DNA of 41,905 bases, taken from positions 1-41,905 of IMG/VR virus record IMGVR_UViG_3300036800_000197; one strand, 5' to 3'. The translations under genes were made by a program, and so were the position numbers. The DNA comes from a virus. Below are positions 1 through 41,905 of this stretch, piece by piece. Positions within the stretch are counted from its first letter, which is position 1. Every line of letters starts with the position of its first letter. The notes beneath the pieces were generated by a model. The model ran no database searches and had not been told where the DNA came from. It worked only from the letters and a program-made list of their open reading frames with translations.

Positions 1-512
1 TGACCGACAGGCGTCCGGACGCCCTGATTCGGCATGCCGGGCGCATTGGTCAACATGGGCTGGTCGACCAATCCCTGGTTGATCGTTGATGGTATCGGCG
101 CCAGCGCGCCCACTGCTTTCTCCGGCGGCTGGGTGCCTGCGACCACCTGGGCTTTGAGATTGTCGACAAAGTCGCCGCCGCCGGTGCCGAGTGATCGCGA
201 GATATCCTCCAGGACCGGCTGCGTCACGATCCCGTGATACGCTTCCAGGCCGCCCAGGGCCGAGGTCAGATCGGCCATGTTGTTGATCCGGCCTTGTGCG
301 ACCAACGGGGCAAGATGCGCATAGGCGAGCTGCTTCATCTGCTGCGCCAGCGACATGTTGTTGGACGCGATCGTCTGGCCCTGGATTTTGGTCTGGTTGA
401 TCGCCCCCAATGTCCGCGCGAAGTTGCCCACCGACTCCAGCGGATTGCTTGCGGCGCGCAACGGAATCGAAGCGTCGACCCCGTTGCCCAGTGATCCCAT
501 GCTGCCGCTCAT
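1..512 (-). CDS. Phage protein of unknown function, 3' end beyond window
   Basis: The frame is open from an ATG at 512 to the window edge, so at least 170 residues are visible and the C-terminus is missing. The start overlaps the stop of the upstream gene (ATGA, 509-512), and an AGGAG lies a little upstream. The product is rich in Ala, Gln, Leu and Asn, with a likely helical middle section (residues about 30-80) and a Pro-rich end. I recognise no domain. Its place downstream of ejection-type and tail genes suggests an internal virion or DNA-ejection protein, by context only. Confidence 0.6.
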   Translation of the reverse strand, partial: MSGSMGSLGNGVDASIPLRAASNPLESVGNFARTLGAINQTKIQGQTIASNNMSLAQQMKQLAYAHLAPLVAQGRINNMADLTSALGGLEAYHGIVTQPVLEDISRSLGTGGGDFVDNLKAQVVAGTQPPEKAVGALAPIPSTINQGLVDQPMLTNAPGMPNQGVRTPVG

Positions 513-1003
513 TGAATTGTGGCTCCTGGAGGTGCCGCAGTCGGCCCAGGTGTTGCTGGTACCGGCAGCGCCGCTGTAGTGGGGCCTGGAGCCGCCCCTG
601 GCGCCGCCGGTCCTGGCGGGGGCATTGCCCCCTGGCGCATCAGCGCCGCCTTGGCATGCACCGTCGTGGCCAGCGCGTCGGCGTATTTTTCGCGCAGCCA
701 GGGTCTCAGTTTGTCCGGATCGGCCGGCATGTCGCCGAGATTGGCCACCGCTTTCGATGCATCCATTTTGCCGTCGGCGACCGCCCCCGAGAGGGCCTTG
801 ATCACGTCCTTGGCCTTGACGTCCGGATTGCCGGCGAGCCGCCCGATGATCGGCAGCGCGTAATCCATGAACGCGACATGCTGATGCAAAGTATCGGCCG
901 GCTGTTGCTCGATGTGTTGCCAGACCTGGGCATGGCGATGCATCGGATCGGGCTTGGCTTCGGCCGCGCTGGGCCGGCGCGAGGCGAGGGGATTGTCGGA
1001 CAT
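509..1003 (-). CDS. Phage structural-block protein of unknown function
   Basis: About 164 residues. The ATG at 1003 shares one base with the stop of the upstream gene (TGATG); a TTG one codon earlier is an alternative. The first 110 residues are charged and helical, and the last 45 are a Pro/Ala/Gly-rich tail. It sits between an ejection-like protein and another unknown gene and is coupled to both. By position it may belong to the internal (ejection) proteins that P22-like phages encode downstream of the tail genes, but no diagnostic motif is visible. Confidence 0.65.
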   Translation of the reverse strand: MSDNPLASRRPSAAEAKPDPMHRHAQVWQHIEQQPADTLHQHVAFMDYALPIIGRLAGNPDVKAKDVIKALSGAVADGKMDASKAVANLGDMPADPDKLRPWLREKYADALATTVHAKAALMRQGAMPPPGPAAPGAAPGPTTAALPVPATPGPTAAPPGATIQ

Positions 1004-1788
1004 CAATAATACGACCCCAGTTGGGTGGCCGCTTCGGCCGCGCCGGGCGCATTGTTGCCGCTGGCGGTGTAGAAGTTGTTGTTTCCGCTGCCGGAGCCGT
1101 TGCCGAGCAGGTTCTGGTAAAGCAGATAGTTCGCCGGCAGCCCTCCCAACGCATTGGCAGCGCCGACAGTCCCGGCCGCCTGGGCATTGCCGCCGCCGAT
1201 GATCGCCGCGCCCTGATTGGCCGCCGCCGTGGTGCCCTGCTGCCCCGTGGTGGCCGCCGCGTTCTCGCCCTGGTTCGCGACGTACTCCAGCGGGTTCAGC
1301 ACGTTCGCGAGGTTCTGCTGGAAGATCTGTTGCTGCTGGCCGAGCGTCGTGCTGGCCAACCCGGTGGCATAGGAGGCCGCGCCTTTGAGCGCCGCCCCGG
1401 AGGTGCCGAGTCCTCTTGCCGCGGCGCTGTTCTGCACCGACTCCAAACCCTGGTCGCGGATGAACTGATAGCCCGGAGTCGCCTCGAGTTGCGCCTGCGT
1501 CGGCTGGAACGTCAGGTTCGAGCCGCCGGTGCCGTTCGGCGCGAAGCCGTTGGCCGAGAGCAGGTTCGGCACGCCCGGATCGCCGCCGTACAGCGAATTG
1601 ACCAGGATGCGATTGGCGGTCTGGCCGTTGAAATTGTACGGCAACAGATCGGACCGCGTTTGCGCCTGTTGCTGGGCCACGGTGCCCGCCGCTTTGTTCG
1701 CGGCACTTGATTGCGCGTTGCTCGACAACAGCGAACCCCCAATGCTCGCCGCCGCGCCGATGCCGGCGACTGCTGCTGCTGCGCCCAT
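1003..1788 (-). CDS. Internal virion / DNA ejection-like protein
   Basis: 261 residues. The N-terminus (residues 1-25) is Ala/Gly-rich and apolar. Residues about 105-165 hold a pattern often seen in podovirus virion proteins: a TPGYQF box, then DQGL, an Ala-rich AARGLGTSG stretch, and a Gln/Asn-rich helix ending in NVLNPL. This pattern occurs in proteins annotated as P22 gp7-like ejection proteins or as unknown tail-associated proteins. The start overlaps the upstream stop as TAATG at 1786-1790, so translation is coupled to the sulfotransferase-GNAT gene. Role inferred: a minor virion protein ejected with DNA or placed at the tail tip. Confidence 0.6.
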   Translation of the reverse strand: MGAAAAVAGIGAAASIGGSLLSSNAQSSAANKAAGTVAQQQAQTRSDLLPYNFNGQTANRILVNSLYGGDPGVPNLLSANGFAPNGTGGSNLTFQPTQAQLEATPGYQFIRDQGLESVQNSAAARGLGTSGAALKGAASYATGLASTTLGQQQQIFQQNLANVLNPLEYVANQGENAAATTGQQGTTAAANQGAAIIGGGNAQAAGTVGAANALGGLPANYLLYQNLLGNGSGSGNNNFYTASGNNAPGAAEAATQLGSYY

Positions 1789-2846
1789 TATGCTGCGTCC
1801 TTCAAATTCAATCGATACATCTGGCCGAAGTCCTCCGCCCCCATGCGTCGGTACAGCACATCGAGCCGCGGCCCGGCGCCGCGCACGCCTGCACGCAGGA
1901 ACAGCTCATCGACGCCGCGGGCTTTGAGCGACGCGACTGAGGCGCGCTGCAGTTTCAGGCCCAGACCGGGAATTGTCCCATCGGTGAAAAACAACAGATT
2001 GATGGCGGATCGTTCCTCGGGTGACTCAAGCGACGGGCTGATCGCGGTTTGCAGATAGCCGAACAACCGCCCGTTGGATCGAGCGGTGGTAAAGAAGAGC
2101 GCCCCCATGGTTTCGAGTTGGCGCATCAACGGAATGTTCTTGCCGAGCCACGCATCCGGCGCTTCGCCAACCGCCATGCAATGCGCCTCGAACAAATGCT
2201 TGCCATCGCGCAGCACGTCGTCGAACGTCTCCTCCTGGATCGTCACACCGTCGAAGTCCCGAGGCGCAATCCGTAGGTCTGCAAGACAATGCGCTTTGGC
2301 GATTTTGGCCAGCTTCGCCATCTGCGGTTGACAGGCCCGCATGTAGCGGATCAACGGCGGCAGGCTGATCTGCAAATTGCGCGGCGCCATGAGCGCGTAC
2401 CACTCCGGGTCGTGCCGATACGGCAGGCAGTGCTCGAACAGGCGCGCGACGGTATCCTCCGACGCAAGATCGTCGAACGAAACTGAAAAGACATCCGCGA
2501 CGCGCGCGGCGATCTGGTCGAGCTTGCGATCGAGACGGGTCATCAACGGCGTCATCATCACTGGGTCGAAGCCTTGCCGTGCCAGGCTTTGCACCACATC
2601 GGCAACCGGCCGACGCACCACGATGATCCGGAGCTTTGGGGAAAGCGTTTGCGCCAGCCGCCACCACGGCGCCGCCAGCGTTTCGATCGTCCCGGTACAG
2701 GGTTGGCCAAACCAGGAGCGGATATCATCGAGTGCGCGTGCGTGGCGTAGTTCGTCGTGGCCGCAATGCCATTCGGCATAAGAGAGATAGCGCGATAGCC
2801 AGAAGGTGCGCGAGCGGGGCAGTGCGAAGATGACGAAGGGTGGCAT
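1788..2846 (-). CDS. Sulfotransferase-like / GNAT acetyltransferase fusion
   Basis: 352 residues with two enzyme-like halves. Residues 8-20 (ALPRSRTFWLSRY) match the PAPS 5'-phosphosulfate loop of sulfotransferases. R78-R79-P80 followed by S87 fits the 3'-phosphate-binding motif. Residues about 195-347 look like a phage-type GNAT domain: ARSNGRLFGYL (strands b2-b3), IPGLGLKLQRAS (acetyl-CoA loop with GLGLKL), then LYRRMGAEDF near the end. Sulfotransferases move sulfate from PAPS to a hydroxyl or amine; GNATs move acetyl from acetyl-CoA. The gene lies between SPRY-like and ejection-like virion genes, so it may modify a virion protein or a host glycan. The substrate cannot be read from sequence. 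Either half could be catalytically altered. Confidence 0.75.
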   Translation of the reverse strand: MPPFVIFALPRSRTFWLSRYLSYAEWHCGHDELRHARALDDIRSWFGQPCTGTIETLAAPWWRLAQTLSPKLRIIVVRRPVADVVQSLARQGFDPVMMTPLMTRLDRKLDQIAARVADVFSVSFDDLASEDTVARLFEHCLPYRHDPEWYALMAPRNLQISLPPLIRYMRACQPQMAKLAKIAKAHCLADLRIAPRDFDGVTIQEETFDDVLRDGKHLFEAHCMAVGEAPDAWLGKNIPLMRQLETMGALFFTTARSNGRLFGYLQTAISPSLESPEERSAINLLFFTDGTIPGLGLKLQRASVASLKARGVDELFLRAGVRGAGPRLDVLYRRMGAEDFGQMYRLNLKDAA

Positions 2847-2849
2847 CGC

Positions 2850-3500
2850 TCAGAGCCCGAAGAACATGCCTGTCGCAGACTGTACCGCAGACGAGGGCCA
2901 TCCTGAGGTAAAGCCGGACGGCACCCCAAACGAAAATGCAGTGGCTCCAGCGTTCATTGTGATGTTTTGAGACGTGCCACCATTGTCGTTGATGTTGCAA
3001 TATACTTTATAAGGGCCGAACGGTGTGGCTCTGTATCCGCCTGTGCGGGTAGCCGGGTTCGCAGTTCCTGAATTATTCCAGTTGCCACCGTTCTTCCGAT
3101 ACCAAAACAACACAGGGTTGACCGTAAAATCGACCGCCATACAAATTATGTCACCTTGCGCACAACCGGACGCCGCATAAAGCGGAAAGTTGGTCTCCAG
3201 GGTTCCAAAAATATCGGTCGGTTGCCCGCCGGTAGCACAGGATGCCAAGACAGTCCTTGCCGAACCCAAGGCATCGGTTGCGTTTGCAATGCCTGGACCT
3301 GTAAAGGACTGGTTTCCGGTTCCCACCAGAGAAACCGTAAACTCAAGGTAGAACTTCCCGGTGGGTTGAATATCTATCGAGCGCGTGGCAACCGTTACTC
3401 CGGAGCCGCTAGACTGATTCAAGATCAGATTGCCGCCTATTAGCGAGCCGTTATTCCCAGGCGTAAGGTCCATTGGGTTGAAGGTGGTTGTGAATGCCAT
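2850..3500 (-). CDS. SPRY-like virion surface protein
   Basis: 216 residues, mostly predicted beta. The pattern of an N-terminal NP-x-D loop, then PTGKFYLEFTVS near residues 46-57, a G-rich IGI-like region, and DIICMAVDF with FWYRKNGGNWN resembles B30.2/SPRY folds found in phage tail and decoration proteins. It starts one base from the end of the fibre-like gene at 3501. Base composition is lower in GC than its neighbours (for example 2990-3170), which suggests separate acquisition. Probable role: exposed beta-sandwich for attachment or decoration. Confidence 0.6.
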   Translation of the reverse strand: MAFTTTFNPMDLTPGNNGSLIGGNLILNQSSGSGVTVATRSIDIQPTGKFYLEFTVSLVGTGNQSFTGPGIANATDALGSARTVLASCATGGQPTDIFGTLETNFPLYAASGCAQGDIICMAVDFTVNPVLFWYRKNGGNWNNSGTANPATRTGGYRATPFGPYKVYCNINDNGGTSQNITMNAGATAFSFGVPSGFTSGWPSSAVQSATGMFFGL

Positions 3501-4472
3501 TTACGGAGAAAAGCCCTGATTGATCGCCTCGACATCCCCCACGGTGCCGATATTGCAAATCACTGCGATGGTGTCGCGCTTATTGGCGACTGCCGTGGAG
3601 GTATAGGACGGCAGATCGGTGGAGAACTGAAAGCCCGCGCCCAGAATGAAATTCGTGGCGGTCGCGCCGTTGCTGACATTGACCATGATTTTCTGGGCCG
3701 GCGTGAAAGCGCCGGTCAGTGTGACCGTCCCGCCTGCCGTAGGGCCGTTGATCATGTAGTTGTTGAGCGGCCCGCTCGGCGCCAGCGCGATCGTTGCACC
3801 GGCGGTGGCCGCGATGACGGTCTGTTGATCGGCGATCAGGGTTCCGGAATTCAGCCCGACGCCCAGGCCGAGCGCGGTGACCGTGCCTCCGTTCCATTCG
3901 ACGGCGAGCGTGCCGGTGGTGGTGATCGGGCCGCCGGTAATTCCTGGCCCTGTGGTATCGACCTGGGTGACCGAGCCGCCGCCACCAGTCGCGGAGAGAG
4001 TCCCGCCGACCGTCAAGGTCAGGCCGGCGCCGACCGCGACATTGCCGCCCGATCCGGCCGAGACCGCGGGATTGCCGAACAGGCTGGAGGCCGCCAAGGT
4101 CGCAAAATTGGCGAACGGCAACCGTCCGGTGATATCCGCGGCGAGGTCGATCAGCGCGAAGTTGGCATCGGCGCGGAGGAATTTCGTGGTCCCTCCGCCC
4201 GAGGGGGGCACGGCGCCGCTCAGCGTTCCTGAAAAAACGTTGATCAGCGCCGTGAGCTGGGCGTTGGTCAGGCCGCCGAATGCGCCGTTGGCGTTGTACT
4301 GGACATTGCCGTTGACACCGCCCGGCGCGCCGAGCACGCCGATCGCGCCGCCGGTCCGTTCCCAGAGCGCCAGAAAGAACCGGAACCATGCCTGGCTGAG
4401 TTCGCCGGTCCTGAGGTCCATGATCGGGACGCTCGGGATCGGGATTTGCGAGTTGAGCGCCGCTGCGGTCAA
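3501..4472 (-). CDS. Tail fibre-like protein
   Basis: 323 residues. The N-terminal 35 residues hold SQAWFRFFLALWERTGG, a type of segment often found at the head of phage tail-fibre or virion attachment proteins. A low-complexity Gly/Thr/Ala-rich beta region follows with TKFLRADANFALI at about 93-105, the phage fibre FLR(A/G)D motif. The C-terminal part (about 215-323) resembles a beta-rich trimer domain (APSGPLNNYMINGPTAGG). It ends three bases before the gene to the right. Likely a host-recognition fibre or fibre adaptor. Receptor unknown. Confidence 0.6.
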   Translation of the reverse strand: MTAAALNSQIPIPSVPIMDLRTGELSQAWFRFFLALWERTGGAIGVLGAPGGVNGNVQYNANGAFGGLTNAQLTALINVFSGTLSGAVPPSGGGTTKFLRADANFALIDLAADITGRLPFANFATLAASSLFGNPAVSAGSGGNVAVGAGLTLTVGGTLSATGGGGSVTQVDTTGPGITGGPITTTGTLAVEWNGGTVTALGLGVGLNSGTLIADQQTVIAATAGATIALAPSGPLNNYMINGPTAGGTVTLTGAFTPAQKIMVNVSNGATATNFILGAGFQFSTDLPSYTSTAVANKRDTIAVICNIGTVGDVEAINQGFSP

Positions 4473-4475
4473 ATG

Positions 4476-5423
4476 TCACGACTTCCACGGCTCGATGTCT
4501 ACGAATGCACCGTTCAACGCCGTCTTCATGGCAGCCGACCAGAACAGCTCGAACACCCGTCCCCTGGCATAGCCGGTGCGGTTCCATTGCGGCTGGCTGC
4601 GCGGGTTGTTGCTGAAGGTCTGCGCCACCGGGGGACCAAACGTCTTGCCGCGGGAGTTCGACCAACGCAGCCCGACCGACGGAGATACCGAAGGCGGCGT
4701 GGTGAACAGCGCCACTGTGCACGGGCTTTCGGTGGCCAGCGAGGTCACCACCAGATTGTCGAGGTTGAGCACCGCGGCGTCCGGCGGGATCGCCGGGACG
4801 ATATGGATCGCGACGCCGGCGATGTTGCCGACATTGGCGGCGAAATTGAACACATCCGCCGCCGCGGTCGCGCCGCGCGCGAACAGGCTCGATAAGGCAT
4901 GCACCAGAGTCTGGCCGCCGATCAGCGCGCCGCCATCGAGATTGCCGGTGGTGAACGAGCCGTCATTGATCCAGAAGTTGAAGTTTCCGCCGGCCGTGTA
5001 ATCGACGCCGACGCCACCGCCCCAACGCCCCGAGAAGATGTCCCCGGTCGGATTGACCAGTTCGAAGTAGAACTTGCCGGTCGTCTTGCCGTCGACCGCC
5101 TGCGCCATCCCCGGGGTGTTGGGAAAGCCGGCATGCAGATTGCCCCCGCCAAGCGTGGCGCTGCCGTACACTTTGGCCGGATCGAGCGTGGTAAACCCCA
5201 CGCTGGCGGGCCAGCCTGCGGTAAAGCCTGCCGGTACCGTGCCGGTAAAACCAGTCGCCCCGGCGTTCAGCGTAATGCCGGCGTCGCCGGTGCCCTGGAC
5301 GGTGGGGTACCAGGTGCTGCCGTCCATCGCCGAGAGATCGATGCCGCCGGTGCCGGCCGCCGGATCGCCCGAAGGAAGCCACGCGCCGGTGTTGAAGCGG
5401 AACCAGATCGTGGTACCGCTCAT
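4476..5423 (-). CDS. SPRY-like protein with gp10-type C-terminal module (copy 2)
   Basis: 315 residues. Residues 1-215 are beta-rich with GKTTGKFYFELVNPTG and GVGVDYTAGGNFNFWI, a SPRY-like pattern. Residues about 218-315 form a module shared with the next gene to the right: LNLDNLVV, then GLRWSNSRGKTFG, then a QWNRTGYARGRVFELFWS stretch, then ALNGAF and IEPWKS. In P22 gp10-like packaged-DNA stabilisation proteins, an RWSDD(R/G)G ... RDRVFE segment normally closes the C-terminus. Here it is attached to an SPRY-like domain. The DNA of the module is near-identical to 5427-5735, so the copy is recent. Confidence 0.65.
   Translation of the reverse strand: MSGTTIWFRFNTGAWLPSGDPAAGTGGIDLSAMDGSTWYPTVQGTGDAGITLNAGATGFTGTVPAGFTAGWPASVGFTTLDPAKVYGSATLGGGNLHAGFPNTPGMAQAVDGKTTGKFYFELVNPTGDIFSGRWGGGVGVDYTAGGNFNFWINDGSFTTGNLDGGALIGGQTLVHALSSLFARGATAAADVFNFAANVGNIAGVAIHIVPAIPPDAAVLNLDNLVVTSLATESPCTVALFTTPPSVSPSVGLRWSNSRGKTFGPPVAQTFSNNPRSQPQWNRTGYARGRVFELFWSAAMKTALNGAFVDIEPWKS
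4478..4770 (-). repeat. Duplicated gp10-type C-terminal module, copy 2
   Basis: This stretch is a diverged direct copy of 5427-5735. The first 80 bases of each (from acgacttccacggctcgat) differ at only a few positions, and a second block near 4715-4765 matches 5660-5710. Both encode the same C-terminal module in adjacent genes in the same orientation, which points to segmental duplication. Confidence 0.8.
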
Positions 5424-5424
5424 C

Positions 5425-6783
5425 TTACGACTTCCACGGCTCGATCATGATGAACGCACCGTTCAACGCCGTCTTCAGCGCAGCCGACCAGAACAGCTCG
5501 AACACCCGGTCGCGCGCGTACCCGGTCCGGTTCCATTGCAGCTGCGACTCCGGATCCGCGCTGAGCCCTTGCGGAACCGCGTTGCCCCAGTCCAGACCCC
5601 GGGTATCCGACCAGCGCAGACCCGCCGCCGGAAGCCCGGCCGGGGGAGGCATCGCATATTGCGCCACCGTGCAGGGGCTTTCGCTCGCCAGCGAATTGAC
5701 CACCAGATTGTCGAGGTTGAGCACGGCCGATGGTTCAGGTCCCGGCCCGGGACCGGTCCAGGTCCATTTAACGGCAGGAGCACCGGCCGAGGCAGCGAAG
5801 ATATCGCGCGGGCCGCCGACCAGGATGCCGCCGTCGCTGGAGGCGCCGTGCGCAGCCTCGACCGAGAGCAACCCGCTCGGCAATGGCAGGGTATGGCCGG
5901 CAAGCGAGACCCAGTACGACGCGCCGTCTGCCGCCGAGCTGCCGACGATGATGACGCCGTCCGCGTTGCAGCCATAGGCCGCCGATCCGGCGCCGCCGAG
6001 GCTGCCGCCGATCAGCTGCAGAGCGGTGCCGAGCCATTCGCTGGCGAGCGTATTGGGCGGGTCGCTGGTGATTCCGGCCGCCAGCGATCCGTTGGAACTA
6101 CAGGCCGAGGTTAAACTGTTCAGGGCACTCAGACCGGCCCCGAGCGCAATCGTGCCACCCATGACACTGACGGTCCAAAAACTCGGTCCACCCTGCCAGC
6201 GCACCGGAATCGCATCGCCGGTCGCCGACTTGTAGCAATAGCCGACGATGACATCGCCGAGCGAGGAGATATCGTTGGCGACGCCGGCGTCGTATCCGGA
6301 GACCAACGGCAGAGTTGCGGCAAGGCCGCTCGACCACACCAGCGGGATAAAAACGGTCGGAGACCCGCCCAGCTGTTTCCAACCGACGCAGTACGTCGCA
6401 TCGATCGAGCAGGCCGCGATCAATGCATTGAATGCGGTCACGCCCTGGCCGGGAAATGTCAGGATCGCCGGCGCGCTGCTGAACGGCGAGGTCCATACCG
6501 CCGGAACGTAGTTGAGGCCGGGATGGGACGAGCCAGAGATTGCGCCGACAATCTTGAGACCGGTATCCGAGCAATTGAATGCCAGATTGAATTGGGTCGG
6601 GACACCATCTGCGGGCAGCAGATGGATGACGTTTGCGGCATCCCACCACACCGCCTGGACGGCGCCGCCACTGTCGTATGATCCGCCGACCGTAATCGAG
6701 CCGTCCGTCGCACACGCGACCGCGGCCGATGCCTGCGTCGCCCCCGGCAGCATGCCGAGATTGGCCCCGACGTAACCGGTCAC
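5425..6783 (-). CDS. Repeat propeller-like protein with gp10-type C-terminal module (copy 1)
   Basis: 452 residues. Residues about 10-345 contain six to seven loose repeats of the form A-x-ACS-x-DGS-x-x-VG followed by a V-W-strand, as in CATDGSITVGGSYDSGG, CSIDATYCVGW, CSSNGSLAAGI and CNADGVIIVGSS. This is the style of HAF-type extracellular repeats, expected to form a propeller. A Pro/Gly linker (GPGPGPEP) leads to the module with GLRWSDTRG and RDRVFELFWS seen in gp10-like proteins. The start overlaps the upstream gp10-like gene (ATGA, 6780-6783). It may dock on the tail hub through the module and present the propeller outward. Confidence 0.65.
   Translation of the reverse strand: MTGYVGANLGMLPGATQASAAVACATDGSITVGGSYDSGGAVQAVWWDAANVIHLLPADGVPTQFNLAFNCSDTGLKIVGAISGSSHPGLNYVPAVWTSPFSSAPAILTFPGQGVTAFNALIAACSIDATYCVGWKQLGGSPTVFIPLVWSSGLAATLPLVSGYDAGVANDISSLGDVIVGYCYKSATGDAIPVRWQGGPSFWTVSVMGGTIALGAGLSALNSLTSACSSNGSLAAGITSDPPNTLASEWLGTALQLIGGSLGGAGSAAYGCNADGVIIVGSSAADGASYWVSLAGHTLPLPSGLLSVEAAHGASSDGGILVGGPRDIFAASAGAPAVKWTWTGPGPGPEPSAVLNLDNLVVNSLASESPCTVAQYAMPPPAGLPAAGLRWSDTRGLDWGNAVPQGLSADPESQLQWNRTGYARDRVFELFWSAALKTALNGAFIMIEPWKS
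5427..5735 (-). repeat. Duplicated gp10-type C-terminal module, copy 1
   Basis: Partner of the repeat at 4478-4770. The copies differ most in the middle (about 5550-5650), while the ends stay highly similar. Same strand and reading frame phase in both genes. Confidence 0.8.
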
Positions 6784-8642
6784 CAGACGCCGCCCAGCAG
6801 CACATCCCCGGCGTTCGGATACGTCGTATCGGTGATCGAAATCGCGGCGGCGAACGCCGCGCCCCAGCTGGCATCGGAGGCGAGCCAGAAATTGTCCTGC
6901 GAGCGCAGCACCGCAACCTGGATGGCGCTGCCCTGCATCGACAGATAGCAGGTGAACCGACCGGAGGAGAGCAGACCCATCGCAACCGAGGTGGTCGCCC
7001 CGGAAATGATGTGCAGACCGACCGAGTATTGCGCGCCGTCCGAACTGATGACCGCCTGATAACCGGCTGAGACTGCAACATTGCTGCGTCCGACGATGAA
7101 CACCTCATTGCCGGCGGCCGCCGCAGCGAAGCTGTCCGGCACGGCGTCGAACTGGCAGATGTAATCGGCCGAGGTGGGGAGCCCGGAGGCGAGGTAAATC
7201 TTCGACGCGCCGGAACCCACACCGGTCAGCAGATTGCCCTCGATCTCGGCGTTGTTCCCGGCATTGATCGCGGTGTACTGCGAGCCGGTATCGAGGATGT
7301 TGTTATAATCCTGCAGCAAAGTCCCGTTGGTGGCAGCGAACGTCGTATCGATCACCGTCACCGTCGCCGGAAACACCAGGGGGCTCGCCAGGCCAGCGGG
7401 AAGTGCGGCCGGCGGGGAGGACGTGCCCGGCGTTGCCGGCGCCATGTCTGCCACGAAGGACGGGTAGGAGACCCGATCGCCATCCGACATCGAATGCGGC
7501 CAGCCCCGGCGTCGTTCGATGAACGCCCCGGCATCGGTCGGATTGTCCGGATCGAGCGCGTAGAGTTGCCCGGTCTGCCGATCGCCCACCACGTTCACCC
7601 CATAGGCATAGGCACAGCTCAGCGCGCGGTGGCCCTCCGGCTCGCAGGTTCCGGGGTTCAGATACGACCGCTCGTGCCAGAGCTGGGTTGAGAGGTCATA
7701 GACCCAATCGGCGCCCAGCCCGGCATTGGCCGAGGGAAACTTGATCCAGTAGAACGCATGGCCTCTTTGCTCGTAGCAGAACGCGACCGCGTCGGAGGTG
7801 ACCGGATAGGTCGAGATCGCGAACTCGATGGCCGGTGTGGACACCTTCTTCGTGGTGAAATTGGTGCCCTCGACGATGATGGTCTTGCCGTAAGCGTCCT
7901 GCGATGACCAGAACACCGAGCCACCCTGTTTCGCGATCGACCAGATCGCATCGGCGCCGTGCTCGATGAACGGCCCCGGCAGGATCTGGAACGGAAAATC
8001 CGGCGCGCCGGCATCGAACCAGATCTCGGAAGAGGATTGTGCGCCGATCAGCCAGGGGTTGCGGGTCTGCACCGCAATCCCGGCAAGGCTGTCCGGATAG
8101 CCGACCTTGGCGGCGAAGGCCAACGGATCGAACGTGGTGCTGTTCGACAACGAGCAATAGAAGATGTTGGTGGCGGGCTTGTTGAACAGCTGGAACGTAT
8201 CCAGCGACTCGACGAAATTCGAACCGAAGAAGTTGGCGTCCGATTGCGCGGAATAAGCATGCGAGGCGAGATCGACCAGCCAGCCGAACGCCGAGCCGTC
8301 GACGATCGTCATCGTGGTCCCGTTGTCGCCCATCTTGACCGGCGTGGTATTGACCGCCGTCGTTCCAAGCAGCGTCGAAGTCCAGTCGGTTGCAATGTAG
8401 TAAATCCCCGAGCCGACGGCGGCAAACAACTGACCGTTCGACGCCCTGTACAACCCCCGCACCGGGGATGCTTCGGGCGGCACGCCCAATCGGGAAAGGC
8501 CCGGCGTCGGCAGCAATGTGGTCGGGCTATCCTCGCCGGCCGGGGCTTTTTCCGGATAGAGGTTCAGGCAGCGTTGGGCCGCCGTGATGAACGACTGCGC
8601 GGTATAGGCGCCCTGGATCAGCGGCACGCGCTTTGTCGGCAC
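6780..8642 (-). CDS. P22 gp10-like packaged-DNA stabilisation / tail hub protein
   Basis: 620 residues. The start is GTG at 8642, overlapping the upstream stop as TAGTG. Residues 1-400 follow the gp10-like pattern: a QRCLNLYPE box near 24-32, LLPTPGL near 45, a repetitive beta-propeller with DTFQLFNKP, SSSEIWFDAG, WSSQDAYG and a GHAFYWIKFP strand, then RRRGWPHSMSDGDRVSYPSF near 377-396. Normally an RWSDDRG segment would follow. Instead residues about 430-620 are a beta-rich domain that looks like a concanavalin/LamG-type sandwich. P22 gp10 caps the portal-gp4 stack and keeps packaged DNA in the head. The usual C-terminal segment is found in the two downstream genes. Confidence 0.8.
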   Translation of the reverse strand: MPTKRVPLIQGAYTAQSFITAAQRCLNLYPEKAPAGEDSPTTLLPTPGLSRLGVPPEASPVRGLYRASNGQLFAAVGSGIYYIATDWTSTLLGTTAVNTTPVKMGDNGTTMTIVDGSAFGWLVDLASHAYSAQSDANFFGSNFVESLDTFQLFNKPATNIFYCSLSNSTTFDPLAFAAKVGYPDSLAGIAVQTRNPWLIGAQSSSEIWFDAGAPDFPFQILPGPFIEHGADAIWSIAKQGGSVFWSSQDAYGKTIIVEGTNFTTKKVSTPAIEFAISTYPVTSDAVAFCYEQRGHAFYWIKFPSANAGLGADWVYDLSTQLWHERSYLNPGTCEPEGHRALSCAYAYGVNVVGDRQTGQLYALDPDNPTDAGAFIERRRGWPHSMSDGDRVSYPSFVADMAPATPGTSSPPAALPAGLASPLVFPATVTVIDTTFAATNGTLLQDYNNILDTGSQYTAINAGNNAEIEGNLLTGVGSGASKIYLASGLPTSADYICQFDAVPDSFAAAAAGNEVFIVGRSNVAVSAGYQAVISSDGAQYSVGLHIISGATTSVAMGLLSSGRFTCYLSMQGSAIQVAVLRSQDNFWLASDASWGAAFAAAISITDTTYPNAGDVLLGGVW

Positions 8643-8773
8643 TATTTGGCCCAGAGCGACTTGACGATTGCGGAATAATTGGTCAAATTAAGCGGACCGG
8701 CGTTGCGCTGCAAACGCATCGCCAGTCCTGACCATCGACGCTCGTGTGAGGAGCAATTCGTGGCTATATCCAT
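8642..8773 (-). CDS. Small protein, 43 aa, unknown
   Basis: ATG at 8773 with GGAGG nine bases upstream; TAG at 8642-8644 overlaps the GTG of the gp10-like gene (TAGTG). The product is basic in the first half and ends in a hydrophilic helix (SAIVKSLWAK). An in-frame ATG at 8788 is an alternative start. It lies next to the rightward HNH gene, so it could be a full small gene or the 3' remnant of a gene disturbed by that insertion. The good ribosome binding site favours an intact gene. Confidence 0.5.
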   Translation of the reverse strand: MDIATNCSSHERRWSGLAMRLQRNAGPLNLTNYSAIVKSLWAK

Positions 8774-8805
8774 TCTAGATGCCTCCGGCATAGCGGCATA
8801 GTGAC

Positions 8806-9648
8806 GTGCCGTTGATCGATATTACCGGCCACACATTTGGCCGGTGGACGGTGTGCGGCTTGTCGGCCGAACGCGTCGGATATTGGGACTGCGAGTGTGT
8901 ATGCGGCACGCGGCGCAGTGTTCTCGGTGGCAGCCTCAGGCATGGCCGTTCGCTCGGATGCGGATGCGATCGGCGCATAACGATCACCCCGGAAATGGCC
9001 AAAGCGGAGAAAGCGGCTTACGACCGAGAGTACCGCCGAAAGAACTACGAACGGGTCGCCGCATCCAAGGCCGAATACTATCGGACTCACACGGAGGAGC
9101 GTTCCGCGTACCACGCGACGTGGAGAGAGAACAACAAGGAGAAGCAGGCCGCTTACGACCGCGTTTACCGGTTTGCGAACTTTGATCGCCTCAAGGCGCA
9201 GAAGCTCGCGTACATCGAGGCGAACAAGGAACTGGTCGCTCGCCGCCGGAACGCGTACTACCGCCGCCATGTTCAACATCACGCGGAGAAAACGAAGAAG
9301 TGGGGCGCTCTCAATCCCGACAGACGAAAGGCGATTTCCCGCAAATGGTACGAGAACAATCAGGAGCGTTATCGAATATACCGGCTTAATCGGATCGCGC
9401 GTGTCAAAGGCGTCGAGGGGTCCTTTACGGCTGATGACATTGCGGACCTTCGCAAGCTCCAGCGCGGTAGATGCGCTTATTGCCGCCGCCGGTTACCGAA
9501 GCCATTCGACATCGATCACATTCTCCCTCTCACTCGCGGTGGATCAAACGATCGTAGGAACCTTCAGCTTACGTGCGGGACCTGCAATCGGCGCAAGTGG
9601 GCTTTTCACCCGTTGGATTTTGCCAGGAAGCTTGGACGCTTGGTTTGA
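8806..9648 (+). CDS. HNH homing endonuclease
   Basis: 280 residues. The N-terminal 50 residues form a small Cys-rich domain (GHTFGRWTV, then CECVCG, then CGC) common at the head of phage HNH proteins. Residues 65-185 hold degenerate repeats of a Y-R-x-N-x-E/R type (AYDREYRRKNYERV, TWRENNKEKQAAYDRVYRF), probably a DNA-binding helical array. The C-terminal 70 residues are the HNH nuclease: CAYCRRRL, then DIDHILPLTRGGSNDRRNLQ, then CGTCNRRK, which supplies the D-H, N and zinc-binding cysteines. It is on the opposite strand to the virion genes and ends exactly where the methyltransferase ends (9648/9649). Free-standing mobile gene. Confidence 0.9.
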   Translation: MPLIDITGHTFGRWTVCGLSAERVGYWDCECVCGTRRSVLGGSLRHGRSLGCGCDRRITITPEMAKAEKAAYDREYRRKNYERVAASKAEYYRTHTEERSAYHATWRENNKEKQAAYDRVYRFANFDRLKAQKLAYIEANKELVARRRNAYYRRHVQHHAEKTKKWGALNPDRRKAISRKWYENNQERYRIYRLNRIARVKGVEGSFTADDIADLRKLQRGRCAYCRRRLPKPFDIDHILPLTRGGSNDRRNLQLTCGTCNRRKWAFHPLDFARKLGRLV

Positions 9649-10428
9649 CTAGCGTCTCATTGCGACATGCAAATTCAGAGTGAGATGTTGAACGCTCCAT
9701 CCCAGCGTGCCGAACATTACGTCCAGGCTTCGAGTGCTAAATATAGATACGTGTCCATTCTTCGGTGCTATATACCAAGAACTTACGTCCTGCGTCGGAA
9801 CGTCGTCATGCACCAATGTCGAGAACAGCAACGCCCCGCCGGCGCGGACGAAGCCCAGCGCGTCGCGGGTGGTCAGGACCGGCATGACGGCATGCTCGAA
9901 TACCTCGAACGCCGTCACCAGCTCGAACTGGCCCTCGGGCCGTGCCGAGGCCCCGAACGGGTCCCAGGCTGCGCGTTCGACGGGGAGGTCCGCCAATAGC
10001 CCGGTCAGGGTTCCCGCGCCCGAGCCGTAGTCCAGCCAGCGCGGGCGGGCGAGCAGGATCTCCCCCATCTGCGGGTCGGTCAGGCTCATCTGCTGGGCGA
10101 TACTGCGCACCAGCGGCGCGTTGGCCTCGGCCCGAGCCCCGGCGTAGTCCGGATCCACCTGGAGGTAATCGTCATTGTAGACGTGCGTCCGCCAGTCCTC
10201 GGCCGAGAATTCGTCGAACGCCGCGGTGAACAGAAAGCCGCAACTCGCGCAGCGGTAATACCAGACCGCCACGCCGGACAGGTCCAGCGCGAGTCCGCGA
10301 TCGATCTCGCAGCTTTTGTTGAAATCGACCACACCGTGCAATGGCGATGCTTCGCCGCAAACCTTGCAGGGGATCGATCTGGGAATTGCGGTCAGGTGGC
10401 CGCCGATACCGACGCGACGCTCACCCAT
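9649..10428 (-). CDS. SAM-dependent methyltransferase with N-terminal zinc-binding motif
   Basis: About 259 residues from ATG at 10428. That start overlaps the upstream gene by 37 bases, and a near-cognate start after 10394 is possible. Residues about 19-70 carry CKVCGEAS ... YYRCASCGFLF, a two-CxxC zinc-binding unit found before some sugar or small-molecule methyltransferases. The class I methyltransferase core follows: RWLDYGSGAGTLTGLLADL (motif I), AAWDPFG, FELVTAFEVFEH (acidic motif II region) and ALLFSTLVH. It probably moves methyl from S-adenosylmethionine to a sugar or peptide, not DNA, since no DPPY/NPPF box is seen. It lies within the tail gene block. Confidence 0.8.
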   Translation of the reverse strand: MGERRVGIGGHLTAIPRSIPCKVCGEASPLHGVVDFNKSCEIDRGLALDLSGVAVWYYRCASCGFLFTAAFDEFSAEDWRTHVYNDDYLQVDPDYAGARAEANAPLVRSIAQQMSLTDPQMGEILLARPRWLDYGSGAGTLTGLLADLPVERAAWDPFGASARPEGQFELVTAFEVFEHAVMPVLTTRDALGFVRAGGALLFSTLVHDDVPTQDVSSWYIAPKNGHVSIFSTRSLDVMFGTLGWSVQHLTLNLHVAMRR

Positions 10429-10919
10429 GTCGAAGCTGTGTTCTGGAAGAACACCGCGCGATGGGCCGCAGTCAACGTGCCCGCGGCGGCGGTCGCGTGG
10501 CTGTCGATTGCGGTCGCAGTCTCGTTCGGGAAGATCGACAGCGCCGACGCGCCGTTGTTGATAACCCAGCATTCCTGGGCGAGACCAACGTTGATCGCAA
10601 CCGGCGGCAATTTCACCGCATCGCCGGCGGTGCCCACCGTCGAGACGACATTGACGGCCTTGGTCAGCGCGAGCGCGCCGGCCAAAGTTTGCGTGACCGA
10701 CGCGGTAATCCCGTTGGTAACGCTTTTGGATGCAACGCCCGTAATCAGCGGCGACGGGATCGTGCTGCCCGCTGCGATGGTTTGCGCAAGCGTGCCGCCG
10801 TTGACCAGGTTCTGCAGCTGCGCCTGGGTCCCCCCGGATGGCGTGACGAGCATTTGTCCGATCGGGAGCTGCTGGAAGACGGGACCGGTTTCGACGAGCG
10901 TGTCGGGTGCATTGGCCAT
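10392..10919 (-). CDS. Virion structural protein, beta-rich
   Basis: 175 residues. Residues 15-50 contain GQMLVTPSGGTQAQLQNLV, a start typical of small phage tail-fibre or baseplate-associated proteins. Residues about 95-170 form an all-beta unit with VKLPPVAINVG, CWVINNGASALSIFPN and an ending FFQNTASTWVSVAS, a pattern seen in head or tail decoration proteins. Its role is not resolved further. It sits between the GH12-like enzyme and the methyltransferase. Confidence 0.6.
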   Translation of the reverse strand: MANAPDTLVETGPVFQQLPIGQMLVTPSGGTQAQLQNLVNGGTLAQTIAAGSTIPSPLITGVASKSVTNGITASVTQTLAGALALTKAVNVVSTVGTAGDAVKLPPVAINVGLAQECWVINNGASALSIFPNETATAIDSHATAAAGTLTAAHRAVFFQNTASTWVSVASVSAAT

Positions 10920-11010
10920 GGGATGTCCTTGGGGAAAGAGGGCGAGCGGGAGGATGCGCGAAAGCGCGCGGTCAGGTCAGGAAGTCGTGTCAGGAGGCGG
11001 GCCGGCGGCC

Positions 11011-12045
11011 TCAATTGGACGTTGCCGAGAATGAGTTGACCGTCATTGTCCCACCGTTTGACACCGGCTCGGCGCCAATCCCCATGCCGGTGAACCATTC
11101 GCTTCCGGTGATCGCGCCGTGGGCCTTGGCGAAGGCAAACATCGCCTTGAGGTCCACTGTCCCGCTCGCGACATCGGCCTGGCTGTTCGGCATGAACAGG
11201 ATGATCGGCGTGCTCTGGGCGCAGTAGCAGGCGACTTTCCATAAAATGCCGGAAATTGTCGTGGTGCCGTATTGCGTGGGCGCCGCGGCAACGAAGTTCG
11301 CCATCTGAGTATTGGTATGCAGGACAATGATAAACTCTTCATCCCGCACAGACTGGGCAGGATCGGAATAGAGAAACAGATCGTCGATGGCGTCGTAGGC
11401 ATCAAGCGTCCCGCCGAACGTGACGTTGTGCGTTTCGGTCATGGTTGTCAGGTTATCGACCTGCAACGACGTTATGGGTGTTTGCACTGCGTCGCCGGCG
11501 TAGTTGCCATAGTCGATGGCAAGAAAGCCGCAGACGCCAATGCTGGCGCACCCCGGAACGCCGGCATAGTTCCACGCAATCGTCACGCCATTCGGGAACA
11601 ACGATGGGTCCGCGATGGTCATGGTGCTTGGCGTCAGTTCCGAGGCATTGGCCGGTGGCGCGCAGGAGGCGCTGAACGGCGCAAGATAGCCCGTGTAGCT
11701 TCCTAAGTAGTAGTTGGTGCAGTCGTTGATGATGATCGGTGAGACGACGTGATACGAGTTCCAACGTTGCCAATATTGACCGTGGTGCTTGGCCTGGGCC
11801 GGGATCGGGGCGGTCTGGTTCGCCGCGGTCGCGGCACCGGTTGGCAGCGGCAGGGACGCCGCGGTGGCGCCGACGCAGATATTGCCGTTGACGTCCATAT
11901 AGCCGTTGCCGGCGCCGGCGGGCGGTTTGGGATCACCGCAGGCTGTGACCCGGATATAGCCTTGCGCCTGCGCGTGATGCGTTGCCGCAAACGTCAGCGC
12001 GAACAGGCGCAGGACGAGCGCGAGCGCCCGCAGTTTCAATCGCAT
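11011..12045 (-). CDS. Secreted GH12-like glycoside hydrolase
   Basis: 344 residues. Residues 1-27 are a Sec signal peptide: basic MRLKLR, hydrophobic core, and AQA-Q cleavage region. The rest fits a GH12 endoglucanase/xyloglucanase jelly-roll. Near residue 216 YDAIDDLFL resembles the family's YD-x-x-YD-x-W strand. EEFIIVL (E237) lines up with the E(L/I)MIWL nucleophile strand. GIGAEPVSNGGTMTVNSFS (E326) lines up with the G(T/F)EP acid-base strand and the C-terminal end of Cel12A-type enzymes. GH12 enzymes cut beta-1,4-glucans with retention. The aligned Trp in E-x-M-I-W-L is Val here. In a phage tail block, a depolymerase for host or biofilm glucan is plausible; a signal peptide is odd for a virion part. 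Confidence 0.7.
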   Translation of the reverse strand: MRLKLRALALVLRLFALTFAATHHAQAQGYIRVTACGDPKPPAGAGNGYMDVNGNICVGATAASLPLPTGAATAANQTAPIPAQAKHHGQYWQRWNSYHVVSPIIINDCTNYYLGSYTGYLAPFSASCAPPANASELTPSTMTIADPSLFPNGVTIAWNYAGVPGCASIGVCGFLAIDYGNYAGDAVQTPITSLQVDNLTTMTETHNVTFGGTLDAYDAIDDLFLYSDPAQSVRDEEFIIVLHTNTQMANFVAAAPTQYGTTTISGILWKVACYCAQSTPIILFMPNSQADVASGTVDLKAMFAFAKAHGAITGSEWFTGMGIGAEPVSNGGTMTVNSFSATSN

Positions 12046-12093
12046 GATTGCGCCTCGATGTTTAAGGGAGAGCGGGCAAGTCGCCGCGCGAGG

Positions 12094-12891
12094 TCAGTAC
12101 GTCTGGCCGCTGAATATGTTATATAATGGCAACCGAGCGAGCGGCCTTGGCATCCGCAACCGCGGTACTTGCGCATTGGCTTTGCGGATGATCGCCAGCG
12201 ATGCTTTCGCGAGGCCCACGGTCAGCGGCGTCACATTGGCGCCGGGGAACGTCGCTCCCACCCGCAACGCCAGATTGGACCAGATCGCCTCGAAGTATTC
12301 CGGCGGCAAATTGCTCGGCGTATCCAATGTCGGGAACTGGTTGAGCGTATCCTTGATCAGGACATGCAATTCCGAGTTGGGCACGTTCGGGATCGGCACC
12401 GGCAGGACCTGGCCGAGCGGAAACGCCGCGTCGTAGAACACCGCCTGCGGCCAGGTGGTCAGGGATTTGAGCGCGATCTGCGCGTAGTCCTCCATGGACT
12501 GCAGGATCGTCAGCGGGAAGTCGACCGGGCCACTTCCCGCAGGATTGGCGATGAATTGCCGAAAATAAGCGGCTTCCAGCCGATCGGGCCGGGGAAAGTC
12601 GAAATCCCCGCCGGGGCCGATCGAGTATTCGCGCTGCGTGCTCGACGGCGTCGGCACCGAGATATCGATCAGATGCCAGATCAGCCAGCGATTGCGCGAC
12701 CACAGCCCCAGCATGCCGTTGAGCAGCCGGAACACGTCGTTGATGTCTTCGGCGAGCGCGGTCTGCCCGACGCCCAACAGGGAGGCGTTCTTCAGCGCCA
12801 GATTGACCATATCCGCAGCGGTGTAGGACTGGACGAAGAAGCCGCCGATCGGGATTTGTCCGATGGGCGAGGTGCCGATTGCGCCGCTCAT
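12094..12891 (-). CDS. P22 gp4-like tail accessory / head-tail adaptor
   Basis: 265 residues. The pattern follows the P22 gp4 family: helical N-terminus with MVNLALKNASLLGVGQTALAEDINDVFRLLNGMLGLW, then YSIGPGGDFDFPRPDRL, then DYAQIALKSL with VFYDAAFPLGQVLPVPIP, then ELHVLIKDTLNQF and NLPPEYFEAIWSNLALRV. In P22, gp4 rings bind under the portal and receive gp10. Its place in the same transcript as portal, coat and gp10-like genes supports this role. The C-terminus is short and basic. The start lies close to the 3' end of the adjacent secreted protein gene (12893). Confidence 0.8.
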   Translation of the reverse strand: MSGAIGTSPIGQIPIGGFFVQSYTAADMVNLALKNASLLGVGQTALAEDINDVFRLLNGMLGLWSRNRWLIWHLIDISVPTPSSTQREYSIGPGGDFDFPRPDRLEAAYFRQFIANPAGSGPVDFPLTILQSMEDYAQIALKSLTTWPQAVFYDAAFPLGQVLPVPIPNVPNSELHVLIKDTLNQFPTLDTPSNLPPEYFEAIWSNLALRVGATFPGANVTPLTVGLAKASLAIIRKANAQVPRLRMPRPLARLPLYNIFSGQTY

Positions 12892-12892
12892 G

Positions 12893-13219
12893 TCAGTGCG
12901 ACGTCCACGCCGTACCGTTGCAAAATACCGGCACTTTCACGGCGCCGCCGCCGGTCAGTGTCCCGTTGTAGGTCGGTCCACTGGCGTCGGTGACCAGACC
13001 CCAATGATATTGCGTGGTCCCGTTGCAGGTCGGCAGCGTGGCGACGGTCAGAGGTGTCGCGCCGATCCAGTCCTGCGTGGCCTGGAAAAATGCGTTCCAG
13101 TTGGCCGCCGATGGCAGATAGCCGTAATAGAACCCGGCGACGTTGCCGGTGTTCGGCAGCGACTGGGCCGATGCCAGGCCGGGCGCCAGCAGCGCCAGGA
13201 TCAGCGCGAGCCGCCTCAT
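12893..13219 (-). CDS. Small secreted protein with fibre-type C-terminal domain
   Basis: 108 residues. Residues 1-19 are a clear Sec signal peptide (MRRLALILALLAPGLASA-Q). The C-terminal half, LPTCNGTTQYHWGLVTDAS then GGGAVKVPVFCNGTAW, is a short beta motif that I associate with tail-fibre ends and secreted phage proteins, with two Cys that could pair after export. The start overlaps the stop of the coiled-coil gene (13216-13219, ATGA). With the GH12-like enzyme it makes two exported products in the tail block, which suggests that this segment acts on the host envelope. Confidence 0.65.
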   Translation of the reverse strand: MRRLALILALLAPGLASAQSLPNTGNVAGFYYGYLPSAANWNAFFQATQDWIGATPLTVATLPTCNGTTQYHWGLVTDASGPTYNGTLTGGGAVKVPVFCNGTAWTSH

Positions 13220-13602
13220 GCTTTTGCCGCTGGCGGCTTCGCAGCGTCAGCCTTCGCCTTGGCGTCCGCTACGGCTTTGGCGTCCGCTACGGCTTTGGCG
13301 TCCGCTACGGCTTTGGCGTCCGCCTCGGCTTTCAGTTTCGCCGCCGCCTCGTCCGCCGCTTTGAGCCGCGCTTCCGCCGCCGCCTTCGCCCGTGCCTCCT
13401 CGGCCGCGATCAGCGACGCGCCGCCCAGCTGCACCCGCATCGCATCGCGATCTCGTGCCCCCTGGGCGTGCGCCTCGAGCACTTTGGCGCGGTGCGCAGC
13501 GCGGCCCTCATCCTCACGTGCCCAGGCCGCTTTGAGCGCGCCCAGCGCCGCCCCAGCCTCGGCGTGGCCCTGTTCCAGCAGGGCGAGCAGTTCGGCGCTC
13601 AT
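13216..13602 (-). CDS. Ala/Lys-rich coiled-coil protein
   Basis: 128 residues, predicted as one long helix. Residues 65-120 are Ala/Lys/Asp/Glu-rich and include three copies of the hexapeptide AKAVAD, from an 18-bp tandem repeat in the DNA. The start overlaps the stop of the upstream gene (ATGA, 13599-13602). It could be an internal virion or assembly protein. No domain identified. Confidence 0.6.
   Translation of the reverse strand: MSAELLALLEQGHAEAGAALGALKAAWAREDEGRAAHRAKVLEAHAQGARDRDAMRVQLGGASLIAAEEARAKAAAEARLKAADEAAAKLKAEADAKAVADAKAVADAKAVADAKAKADAAKPPAAKA
13261..13332. repeat. 18-bp tandem repeat, 4 units
   Basis: Three perfect units of ggcgtccgctacggcttt at 13261-13278, 13279-13296 and 13297-13314, then a fourth with two changes at 13315-13332. 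The unit length keeps frame and encodes AKAVAD in the coiled coil, so copy number can change without frameshift. Confidence 0.9.
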
Positions 13603-14198
13603 GCCTTCTTCCCGCGCCGGCTATCGCTCAACTCCTCGATCGGGGCGTCGATCGGCGAGTCGATCTGGGGCGGCTCGCTGAGCTGCGCGCGCAACGCCGC
13701 GATTTCCGCGCGCATGGTCGCCATCTTGTGCAACCCGGCGAGTTCCGCTTCGAGTCTGGCCATGTCGTTGGCCTGCTCCGGCGCGTCCAGGGCATCCCCG
13801 AGTTCACGGCGCAGCCGGACCACGGACCAGGAGGCGTCGACCGGAATGCTCAGCGAGTGACAACGATTGATCAGGCCCAGCCGTTCGTCCTCGATCTGCG
13901 CCGAAGTCTTGCCGCCGGCGAGCACGCGCTCTTCCTCGGCCTCGGAATGGACGATGATGGTCTCGAACATCTCGACGGCCGGGTCGGTCCAGCGGATCGT
14001 GGTGCCCTTGCAGGTCTCGGTCTCGCGCTCGGTCGGCGCGCCCATTCCCTGGCTGACCCGGATCGCTTTCGGGTACTCGTGATAGACGTAGCTTTCGGCC
14101 ATGGTGCCGCGCTCGCGCATCTGCGCCATCGCCAGCTCGTAGCCGCCGCCGTTCATCAGGAATTTGGTTTGCGCAAGCGCAACGGGTGAGGTGGCCAT
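13599..14198 (-). CDS. Phage protein of unknown function
   Basis: 199 residues with AAGGAG upstream of the ATG at 14198. Residues 20-110 contain YVYHEYPKAIRVSQGMGAPTERET, a mixed a/b segment resembling small conserved phage proteins near coat genes. Residues 135-180 are a coiled coil (DMARLEAELAGLHKM, RAEIAALRAQL) and the tail is acidic then basic. It is the first leftward gene after the coat and is coupled to the next. Possibly a head-completion or minor virion protein. Confidence 0.6.
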   Translation of the reverse strand: MATSPVALAQTKFLMNGGGYELAMAQMRERGTMAESYVYHEYPKAIRVSQGMGAPTERETETCKGTTIRWTDPAVEMFETIIVHSEAEEERVLAGGKTSAQIEDERLGLINRCHSLSIPVDASWSVVRLRRELGDALDAPEQANDMARLEAELAGLHKMATMRAEIAALRAQLSEPPQIDSPIDAPIEELSDSRRGKKA

Positions 14199-14226
14199 CG
14201 GTGGCTCCTTGGGTTAAAGCGCGGGC

Positions 14227-14421
14227 ATGACGGACAAACCCGGCGACAGTGGCGATGAAGGATGCTTCGTGATCGTCGGAGTTGTTGCCTTGGCAGGCGG
14301 CAGCGGGCTGCTCTGGGGACCCGGCGTCGGTTGGTTTGTGCTGGGCGCAACCTGCCTGATGATCGTGCTGATCAATCTCGCAATCCGAATATGGAACGCG
14401 AGGCGCCGCGACAGGCAGTAA
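14227..14421 (+). CDS. Small two-helix membrane protein
   Basis: 64 residues on the strand opposite the coat and its neighbours. Residues about 12-29 (GCFVIVGVVALAGGSGLL) and 34-56 (VGWFVLGATCLMIVLINLAI) are strongly hydrophobic and separated by a short Gly/Pro turn; the C-terminus is Arg-rich, which predicts an inner-membrane hairpin with both ends in the cytoplasm. The ribosome binding site is weak. Size and topology resemble superinfection or holin-like morons, but this is not evidence of either. Could be a chance ORF. Confidence 0.45.
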   Translation: MTDKPGDSGDEGCFVIVGVVALAGGSGLLWGPGVGWFVLGATCLMIVLINLAIRIWNARRRDRQ

Positions 14422-14456
14422 CGCCCGCGCGACGCCGTCAATACGTTATAGTAACC

Positions 14457-15665
14457 TTATATGACGTCGGCCACGACCACAGCCCATTCCGGCCGAACCC
14501 ACAGCGCGCCCCAGACCACGTCGAGACGCGTTCCGGTCTGGCCGGTGCCGATGATGTACTGGCGCACCATCAGCATCGAGACGCCGTCGAGTTCGTGACG
14601 GGCGGTTTCGACGTTCGGCGGGATTTCCAGATCGGCAGTCGCCATCGTCACCGCATCAGGAACGAAGGCGATGTTCTTCCGGTAAACGCTGGATGCCGGA
14701 GACGCCAGCGAGATCGCCGCGCTGTTCGCCGGAGAGGTGTCGACGGTCTGGTACTGCACGTCGATGCCGCCCGGGCCGGCCGGGATGATCGCCGGATAGA
14801 TCGAGATCGAAGTCCCCGCAGTCGCAACATCGGCGAGCACCACGAACTGCCGCACCTGACCGTAGGACTGCTTTTCGATCCGGTTGACACCGTTCACGTT
14901 GGCGATCGTGATGATGTCGCCCTTTTTGAGCGTGCCGGTGATCGCGTTGGTGGTCAGCGTGGTGCCGGTCTGGCCTGCACCATTGACAGTCCCGGCAGTG
15001 AACGTCCCGGACGTATGGATGATGACCGTCTGGTCCTTCATCCAGTCGAAGCCCAGCGCGTTCTTCATCGAGCCCGAACGGTACTGTTCGGAGATTTCCG
15101 GTGCCGGGTTGAACAATCCTGCCAGCGCGCCCGCCGTACGCGAGTCGGTGAACGGATTGACCACCAACCGGTGGTTCATCTCCGGCGCCGACTGCGTTGT
15201 CAGGATCGCATTCGCGGTCAGGATGGTGGTGTTGGACGGCGAGATGATCGCGCCGGCGGCTTCGTTGTCGACGTAATTGCAGACGCCGCCCTCGGCACCC
15301 GACATGATGCCGACCGCGACCTTACCGGCGAGGCCGTTGACCGCCGGGGCCAGGTAACGCTCGGTGTAGTCGTCGACCTGCAACGCCTGCTGGATCTGAT
15401 TGAACGAGATCCCAACGTTGTTCTGCGTCGCCATCGTCAGCGTGGTGAAGTTCTCGGCGGTATCCTGGAATGAAATCGCCGAACCGGTGCCGACGGTGTA
15501 ATCGACCGGCAGGCGGATGCGCAGCTGGGAGCCGATCTTGGCGCCCTCGATCGCAAACTGGTTGTCGTATTGCGTGTTGATGTTGCGCATGAACGCGTTC
15601 GTGTTTTTCCACAAACGAACGGCAAGACGCGTCACCATGTCGATGGTGAGAAGAGTAGTGGCCAA
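14457..15665 (-). CDS. Major coat protein, P22 gp5-like
   Basis: 402 residues, close to the 430 of P22 gp5. A CGGAGTAAC precedes the ATG at 15665. Family features: N-terminal MVTRLAVRLWKNTNAFMRNIN with YDNQF, then GAKIGSQLRIRLPVDYTV, then NNVGISFNQIQQALQVDDYTERYLAPA, then HRLVVNPFTDSRTAGALAGLFN, and a C-terminal GVSMLMVRQYIIGTGQTGTRLDVVWG. The HK97-fold coat forms the capsid with the scaffold encoded just upstream. The product should be abundant, so this gene is a good marker for proteomics. Confidence 0.85.
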   Translation of the reverse strand: MATTLLTIDMVTRLAVRLWKNTNAFMRNINTQYDNQFAIEGAKIGSQLRIRLPVDYTVGTGSAISFQDTAENFTTLTMATQNNVGISFNQIQQALQVDDYTERYLAPAVNGLAGKVAVGIMSGAEGGVCNYVDNEAAGAIISPSNTTILTANAILTTQSAPEMNHRLVVNPFTDSRTAGALAGLFNPAPEISEQYRSGSMKNALGFDWMKDQTVIIHTSGTFTAGTVNGAGQTGTTLTTNAITGTLKKGDIITIANVNGVNRIEKQSYGQVRQFVVLADVATAGTSISIYPAIIPAGPGGIDVQYQTVDTSPANSAAISLASPASSVYRKNIAFVPDAVTMATADLEIPPNVETARHELDGVSMLMVRQYIIGTGQTGTRLDVVWGALWVRPEWAVVVADVI

Positions 15666-15864
15666 GCATGTTACTCCGACGGGCGCGAGCGATGCTCAAG
15701 CGCCGGACAAAACAATTCCGTCTCACTCGAAGGGTCTTGACGGGGACTTGATTTGCCGTGTCGGAGGGGTGCGAAAGTCGTCACGCCACAGGCCTTAGAG
15801 GCACGTCGTCAACGGGTGGCAGGCCCGGTCTGGCTCGCGAATTACGGCGAGCGCGGGGTTGCGG

Positions 15865-16212
15865 TTAAGCGGGGTAGCGCATATCCAAACGATGCCGCAT
15901 TTGATCGGCTTTGATATCCCACATATGGAGGTAACGAACCTCGGCATTTCGATACCGATATATGCCACCCTGCACATTTGGAGGCATTGCCAGCGCCTCG
16001 CCGGCACCGTTCTCGGCGTAGCAAAGCGCGGCCACGACATTCGGCCGTACATGCCAATCCCAGAAGTCCTCCAATCTCATCGTGCGCGCCAGCCCGGTCA
16101 TCTCGAAGCCGATATGGCATCGGAATGGCGGAGTATCGTCTTCCAGTCGGTCGCCGAGTTCCTTGGCCATACAACGAGCGATCAGATGATCGGTTAACAG
16201 ACCGGTTGCCAT
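15865..16212 (-). CDS. Phage protein between scaffold and coat, unknown
   Basis: 115 residues, starting directly after the scaffold stop (16212/16213). It is mixed helix and strand with several aromatic residues (EDFWDWHVRPNVVAALCYAENG). No family recognised. GC is lower than in the scaffold. The 199 bases between its stop and the coat start show no supported gene. Confidence 0.6.
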   Translation of the reverse strand: MATGLLTDHLIARCMAKELGDRLEDDTPPFRCHIGFEMTGLARTMRLEDFWDWHVRPNVVAALCYAENGAGEALAMPPNVQGGIYRYRNAEVRYLHMWDIKADQMRHRLDMRYPA

Positions 16213-17031
16213 TCACGCCGTCTTTCTTTTCCCGCCGAACAGATGCGGCATCAGCTTCTGCGCCTCGCGGGTGAACTCGGCATCGGACAACTTCGGATCG
16301 TGCAGGCTCGGCTGTGGAGCGGTACCACTGCCCTCGACCTTTGCCGCCGGCCGCGGCGCGCCGCTCAGCGCCTTGGGGGCCGGTTTGGCGAAGCCGGCGT
16401 CCAGTCGGCCGAGCCGAGCCGCCATCGCCGCAGGCGGCTTGCCCAGCAGCTCGACCAGCGCGTCGGTATCGTCGGCCAGATGGGCGAAGATTTTCGCCGC
16501 ATTGTCGGTCTCGGCCAGCGCCTGCAGAAAATTCTGGTTCCGCACCGCCCCCAGGCCGGTCAGCGTGGCTTTCGCCGCTTCCCATTGATCGGCGCCCAGT
16601 TCCTTCTTGCCGGCGGCGTCGATTTCGCCCAGGCGGTCGTTGAAGCGGATCTCGGCCCGCAGCGTCTCCCGGTCCGGCTCGGCCCCTGGGCGCGGCATGG
16701 GCGGCTTGTCGCCATCCTCCGTCTTACCGGCCGCCAGCAATGCCTCGGCGGCTTCAGCGCGGCGCTCGGCGGCTTCCCTGGCGCGGGTTTCTTCGGCGGC
16801 CTTGCGCGTAAGGTTGGCGACATGCCGCTCCTGACGGGTGGGCTTCTTCGCGGCTTCCGCAGCAGCGGCAGCGGCGGCCTCGGCAGCAGCGGCTTCAGCC
16901 GCGGCGGTCTCCTCAGCGGTGGCCGTAGCGCCTTCGGTGCCTTGCTCGGTCTGTGCAGCGGCGGCAGCGGCGTCAGCATCGGCCTGGACGGCAGCGGCCG
17001 CAGCGGCGGCGTCGGTGGTGCTCTCGCTCAT
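16213..17031 (-). CDS. Scaffolding protein, P22 gp8-like
   Basis: 272 residues, highly charged and helical as expected for a scaffold. Residues 1-65 are an Ala/Glu/Thr-rich low-complexity stretch. Residues 66-95 contain QERHVANLTRKAAEETRAREAAERRAE, and the C-terminal 35 residues end in DAEFTREAQKLMPHLFGGKRK, a basic helical tail that in P22 gp8 binds coat protein. AGGACA precedes the ATG. Gene order portal - scaffold - coat matches P22. Confidence 0.75.
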   Translation of the reverse strand: MSESTTDAAAAAAAVQADADAAAAAAQTEQGTEGATATAEETAAAEAAAAEAAAAAAAEAAKKPTRQERHVANLTRKAAEETRAREAAERRAEAAEALLAAGKTEDGDKPPMPRPGAEPDRETLRAEIRFNDRLGEIDAAGKKELGADQWEAAKATLTGLGAVRNQNFLQALAETDNAAKIFAHLADDTDALVELLGKPPAAMAARLGRLDAGFAKPAPKALSGAPRPAAKVEGSGTAPQPSLHDPKLSDAEFTREAQKLMPHLFGGKRKTA

Positions 17032-17244
17032 GGATGTCCTTTGTCAGTCGTCGACGGCTTGCCCAGCCGGAGGGGATGGCTCATCATTGTCGCGCAAGGG
17101 ATCGGACTCGGTCTGCGGCCATGGTGCCGGCGGAGATCGCCGGACGGGTTTTCCGAAGAACGCCTCATGAAACAGCCGCGCATCGACGGGAGGGTGTAGC
17201 GTCTCACGAATGCCGGTTCGGCGACACTCAACGCGGTTTGTGTC

Positions 17245-17367
17245 TCAGACGATTGCGGCAAGACCAGCAAACTGCAGTCCGAGAAATTTGCGGCGAAACA
17301 GCGCAATGAAATCCAGTGCGAACTGGCGCTCGAATGCCGCCGGATCGCGGATCAATGTATTCGCCAT
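17245..17367 (-). CDS. Small protein, 40 aa, possibly truncated
   Basis: ATG at 17367 shares a base with the stop of the upstream gene (TGATG). The 40-residue product (MANTLIRDPAAFERQFALDF, then a basic and apolar end) stops at TGA 17245-17247. The same frame then stays open for 66 more codons to TGA 17044-17046, just before the scaffold ribosome binding site, with coding-like codons but no ATG/GTG/TTG start. So either a short gene is followed by non-coding DNA, or a single stop interrupts a 107-residue gene. Confidence 0.45.
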   Translation of the reverse strand: MANTLIRDPAAFERQFALDFIALFRRKFLGLQFAGLAAIV

Positions 17368-17768
17368 CAGTTGAGCAACCCCACGTCCATATGCTCGGCC
17401 GCCTTCACGCGATTGGCGCGCAGATCACCGTCCAGGATCAGCGCCTCGGCGATTGCGTCCTTCATGTGCTTCGAGACCAGCTCGTCCGGATATGCCAGGC
17501 AATCCGTGAGGGCCAGTCGCGCTTCCTCCAGCAATTGCGGCGCCATCTGCCTGACGAATACGAGCTGCCGATCGGCCTCCCTCGGGATCGCCTTGAACCT
17601 GGCGCGAAGATCGTTGTTCGCCGCCATATATGGCCCATACATCTCATAGGCCATCTTCACCGCCTGCTCGGCGACCATGCGATGCGCGTTGAGACCGCGG
17701 CCGATACCGGCGATGCGCGAGTTCTCCCGAATTGGCCGGGTGCGGACGTGGGGGGCGGAAAGAGTCAT
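17367..17768 (-). CDS. Phage protein of unknown function, helical
   Basis: 133 residues from ATG at 17768, chosen because GGAGGAT sits just upstream and the ATG overlaps the previous stop (ATGA, 17765-17768). The product is mostly helical with MVAEQAVKMAYEMYGPYMAANNDLRARF and an acidic C-terminal third. No domain recognised. Located between portal and scaffold genes. Confidence 0.65.
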   Translation of the reverse strand: MTLSAPHVRTRPIRENSRIAGIGRGLNAHRMVAEQAVKMAYEMYGPYMAANNDLRARFKAIPREADRQLVFVRQMAPQLLEEARLALTDCLAYPDELVSKHMKDAIAEALILDGDLRANRVKAAEHMDVGLLN

Positions 17769-17992
17769 CGATCCTCCGGATTGGGGAACGCATAGCCGAC
17801 GCGCACCGGCTCGGGCATTGCCTCCCAACTCTGCATCAGCCGGCCACACACGTTATGAAGGTGATCCCAACTCGTCACACCCTTGCTGGCGATGAAGCCA
17901 TTCGGATCAGGCGCAGCGCCCATGGCCTCATGCCACTCCGGTGTATTGTGTCGGTCCAATCCGAGTTGGACGCGGCGCGATCGGCGTTTCAT
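17765..17992 (-). CDS. Small phage protein, 75 aa
   Basis: 75 residues. The N-terminus is basic (MKRRSRRVQLGLDRH), followed by DHLHNVCGRLMQSWEAMPEPVRVGY. It is coupled to the downstream gene by ATGA. No recognised domain. Confidence 0.55.
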   Translation of the reverse strand: MKRRSRRVQLGLDRHNTPEWHEAMGAAPDPNGFIASKGVTSWDHLHNVCGRLMQSWEAMPEPVRVGYAFPNPEDR

Positions 17993-18005
17993 TTATCCCA
18001 GGCGG

Positions 18006-18638
18006 TCACGGACCCATCCGGCGCGGATCGGTTGGGAATGTCCGGAACGGATTGTGCGGCTTCGGAGGTTTTGCCGGTTCATCAAGAATGGATGGGATCG
18101 GATCAGCGGCCACGGGATACGACCCTGGTGAAGTGGGCTCCGTTCCATCGGCGAATGTGCCGCCGGGGTTGAGAACCGCAGTCGCGGCAGATGCGCGCCG
18201 GAGCAGCGCCAGTTCGGTGTTGAGTTCGGCGATGCGATCGACGTTCTGAATGACGGTCTCCTCGGCCGCGGCAAGCAACATGTGCTGTTGCGCGTACTCA
18301 GCCGCGAGTTCGACGATACGAGCGTCACGGGCGTAAACTTGCTGCCGGAGCCACGCATTCTCTTGCTGCATCGCAGCCATCAGGCGCTTCGTGGTCTCGG
18401 ACTCCAGCGTAATACGTTCGGCGGATGCGTGTTCGCTATAATCCATCTGCGTCGGTGGTGCGTGCGCGTCCCTCACACCCAAAACGGCCGTGCACATGAA
18501 TCTGGGCAAATCCTGCGCCAGGTCCCAACCGCACATCGAATGGAAGATGCTTCCGGCCTCGGCGCAATTACTTCGGATCAGGTCAAATACGCTGGGATCG
18601 CGGCCGGTCGCTTCACGGAACCGTTCGGCGGTGATCAT
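18006..18638 (-). CDS. Phage protein with conserved N-terminal Cys-containing region and coiled coil
   Basis: 210 residues. Residues 3-50 follow a pattern common in alphaproteobacterial phage proteins: AERFREATGRDP, then an N-C pair (SNCAEAG), then CGWDLAQDLPRFMC, with three Cys that could bind metal. Residues about 75-145 are a coiled coil (ITLESETTKRLMAAMQQENAWL, VDRIAELNTELALL), and the tail is Pro-rich. The start overlaps the portal stop (18635-18638, ATGA), so it is coupled to the portal gene. Confidence 0.6.
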   Translation of the reverse strand: MITAERFREATGRDPSVFDLIRSNCAEAGSIFHSMCGWDLAQDLPRFMCTAVLGVRDAHAPPTQMDYSEHASAERITLESETTKRLMAAMQQENAWLRQQVYARDARIVELAAEYAQQHMLLAAAEETVIQNVDRIAELNTELALLRRASAATAVLNPGGTFADGTEPTSPGSYPVAADPIPSILDEPAKPPKPHNPFRTFPTDPRRMGP

Positions 18639-20848
18639 GGGTTCTGCCCTCCGGGCTGGGCCGCCTGTTGCCCCGGATCAGGCGTGACGATCGGCAATGC
18701 GCCGGCCGCGCCCGGGAGCGGTCCACCGGTCGCATCCTGCGCCAGGTCGCCGGCCGAGGCCAGCCGCACCGGTCCCAGATTGTCCTGCATGGCCTGCTGG
18801 ACCGCCTGTTGCGCCATCTCCCGAATCATCGTCATCGCTGCCTCGGGATCGCCTTTGACCGCGGCGTTGAGGATGATCCCCAGCCGGTCGGTATCGGCCC
18901 TGAACGCATCGATCTCGGCCCCGGTGTCTTTCGCCTTGACCTTGAGCCGCTCCTCGGTGAGCGCCTGCATCGCCTCGCGCAGCAGCTTCTCGGTGTTGAC
19001 GCCTTTCTGCTCGGTGACCTGAAGCAATTTCTGCATTTGCGCCAGCTGCGCCTGAGCCTCGGGGGGAAGCCCGGGTTTAAGCCGTTCCGCCAGCTCTTCG
19101 GACATCGGGAAATCGGCCACTTTCATCAGGATGTCGCCGATCTTCGCCGCCAGTTCGGGGGCGAATTTCAGGATCTCGATGATGGCGTTGAACGTCTCCT
19201 GGCGCTGCGTCGCGTAACTTGGCCCGACGTCGGAAATCACTTCATAGGTGCCGATGCGCGGGTTGAAGATGCGTTGAATGGCGCCATTGAGCATCCGGGT
19301 GGAATGCGCCTCGGCGGCATCGGGGTCGAGCTGGACCTCGCCTTCGGATTTGTCCGGGTTAATGATCTTTGCGACCCGGGCGGTATCGTAAATGACCGGT
19401 ATCCATTCCTTGATGATGACGCCCTGGCGGCGGATCGACAGCGCCTGGTTGTCGATGAAGTGATAGGTCGCCCGATCGCCCTGTCTCTGGCGCTCGTTGA
19501 TCGCCTTACCCGAGCGCTCGTTGCCCGGCCGGCCCATCTCGGCCTCGTACTGACCCGAGGCCGCCTGCATGAACTGCTTCGCCATGGCGACGCCCTCCAT
19601 GTAGACGGGCGCGCCGGTGGGCGGTTGCTGACGTTCGGGGGGGGGGATCGGTTGGCCATCGTCGTCGTCGTGATTGTACATCAGCACCGAATGGTTCTCG
19701 GTATTCGCCGTCGACCAATAGGTCTCGAACCCCTCGAAGGCCGCTGCCGGCCCGACATAGGGTGTCTTGCTTTGCAGCGCGCCGAATTCGACCGAGGCCG
19801 ACCAGTTGTAATTCTCCATCCGCTGCGCCGAGATCATAGCCCGTGTGTGGCCCTTGCGGTCGAGCCGCTTCTCGATGCGGGTCACTTCGCCGATCCAGGG
19901 GACCACGGGCACCGCGGTACCCGGAACGTCGGTGGTCTCGACCAATTGGTTGCCGATGATCAGATGGCATTTGACCGATTTGCGGATGATCGGCCGGCGC
20001 TTCAGTTTCTGGCCCTTCGCCTCGAGTTCGGTTTCCCACGCGTCGATCATCGGCTGCGGCAGTTTCGAGGCGAACTCGACGGTTCCCTCGTCGTCGCCCA
20101 GCAATTCGTCGCGGTCCTCGGAGACCTCCCAGTAACGCGCCTCGCGGACGTGATCCTCGGCGATCCAGCCGCCGTCCTCGCCGTCGACCGCGTTGGCAAC
20201 CGCCAGCCGCCCCTTCAGCTCCGGATGTTTCTCCTCGACCTCATCGCGCGGCCGGTCGGTGAACTCGAATCCGTACCGTGCCCCCGTACCGTCCGGGGCG
20301 TGGCAGTCGCAATCGAGCATGATCGACATCGGATTGTCCGAGCCGCGGATATAGATTTCCTGGTTGAACGCGTCCGCCCCGGGTGTGGGCGAGGCCTCGA
20401 CGTAATCCGACTCGATGACCGTCCAACCCAGCCCGGCCTGGACCTGAAATTCGATCGCCTGGCCCTGGGCCATTTGCGCGTTCGAGATGTTGGCGATGTG
20501 CCGGTACATCCCCTCCAGCACTTCCGATGCCGCCTCGGAGGCGCCTGCACCGGTCGGGCGGTACTTGACGTCAGCCTTGTTCTGCTTCGCCTCGTTGATG
20601 ATGTGCAGATTGTGCTGGCGCACCTCGTTGATGGTCAGCGATGGCTTCTCGCCGCGCAGCGCATAGAGATCGGCCGGCCATTGCCAGTTGTTGTACTCGT
20701 CGCCGTTGGCGAATTTGTAATCCAGCAGCCAGTGATCGCGCGCGTCGTTTTCGTAGCGCCGGCATTTGAGAAACCGGCGGTGCGCGCGAATGACGATCGG
20801 ATCGGTGGCATCGATCGTCGTGTCGTTGCTGAGATCGGAGTCGGACAA
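18635..20848 (-). CDS. Portal protein, P22 gp1-like
   Basis: 737 residues, close to P22 gp1 (725). The start is TTG at 20848, four bases after the stop of the small upstream gene. Family features: HWLLDYKFANGDEYNNWQWP near 39-58, SLTINEVRQHNLHIINEAKQ near 74-93, GLGWTVIESDYVEA, then DCDCHAPDGTGARYGFEFTD, then AKQFMQAASGQYEAEMG and RQGDRATYHFIDN, with a long helical C-terminus ending in Pro/Gly/Ala-rich sequence (barrel region). The dodecameric portal is the DNA entry channel and docks the terminase and gp4-like adaptor. A run of ten G at 19637-19646 lies inside the gene. Confidence 0.9.
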   Translation of the reverse strand: MSDSDLSNDTTIDATDPIVIRAHRRFLKCRRYENDARDHWLLDYKFANGDEYNNWQWPADLYALRGEKPSLTINEVRQHNLHIINEAKQNKADVKYRPTGAGASEAASEVLEGMYRHIANISNAQMAQGQAIEFQVQAGLGWTVIESDYVEASPTPGADAFNQEIYIRGSDNPMSIMLDCDCHAPDGTGARYGFEFTDRPRDEVEEKHPELKGRLAVANAVDGEDGGWIAEDHVREARYWEVSEDRDELLGDDEGTVEFASKLPQPMIDAWETELEAKGQKLKRRPIIRKSVKCHLIIGNQLVETTDVPGTAVPVVPWIGEVTRIEKRLDRKGHTRAMISAQRMENYNWSASVEFGALQSKTPYVGPAAAFEGFETYWSTANTENHSVLMYNHDDDDGQPIPPPERQQPPTGAPVYMEGVAMAKQFMQAASGQYEAEMGRPGNERSGKAINERQRQGDRATYHFIDNQALSIRRQGVIIKEWIPVIYDTARVAKIINPDKSEGEVQLDPDAAEAHSTRMLNGAIQRIFNPRIGTYEVISDVGPSYATQRQETFNAIIEILKFAPELAAKIGDILMKVADFPMSEELAERLKPGLPPEAQAQLAQMQKLLQVTEQKGVNTEKLLREAMQALTEERLKVKAKDTGAEIDAFRADTDRLGIILNAAVKGDPEAAMTMIREMAQQAVQQAMQDNLGPVRLASAGDLAQDATGGPLPGAAGALPIVTPDPGQQAAQPGGQNP

Positions 20849-20851
20849 GCG

Positions 20852-21004
20852 TTACTTCTTCGCTTTCGCCGGATGGTCGCGGACCGCTGCGTTGGCTGAC
20901 ATCGCCGCGATCCGGGGCGATTTGCCGCGCGTCAGCTGTGCCCGCTCGACGTCGTCCCATTGCCGCTTGCGGGCCGGCGTGTTGGCTTTCTTCGAGCGGG
21001 GCAT
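20852..21004 (-). CDS. Small basic protein, 50 aa
   Basis: ATG at 21004 shares a base with the stop of the upstream gene (TGATG); TAA at 20852-20854. The product is very basic (MPRSKKANTPARKRQWDDVE then QLTRGKSPRIAAMSANAAV). I associate this type of short PRSK...RQWDDV...RGKSP protein with a position just before portal genes. Function unknown; possibly nucleic-acid binding. Confidence 0.65.
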   Translation of the reverse strand: MPRSKKANTPARKRQWDDVERAQLTRGKSPRIAAMSANAAVRDHPAKAKK

Positions 21005-21201
21005 CAGTTTTGATAATCCGGTGGCATCAGTTCAGGATTGTCCGCTAGTTTTGTCAGCTCGGCCGCCAACTGGCGCAGTTCGTCGGCTGTCAATTCGGCC
21101 TCGAAGTAGAGGTCGCACGCTTCGGTAAGACCGAACCGGTCGCCCCTCCGTTCGATCACAAGGATACGTTTCGACAGTCGGTGCAGAATCGGGAAAGGCA
21201 T
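21004..21201 (-). CDS. Small acidic protein, 65 aa
   Basis: ATG at 21201 overlaps the previous stop (TGATG). Beta-strand start (FPILHRLSKRILVIERRGD) followed by a helix (TADELRQLAAELTKLAD). No domain known. Confidence 0.6.
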   Translation of the reverse strand: MPFPILHRLSKRILVIERRGDRFGLTEACDLYFEAELTADELRQLAAELTKLADNPELMPPDYQN

Positions 21202-21401
21202 CAGCCAGACCTTCCGCTGTCGAACGCGCCGCAATCATTGCCCTCATCGGCTCGGGTGTTGGTTTGCATGTCGCGCTGCCAGCGCGCCGCCCAGAACGGC
21301 AGCCAGCCGTATTTCGGCTTGCAGCGCCCATAGGTGGCCACAGCATCGGTGAACGGGATTTGCGTTCCCTGTGTCCATCGCGCGCAGGCCTCGCAGGTCA
21401 T
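21201..21401 (-). CDS. Small Cys-rich protein, 66 aa
   Basis: ATG at 21401 overlaps the stop of the previous gene (TGATG). Cys at 3, 6, 27 and 57, with CEACARW at the start and DCGAF near the end, fit a single zinc-binding site. A Trp/Arg-rich middle (WLPFWAARWQRDM) lies between. Function unknown. Confidence 0.6.
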   Translation of the reverse strand: MTCEACARWTQGTQIPFTDAVATYGRCKPKYGWLPFWAARWQRDMQTNTRADEGNDCGAFDSGRSG

Positions 21402-21721
21402 CAGCGCGACTTTCCCGGCAGCGTCTTGCGGAATGCATCACCGGCTTTTGCCGAGGGCGATGCCATGGCTTTTGCCACCCCGGCTTTCGACAGCGGCTTG
21501 ATCGTGATCTTCACCCCGGCCGGACCTTTGGGGGCTTTGACCGGCAGCCGCGCCGGCATCCCCGTAAGATCCGGGCCGCGCGGGATCTTGACCGCCAGCT
21601 TCGACGGCGGATCGACGCGCTGCGGGTTGAGTGTATTCACGCCGGGATCGACGCGGCGCTCGAACAGCGGCGACGGCCGGCCGTTGGCCATGGGAGACGT
21701 CTTGCGATCGTTGACGCTCAT
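21401..21721 (-). CDS. Pro/Lys-rich phage protein, 106 aa
   Basis: ATG at 21721 overlaps the stop of the upstream gene (ATGA). Low-complexity, basic, with repeated K-x-P and G-P motifs (AVKIPRGPDLTGMPARLPVK). No fold evident. Confidence 0.55.
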   Translation of the reverse strand: MSVNDRKTSPMANGRPSPLFERRVDPGVNTLNPQRVDPPSKLAVKIPRGPDLTGMPARLPVKAPKGPAGVKITIKPLSKAGVAKAMASPSAKAGDAFRKTLPGKSR

Positions 21722-21864
21722 GAGACATCCTTTTCCGCACGCAATGCGCGCGCACGCCAGTATTCCAGACTGTCGGTGGCGCGGGCGAGTTTCTGCCGGC
21801 ACTCGTCGAGGTCTTTGCGTTGCGCGTTCATCTCGTCGCGCAGCGCTTTCGCCGGATCGGTCAT
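21718..21864 (-). CDS. Small coiled-coil protein, 48 aa
   Basis: ATG at 21864 and TGA at 21718, both in four-base ATGA overlaps with neighbours. Almost wholly helical and charged (DEMNAQRKDLDECRQKLARA). Size and charge resemble small phage proteins that bind head components, but nothing specific is seen. Confidence 0.6.
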   Translation of the reverse strand: MTDPAKALRDEMNAQRKDLDECRQKLARATDSLEYWRARALRAEKDVS

Positions 21865-22121
21865 TCCAGTTCCCACTCCTGCATGGCCGTTATCGCTTCG
21901 CGCGGAATGGTGATGACGCCGTCGACCGAAGGGTTACCGCCAGCGATGCCGAGCACCTGGACATGGGCGGCGATAGTGATCCGTTCTGACGTGTCCTGGA
22001 CCAGCCAACCGATGGACTCGATGGTAAGAACACGCTCTTCAGTGGCGTCCTTCAGATAGCACCAGCCGTGTGGGCCATAGCTATCGACCCACGTCACGCG
22101 AACAAGCGGCCAGGGGATCAA
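21861..22121 (-). CDS. Small beta-rich protein, 86 aa, TTG start
   Basis: The only start that fits is TTG at 22121, which overlaps the upstream stop as TTGA (22118-22121), the same coupling seen elsewhere with ATGA. The product has alternating strands: VRVTWVDSYGPHGWCYL, EERVLTIESIGWLVQDT, ERITIAAHVQVLG, then VDGVITIPREAI. I would expect a small beta-barrel. Unknown function. Confidence 0.6.
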   Translation of the reverse strand: MIPWPLVRVTWVDSYGPHGWCYLKDATEERVLTIESIGWLVQDTSERITIAAHVQVLGIAGGNPSVDGVITIPREAITAMQEWELE

Positions 22122-22321
22122 CGGAACTTCTTTTTCGCCGCAGCCATGTTGACCAGCTTCGACGGTTTGGCGGTCTGGTTGGCCCAGGCCACGTTCAGGC
22201 CGTTGCCCTTGGTGCGCGAGGTGCCGGGATCGGACGGGCGCGCCGGCGTGCCCTTTGCGACGCCGCCGGATTGCGCCATCCTGACGCCGTCGCCGTGGAT
22301 GCGGATCGAGTTGGTGGCCAT
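22118..22321 (-). CDS. Small basic protein, 67 aa
   Basis: ATG at 22321. The product is Gly/Ala/Lys-rich (GVRMAQSGGVAKGTPARP, then VNMAAAKKKFR). Probably disordered. It begins a leftward run and stands 20 bases from the rightward gene at 22342, so a divergent promoter must lie here or upstream transcription continues through. Confidence 0.5.
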   Translation of the reverse strand: MATNSIRIHGDGVRMAQSGGVAKGTPARPSDPGTSRTKGNGLNVAWANQTAKPSKLVNMAAAKKKFR

Positions 22322-22341
22322 GGGAGGGTCCTTTGGTTGAG

Positions 22342-22665
22342 ATGACGATGATCGACCGCGTCAAGGGAGCGGTCCGAAGCTACGAGGTCATGCGCCACAA
22401 TTTTGAATGGCGTGTCGTTCGACTGAGCGGCTTCGGAGACATCAGATTCCGCTCAAAAGTCTTCGATGAAGCGCAAGCCCGATGCGACGAACTGAACGCC
22501 CGCGCGGTAATCGAGGCGATGCGGGAGCCGAGCGAGGCGATGAAACGAGACGGCGCATGGACGCTTTGGCATCACACAAACTCGAAGGCCTCTGCCACGA
22601 CAATCATCGGTGAGATATTCGTATCCATGATCGACGCCGCGCTTACGGAGCCGGAAGCGCCGTGA
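22342..22665 (+). CDS. Conserved-type small phage protein (rightward)
   Basis: 107 residues from ATG at 22342. A TTG at 22333, nearer the GGAGGG at 22323-22328, is an alternative, so the start is unsure. The C-terminal half, ARAVIEAMREPSEAMKRDG ... MIDAALTEP, is a pattern seen in small phage proteins of Alphaproteobacteria. Translation of the next gene is coupled by GTGA at 22662-22665. Rightward in a leftward block, so likely a cargo cassette. Confidence 0.6.
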   Translation: MTMIDRVKGAVRSYEVMRHNFEWRVVRLSGFGDIRFRSKVFDEAQARCDELNARAVIEAMREPSEAMKRDGAWTLWHHTNSKASATTIIGEIFVSMIDAALTEPEAP

Positions 22666-22913
22666 CTGGCAGAACTCGTCGAGTCAACGATATCGGCGCA
22701 GGGAAGGCCGGTGTGGGCAACGAGCGGATGAGAGACTTCCGCGTCTATGTCGAGGATGGACTGGTTCGGGTCTGGGTCGAGGTGGCTGACTTTGCGAGCC
22801 GAGGCGATACATCGGTCGAGGTGATGCAATACTTGACTGCGGACGAAGCGATGTTCTTTGCCAAGGCTTTTGAACGATGCGCAATTGAGGCGCTGCGCCA
22901 AGGGGCCGAATAA
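22662..22913 (+). CDS. Small unknown protein, GTG start
   Basis: 83 residues from GTG at 22662, overlapping the previous stop (GTGA). Middle strands (DFRVYVEDGLVRVWVEVADFA) then a helix (LTADEAMFFAKAFERCAIEAL). Forms a two-gene rightward cassette with the preceding gene and ends three bases before the leftward gene at 22916. Confidence 0.55.
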   Translation: MTGRTRRVNDIGAGKAGVGNERMRDFRVYVEDGLVRVWVEVADFASRGDTSVEVMQYLTADEAMFFAKAFERCAIEALRQGAE

Positions 22914-22915
22914 CC

Positions 22916-23221
22916 TTACGGAGCCGGAAGCGCCTTCACCTCAGTAAACGCGCCGTCGATCGTTCCCGGGTTCCCGTCGATCATCAGCACATGCCGGCGC
23001 GGCATCGCGGCGATCACCGCAGCGGCCTCCTGGTGCGTCAGCTCTTTGCGCGGATCGGCGGCGGATTGCAGCAGCTCATGCACATCTCCGGCATCGAGCG
23101 CGGCGGCGAGATAGTCGTCGCCGGGATGCGCCGCGCGAGCGCAGCGCCGGAAGTCGCGCAACGCCTGGACGTGCGAAGCGGGCAGTTTGTGCAGCCAGTC
23201 GTGGAAGGCGGAGGGGGTCAC
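22916..23221 (-). CDS. Unknown protein, 101 aa, GTG start
   Basis: GTG at 23221, three bases after the stop of the Acb2-like gene, so it is co-transcribed with it. The product has a helical N-terminus (FHDWLHKLPASHVQALRDFRR), a DAGDVHELLQS helix and a C-terminal strand set (RHVLMIDGNPGTIDGAF). No domain recognised. Given its neighbour it may be a second accessory function. Confidence 0.55.
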   Translation of the reverse strand: MTPSAFHDWLHKLPASHVQALRDFRRCARAAHPGDDYLAAALDAGDVHELLQSAADPRKELTHQEAAAVIAAMPRRHVLMIDGNPGTIDGAFTEVKALPAP

Positions 23222-23224
23222 GGA

Positions 23225-23473
23225 TCAGGCCGTCAGTTCCTTCACGCACCACATCACCGACTCTTCGAGAGCGGTAAACGCGAGCGAGCGGTAGCGGCCG
23301 GCTTTGACGGTCTCGAACAGCGCCTCCAGTTCGGAGGCTTTCTGCTTGATCGCGTCGTGCAGTGTTTTCTCCTCGTCGGTCAGCGCGCGATAGCGCGGAC
23401 GGAACCGGCTCGTCGGCATGGTGACATCAGCGGATTGGCGCGCGTCGGGAGCGCCCTCGTAAACATTGGCCAT
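23225..23473 (-). CDS. Acb2/Tad1 hairpin-type protein, candidate anti-CBASS
   Basis: 82 residues. After a loose N-terminus, RFRPRYRALTDEEKTLHDAI starts a long helix that runs to about residue 56, and GRYRSLAFTALEESVMWCVK forms a second helix. This two-helix arrangement, with YR-x-L-(T/S)-x-EE at the first turn and an R-x-x-x-(L/I)-A-x-T-x-L-(E/Q)-x-x-x-M motif in the second, is how I know the Acb2/Tad1 hairpin family (formerly DUF7681; T4 Vs.4 is a member). Acb2 proteins bind cyclic oligonucleotide signals and so block CBASS immunity. Assignment rests on pattern memory without a search. It lies beside the terminase, where small accessory genes often sit. Confidence 0.65.
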   Translation of the reverse strand: MANVYEGAPDARQSADVTMPTSRFRPRYRALTDEEKTLHDAIKQKASELEALFETVKAGRYRSLAFTALEESVMWCVKELTA

Positions 23474-23506
23474 CAGACGTTCCTTTCTGTTCGGGTCACC
23501 GGTTGC

Positions 23507-23635
23507 TCACCAGTATTTGATCGCGAAATGGACGAACGCGGCGCCGATCGCCGCCACTACGACTATGCAGATACAGCAGACCGCAAGACCGACCGCGATC
23601 TGGATTGCCTCGGTGTGGCGCGTGAGCCATTTCAT
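23507..23635 (-). CDS. Small single-TM protein, 42 aa
   Basis: ATG at 23635 overlaps the terminase stop (ATGA, 23632-23635). Residues about 11-36 (IQIAVGLAVCCICIVVVAAIGAAF) form one transmembrane helix after a basic N-terminus. Function unknown; single-TM proteins of this size are often regulators, holin partners or exclusion factors. Confidence 0.6.
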   Translation of the reverse strand: MKWLTRHTEAIQIAVGLAVCCICIVVVAAIGAAFVHFAIKYW

Positions 23636-24990
23636 CGTCCCATCCATGCGCCCTGCGTGCGCGCGCGTTGTGGCGGGATATAGGGCGCGGGCTTCGGTTT
23701 CTCGTTGTCCGGATCGCGGGAACCTTGCACGCCGGTGCCAATCGCATCGGCGCAATGACTCGCCTGGTCGTGTACCGCGTCCGGCCGCCAAACACCCATG
23801 TGCTCGTTCCACTGCCGCCGGTATGCCCGCAACTGTCTGAGGCCGACCTCGCAGCCTTTTGCATCGAAGAACGACCGCGCCATGATGGAGCGGACCGCCG
23901 CTACGCGATCGGCGGGATTGGCTTTGTCGACCACGCGAACCGGCCGCACGCCCAACCCTTCAAGGAACGCGCGGCGTCCCGCTTTGAAGGTCATCTCGCG
24001 CACCTTGATGTCCTCCGGCAGGAAATGCCGGCCGTAAACGTAAGGCTTTTCCAGCACGATCTTGGCATAATCGACAAGGTCCGCGCCATTGTCCTCGTAG
24101 TACTCGAGCCATCGCCATTCGCCGCCGGGGGAGCGCTGGAACCACCAGATCGCGGTGTAATCGTCCATCCCGAGATCCCAGCAGGTATGGACCGGGAGCC
24201 GTGGATCGTAAGTGACCTTGCAGACGCGCTCGTCGCGGATTGCGGTATCGAGCCATTTGCCATAGTAGGACCCGGAATTCGGCGAAGTGAACGAGCAGTT
24301 CATCTCCTGCTCGAACTCTTCCTCGTCGAGGTTCTTCCGGATGTCGGCTATCTGCGCCGGCGAGAAGACATTGGTGTCGGTGTATCTCAGCAGGTACCGC
24401 GATGCGTCGGGATCGTCGTCGGCGTCGTTATAGGCGCCGGCCAGCCGGCCGTTGCCCTTTGGCGTGCCGATCTTGATGCGTTGGCCGCTATAGTCGGACA
24501 GCATCGGCACGACGACCATATCGAGGCCCGAAGCAATTACGTCGTCGGCTTCATCTTCGATAACCAGATCGGCATAGCCGCCGCGCCAGGCATCCGGCTT
24601 GTCCATGCCGCCGCACTGATAGACGCCGCCATTCGGCAACTCGATCCGCAGCACCGATTTCATGACCCGCGCGCCCGGAAAACTCTCGGCGGCGCGGGTC
24701 ACCTTGTCCCAAAGCCCGGTGCGCTGCCACATGACCTGCGCGGGAAGTACATGGATCACGCGAGGCGGGTCCGCTCTCAAATTGCGTTGTGCCGGCGGGA
24801 TATGCCGGCGATCCTCGGTGGCAGAGGTGCGCAACGCCCGCCAAACGAAGGCGGTCGACTTGCCGCCGCGGCGGTGAACCACCGCGACGATCTTCGGATG
24901 CCTGTCCTCGATGAGGGGGACCTGCCATTCGCGCGGCGTGAAGGGTAGGATGACGTCGGTTTCGATCAACAGGAGACTCTGAAATGGCAT
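23632..24990 (-). CDS. terL: Terminase large subunit
   Basis: 452 residues. Walker A-like HRRGGKST at 39-46, Walker B LVIEDEAD at 142-149 and coupling motif GTPKGN at 175-180 define the ATPase motor. The nuclease domain has WDLGMDDYTA (D272) as first acidic site and further acidic/His residues near DAVHDQASHCADAIG. ATP hydrolysis drives DNA through the portal and the nuclease cuts the concatemer. The ATG at 24990 overlaps the rightward ORF start at 24984; a start a few codons later is possible. Portal, coat and tail genes follow in the same direction. Confidence 0.9.
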   Translation of the reverse strand: MPFQSLLLIETDVILPFTPREWQVPLIEDRHPKIVAVVHRRGGKSTAFVWRALRTSATEDRRHIPPAQRNLRADPPRVIHVLPAQVMWQRTGLWDKVTRAAESFPGARVMKSVLRIELPNGGVYQCGGMDKPDAWRGGYADLVIEDEADDVIASGLDMVVVPMLSDYSGQRIKIGTPKGNGRLAGAYNDADDDPDASRYLLRYTDTNVFSPAQIADIRKNLDEEEFEQEMNCSFTSPNSGSYYGKWLDTAIRDERVCKVTYDPRLPVHTCWDLGMDDYTAIWWFQRSPGGEWRWLEYYEDNGADLVDYAKIVLEKPYVYGRHFLPEDIKVREMTFKAGRRAFLEGLGVRPVRVVDKANPADRVAAVRSIMARSFFDAKGCEVGLRQLRAYRRQWNEHMGVWRPDAVHDQASHCADAIGTGVQGSRDPDNEKPKPAPYIPPQRARTQGAWMGR

Positions 24991-25886
24991 TCTTTGGAAA
25001 GGCTCAGCAAATGGTCGACGAAGTCATGACGCGAGATCCGCCGAGGCCGGCTACGTCTCGAACGCTCACCAAACCCGCGCCGGCTCATTCGGATGACGTG
25101 ATGGACGAGGCGCAGATGGCCGAATATGCCGAGGTCGCCGCTTCGATCGGCCTGCAGTCGACGGAACTGGCCGTCGAGTCGTTCCGGCTGTTCCTGGTGC
25201 GGCACGATCTGCCTGTGTTCAGCATCGCCGAGGTCTCGCGCTACATGGACGAACTGACCGCACGGGATAATCCGTCACAGTTCGGCTGGCACTGGTGCCC
25301 GGTACGGGCGAAGGACAAAGAGCCCGCCATGACGTTCGGCACAGCGGCGGTGCACGACCAGAGCGGACTGTTCGGACCGCCTCGCACAGGGAACCCGCTC
25401 GACCAAGGCTTCCCGAGCGCCCTGGGAGGCAACAGCATGTCGGCCCTGCTGGGCGCCCCTGCAGGGCAGAGTGTGTCGGTGTCGGCGCTTGAGATGGCAG
25501 ACAGGCAACGGGCCGCACTGATGTCCCAACTGTCGGCGAATGCCGCGATGAACATTGCTGCATTGGGACAGTCCCGTTCCTACTCCGGCCCGACCCACCG
25601 CAAGCCCGGCTCGGACTTCTACAACAATACCGCCGTTGCGCTCTATCGCCGCGCCATTCCTTTGCATGCGCTGCGCAAGATCGCGCTGATCGAGAAAGAA
25701 TTCACCGGCCCGATCCGTCCGGTGTTCCTGGTGTCCGAATACACCACTGAAGCGCATGTGGTGATCCGGCCCGATCCGTTCCTGATGGCGGTGATCCCGA
25801 ACGAGCTGGTCGCCCAGGGGCACGGCCGGTTCATCATCGATGTCTGGGACGAGCCCGGGTTCGGCATTGGACGGATGGTGAAGTAA
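24984..25886 (+). CDS. Unknown protein, 300 aa, rightward
   Basis: 300 residues with CAACAGGAG upstream of the ATG. Residues 40-110 are helical with SFRLFLVRHDLPVFSIAEV and an aromatic loop FGWHWCPV. A disordered Gly/Ser/Pro-rich section lies at about 115-150. Residues 215-300 are a folded domain: YRRAIPLHALRKIALIEKEF, then VFLVSEY, HVVIRPDPFLMAVIPN and a C-terminal FIIDVWDEPGFG. No family recognised. Rightward between the two terminase-like genes and overlapping the terminase start by a few bases. Could be cargo or an old part of the packaging module. Confidence 0.65.
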   Translation: MAFFGKAQQMVDEVMTRDPPRPATSRTLTKPAPAHSDDVMDEAQMAEYAEVAASIGLQSTELAVESFRLFLVRHDLPVFSIAEVSRYMDELTARDNPSQFGWHWCPVRAKDKEPAMTFGTAAVHDQSGLFGPPRTGNPLDQGFPSALGGNSMSALLGAPAGQSVSVSALEMADRQRAALMSQLSANAAMNIAALGQSRSYSGPTHRKPGSDFYNNTAVALYRRAIPLHALRKIALIEKEFTGPIRPVFLVSEYTTEAHVVIRPDPFLMAVIPNELVAQGHGRFIIDVWDEPGFGIGRMVK

Positions 25887-26258
25887 TCACTCCTTGACCG
25901 CCTCGGCCCAACGATAGGTCACCAGCTGCTCGATCGGTCGGCCGTCCTTGCCCACGGTCTCGACGGTCTGCGTCTCTTTCCAGCCGAGTCTCGTCTTGGT
26001 CCACCAGATCTGCGCGATCACGTTCTTGCCGGTGGTAGCATTGGTCAGCAGCGCGCCGATCACCTTGGCGTTGGCTTCGTGCGCGCCGACCGCGATCTCG
26101 TGCTTGTACCATTTCCGCAGCGTCGGCCCGGAGATCCCGAGCACTGCGGCAATGTGGACTTGCTCGATCCCGCCGGCGGTCATCACCTTGACGATCGCGC
26201 GGTCCTTGTCGGTCGGTTCATGCGGCGGCCGGTGAGCCGGCCTGGGAGATTTCGGCAA
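25887..26258 (-). CDS. Terminase small subunit-like HTH protein
   Basis: 123 residues. A Pro-rich N-terminus with PTDKDRAIVKVMTAGGIEQV leads into an HTH, IAAVLGISGPTLRKWYKHEI (about 36-55), then an oligomerisation-like helix with ANAKVIGALLTNATTGK and a C-terminal strand. This architecture is common in small terminase-type and related phage DNA-binding proteins that recognise pac/cos sites. The gene just upstream of the large terminase in the leftward order supports that. A transcription factor is the alternative. Confidence 0.6.
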   Translation of the reverse strand: MPKSPRPAHRPPHEPTDKDRAIVKVMTAGGIEQVHIAAVLGISGPTLRKWYKHEIAVGAHEANAKVIGALLTNATTGKNVIAQIWWTKTRLGWKETQTVETVGKDGRPIEQLVTYRWAEAVKE

Positions 26259-26267
26259 CGGGCAAGA

Positions 26268-26771
26268 CTATCCGACGTGAAACAGGATGATCTTGGTGCC
26301 GTTGAACGCCGCGGTGCCGACATTCGAGAACACGCAGGTCGCCGTGCCGGTTGCGTTGACGATCGACTTCAGCCGAGCAACACCCGCGGTGTTGGTGCCG
26401 TCCTTCATCTGCACTTTAGGGATCGCGCCGGTCGCGGTGATCAGTGAATTGACCAGCTGGAACGTGTAGTCCGCACCCGCTGCGGTTGTGAGTGACTCGG
26501 TCAGCATATAGCCCGAGGTGGTGTTCAGGGTGGCGGTGTGCACCGTCGAGGTCGCCGAGTTGTTGATGAACGCGGCGGCGGCAGAGGCGATATCGAACGC
26601 CGAAGCGGCGACGCTTTGCGGCTGCTGGCCGGCGCTGCTCTCGGTATCGGCGTTGACCAGCGCCGTCGAGGGCAGCAGGGTCAGCGGCACGGGATCGATC
26701 GTCGTGGTGCCCTGGATTGCGGCCTGCACTTTCTGCACGCCGTTGGTGAGCCATCCGCCGGAGCCTGACAT
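26268..26771 (-). CDS. Virion structural protein, beta-rich, unknown
   Basis: 167 residues, very rich in Thr, Ala, Ser and Asn. QPQSVAASAFDIASAAAAFI near 49-68, then beta strands with SGYMLTESLTTAAGADYTF, LVNSLITATG, ATCVFSNVGTAAFNG and a terminal KIILFHVG. It shares style with the decoration-type protein at 10392-10919. Likely a head decoration or fibre component by composition, not motif. Confidence 0.5.
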   Translation of the reverse strand: MSGSGGWLTNGVQKVQAAIQGTTTIDPVPLTLLPSTALVNADTESSAGQQPQSVAASAFDIASAAAAFINNSATSTVHTATLNTTSGYMLTESLTTAAGADYTFQLVNSLITATGAIPKVQMKDGTNTAGVARLKSIVNATGTATCVFSNVGTAAFNGTKIILFHVG

Positions 26772-26796
26772 GGGGATTTCCTTTATGTTTGGGGGG

Positions 26797-27072
26797 TTAC
26801 TTCGGGGCCTTGGGCTTCGAGATGCGCGCGATCACGCGATCGGCGGCGCGGTCCTTGTTGGCATTGCCGCGGCCGTCCAGCTTGCGGTCAGCCTTGGCGT
26901 CGATCTGGCGTTCCTGGGCTGGCGAGATGCGGCCCTTGTGCTCTTCCTCGGAGGCGCGCGCTTTGGCATCCCTGGCGTGGGCTTTGTCCTGTTCCGGATA
27001 TTGCCGACTTTTCGGCAGACCGAACGCCGAGGCCGGCAGCGCCTTGCGGGCCGCGGTGGTCAGTTTGCCCAT
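26797..27072 (-). CDS. DUF6582-like small basic protein
   Basis: 91 residues. MGKLTTAARKALPASAFGLP, then RQYPEQDKAHARDAKARAS, follows the pattern K-L-T-x-x-A-R-K-x-(I/L)-P...F-x-x-P...-Y-P-x-x-D-x-x-H-A-R-(N/D)-A, which I know as a widespread small protein (DUF6582) often found in phages. Charged helical C-terminus. Molecular role not known. Confidence 0.6.
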   Translation of the reverse strand: MGKLTTAARKALPASAFGLPKSRQYPEQDKAHARDAKARASEEEHKGRISPAQERQIDAKADRKLDGRGNANKDRAADRVIARISKPKAPK

Positions 27073-27104
27073 GGTGGGGTATCCTTGGAGGAAGGAGGAT
27101 AGCG

Positions 27105-27335
27105 ATGGCGGAGAGGCAATTTACTTGCGCGCGCTGCGGCGAGACATTCCGGGCCGGTTGGTCCGAGGAAGAGGCGCTCGCCGAGATGCGCACACGATTT
27201 CCGACCGCGAAGGGTCGAGAAGAGGCGTTCAGCCTATGCGATGACTGCGATGCGGTCTTCGCGAAGTGGTTCGCAACGCTGACCGAAGAAGACAAGGCGC
27301 GGATGGAAGCGGAGTATCGCGCCTCCCGAGGCTAA
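27105..27335 (+). CDS. Zinc-ribbon small protein (rightward)
   Basis: 76 residues with GGAGGA upstream of ATG. CARCGETF near 8-15 and CDDCDAVF near 45-52 form a two-CxxC zinc site split by a helical insert (SEEEALAEMRTRFP). Rightward single gene between two leftward genes, with the next gene's end three bases away. Probable nucleic-acid or protein binding; no specific role. Confidence 0.65.
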   Translation: MAERQFTCARCGETFRAGWSEEEALAEMRTRFPTAKGREEAFSLCDDCDAVFAKWFATLTEEDKARMEAEYRASRG

Positions 27336-27337
27336 GC

Positions 27338-28366
27338 CTACCGACTCAATGAGTCCTCGTTCCTCTGCCGGAAATACGCCCGGATGTCGTCCCTGAGCCG
27401 GATTTGCCGCGGCTCGTAGGTCTCCAACTGGAGCAGGCCGCAGGAGTCATATTTCAGGTCTTTGTCCGGATCATATTGGGCTCGGATCAGGATCTCGTTC
27501 CGGGTCGCATACTTCCTGAATTTCTTGGCGCCGTGCCAGTCGTGCCACACGGTGCCCGGAACATAGCCCACGTCCCGCCTGATCCACCGCTCACACAGCG
27601 TCTGCCATTGAAGCAGCCGGTCCACGTAACCCACCGAACTGTTCACGTTGCCCGGCAGCACGACCTCGACGCAGCCGATCAACGCCCAGGCCATATACCA
27701 ATCGCCGGCGCCGAGGATCGAATAGTCGACCAGTCGCCCAACCTTGTTCAAAGCATCTACATTCGCGGCCCATGCCAGACCAGGGCGGCCAAACGATTTG
27801 ATGCCGTACGGGTATTTTTGGTGGAGCACCTTCAATTGGCGCGGGTTCGGGGTGCCGAAGTTGATATAATTGTACAAGAATGACGGAGCGGCGCACTCCA
27901 TCGCTTCCTGGTCCTCGTTCACATCCAACATGGAGGACCACATCTGCACGAATTCGTAGTGCTGGAGGGCGTGCCAGGTCTCCTCGAACCATCGCCGGGG
28001 CGGCTGCAGAGGCCCGCAGTCGGCATCGATCCAGGCGACTTTGGTGGCGCCGTGCTGCACCGCTCTTTCGATGCCCAGATTGATCATGTTCTCCTTGAGC
28101 CAAAGCTCTTCGAACGATCTGACCTGGACGTGATGGATATTGTTCGGGCTTGTCACCATGAACGGCCGCTCGCCGAAGGCCTGTTCGACGGTGATCAAAT
28201 GGACTCCGGCGCATTCGCACATCTTCTTGAAGCGCCAATAGAGTTCATACCGGCGCATGAAGCGCACCGGGTTGGAAATGACGGTGACCACGAAGAACTG
28301 TGACAGATCGGCGCCCGGCCGAAACGGATGCGGCCCGTGCGAGCCGCCGTGTTCTTCGCTGATCAT
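27338..28366 (-). CDS. Glycosyltransferase-like protein
   Basis: 342 residues. Rossmann-like start FFVVTVISNPVRFMRRYELYW, then RSFEELWLKENMINLGIERAV and KVAWIDADCGPL near residues 109-120, a D-x-D box used for metal-nucleotide-sugar binding in GT-A enzymes. Later GAGDWYMAWALIG and a HDWHG motif are typical of phage GT-A-like proteins with the W-I-D-A-D core. It would move a sugar from a nucleotide sugar to an unknown acceptor: phage DNA, a virion protein or host lipopolysaccharide. Neighbours do not include sugar-nucleotide genes. Confidence 0.75.
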   Translation of the reverse strand: MISEEHGGSHGPHPFRPGADLSQFFVVTVISNPVRFMRRYELYWRFKKMCECAGVHLITVEQAFGERPFMVTSPNNIHHVQVRSFEELWLKENMINLGIERAVQHGATKVAWIDADCGPLQPPRRWFEETWHALQHYEFVQMWSSMLDVNEDQEAMECAAPSFLYNYINFGTPNPRQLKVLHQKYPYGIKSFGRPGLAWAANVDALNKVGRLVDYSILGAGDWYMAWALIGCVEVVLPGNVNSSVGYVDRLLQWQTLCERWIRRDVGYVPGTVWHDWHGAKKFRKYATRNEILIRAQYDPDKDLKYDSCGLLQLETYEPRQIRLRDDIRAYFRQRNEDSLSR

Positions 28367-28402
28367 GTGATGTCCCGCCGCCAGTTGTTGGTTGTTTGCG
28401 TT

Positions 28403-28639
28403 TTACGCCCGGCGGCGATCGGCCAACGTGTTGTCGCGATGGATGGCGCGCTGCAATCTCGCCAGCGCTGCCTCAAGCGGACCGCCGTGCTTCACAGGAG
28501 CAACGCAGGACTTTTCGCGGCTGATTTCGAGCGCCAGTTCGACGACGCTCAGGCGTGCGTCGAGACTTGCCAACGTCACCGGTTTACGGCGGAAGAACAT
28601 ACCGGGAATATGGAACTTTACAGCGGTGAAATCAATCAA
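28403..28639 (-). CDS. Small basic helical protein, start uncertain
   Basis: Up to 78 residues from TTG at 28639, or about 65 from the ATG at the FFRRKPV segment. Helical heptads (LASLDARLSVVELALEISRE) predict a coiled coil. No good ribosome binding site, hence the uncertain start. Confidence 0.45.
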   Translation of the reverse strand: MIDFTAVKFHIPGMFFRRKPVTLASLDARLSVVELALEISREKSCVAPVKHGGPLEAALARLQRAIHRDNTLADRRRA

Positions 28640-28662
28640 CCGGCGCGTGCAGTTGCGTGAAT

Positions 28663-29115
28663 TCAGCGTGTCACCAAACTCGCGGTGAACATGTGCGGCG
28701 CGGCGTTCTCGACGGTGTGCCTGTTCACCAACTCGTTGACCCGGTCCAGCCGCAAACCGGCTTTGACCAGTGCCGGAATGAGCGCGTCGACATCGAGCCT
28801 CGTGCCCGGTGTACCGACCTGCAGATCGATGCGGATCACGTCGCCGTCGTAGACCACCGTATTGGTGCCGATCGGGCGCGGCTCTTCTTTGTGATCGAAC
28901 AGCACGCCGCCCTTGATGGCGTCTTTGATCGCCGCCTTCTCGCGTGCGGCCGCCCGCTTGACCAGCAACTTGGCCACGAAGACTTTCCAGGCCAGGGGTT
29001 CTGTGGCTCTGTTGACCGAGCGCGGCATCAGCGTGCCGGCCGACTGGCCGATGGACTCGAACGCATCGGTCAGGGCTTCGGTTTTGCTGTTCGCGCGAGG
29101 GGCGTCCAGGGGCAT
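28663..29115 (-). CDS. Unknown phage protein, 150 aa
   Basis: ATG at 29115 was chosen for CGGAG upstream; the longer frame to 29202 overlaps the divergent rightward gene. N-terminal half helical and basic (AREKAAIKDAIKGGVLFDHK), C-terminal half with strands and helix (YDGDVIRIDLQVGTPGT, ALIPALVKAGLRLDRV). No recognised family. Only 23 bases separate it from the rightward gene at 29139, so the divergent promoters overlap or lie inside genes. Confidence 0.6.
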   Translation of the reverse strand: MPLDAPRANSKTEALTDAFESIGQSAGTLMPRSVNRATEPLAWKVFVAKLLVKRAAAREKAAIKDAIKGGVLFDHKEEPRPIGTNTVVYDGDVIRIDLQVGTPGTRLDVDALIPALVKAGLRLDRVNELVNRHTVENAAPHMFTASLVTR

Positions 29116-29138
29116 GTGGGAACTCCGGGAGGATGGGT

Positions 29139-29792
29139 ATGGCGAAAGATGCGGCGTACCGGCACGGGCAGCGGTTGCTGGAAGACCTGTTACCCTGGGC
29201 ACGCGCCGAGGTCCGGAAAGGGGATCACAAGACGGAGATGGCGTCAGCGCTTGGCAAGTCAGCCGCGACGTACATTACGGAAGACAATCTCGACGCGATC
29301 CTGATTTACGGCGCGCCGAAAGGGGGTTGGCATGGCGACGTGGTTCTCAAATCCACGCCGCCCGGCGTGCCGAACGCTTTCGGTACCAGAGTCGAGGATC
29401 CATGCCGCACTCGCGCCGAGGCAGAAGACACCGCCAAACATATTCTCGTGTCGCTTTTGCAGATCGCAGAGGGGAACAAGGCGCCCCCGGCGAAACCGGT
29501 CTTCATGCTGTGCGGCTGGACGATCGAACTGGTGCCGGAACTCTATGATATTGCGCTCAAGATCATGCCCGATATGCGCAACGGTTACGGGACCCAACTA
29601 CAGGCCGCAGTCCGGGTCGAGGAGACGTTGGAGCAATTATGTCCCGAAGGCTTCGATGGTCAGGCCTTCAACAGGTGGCCCCAGGAGAAGAAGGCTGCGC
29701 TGGTCGCCGTGCTTCATACGGCTGCGCTCTCCGGTCTCTATGTCTGGCCATGGCGCCGGGATGCAGCACCGAAAGAAGCAGCGAATGTCTGA
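29139..29792 (+). CDS. Unknown protein, 217 aa, first of a rightward cassette
   Basis: ATG at 29139 with GGAGG six bases upstream; an in-frame ATG at 29133 is less likely. Residues 5-60 are helical (GQRLLEDLLPWARAEVRKGD), a beta section follows (DAILIYGAPKGGWHGDVVLK), and the C-terminal third is helical (LPELYD-like region and AVLHTAALSGLYVWPW). Unknown. The next ORF begins inside its last codons (29785), so at least three genes are co-translated. Confidence 0.6.
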   Translation: MAKDAAYRHGQRLLEDLLPWARAEVRKGDHKTEMASALGKSAATYITEDNLDAILIYGAPKGGWHGDVVLKSTPPGVPNAFGTRVEDPCRTRAEAEDTAKHILVSLLQIAEGNKAPPAKPVFMLCGWTIELVPELYDIALKIMPDMRNGYGTQLQAAVRVEETLEQLCPEGFDGQAFNRWPQEKKAALVAVLHTAALSGLYVWPWRRDAAPKEAANV

Positions 29793-29940
29793 ACAACCCC
29801 GGACCGAGCCGCCGGTCTTCGTCTGCCCGCTGTGCAAGCGCCGGTCGTATCACCCGATGGACATCCGCGAGCACTTTTGCGGCGCCTGCGGGTTCGTCGA
29901 TGACATGATCGAGCGGCTGTTGGTGGAGCGCCGGGAATGA
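29785..29940 (+). CDS. Small zinc-finger protein, 51 aa
   Basis: ATG at 29785 overlaps the previous gene's end by eight bases. VCPLCKRRSYHPMDIREHFC followed by CGFVDD gives a CxxC plus CxxC ribbon (with His 23 and 30 nearby), followed by a helix (DMIERLLVERRE). Ends in ATGA with the next gene (29937-29940). This style of short zinc ribbon is common among phage small proteins. Confidence 0.7.
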   Translation: MSEQPRTEPPVFVCPLCKRRSYHPMDIREHFCGACGFVDDMIERLLVERRE

Positions 29941-30503
29941 GACTGGTCCATTACACCGACAAGCCGATCAGCGCGTTGTGCGTGCTTCCGCAGGACGGCA
30001 GCAACCAGCGTGACTGGTTCAAGCCGCGCGGGTTGTGGGTCTCGGACGACGATTGCGCGGATAACTGGCGCGCATGGTGCGAGGGCGAGCGGTTCAGCCC
30101 GGAGCGGCTGGCCCTGGCCTATGACATTGCGCTGGCCGGTGACGCGAACGTCCTGGTGCTTCGTTCGGTCGACGATATCGATGCTTTTACGCGGCGATGG
30201 GCCGTCCATCCGGTTCCCGGTTTCGAGTTCAATATGTTCGTCGACTGGTCCGGCGTCCGTGCCCAATATCAGGGAATGATCGTCACCCCGTATATCTGGG
30301 AACGGCGGCTCAGCTTCGGCAAGGACGATGCAATGTGGTACTATTCCTGGGACTGCGCCTCGGGCTGCATCTGGGACCCGGCGGCGATTGCCTCGATGAC
30401 GTTGCGTCCGTCATTCCCAGGAGGGCCGCAGGACGTGCCGGGGTTCCTCCGGGAACATGGCGACGATGACGCCCAACTCGATCGCGACACGGGCAGCGGT
30501 TAG
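29937..30503 (+). CDS. Possible ADP-ribosyltransferase-fold protein
   Basis: 188 residues. MRLVHYTDKPISAL opens with a strand, loop and H-Y-T; then FKPRGLWVSDDD gives a second strand ending in S; then WRAWCEGERF, ANVLVLRSVDDIDAF, FVDWSGVRAQYQGMIVTPYIW, and WYYSWDCASGCIWD. The order h-H-Y-x and G-L-W-(V/F)-S, spaced about 35 residues, recalls the first two strands of ADP-ribosyltransferase folds. I cannot place the third catalytic (Glu/Gln) residue with confidence. Function therefore tentative. The last 30 residues overlap the opposite-strand gene. Confidence 0.55.
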   Translation: MRLVHYTDKPISALCVLPQDGSNQRDWFKPRGLWVSDDDCADNWRAWCEGERFSPERLALAYDIALAGDANVLVLRSVDDIDAFTRRWAVHPVPGFEFNMFVDWSGVRAQYQGMIVTPYIWERRLSFGKDDAMWYYSWDCASGCIWDPAAIASMTLRPSFPGGPQDVPGFLREHGDDDAQLDRDTGSG

Positions 30504-30677
30504 CGCGGCGAGGTATGGGCAGATGTGCGGTGCCACGGTGCGGAGGTCGACGCGTTCCTGATAGTCATGCAGGCGAAGCCGCCAGTCCTCGGCCGCCTCT
30601 TCGGACGCCGCGTTGATGGCGCGGACGGTTCGATCGGAGGCGGCGCGGAACCAGGCGTGCGATTCGGCGGGGTTCAA
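30411..30677 (-). CDS. Small unknown protein, 88 aa, TTG start
   Basis: TTG at 30677 overlaps the stop of the HTH gene as TTGA (30674-30677). Helical N-terminus (WFRAASDRTVRAINAASEEA) and hydrophobic segment near ALTAARVAIELGVIVAMF. Its 3' end overlaps the end of the rightward gene by 93 bases, which is unusual and lowers confidence. Confidence 0.45.
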   Translation of the reverse strand: MNPAESHAWFRAASDRTVRAINAASEEAAEDWRLRLHDYQERVDLRTVAPHICPYLAALTAARVAIELGVIVAMFPEEPRHVLRPSWE

Positions 30678-30955
30678 AACACCTGCGTCGGATAGGGCGT
30701 CCCGGCGAGGCACGTGCCGGCGCAGATCGCATCCCAGCTGACCGGATGGCCGGGCGGCATTGTCTCGCGATCGGTGCGCGCGATGGCGATGGGCGGCGCG
30801 TCGCCAATCAGCGCGTTGATATGGCGGCCGCGCTCGATGGCGGTCCAGCGCGAGCAGCCGAGGGCGCTGGCGATGGCCCTCCAGGAGGCGCGCTCGGTGC
30901 GCATACGGCGGATTGTCGCGTCGGTCTCCGGACGCCAGTGGATTTTGCGGGGCAT
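30674..30955 (-). CDS. HTH DNA-binding protein, GcrA/AsnC-like N-terminus
   Basis: 93 residues from ATG at 30955, which overlaps the ParB-like stop (TGATG). MPRKIHWRPETDATIRRMRT, then SWRAIASALGCSRWTAIERG, is an HTH like those of alphaproteobacterial phage regulators; the second half contains RETMPPGHPVSWDAICAG and TPYPTQVF, a conserved tail in such proteins. Probably a transcriptional regulator or DNA-binding accessory protein. Confidence 0.65.
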   Translation of the reverse strand: MPRKIHWRPETDATIRRMRTERASWRAIASALGCSRWTAIERGRHINALIGDAPPIAIARTDRETMPPGHPVSWDAICAGTCLAGTPYPTQVF

Positions 30956-31599
30956 CAGGCGAGTCGGGGTGCGGCCAGTTTGCGGAAGGCTTTGTTCACG
31001 GTCGGGAACTCGTATCCACACTCAGGACAGCACACCCTTTCACCGGATGCCTGGCCATGCTGCGCCTCGCTGTCCGCCCCAAACAGCGTGTCCAGTTCGG
31101 GACCATCGAAGCCGATCAGTCCAAGATCGAACCCCTCATCGCGGAGATCGCCCAACTCCATCCGGAGCAGCTCATCGTCCCAGCCCGCGTCCAGGGCCAG
31201 CCGATTGTCTGCCAGCACGTAGGCCCGCCGCTGCGCCGCTGACAGGTGCGACAGCTCGATCGAGGGCACCACGTCCATGCCGAGCTGCTGCGCCGCCAGG
31301 ACGCGCCCGTGGCCGGCCACGATGCCCTTCTTGCCGTCGGTCAGCACCGGGTTCGTGAAGCCGAACTCGGTGATCGAGGCGGCGATCTTCTTCAGCGACT
31401 CGGGGGAATGAGTACGAGCGTTCCGGGCGTAGGGAACGAGCTGGTTGGTCCGCACCAACTTGTAGGCGGGGAAGGGGTTGGCAACCGCCGGGGCAATGTC
31501 AGCCTCGCGCGCTACGGTCGCCTTATTCTTCGTTCCTGCAACTCTGCCGCCGGTTTTCTTGCCGAGCATTGGTCTACTTTCGTTGCTACTTGCTGGCAT
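30955..31599 (-). CDS. ParB-like nuclease domain protein
   Basis: 214 residues. Residues about 48-150 form a ParB/RepB/Spo0J N-terminal domain: LVRTNQLVPYARNARTHSPE, IAASITEFGFTNPVLTD, GIVAGHGRVLAAQQLGMDVV, PSIELSHLSAAQRRAYVLAD. The G-H-G-R box is the CTP/phosphate-binding motif of ParB-like proteins. The C-terminal 25 residues are a zinc ribbon half (CCPECGYEF). In phages such domains often stand alone or next to DNA methylases and are thought to bind DNA or act as nucleases. An alternative start is ATG at 31569. Partner ParA not present. Confidence 0.8.
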   Translation of the reverse strand: MPASSNESRPMLGKKTGGRVAGTKNKATVAREADIAPAVANPFPAYKLVRTNQLVPYARNARTHSPESLKKIAASITEFGFTNPVLTDGKKGIVAGHGRVLAAQQLGMDVVPSIELSHLSAAQRRAYVLADNRLALDAGWDDELLRMELGDLRDEGFDLGLIGFDGPELDTLFGADSEAQHGQASGERVCCPECGYEFPTVNKAFRKLAAPRLA

Positions 31600-31681
31600 T
31601 TCCGGCTATAAATGCGGGGCGGCGCGGTGTTGGAAGCACCCCGTCCGCCCCTCACCATCCCGAGCGTGGAGGCGCCCGAAA

Positions 31682-32325
31682 ATGGCTGACGATGAGGCTA
31701 TCACGAAGCGTTGTGGACGGTGCAGCGTTGTCAAACCGGCGAACAATTTTGCTCCCAATAAACGAGGCAGCCTGGGTCTGGCGTGGATGTGTCGAGACTG
31801 TCGATACGTCTATGCCGCTGAATGGCGAGCGGCACACCCAGGATACGCGACCGCTACCGCAAATAAATGGCGAGCGGCGAATGCGATAAGGGCAAAGCAA
31901 CTGGCTGCTATTCAAAGGGCCAGGCACGCAGACAAAATCAAGATCGCAACACGGAAACGGGCCGCTCTCTCAGCGGAGCGATATGTCCAAAACAAGGACG
32001 CCTATAAGGCGCAGGTGAAAGCCTGGCAGGACGCTAATCCCGATCGAACGAGGGAGATATCCAATCGACGCAGGGCCAGGAAGCTAAAGGCCGGAGGAAC
32101 TTTTAACGCTTCGGAGATCCACACATTCGCCGCATGCAACGCGACAGATGCGCGTTGTGCCCAAGCAAGCTGCGCGGCAAAGGCCATTTGGATCACATTG
32201 TTCCGCTTGCGCGGGGAGGCCGAAACGACCGACGCAACCTTCAATGGCTCTGCATCCCATGCAACCTCTCCAAACATGCCCGCGACCAGATCGAGTTCAT
32301 GCAGGCGAGAGGATTCCTGCTCTAA
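31682..32325 (+). pseudogene. HNH endonuclease split by frameshift
   Basis: From ATG 31682 frame 1 encodes a zinc-binding head (CGRCSVVKPANNF then CRDC) and a basic helical middle (IATRKRAALSAERYVQNK) up to GTFNASEI at about 32118. The nuclease core is in another frame from about 32122: RRMQRDRCALC, HLDHIVPLARGGRNDRRNLQ, then CIPCNLSKH, ending TAA 32325. Joining at 32119-32122 needs loss of two bases in ccacacatt, a CA run. So a +2 dinucleotide slip probably broke the gene. A standalone 63-residue HNH from ATG 32134 is possible but lacks the head. Confidence 0.75.
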
Positions 32326-32398
32326 ATCCCCGGTAGCCCTTTTTATGGACGCAATCTACTGTTTCTCAGCCGCGCGCCAGGATGGGCCGCCGTCTACT

Positions 32399-33316
32399 TC
32401 ATGCAGTCAGGTAGCGGGCACTTGAGTCATCAGGCCGCGCGTGACTGTAGCGCGTGGTCGTCTCGAGGCTCGCATGGCCGACCGTTGCCCGTACCACGTG
32501 GATCGGCGCACCGCGGTCGAGCGCGTGCGAGACATGGGCGTGGCGCAGGTAGTGAGTAGAAACCGTCGCCGGCAGCTTCGCCCGTTTCGCCGCCGCTTTG
32601 ACGATATGATGGATCTGAGACCGCACGAGTGGGCCCCCCTGTCTCGATCGAAATACCGGGAAATCGGGTCCGGAATGGCCCCGCAGCGCGATTAAACGCT
32701 CCCAGATCGGCCTCGGAAGCAGCACAACGCGTGTCTTGCCGCCCTTACCGAGTACCGTGATCTGACCGGCTTCGCCGCGCTCGGAGAGATCGCGCCAGCA
32801 GAGCCCACAGGCCTCGGAGACACGCAGGCCGGCCGAGTAGATCAACCGCAACAAAGCAGCATTCCGCGTGCCGCGCTCCAGTTCCAGCATGCGCTGAACC
32901 TGCCACTCGGAGAGGATCCGCTCGGCCAGGCGATCCTTGATCGCGGGCAATTGAATGGGTGCGCCAACGTCGAATGGGAGATACCCAAGCCGGTGCGCCA
33001 AAGCGATCAGCGACTTCACGGCGGATAGACGGCGGGCGACGGTCGCCGGCGCCAAGTGATCCAGCGTCGAGACGAACGCCTGGATCATGCGGACCGTCAC
33101 GGAATGCAATGGTACCAGCGTAAAGCGAATGAACACGTCAAGGTCGTGGGCATAGGCGCCGCGCGTGTTGCGCGAGCGGAACGAGGCTAACCAGAGCGCG
33201 ATCATCTCGCCATCGCTCGACGCCTGCGGCGACATCGCCATCGCGGAGCCAGGGGCGGACCCCGCGATGGACGACGCCACGACGCCGTCCAAAATAGACG
33301 GGGGCGAGTTGGACAT
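32399..33316 (-). CDS. Tyrosine recombinase / integrase, XerC/D-like
   Basis: 305 residues. SAM-like core-binding domain at about 35-125 (LASFRSRNTRGAYAHDLDVF). Catalytic domain with full set: R165 (AGLRVSEAC), K194 (GKGGKTR), H255 and R258 (HYLRH), H281 (GHASLETT) and Y290 nucleophile (TTRYSH). All residues are in place, so the enzyme looks active. Short N-terminus without an arm-binding domain of lambda type suggests a simple Xer-like system. An attP site was not identified by eye. Gene lies between the NusG-like gene and the HNH pseudogene. Confidence 0.9.
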   Translation of the reverse strand: MSNSPPSILDGVVASSIAGSAPGSAMAMSPQASSDGEMIALWLASFRSRNTRGAYAHDLDVFIRFTLVPLHSVTVRMIQAFVSTLDHLAPATVARRLSAVKSLIALAHRLGYLPFDVGAPIQLPAIKDRLAERILSEWQVQRMLELERGTRNAALLRLIYSAGLRVSEACGLCWRDLSERGEAGQITVLGKGGKTRVVLLPRPIWERLIALRGHSGPDFPVFRSRQGGPLVRSQIHHIVKAAAKRAKLPATVSTHYLRHAHVSHALDRGAPIHVVRATVGHASLETTTRYSHARPDDSSARYLTA

Positions 33317-33370
33317 AATGATTCTTACGTTGACCTCATGAAAAGGCGCCGACGTAGTCCGCCAACAGCC

Positions 33371-34000
33371 TCAGATCGAAGCGACGGCGGCCTGCGATAC
33401 GGTGACCGAGACGGGCCGGCCGAGGATCTGCAGCAGCAGCTTGACCCTTCGTCCGTCCGACCATTCGCAGATCCCTTCGCGCCCCTCCATGCCGCCGCTC
33501 AACAGGCGCAGACAGGTGCCGGGGTCGATCGGGTTCATGTGCAAATGATTGGCCGGATAGGCGCAGTGATTGGGTTGAACGAGGCCGAACAAGAGGGCCA
33601 CTTTGTCATCGGCGATCGCACCGGGTCTGCCGCCGGGTGCGGTCATCAAACGGTCGACGCCATCGAGGTGCTCGATCTCGCCCCAGCTCGGATTGGCAAT
33701 ATTGAAACGCGTCAGGAAGTATCGCGGGAACATCGGCACGATGCGATCGGGCTTTGCCGGCCGGACCATACCGTTGCGATCACGGCGCATCGGTTCGGCG
33801 GGGCGAAAGACGCTCGGGTTGAAGACCTCGAAACCGGCGAGCCTGACCTCGATGTCGGCGCGCAGCTGTCCGTTGAAATCGGTGCGCACGCAATACCAGC
33901 GCATGATGTCGAGCACCGGCAGGCCGGTATTGCTGTGCCGCGCAACGCGGGGACGGCCAGCGCCGGGTCGGGCGCCTCCGTGAGAGAATTCCACGAACAT
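33371..34000 (-). CDS. NusG/RfaH-like transcription elongation factor
   Basis: 209 residues from ATG at 34000, chosen for GGGGGCGG upstream. After a basic GGARPGAGRPR segment comes an NGN-like domain: MRWYCVRTDFNGQL near 33-46, LAGFEVFNPSVF, then PMFPRYFLTRFNIAN and GVDRLMTAPGGRPGAIAD. The end (CLRLLSGGMEGREGICEW then LLLQILGRPVSVTVSQ) fits a KOW domain. NusG-type factors bind RNA polymerase and aid elongation or antitermination. In phage it may let polymerase read through the long leftward operon. Specialised paralogues such as RfaH act on defined ops sites, which I could not find here. Confidence 0.8.
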   Translation of the reverse strand: MFVEFSHGGARPGAGRPRVARHSNTGLPVLDIMRWYCVRTDFNGQLRADIEVRLAGFEVFNPSVFRPAEPMRRDRNGMVRPAKPDRIVPMFPRYFLTRFNIANPSWGEIEHLDGVDRLMTAPGGRPGAIADDKVALLFGLVQPNHCAYPANHLHMNPIDPGTCLRLLSGGMEGREGICEWSDGRRVKLLLQILGRPVSVTVSQAAVASI

Positions 34001-34275
34001 GGCGACCGCCCCCAGAATGGCACAGGCATACAGCCCATGCGTCGAGATGCCGGGGCCGGCCTCGCACTTGATTAAGCTGGACTGTCCCGCATGGCTGGCG
34101 CACGGCGCGAGCGAAAATGACTTTCGCGCATCCGGGAGGGGGGACCAAAGCATACGGGGTAATGTTCTGTCCATTGAAACATGTATGCCCCAAAAATGGC
34201 GTAATGTCCCATACGCAGCGCAAGAAGCGTGCCAAACAGCCTGAAAATGGGATAACTCGGTAGGACGGAGGCAAA
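34001..34275. promoter_or_regulatory. Divergent intergenic region with nested inverted repeats
   Basis: Between the leftward NusG-like gene and the rightward gene at 34276. A small hairpin lies at 34111-34127 (gcgaaa-atgac-tttcgc). GCATAC at 34150-34155 pairs with GTATGC at 34183-34188. A direct repeat GG(G/C)GTAATGTYC occurs at 34156-34167 and 34198-34209, 42 bases apart, and the second lies in a GCGTA-N8-TACGC inverted repeat (34199-34216). These look like operator elements for divergent promoters. Promoter hexamers are not clear. Confidence 0.45.
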
Positions 34276-34506
34276 ATGTTCATGGTTTCCGAAGCCGAGG
34301 CGCGGCTGATCCGCGAGGCCTGGCTTGCCGGCGGCGAGCAGGCCGCGTCCGCTCAGCTGCGGCAAATGTTCGCCGGACTGGCCGATAACGCGGAAACACG
34401 CGCCAGCGCGACGATGATCGCGGGTTGGGCGGATCCGCGACCAGGGAAACTCGGTATGCCCCTCAGGCGCCGATATCCGCGCGGATCGCGACCACCAGCC
34501 CCATGA
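34276..34506 (+). CDS. Small conserved-type protein (rightward)
   Basis: 76 residues with ACGGAGG upstream. Residues 1-50 (VSEAEARLIREAWLAGGEQA, then QLRQMFAGLADNAETRASA) form two helices and a pattern, S-E-x-(D/E)-A-x-x-I-R...GGE-x-A-x-x-x-L-R-x-x-F, which I recognise from small phage and prophage proteins, function unknown. The Arg/Pro-rich end overlaps the leftward gene (34463-34506). Confidence 0.6.
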   Translation: MFMVSEAEARLIREAWLAGGEQAASAQLRQMFAGLADNAETRASATMIAGWADPRPGKLGMPLRRRYPRGSRPPAP

Positions 34507-34675
34507 TCGCTTCGAGCGTGCCGAGGGCCAGTGGCTGGCGGCGCTCCTGAATGACCCCGCTGAGCGCCAGCAGGACACCGGCGCCGATGCGCGAGGAGAT
34601 CGGTCCGTCGATCTCGGCGATGGTATGGGTTACCGCTTCGAGCATGGTCATCGCCGCGCGGTCGGTCTGGCTCAT
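34463..34675 (-). CDS. Small helical protein, 70 aa
   Basis: ATG at 34675 overlaps the stop of the HNH-like gene (ATGA, 34672-34675). MSQTDRAAMTMLEAVTHTIA then SSRIGAGVLLALSGVIQERR, an amphipathic helical protein with an apolar segment but no clear membrane span. Unknown function. Confidence 0.55.
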   Translation of the reverse strand: MSQTDRAAMTMLEAVTHTIAEIDGPISSRIGAGVLLALSGVIQERRQPLALGTLEAIMGLVVAIRADIGA

Positions 34676-35103
34676 GCGTCCCCCCTGGGTGCGTTTCCCG
34701 GATATCCCATGAGACCGTATGGCCCATCGAACAGATCGGCCAGAGCCCATCGTGCGCGGAGGGTGATCCGACGCTGAGCCTGATGGTGCGGTGCGTCGTG
34801 AAGCATGTGACAGCGCTGGCACCAGGCTTTCAGGTTGGCGTCAGCGCGATGCGTGGGGTCGTGATCGACGTGCGCGGTCGAAAGGGAGACGCGGGTCTGA
34901 CCGCTGAACTCTACCGGGCCGGGGATCCACGCCTCGCCGGTCGCGGGATCGATCCAGCCGCCATCGGCCAGGGTGTAGATCAGCGCGCCATGGGGCCGCC
35001 CGCAGGCCTCGCAGCGGCCCTTGGCACGGTCGAAGCGAATGCGGTGGCTGACCAGAGCCCAGTCGGCGCCGTAGAGCGGTTTCAGGGCCGCGCGGATGGG
35101 CAT
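34672..35103 (-). CDS. HNH-like zinc-binding nuclease-type protein
   Basis: 143 residues from ATG at 35103 (TGATG overlap with the upstream stop). IRFDRAKGRCEACGRPHG, then VSLSTAHVDHDPTHRADANL, WCQRCHMLHDAPHHQAQ: the CxxC pair, AHVDHDP and CQRCH-x-x-x-D-x-x-H follow the bba-metal HNH layout found in phage replication/packaging genes. HNH proteins cut DNA; some assist terminases, others act in replication or are homing. Because it is leftward and coupled within the early operon, it is more likely a fixed phage function. Confidence 0.7.
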   Translation of the reverse strand: MPIRAALKPLYGADWALVSHRIRFDRAKGRCEACGRPHGALIYTLADGGWIDPATGEAWIPGPVEFSGQTRVSLSTAHVDHDPTHRADANLKAWCQRCHMLHDAPHHQAQRRITLRARWALADLFDGPYGLMGYPGNAPRGDA

Positions 35104-35732
35104 CAGGCGGCGCGCTGGAGCGCCGGTAGCCGCGGCGTCCAATTGGTGGTGCGGACGATGACGTCCTCGGCCTCCTCGTCCTGGACGTGCAGTGCGAGCG
35201 CAAGCACCTGATCCACCACGGGCGTCTCCGGGACGATGACACAGCCCTTGGCAAGAGTTCGGCCGTCCTTGGCGACGATGTGCAGGTCGTAGGGGATGTG
35301 AGGGCCGCGCGGGTTCATCGTGTGCTCCAGCAGATTGCCGCGGCTGCGCACAAGGTAATCGTAGCGGTGCCCGTGGAGCACAAGTGGGTGGCCATCGAGG
35401 AAGGCTTTGACGTCACGCTCGGGCCGGAACCGCCGCAACAGGTCGATACTGCGGCGCAGCGCCCGGCGTCCGGCGTGGATCAAGGCCGGGCGAAGCAATG
35501 GCGGGGCTACCGGGCGGAGATTGGCCTGGTACGGGTTGGCCCACATCGCCTGCGGGTAATTCGCGTATCCGTAGACCGGGACTTGCGAAAGCGCGGCCGG
35601 GATCGCGTGGTACCAGAGCTGGCCGCTGCCGGTCGGGCTGAACACGATCAGAGGCACGGCCGTAGTTGTGGTCGACCACGAGTTCGAAAGGATGGTGGAG
35701 GAAGCCGCCCAATTCGTGAGATAGCCGGACAT
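35103..35732 (-). CDS. Phage early protein, unknown family
   Basis: 209 residues. Residues 1-90 are loosely ordered and Tyr/Ala/Pro-rich. Residues 95-200: RRSIDLLRRFRPERDVKAFL, then HPLVLHGHRYDYLVRSRGNL, TLAKGCVIVPETPVVDQVLA and HVQDEEAEDVIVRTTNW. The second half resembles small phage proteins with a G-x-x-Y-x-I/L-R-x-R/G-N core followed by C-x-x-P and D-x-x-L-A. Function not established. Confidence 0.6.
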   Translation of the reverse strand: MSGYLTNWAASSTILSNSWSTTTTAVPLIVFSPTGSGQLWYHAIPAALSQVPVYGYANYPQAMWANPYQANLRPVAPPLLRPALIHAGRRALRRSIDLLRRFRPERDVKAFLDGHPLVLHGHRYDYLVRSRGNLLEHTMNPRGPHIPYDLHIVAKDGRTLAKGCVIVPETPVVDQVLALALHVQDEEAEDVIVRTTNWTPRLPALQRAA

Positions 35733-35733
35733 C

Positions 35734-36108
35734 TCATCCTCCGCGCAGCGGACGATGCGCTACGGTATCGGCGGCGGCGGCTTCTCCCGGCGTACGTGCC
35801 CGCCGCAGGACCCGCGCCTCGCCATGCTCGGCGATCGACGCAAGCCCGATGCGACCTTGCTCGAACAATTCCCGGGCGGCGGCGTCCCGGATGACGACGT
35901 GGCGGTTCTCGCCCAACGCATCGGCGCGTTCCAGCCGGACCTCGCGCAGCGGGTTCCGCTCAACGATCCAGAACGTGTACCCGGCCTCCATTTTGGCCCG
36001 GATCATCGGGATGACCCATTCGTCCTCGGCAGCATCCCAGCCGAAACTGGTATCACCGGAGCTATCCATCATGGACAGGGTGCGGACGGCGCTGACGATG
36101 TGGTTCAT
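35734..36108 (-). CDS. Conserved-type phage early protein, 124 aa
   Basis: ATG at 36108 with GGAGGGAG upstream. NHIVSAVRTLSMMDSSGDTS, then FGWDAAEDEWVIPMIRAKM and GYTFWIVERNPL, HVVIRDAAARELFEQG. The pattern resembles small proteins of Alphaproteobacteria phages with F-x-W-D...E-x-x-x-A...G-Y-x-x-F. Unknown role. The C-terminal 40 residues are Arg/Ala-rich. Confidence 0.6.
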   Translation of the reverse strand: MNHIVSAVRTLSMMDSSGDTSFGWDAAEDEWVIPMIRAKMEAGYTFWIVERNPLREVRLERADALGENRHVVIRDAAARELFEQGRIGLASIAEHGEARVLRRARTPGEAAAADTVAHRPLRGG

Positions 36109-36140
36109 CTGGGTCTCCCTCCAACTCTCGGAAATCGGCA

Positions 36141-36401
36141 CTACCAGAACGTCCCGGCGCGCGGCGCCGCCTCGCCCTCCGATACGATCAGATTGCGCAG
36201 CATCCGGAGCGACACTGCATCCAATGCGCGGCCGCCGGCGACGCATTCGCGGCAGGCCTCATCCAGCGCATCGGCCACGATCAGGTAGACGTCGGGAAGG
36301 AGATCATCGCGGGCGAGCAGCGCGGCGATCATCCGAAGCAGGGTCCGGTCGAGCGGGTCCCGCTCGATCAGCAGCGCCAGCCAGTGATCGGCGCTGCGCA
36401 T
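36141..36401 (-). CDS. Small helical protein, 86 aa
   Basis: ATG at 36401 shares a base with the initiator stop (TGATG). All-helical: HWLALLIERDPLDRTLLRMI, LPDVYLIVADALDEACRECV, LRMLRNLIVSE. Coupled to the initiator gene, which suggests a partner such as a helicase loader, but no motif supports that. Confidence 0.55.
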   Translation of the reverse strand: MRSADHWLALLIERDPLDRTLLRMIAALLARDDLLPDVYLIVADALDEACRECVAGGRALDAVSLRMLRNLIVSEGEAAPRAGTFW

Positions 36402-37840
36402 CAGCCGGTCCGGCAGACCACGCGATGGGCCTCGGGATATTCGCCCTTCCACCACGTATTGACCCGGGGACCATAATGTCCGGCCACCCAGTCGCCGACA
36501 AAGCCGGAGCGCAGGATCAGCACGATCTCGTCGCCGTCGAGGCCGCCCAGCTTCATGCCGCGCAGCCAGGATTGATACTCGGCCTCCGGCACCTCGGCCT
36601 TCAGCATGGCCCGGAACGCCGGCCAGCGGGCGACCAGGCGGGCATTGTCGGGGTCGTGCGGATGGATCAGCGCAACCGTCTCGGCGGGGTCCTCGGGCGG
36701 CTCGGGGACCGCAGGAGCCGTCGGCGCGAGAGGAGGCTGGAACGGCACCCGCGACGTCCATTCGCGCACGCGCTTGTCGAAGTAGCGCAGATCCGGCGCC
36801 AGCCGGGCGTTGGTCTGCTCCATCCGGGTGCCGATCGCCTCGCGGATTTCGTTGGCGGTCTTCGTCTCAAGCCATGAGCGAACGGCATTCAGTTCGGCAG
36901 GGGCAGCGAAACCGGCCCGGCCGACCAGGGGCAGCAGCTCGGCGGCCAGGGTGACGTGCAGCGGGGGTGACTCAGCGGGGGGTGACTCAGCGGGGGGTGA
37001 CTCAGAATTGGGTGACTCACAACTGGGTGACTCAGCTTTCGTCGGCTCGCGCGCGGTTACAGATTCACCACCACCACCACCAAGAAAGGATTCCGAATCC
37101 TTAGTGGTGGTGGTGGTACCTTCTCCGCCCGCGAGGGCCGAAACCTGAGTCGCCCCGGCCGTCTGAGTCACGTTTTGAGTCACCCCCTGAGTCACCCCAG
37201 GCTGAGTCAGGGGGGGGGGTGACTCAGCTTTGGGTGACTCAGAATTCGACGGGACGGCGTAGAGCATCTCGCGCTGATTTCCGTCCGGCGCCTTGCCCTG
37301 GCGCTGCGGCGGGGTGGCCCTGAGCCCGCCGGTGGTCTTGCCGCCGACCCGCTCGGGCAGACGCAGGCCGAGGTCGTCGGGCAGGGCGACGCCCCCCTCC
37401 TCGAGCCAGATCAGCAGATCACAGGCGATCAATTCCTTCAGGTCCGCCTCGCACCCGCCGGCACCCCGGGCCAGGTGATCGAGCGAACGACAGCGCGGGC
37501 TGAACAAGAGATCGCCGTCATCGCCGTTGAAGTGAATCTGCATGACCACGCTCAGCCAGAGCATTGTCGGGGCCAGGCCGAGCAGCCGGAAAATGTCGAG
37601 GTTACGGGTGACGGTCCAGGCGCGGGATATCATTGCCCGGTCGCCTAATTTGCGCCGGGGTTTGGCTGCCGGCGTCGTCGCGCTCTGGTTCGGCGCCCGC
37701 GCTTCTTCCCGCGCCAATCTCACATCACGGAGCACGGCGCCCCGCGAGGTGCCATCTGTTCTGGCAATACGGCCCGGCGATTCTCCCTGCTCCACCCGTT
37801 CGAGTCGGGCTTGCGCGCGCGTCTGGCGGGAAGCGGACAT
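36401..37840 (-). CDS. Replication initiator-like protein containing origin repeats
   Basis: 479 residues. A basic N-terminus (1-70), then RAWTVTRNLDIFRLLGLAPT to GVALPDDLGLR (about 72-160), compatible with a winged-helix unit that includes a FNGDDGDLLFS loop. Residues about 195-300 are low-complexity (Ser/Glu/Pro, Thr and Gly runs) where the DNA carries iterons and a hairpin. Residues 406-479 resemble the DnaA N-terminal domain: W-P-x-F...EYQSWLRGMKL ... ILRSGFVGDWVAGHYGPRV. Phage initiators of lambda O type carry their origin within the gene, as seems the case here. Downstream gene is coupled. No primase or helicase motif seen. Confidence 0.75.
   Translation of the reverse strand: MSASRQTRAQARLERVEQGESPGRIARTDGTSRGAVLRDVRLAREEARAPNQSATTPAAKPRRKLGDRAMISRAWTVTRNLDIFRLLGLAPTMLWLSVVMQIHFNGDDGDLLFSPRCRSLDHLARGAGGCEADLKELIACDLLIWLEEGGVALPDDLGLRLPERVGGKTTGGLRATPPQRQGKAPDGNQREMLYAVPSNSESPKAESPPPLTQPGVTQGVTQNVTQTAGATQVSALAGGEGTTTTTKDSESFLGGGGGESVTAREPTKAESPSCESPNSESPPAESPPAESPPLHVTLAAELLPLVGRAGFAAPAELNAVRSWLETKTANEIREAIGTRMEQTNARLAPDLRYFDKRVREWTSRVPFQPPLAPTAPAVPEPPEDPAETVALIHPHDPDNARLVARWPAFRAMLKAEVPEAEYQSWLRGMKLGGLDGDEIVLILRSGFVGDWVAGHYGPRVNTWWKGEYPEAHRVVCRTG
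36965..37241. repeat. Iteron array, candidate replication origin
   Basis: Decamer GGGTGACTCA occurs at 36965, 36980, 36995, 37010, 37025 (exact 15-base period), and again at 37217 and 37232. The reverse form TGAGTCACCC is exact at 37176 and 37188, with variants at 37146, 37164 and 37203. The core TGA(C/G)TCA is found 11 times, plus one variant. The array is split by the hairpin at 37068-37117. The encoded protein is low-complexity here, so DNA rather than protein appears constrained. Confidence 0.8.
37068..37117. other. Long hairpin inside iteron array
   Basis: Five CCA units (37068-37082) face four TGG units (37105-37116), and the centre AAGGATTC-C-GAATCCTT (37086-37102) is a 17-base perfect palindrome around one C. 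It encodes Thr and Gly runs in the initiator. Likely an origin element (strand opening or binding of an initiator dimer). Confidence 0.75.
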
Positions 37841-37842
37841 TA

Positions 37843-38229
37843 TCAGTCATCCCCCGCTGGAACCGCGAGCCGCTGCTGCCCGGCGGTCGTTGGATCAGGC
37901 TCCGGCAATGCGAGGCCGGGCGCTTCGTCGGGCTCCTCCGGTAAGGCTTCGAGCGTGCTGCCCGGCCTGCCGGTGAAGGCGATGCGCAATTGCTCGATCG
38001 CGCGCAATGTCTGCCAGATCGCGAACGGCAGCGAATTGCCGTAGCGGGCGACGCCCTCGGATAATGGGGTGGGTTGCCAGCGGCCATCCTCGAACGCGCC
38101 GAACGGGACGTGCTCGGCCTTCAATGCGTGATGCAGGGTGGGTGCGGCGACCAGCACATTGTCGATCGCGCGGAAGGTATCGCGCATCTGCTGCGCCAGC
38201 TCGGGACGGATGAAGTTGGATTCGGTCAT
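37843..38229 (-). CDS. Unknown early protein, 128 aa
   Basis: ATG at 38229 overlaps the stop of the upstream gene (ATGA). ELAQQMRDTFRAIDNVLVAA, then WQPTPLSEGVARYGNSLPFA, IWQTLRAIEQLRIAF and a Pro/Glu-rich end. Located between the GcrA-like cluster and the initiator. No known domain. Confidence 0.6.
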   Translation of the reverse strand: MTESNFIRPELAQQMRDTFRAIDNVLVAAPTLHHALKAEHVPFGAFEDGRWQPTPLSEGVARYGNSLPFAIWQTLRAIEQLRIAFTGRPGSTLEALPEEPDEAPGLALPEPDPTTAGQQRLAVPAGDD

Positions 38230-38408
38230 GGCCTGGCTCTTCGGGCGAACTGCCAATGCGTCTCGCCATCAGAGCGAGAATGGATAATTGCGCGAAGCTC
38301 AGGCGTGTCCGCGCCTTGTAACTCGGTAATCTGCTCGCCGCGTTCATCACAAACCGCGATCAGGCCGTTCGAGAAAACCAGAACCGAGCGGGCCAAAGGT
38401 TCGCTCAT
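38226..38408 (-). CDS. Small protein, 60 aa
   Basis: ATG at 38408 overlaps the GcrA-like stop (ATGA); the stop overlaps the next start. Two strands (SVLVFSNGLIAVCDERGE) and a helix (ADTPELRAIIHS), ending in Arg/Ala. Unknown. Confidence 0.6.
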   Translation of the reverse strand: MSEPLARSVLVFSNGLIAVCDERGEQITELQGADTPELRAIIHSRSDGETHWQFARRARP

Positions 38409-39148
38409 GCCCGTGCCTCCCTTCGCACAGCCGCTGGCATTCGGACGTAGGCCTTGCTGGCATGGACATGGCAGTACGGCCGGCCAGGGTCGGATGGTTT
38501 GTCGCAGAAGTGGAACGCCGGTTTGCCGGGCTCGCCGATCGGCCAGCAGCAGCTGACCACGCGGCCAAAGACAGGTGGCGGCGGGACGTAGGGCGCTGGC
38601 CTGGGGGCGGGTGGCGGGGCGAGCGGCCGATCGAGCGCGATGGGAACGGATCGTCTGGGCCTCGGCTCGGGCCGCGGCCGGCCTTTGGCGGCGGCCTGGC
38701 GATCGCGGTAATCCCGCTGAGCCTTCTGCAGGCGCATCTGTTTCGCTTCGGCGCTCTGGTCGGGGTGTGGTCGTCGGGGTCCACGCGCCCGGACGGCAAT
38801 GAGGCCCTTGGCGATCAGCCGATGCGACTTGCCGATCCCGGCCGACCTGGTGATCCCCATGCGCCGGGAAATCTCGCCGACCGAATGATCCTCGTTCCAC
38901 AGCAAGATGAACTGCGTTTCCCGATCGGCGGCCCATTGGCTGGGAAGCATCCTGATCAGCCCGCTCTGCAACAATCGTTTGACGATCTTGCTGGTATTCC
39001 AGGCCGACTGGCCGAGCTGCGCCGCGATCTGTTCGGTCGATTGGCCATCGCAACGCGCCTGCCAAACCCCAAACAGGCGCTCGATGGGCCACGACCGGGA
39101 GGCCAGCGCCGCCAGGCGCTCATGGACCTCGGCCGCCGAGAGCCTCAC
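38405..39148 (-). CDS. GcrA-family regulator
   Basis: 247 residues from GTG at 39148. Two HTH-like segments: QSTEQIAAQLGQSAWNTSKI (about 36-55) and HSVGEISRRMGITRSAGIGK (about 88-107), the latter like GcrA's A-x-x-L-G-x-x-x-R-x-A-V-I-G-K-x-H-R-L. A Pro/Arg linker leads to a C-terminal CCWPIGEPGKPAFHFCDKPS then RPYCHVHASKAY, which is the sigma-70-binding GcrA C-terminal domain (C-x-W-P-x-G, F-C, Y-C-x-x-H-x-x-x-A-Y). Cellular GcrA activates methylated GANTC promoters in Alphaproteobacteria. The phage copy could redirect host sigma-70. Confidence 0.8.
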   Translation of the reverse strand: MRLSAAEVHERLAALASRSWPIERLFGVWQARCDGQSTEQIAAQLGQSAWNTSKIVKRLLQSGLIRMLPSQWAADRETQFILLWNEDHSVGEISRRMGITRSAGIGKSHRLIAKGLIAVRARGPRRPHPDQSAEAKQMRLQKAQRDYRDRQAAAKGRPRPEPRPRRSVPIALDRPLAPPPAPRPAPYVPPPPVFGRVVSCCWPIGEPGKPAFHFCDKPSDPGRPYCHVHASKAYVRMPAAVRREARA

Positions 39149-39256
39149 GTTCGGGCGCCCGTCTCCCGATCATAACGTTTGGGGTGTAACGAAATGCTTG
39201 AGGGAATCCGTGGAAAATAGGAAAGTAGCGGCACACACATACGGATTCCTCCTCTG

Positions 39257-39292
39257 GCCCCGGGCAGTGCTTGAAGCTGCCCGGGGCTTTTT
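39257..39292 (+). terminator. Rho-independent terminator, rightward
   Basis: GCCCCGGGCAG (39257-39267), nine-base loop, CTGCCCGGGGC (39277-39287), then TTTTT. A perfect 11-bp stem. There is no recognised rightward gene just upstream of it, so a short rightward transcript, possibly non-coding, may end here. Confidence 0.85.
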
Positions 39293-39327
39293 CTGTCAGG
39301 TTGTCGTGGGAATCGGGAGTCGGCCGG

Positions 39328-39423
39328 TCATGCGGGCGGCCTCCTTCGTTCGACATCGGCCAGCGCGCGCCGCATGCGGCGCAGGGCGAAATCCACAAAC
39401 GGGCCGGAACAGCGTCTAGCCAT
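39328..39423 (-). CDS. Small basic protein, 31 aa
   Basis: ATG at 39423, overlapping the end of the upstream HTH gene by eight bases. FVDFALRRMRRALADVERRR is a short amphipathic Arg-rich helix. An 11-codon ORF with AAGGAGG follows at 39331 (ATGA overlap) and may be a leader or nothing. Confidence 0.45.
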   Translation of the reverse strand: MARRCSGPFVDFALRRMRRALADVERRRPPA

Positions 39424-39754
39424 GGCGCCCCACCACCTCGCTCGCAGAATGGCGAGACGCCGCCTTAGCAATCGCATCGGCACGCTCCGCGCGTTGTTGC
39501 TGTAGCAGCTGCAGCTCGCGGGTCAGGCGCGCCTCGTCGAGGTCCATGCTGAGATCGTCGAGGCCGGCGAGCTGCAGCATGGCCTGGGCGATCGTGCGCG
39601 AGCGGCCCATCAGGCGCGCGAGGCCGAGCGGATCGGGCATCGTCTCGCCGCGCCGATAGCGGGCTGCCGTCGCCTCGGAGCAACCGACCACGCGGGCGAT
39701 TTCCTTGGCGGAGCCGAAGTCTCGGATCGCGGTCGTCAGGGTTGCGCTGTTCAT
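39416..39754 (-). CDS. HTH regulator, possible CII-type
   Basis: 112 residues. LTTAIRDFGSAKEIARVVGC then EATAARYRRGETMPDPLGLA gives an HTH at about 10-35; the rest is helical with LTRELQLLQQQRAERADAIA, suited to oligomerisation. It is the second gene after the Cro-like one in the early leftward transcript, the place of cII in lambdoid phages, but sequence similarity to CII is not evident. An in-frame ATG at 39787 is an alternative start. Confidence 0.6.
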   Translation of the reverse strand: MNSATLTTAIRDFGSAKEIARVVGCSEATAARYRRGETMPDPLGLARLMGRSRTIAQAMLQLAGLDDLSMDLDEARLTRELQLLQQQRAERADAIAKAASRHSASEVVGRHG

Positions 39755-39890
39755 GGCGCAGTCTCGCGGCGTCGATGGAGCAACCATGATCGAAGGTCCG
39801 TGCCAAAGTGTGGGGCACGGTAAAGAGCGACCGAAAGAAGAACGACCCGCGATGCTACGCGGGGGAACGGGCAGGGTGGGGTTTGGGGCC

Positions 39891-40127
39891 TCATCCTGCT
39901 GCCTCTGTGGCTGAAGCGAGACCCTCGGCTTTGGCCCTCTGCTCGACGAAATCGTTCGCCGTAACTGCGCCTCTGGTGGCTTTCTTGATGCGCTGGAGGT
40001 TCTCAAAGCTCGGGAACTGGCGCCCATGGCGGTATTTATGGACGAGCGCGCGCTGGCCGATGCCCGAGACTCGGGCGAATTCGGCGTCGCTCATCTCATG
40101 CTTGGACAACCAGTCTTCCAGGGTCAT
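39891..40127 (-). CDS. Cro-like repressor
   Basis: 78 residues. MTLEDWLSKHEMSDAEFARV, SGIGQRALVHKYRHGRQFPS, FENLQRIKKATRGAV: a lambda Cro/C1-type HTH at about 10-50. Divergent from the repressor gene at 40209. Its ATG (40125-40127) lies at the expected transcription start of the promoter below and lacks a Shine-Dalgarno, so the mRNA may be leaderless. Confidence 0.75.
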   Translation of the reverse strand: MTLEDWLSKHEMSDAEFARVSGIGQRALVHKYRHGRQFPSFENLQRIKKATRGAVTANDFVEQRAKAEGLASATEAAG

Positions 40128-40132
40128 GCCAA

Positions 40133-40162
40133 ATCGTATCCATCTTAGATACGGGTTGTCAA
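40133..40162 (-). promoter_or_regulatory. Leftward early promoter with operator
   Basis: On the minus strand -35 TTGACA (40157-40162), 18-base spacer, -10 TACGAT (40133-40138). Operator CGTATC-N7-GATACG at 40135-40153 covers the spacer and -10. The same -35 plus operator arrangement occurs at 41683-41711. Expected start near 40126. Confidence 0.75.
40135..40153. promoter_or_regulatory. Operator copy 1
   Basis: CGTATC CATCTTA GATACG: perfect six-base inverted repeat with seven-base centre. Identical half-sites occur at 41657-41675 and 41691-41709. Confidence 0.8.
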
Positions 40163-40208
40163 CCCGATGGTGTCAGCGCCCCGTCTCCGGGCGGGATACA
40201 CTCGTTGA

Positions 40209-40610
40209 GTGACCAAATACCGGAACCATCTGGACCGCCTGATGACTCTGTTGGGCATGCAAAACCATGAGTTGGCCGCCCTGGCGGGCACGAGTCGTCA
40301 GGCGATTTACAAGCTCCGCAACGGCAACACTCGAATGTTGCCGGATTGGGCGAAGCGAGTCGCGCCACATCTTGGCGTCCATTGGCTCGAACTTCTCGAC
40401 GGCGCCCCGACAGAATCGGATCAGGCACGTGCCGATTGGCTGGCGGCCTACGAGATGCTCGATGAGCGCGATCGTGAGACGCTATTGCGGGCCGCAGAAA
40501 GCATGAGCCGAAACTCCCCATTGCCGGTCCGGCCGAAGGAGCGGCCCCCGCCGCACCCCTCACAAAGGGGAGCGGGACAAAAAATCAAGGTGGGGGAAAG
40601 GGCGCGATGA
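40209..40610 (+). CDS. C1-type repressor (HTH, no peptidase domain)
   Basis: 133 residues from GTG at 40209. N-terminal HTH: LDRLMTLLGMQNHELAALAG then TSRQAIYKLRNGNTRMLPDW (about 8-48). The middle is helical with DWLAAYEMLDERDRETLLRA, and the last 30 residues are Pro/Lys-rich and flexible. There is no S24/LexA-type Ser-Lys dyad, so induction must differ from lambda CI. No Shine-Dalgarno; GATACA at 40195-40200 could be a -10 giving a leaderless message, as for lambda cI. Divergent from cro, so it is the best candidate to bind the CGTATC operators. Confidence 0.75.
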   Translation: MTKYRNHLDRLMTLLGMQNHELAALAGTSRQAIYKLRNGNTRMLPDWAKRVAPHLGVHWLELLDGAPTESDQARADWLAAYEMLDERDRETLLRAAESMSRNSPLPVRPKERPPPHPSQRGAGQKIKVGERAR

Positions 40611-40666
40611 TCGTGTGGCTGCGGCCGAAAGCGAAATCCGAGAGCGATGAGCAGGGAGAGAGCTGA
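40607..40666 (+). CDS. Mini-gene, 19 aa
   Basis: ATG at 40607 overlaps the repressor stop (ATGA, 40607-40610) and its own stop TGA (40664-40666) overlaps the next ATG (TGATG). MIVWLRPKAKSESDEQGES. Overlaps at both ends suggest a coupled mini-ORF; it may serve mainly to link translation. Confidence 0.5.
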   Translation: MIVWLRPKAKSESDEQGES

Positions 40667-40938
40667 TGTCAGATCAGAGGCACGTCGATCTCGAAATGCG
40701 TTTGGCTGCGATCGAGCATCTTCTGATGCGGGTCCACGCGATCATTCTTGTCACTAACACTCCGGATCAGCAGACTCTGGAGCGCGGCCTCGACCGGCTC
40801 GCGGAGCACGCGGCGGGACAGATGTTTCCGGGACTGAACGCCGCCCTTTCCGACCATGCAACCGACGAATTCGGGCGCGCAGTTCGGCGATTGCTTGAGG
40901 GGACAAAGGCGGTAGCGGCACAGTTACGGGCGCCGTGA
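40666..40938 (+). CDS. Helical protein, 90 aa, downstream of repressor
   Basis: ATG at 40666. LEMRLAAIEHLLMRVHAIIL, then LERGLDRLAEHAAGQMFPGL and FGRAVRRLLEGTKAVAA: amphipathic helices, likely oligomer-forming. Same transcript as the repressor, so expressed in the lysogen. Function unknown; candidates are immunity or repressor accessory proteins. Confidence 0.6.
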   Translation: MSDQRHVDLEMRLAAIEHLLMRVHAIILVTNTPDQQTLERGLDRLAEHAAGQMFPGLNAALSDHATDEFGRAVRRLLEGTKAVAAQLRAP

Positions 40939-40955
40939 GCATTCGAAAAATCAGA

Positions 40956-41276
40956 TCACGGTCGCAATGGCACATGGGGTTCGCCTCCGGGTTGGTTTCG
41001 CTGCGCCGCTTCTGGCCCGATTCGGAGCAATCGACTGTTCGCCGCCGGCGAACCTTCCTGGATTAGCAGTGCATGTAGGCCGCAAAGGCGGGAGGCGACG
41101 TGATTGACGATGGCTGTGCCCGGGGGAAGTCCATCGGAACTCCCGTCGACATAGAGATGCGCGCGCGTGCCATCGGCGTGGATCAGTTCGAAGGCCAGGT
41201 CATCTTTGGTGTGGTCTGGCGTGGCGGGATGCGCATCGGCGGCGCCGACAAGCAGAGTTAGCGACGAGTTGCTCAT
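40956..41276 (-). CDS. Unknown protein, 106 aa, leftward
   Basis: ATG at 41276. LTLLVGAADAHPA, FELIHADGTRAHLYVDGSSD, then GTAIVNHVASRLCGLHALLI, and a low-complexity end. Follows the lipoprotein gene by 34 bases in the same direction and may be its operon partner. No family recognised. Confidence 0.5.
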   Translation of the reverse strand: MSNSSLTLLVGAADAHPATPDHTKDDLAFELIHADGTRAHLYVDGSSDGLPPGTAIVNHVASRLCGLHALLIQEGSPAANSRLLRIGPEAAQRNQPGGEPHVPLRP

Positions 41277-41310
41277 GCCGCCAGTGTAGCACGGATCAGG
41301 GCGCCTCCTC

Positions 41311-41598
41311 CTAGAAGGACGAGCAGCTCACCGTTCCGCCGCCCATGCGTGTGCAGTTGGTGGTGACCGGCGCGCGATACGGGACCACGTAGGGCTGCTG
41401 GTAATAGGGCTGCGGCTGTGGTCGGCTCAGTAGGAACATTGCCGCCTGCGCGCGCCTCTCGCGGCGCTCTTCCATGCAGGGGCGGATGATTTCGCTCGAT
41501 GTCGCCAGACCGTACGAGCTGCACACCTCGTAATCGCTCGGCGGTGGATGGCATCCCGCGAGCGCGGCGACCATGAGCGCCCCTATGACCGCACGCAT
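41311..41598 (-). CDS. Small lipoprotein
   Basis: 95 residues from ATG at 41598. MRAVIGALMVAALAGCHPPP contains a signal peptide and lipobox (AAL-AGC), so Cys16 should be lipidated. Four further Cys (about 25, 41, 84 and 92 region) could form disulfides; the middle is Arg-rich then Pro/Tyr/Gln-rich (QPQPYYQQPYVVPY). Its start is about 60 bases from operator copy 2. A phage lipoprotein made in the lysogen can alter the host surface or block superinfection; the sequence alone does not show this. Confidence 0.65.
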   Translation of the reverse strand: MRAVIGALMVAALAGCHPPPSDYEVCSSYGLATSSEIIRPCMEERRERRAQAAMFLLSRPQPQPYYQQPYVVPYRAPVTTNCTRMGGGTVSCSSF

Positions 41599-41656
41599 AT
41601 TCTGTTTCCCCGATTTTTTTAAGCGCCGGCAGCGTAGCACGGGACGGCTCACCGAG

Positions 41657-41675
41657 CGTATCCAAAACAGATACG
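41657..41675. promoter_or_regulatory. Operator copy 2
   Basis: CGTATC CAAAACA GATACG, 34 bases from copy 3 (start to start). Position suits control of a leftward promoter for the lipoprotein gene as well as the rightward promoter next to it. Confidence 0.8.
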
Positions 41676-41682
41676 ATTGTTG

Positions 41683-41711
41683 TTGACAACCGTATCCAAT
41701 GTGGATACGCT
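41683..41711 (+). promoter_or_regulatory. Rightward promoter with operator in spacer
   Basis: -35 TTGACA (41683-41688), 17-base spacer, -10 TACGCT (41706-41711). The operator copy 3 (41691-41709) lies within the spacer and the -10. Same layout as the Cro promoter. Drives the gene at 41753. Confidence 0.7.
41691..41709. promoter_or_regulatory. Operator copy 3
   Basis: CGTATC CAATGTG GATACG. Covers the -10 side of the rightward promoter, so binding should block it. Confidence 0.8.
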
Positions 41712-41752
41712 CGCTCCCATCGAGCCACCCAGCCCGACAGGAGGACCACCCC

Positions 41753-41905
41753 ATGCTTCCCCTTTCCCCGGCCATGCGCCGCCTGCTGCTCGAGCTGCTC
41801 CGCCTCGGTTACGCACCGGATGACGCACAGGCCAACCTCGGCGACGCCCCGGATGCGGCGATCGCCTGGCAATGCCAGTCCATGCTCGACGACTACGCGG
41901 ACTAC
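41753..41905 (+). CDS. Partial protein, 3' end beyond window
   Basis: ATG at 41753 with AGGAGG at 41739-41744. The visible 51 residues begin MLPLSPAMRRLLLELLRLGY and continue with acidic/Ala-rich sequence (APDDAQANLGDAPDAAIAWQ). No domain recognised. Operator-controlled promoter just upstream places it in the repressor regulon. Confidence 0.6.
   Translation, partial: MLPLSPAMRRLLLELLRLGYAPDDAQANLGDAPDAAIAWQCQSMLDDYADY

Follow-up and report, generated by a model that had tools for sequence, protein, structure and literature searches.

A putative phage initiator gene carrying an internal two-orientation repeat array, a probable lambda-O-like replication origin, and a C-terminal DnaA domain I

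The phage DNA analysed here (the window) is a complete virus record of 41,905 bp and 63.5% GC, and in the middle of one of its genes, a putative replication initiator gene, it carries a dense array of twelve short repeats in both orientations, interrupted by a hairpin. The repeat pattern is selected at the level of the DNA, the encoded protein ends in a DnaA domain I that retains the residues known for DnaB contact, and the same layout occurs in a distant relative with a different repeat. By far the best reading is that the array is the replication origin of the phage, lying within its own initiator gene as in lambda O, to which we assign a probability of about 80%; that the protein binds the repeats, that the DNA melts and replication starts there, and that the helicase is recruited are what we infer from these features. 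What sets this probable origin apart from that of lambda is a repeat of another sequence and a C-terminal part of the protein that derives, most likely, from the bacterial initiator DnaA.

The motif TGASTCA occurs 13 times in the window, whereas dinucleotide shuffles of the whole sequence average 2.7 and never exceed 6, and 11 of the 13 lie at 36968-37241 (274 bp), inside the gene at 36401-37840; these are the eleven cores that a previous reading of the sequence alone had listed, and every one is present. Seven belong to plus-strand copies of GGGTGACTCA in exact 15-base steps, which fall, as that reading had described, into a block of five (block 1, 36965..37034, plus strand; copies at 36965, 36980, 36995, 37010 and 37025) and a block of two (block 3, 37217..37241, plus strand; copies at 37217 and 37232). 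Block 2 (37146..37209, minus strand) comprises five inverted copies at 12- to 18-bp steps. The 12-base spacing reported for inverted copies is seen for the cores at 37164, 37176 and 37188, another inverted core follows at 37203, and a degenerate copy at 37146 (TGAGTCG, minus orientation), absent from the earlier description, is the twelfth. Seven copies thus face the plus and five the minus direction, and their oriented consensus is GGGTGACTCAG, in which GACTCA is invariant (n=12), the T is present in 11 of 12 copies, the three preceding G's in 10-11 and the following G in 10. No 8-mer of the window clusters more strongly than GTGACTCA, which has 10 copies within 300 bp.

The gene reads the plus copies in one frame, as ESP, and the minus copies in another, as ATQ, VTQ or LTQ. 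A peptide repeat would not yield the same 10-mer in both orientations, and we therefore conclude that it is the DNA, not the peptide, that has been kept. When the protein was held fixed, 20,000 synonymous resamplings gave at most 3 TGASTCA cores under phage codon usage and at most 5 under within-gene shuffling, versus the 11 observed, and rare codons are concentrated in the array (TCA for 7 of 15 Ser, ACT for 6 of 13 Thr). The claim that the DNA pattern drives the protein is well founded on these grounds, with two orientations and two frames giving different peptides; the accompanying claim, that the protein is of low complexity only here, was slightly overstated, since simple sequence occurs as well in a Pro/Ala/Glu linker, at residues about 372-400.

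Between the iteron blocks lies a hairpin (37040..37140) with a CACCACC...GGTGGTG stem and a AAGGATTCCGAATCCTT tip, which includes a large part of the DNA that is lowest in GC locally. Folded as DNA, this segment reaches -32.4 kcal/mol versus -14.9 +/- 2.5 for shuffles (z -7.0), and the 17-base palindrome previously noticed in it can be placed at about 37085-37101 as AAGGATTC-C-GAATCCTT, of odd length and with an unpaired centre. The lowest-GC 100 bp of the gene begin at 37004 (4th percentile of the window). An AT-rich unwinding tract was sought beside the iterons; only a relative GC minimum was seen (47.5% over 40 bp, at the centre of the array), and no pronounced AT-rich element was seen flanking the array. 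GC skew computed across the whole window does not turn there.

The gene (36401..37840, minus strand) encodes a protein of 479 aa, P0001, which begins with a helix-turn-helix and ends in a DnaA domain I; between them come a middle region that matched no family, the linker that bears the repeats and another helical segment. That the product is a replication initiator is supported, although not proven, by its two ends. The helix-turn-helix (residues 1-51; 37688..37840, minus strand), a candidate DNA-binding domain, is predicted by AlphaFold2 as three helices with a pLDDT of about 94-96 over residues 11-40, in a single-sequence model whose mean pLDDT is 48 and which is trustworthy for residues 1-50 only. 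Neither Pfam nor PHROGs placed the N-terminus in Phage_rep_O, HTH_36 or DnaD: the Pfam search of P0001 matched DnaA_N only, with no match to Phage_rep_O (PF04492), HTH_36, DnaD_N or DnaB_2. The stretch YFDKRVREW resembles, by eye, the YxxxIxxxW motif of DnaD-type proteins. At the other end, the resemblance to the DnaA N-terminal domain is supported. Residues 406-465 (36446..36625, minus strand), a candidate helicase-recruiting domain, match PF11638 (DnaA_N) with an E-value of 2.8e-13 and 49.8 bits against a cut-off of 24.6, and the equivalents of W6, E21 and F46 are kept in an alignment to E. coli DnaA domain I (2e0g, which P0001 itself matches at E 0.08 by single-sequence search). We know of no species other than E. 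coli in which contact between DnaA domain I and the helicase has been demonstrated, and it is for this reason that recruitment of DnaB by P0001 is something we infer. In E. coli, W6, E21 and F46 have roles in dimerisation and DnaB contact (PMC5448010). The full-length DnaA model (TIGR00362) reached 21.6 bits against a cut-off of 343.9, over residues 406-474 only, and a scan of the neighbouring ORFs turned up no helicase loader gene of lambda P or DnaC type.

The analogy with lambda O is apt. Lambda O has four annotated iterons mid-gene, in the linker between its N- and C-terminal domains, and lambdoid origins are located mid-O (PMC7466680); the repeats of the P0001 gene likewise lie between its domains. 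The two systems differ in that lambda has four 18-bp direct iterons, an AT-rich tract, a Phage_rep_O N-terminal domain and a separate P protein, whereas the array here has twelve 11-bp repeats pointing both ways around a central hairpin, with no strong AT tract seen, and the protein ends in DnaA domain I. Phage-specific repeats also lie inside the O-like genes of Salmonella g341c, Morganella IME1369_01 and Pseudomonas MD8, with another repeat sequence, fewer copies and another protein family, and in MD8 they were taken as support for the function of the gene (PMC8508860). That no described match is known, as the sequence-only reading put it, accordingly holds for the repeat sequence but not for repeats inside phage O-type genes in general (PMC7466680, PMC8508860). 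With DnaA, P0001 shares domain I and the three residue equivalents, but it is without the AAA+ and DnaA-box-binding domains and carries domain I at the C-terminus instead of the N-terminus.

We hypothesize that the N-terminal helix-turn-helix, perhaps together with the following domain, would bind the 11-bp repeats, that blocks 1 to 3, arranged about the hairpin, would nucleate a compact initiator-DNA complex, and that the central hairpin region would then open. DnaA domain I, displayed many times on this complex, might directly recruit the host DnaB helicase and so do the work that a separate loader, P, does in lambda. If this is true, a transplanted DnaA domain I replaces the helicase-recruiting step of the lambda O/P pair in a phage initiator, and the origin consists of a dense two-orientation array with a hairpin, not of four direct iterons with an AT tract.

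Matches to head closure, portal and terminase proteins, together with an encoded tyrosine recombinase (integrase), point to a temperate phage whose structural genes are P22-like. One structural protein is related to Acetobacter phage phiAX1, and this relationship and a GcrA-domain protein suggest an alphaproteobacterial host. The GcrA-like gene (38405..39148, minus strand; PF07750, E 4.4e-17), a candidate methylation-linked regulator, lies upstream of the initiator gene in the same orientation. GcrA homologs are already known from phages, for example phiCbK (PMC7987155); the fusion of an N-terminal MarR-like helix-turn-helix to the GcrA domain, as encoded here, may be less usual. A NusG-domain protein (33371-34174, minus strand; 7.9e-8) adjoins the integrase and is a candidate phage antiterminator (PHROG 6386). 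No relatives of the GcrA-like and portal proteins were found in the viral contigs searched.

Searches of phages, plasmids, viral contigs and 385 sampled genomes of the class gave no close homolog of P0001. The genome matches that were checked are chromosomal dnaA, and two phage matches are dnaA genes in metagenome scaffolds; neither set was retained as homologs. The records MT838018.1 and MT835859.1 (L280 and L281), deposited as 'Bacteriophage sp.', carry chromosomal-type dnaA and are probably misassigned bacterial scaffolds. A portal search of the 385 genomes revealed two distant prophages, G237:C9 and G340:C3 (30% identity). In G237:C9, which is alphaproteobacterial, the densest 8-mer array lies inside an initiator-like gene (L325:13846-15201; HTH_36 match of 2.8e-4, weak and under the Pfam cut-off), where six AAGGGTGCAGC-type repeats at L325:14680-14790 point both ways and fall in each of the three frames (p 0.001, synonymous null); this array is a probable intragenic origin. 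The gene has in common with ours a winged-helix N-terminus, a repeat linker read in both orientations and several frames, and a related portal in the same prophage. It differs in its repeat, which is without GANTC, in having no detectable sequence similarity to P0001, and in a C-terminus whose resemblance to DnaA_N is visual only and not found by Pfam. Repeats played no part in the choice of this prophage, and we therefore count it as an independent instance of the layout, built on another repeat. The expectation that related initiators keep the repeats is thus borne out as to the layout and the intragenic array, in one distant relative, but not as to the repeat itself. Dense arrays were also looked for in the G340:C3 prophage and in Acetobacter phage phiAX1 and Pseudomonas phage PAE2, which are related by structural protein, and none was seen.

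A C-terminal DnaA_N recurs in accessory initiator-like alphaproteobacterial proteins (L295, L306, L297, L299, L300, L302, L309 and L311), which supports a view of DnaA_N as a reusable module; the genes for these proteins show no significant array in a crude 8-mer test. Lambda O itself is not significant in that test (p 0.21, three exact copies), so its power is low and little weight attaches to its negative results. A p of 0.05 was reached by 5 of 46 control genes, and several relatives of lambda O score in it. L302 and L309, two nearly identical genes of initiator-like type, lie on separate contigs of the same alphaproteobacterial genome and have a VTSVTVGSVT linker beside the C-terminal DnaA_N, with repeats that are visible by eye and not significant in the 8-mer test.

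Other explanations of the array were weighed against an origin. It seems quite unlikely that ESP and VTQ repeats simply grew by slippage, or were selected as peptide, with no function in the DNA: 15-bp tandem steps are typical of slippage, and many unrelated genes carry coding repeats with a 15-bp TGACTCA spacing, but such growth does not explain an identical 10-mer in both orientations and two frames, a core count that synonymous nulls do not reproduce, rare TCA and ACT codons concentrated in the array, or a strong hairpin between the repeat blocks. We consider it more improbable still that the array is another kind of phage site, a partition centromere or a regulatory operator cluster, that chances to lie in an initiator gene. 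Lambda O and the G237:C9 relative likewise have their repeats within a gene of initiator type, and the integrase of this phage indicates an integrating lifestyle; a ParB_N-like domain in the protein of 30955-31599 (minus strand; E 1e-4, below the Pfam cut-off) speaks for partition, but its gene is 5 kb away.

GANTC, the CcrM site, is contained in TGASTCA, so that every such repeat brings one by construction. Fifteen of the 79 GANTC sites of the window fall within 280 bp, their largest cluster, with three of them in the hairpin and outside the repeats, while in 447 kb of other alphaproteobacterial DNA no 300-bp stretch exceeds 8. The cluster lies near the GcrA-type regulator gene, and in Caulobacter GcrA binding is enhanced by, or depends on, GANTC methylation (PMC3667746). 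At V. cholerae oriII, an RctB-dependent origin whose initiator-binding sites involve adenine methylation, full methylation aids initiator binding (PMC2865523); there the site is Dam GATC, not GANTC, and a role for methylation here is only a candidate. Host CcrM might methylate the twelve repeat sites and the three in the hairpin, and the upstream GcrA-like protein might read them, either to control transcription or to gate the origin by the cell cycle, but we think this unlikely. GACTC is invariant in all copies, as such a switch would have it, but conservation reaches beyond GANTC, over GGG...AG, and TGASTCA arrays also occur in actinobacterial-looking phage genes, where CcrM is not expected. 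The repeat of G237:C9 is without GANTC, and the GANTC density may therefore be a by-product of the repeat sequence. We are equally doubtful of a version in which the array would be the CcrM equivalent of iterons whose use depends on methylation: initiator binding or re-initiation would need host CcrM methylation, and the phage GcrA-like protein would link the replication of the phage with the alphaproteobacterial cell cycle. Given the GANTC content, a CcrM/GcrA cell-cycle link can be tested directly.

Returning to the array as an intragenic origin, a scan of viral contigs for three copies of GTGACTCA gave 35 loci, of which about nine are initiator-like genes (L176, L182, L183, L184, L185, L192, L194, L200 and perhaps L177; five by Pfam, several by eye). 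A control 8-mer with the same letters in reverse order, ACTCAGTG, recovered about five initiator genes among 19 loci (L264, L265, L266, L269 and L274; some by eye). Given this similar rate, we reject TGASTCA as a conserved phage origin motif; initiator-gene repeat arrays are general and phage-specific, and TGASTCA is no special shared motif among them. If the origin reading is right, origins of uncultured phages may be found by a simple test, in which initiator genes are screened for short repeats that come back in a second orientation or frame more often than a synonymous null allows. Repeats of TGACTCA at 15 bp in bacterial genomes were likewise discarded as relatives, as no P0001 homolog is among them and most look like in-phase coding repeats. 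GTGASTCA repeats are shared by some members of one actinophage family (relatives of L176, e.g. L211 and L213), most members being without them; L206, L211 and L213 are actinophage-like initiator genes with these repeats in the linker. On another viral contig, five copies of GTGACTCAGGTG at exact 12-bp steps (L201:2987-3043) lie outside any ORF of at least 60 aa.
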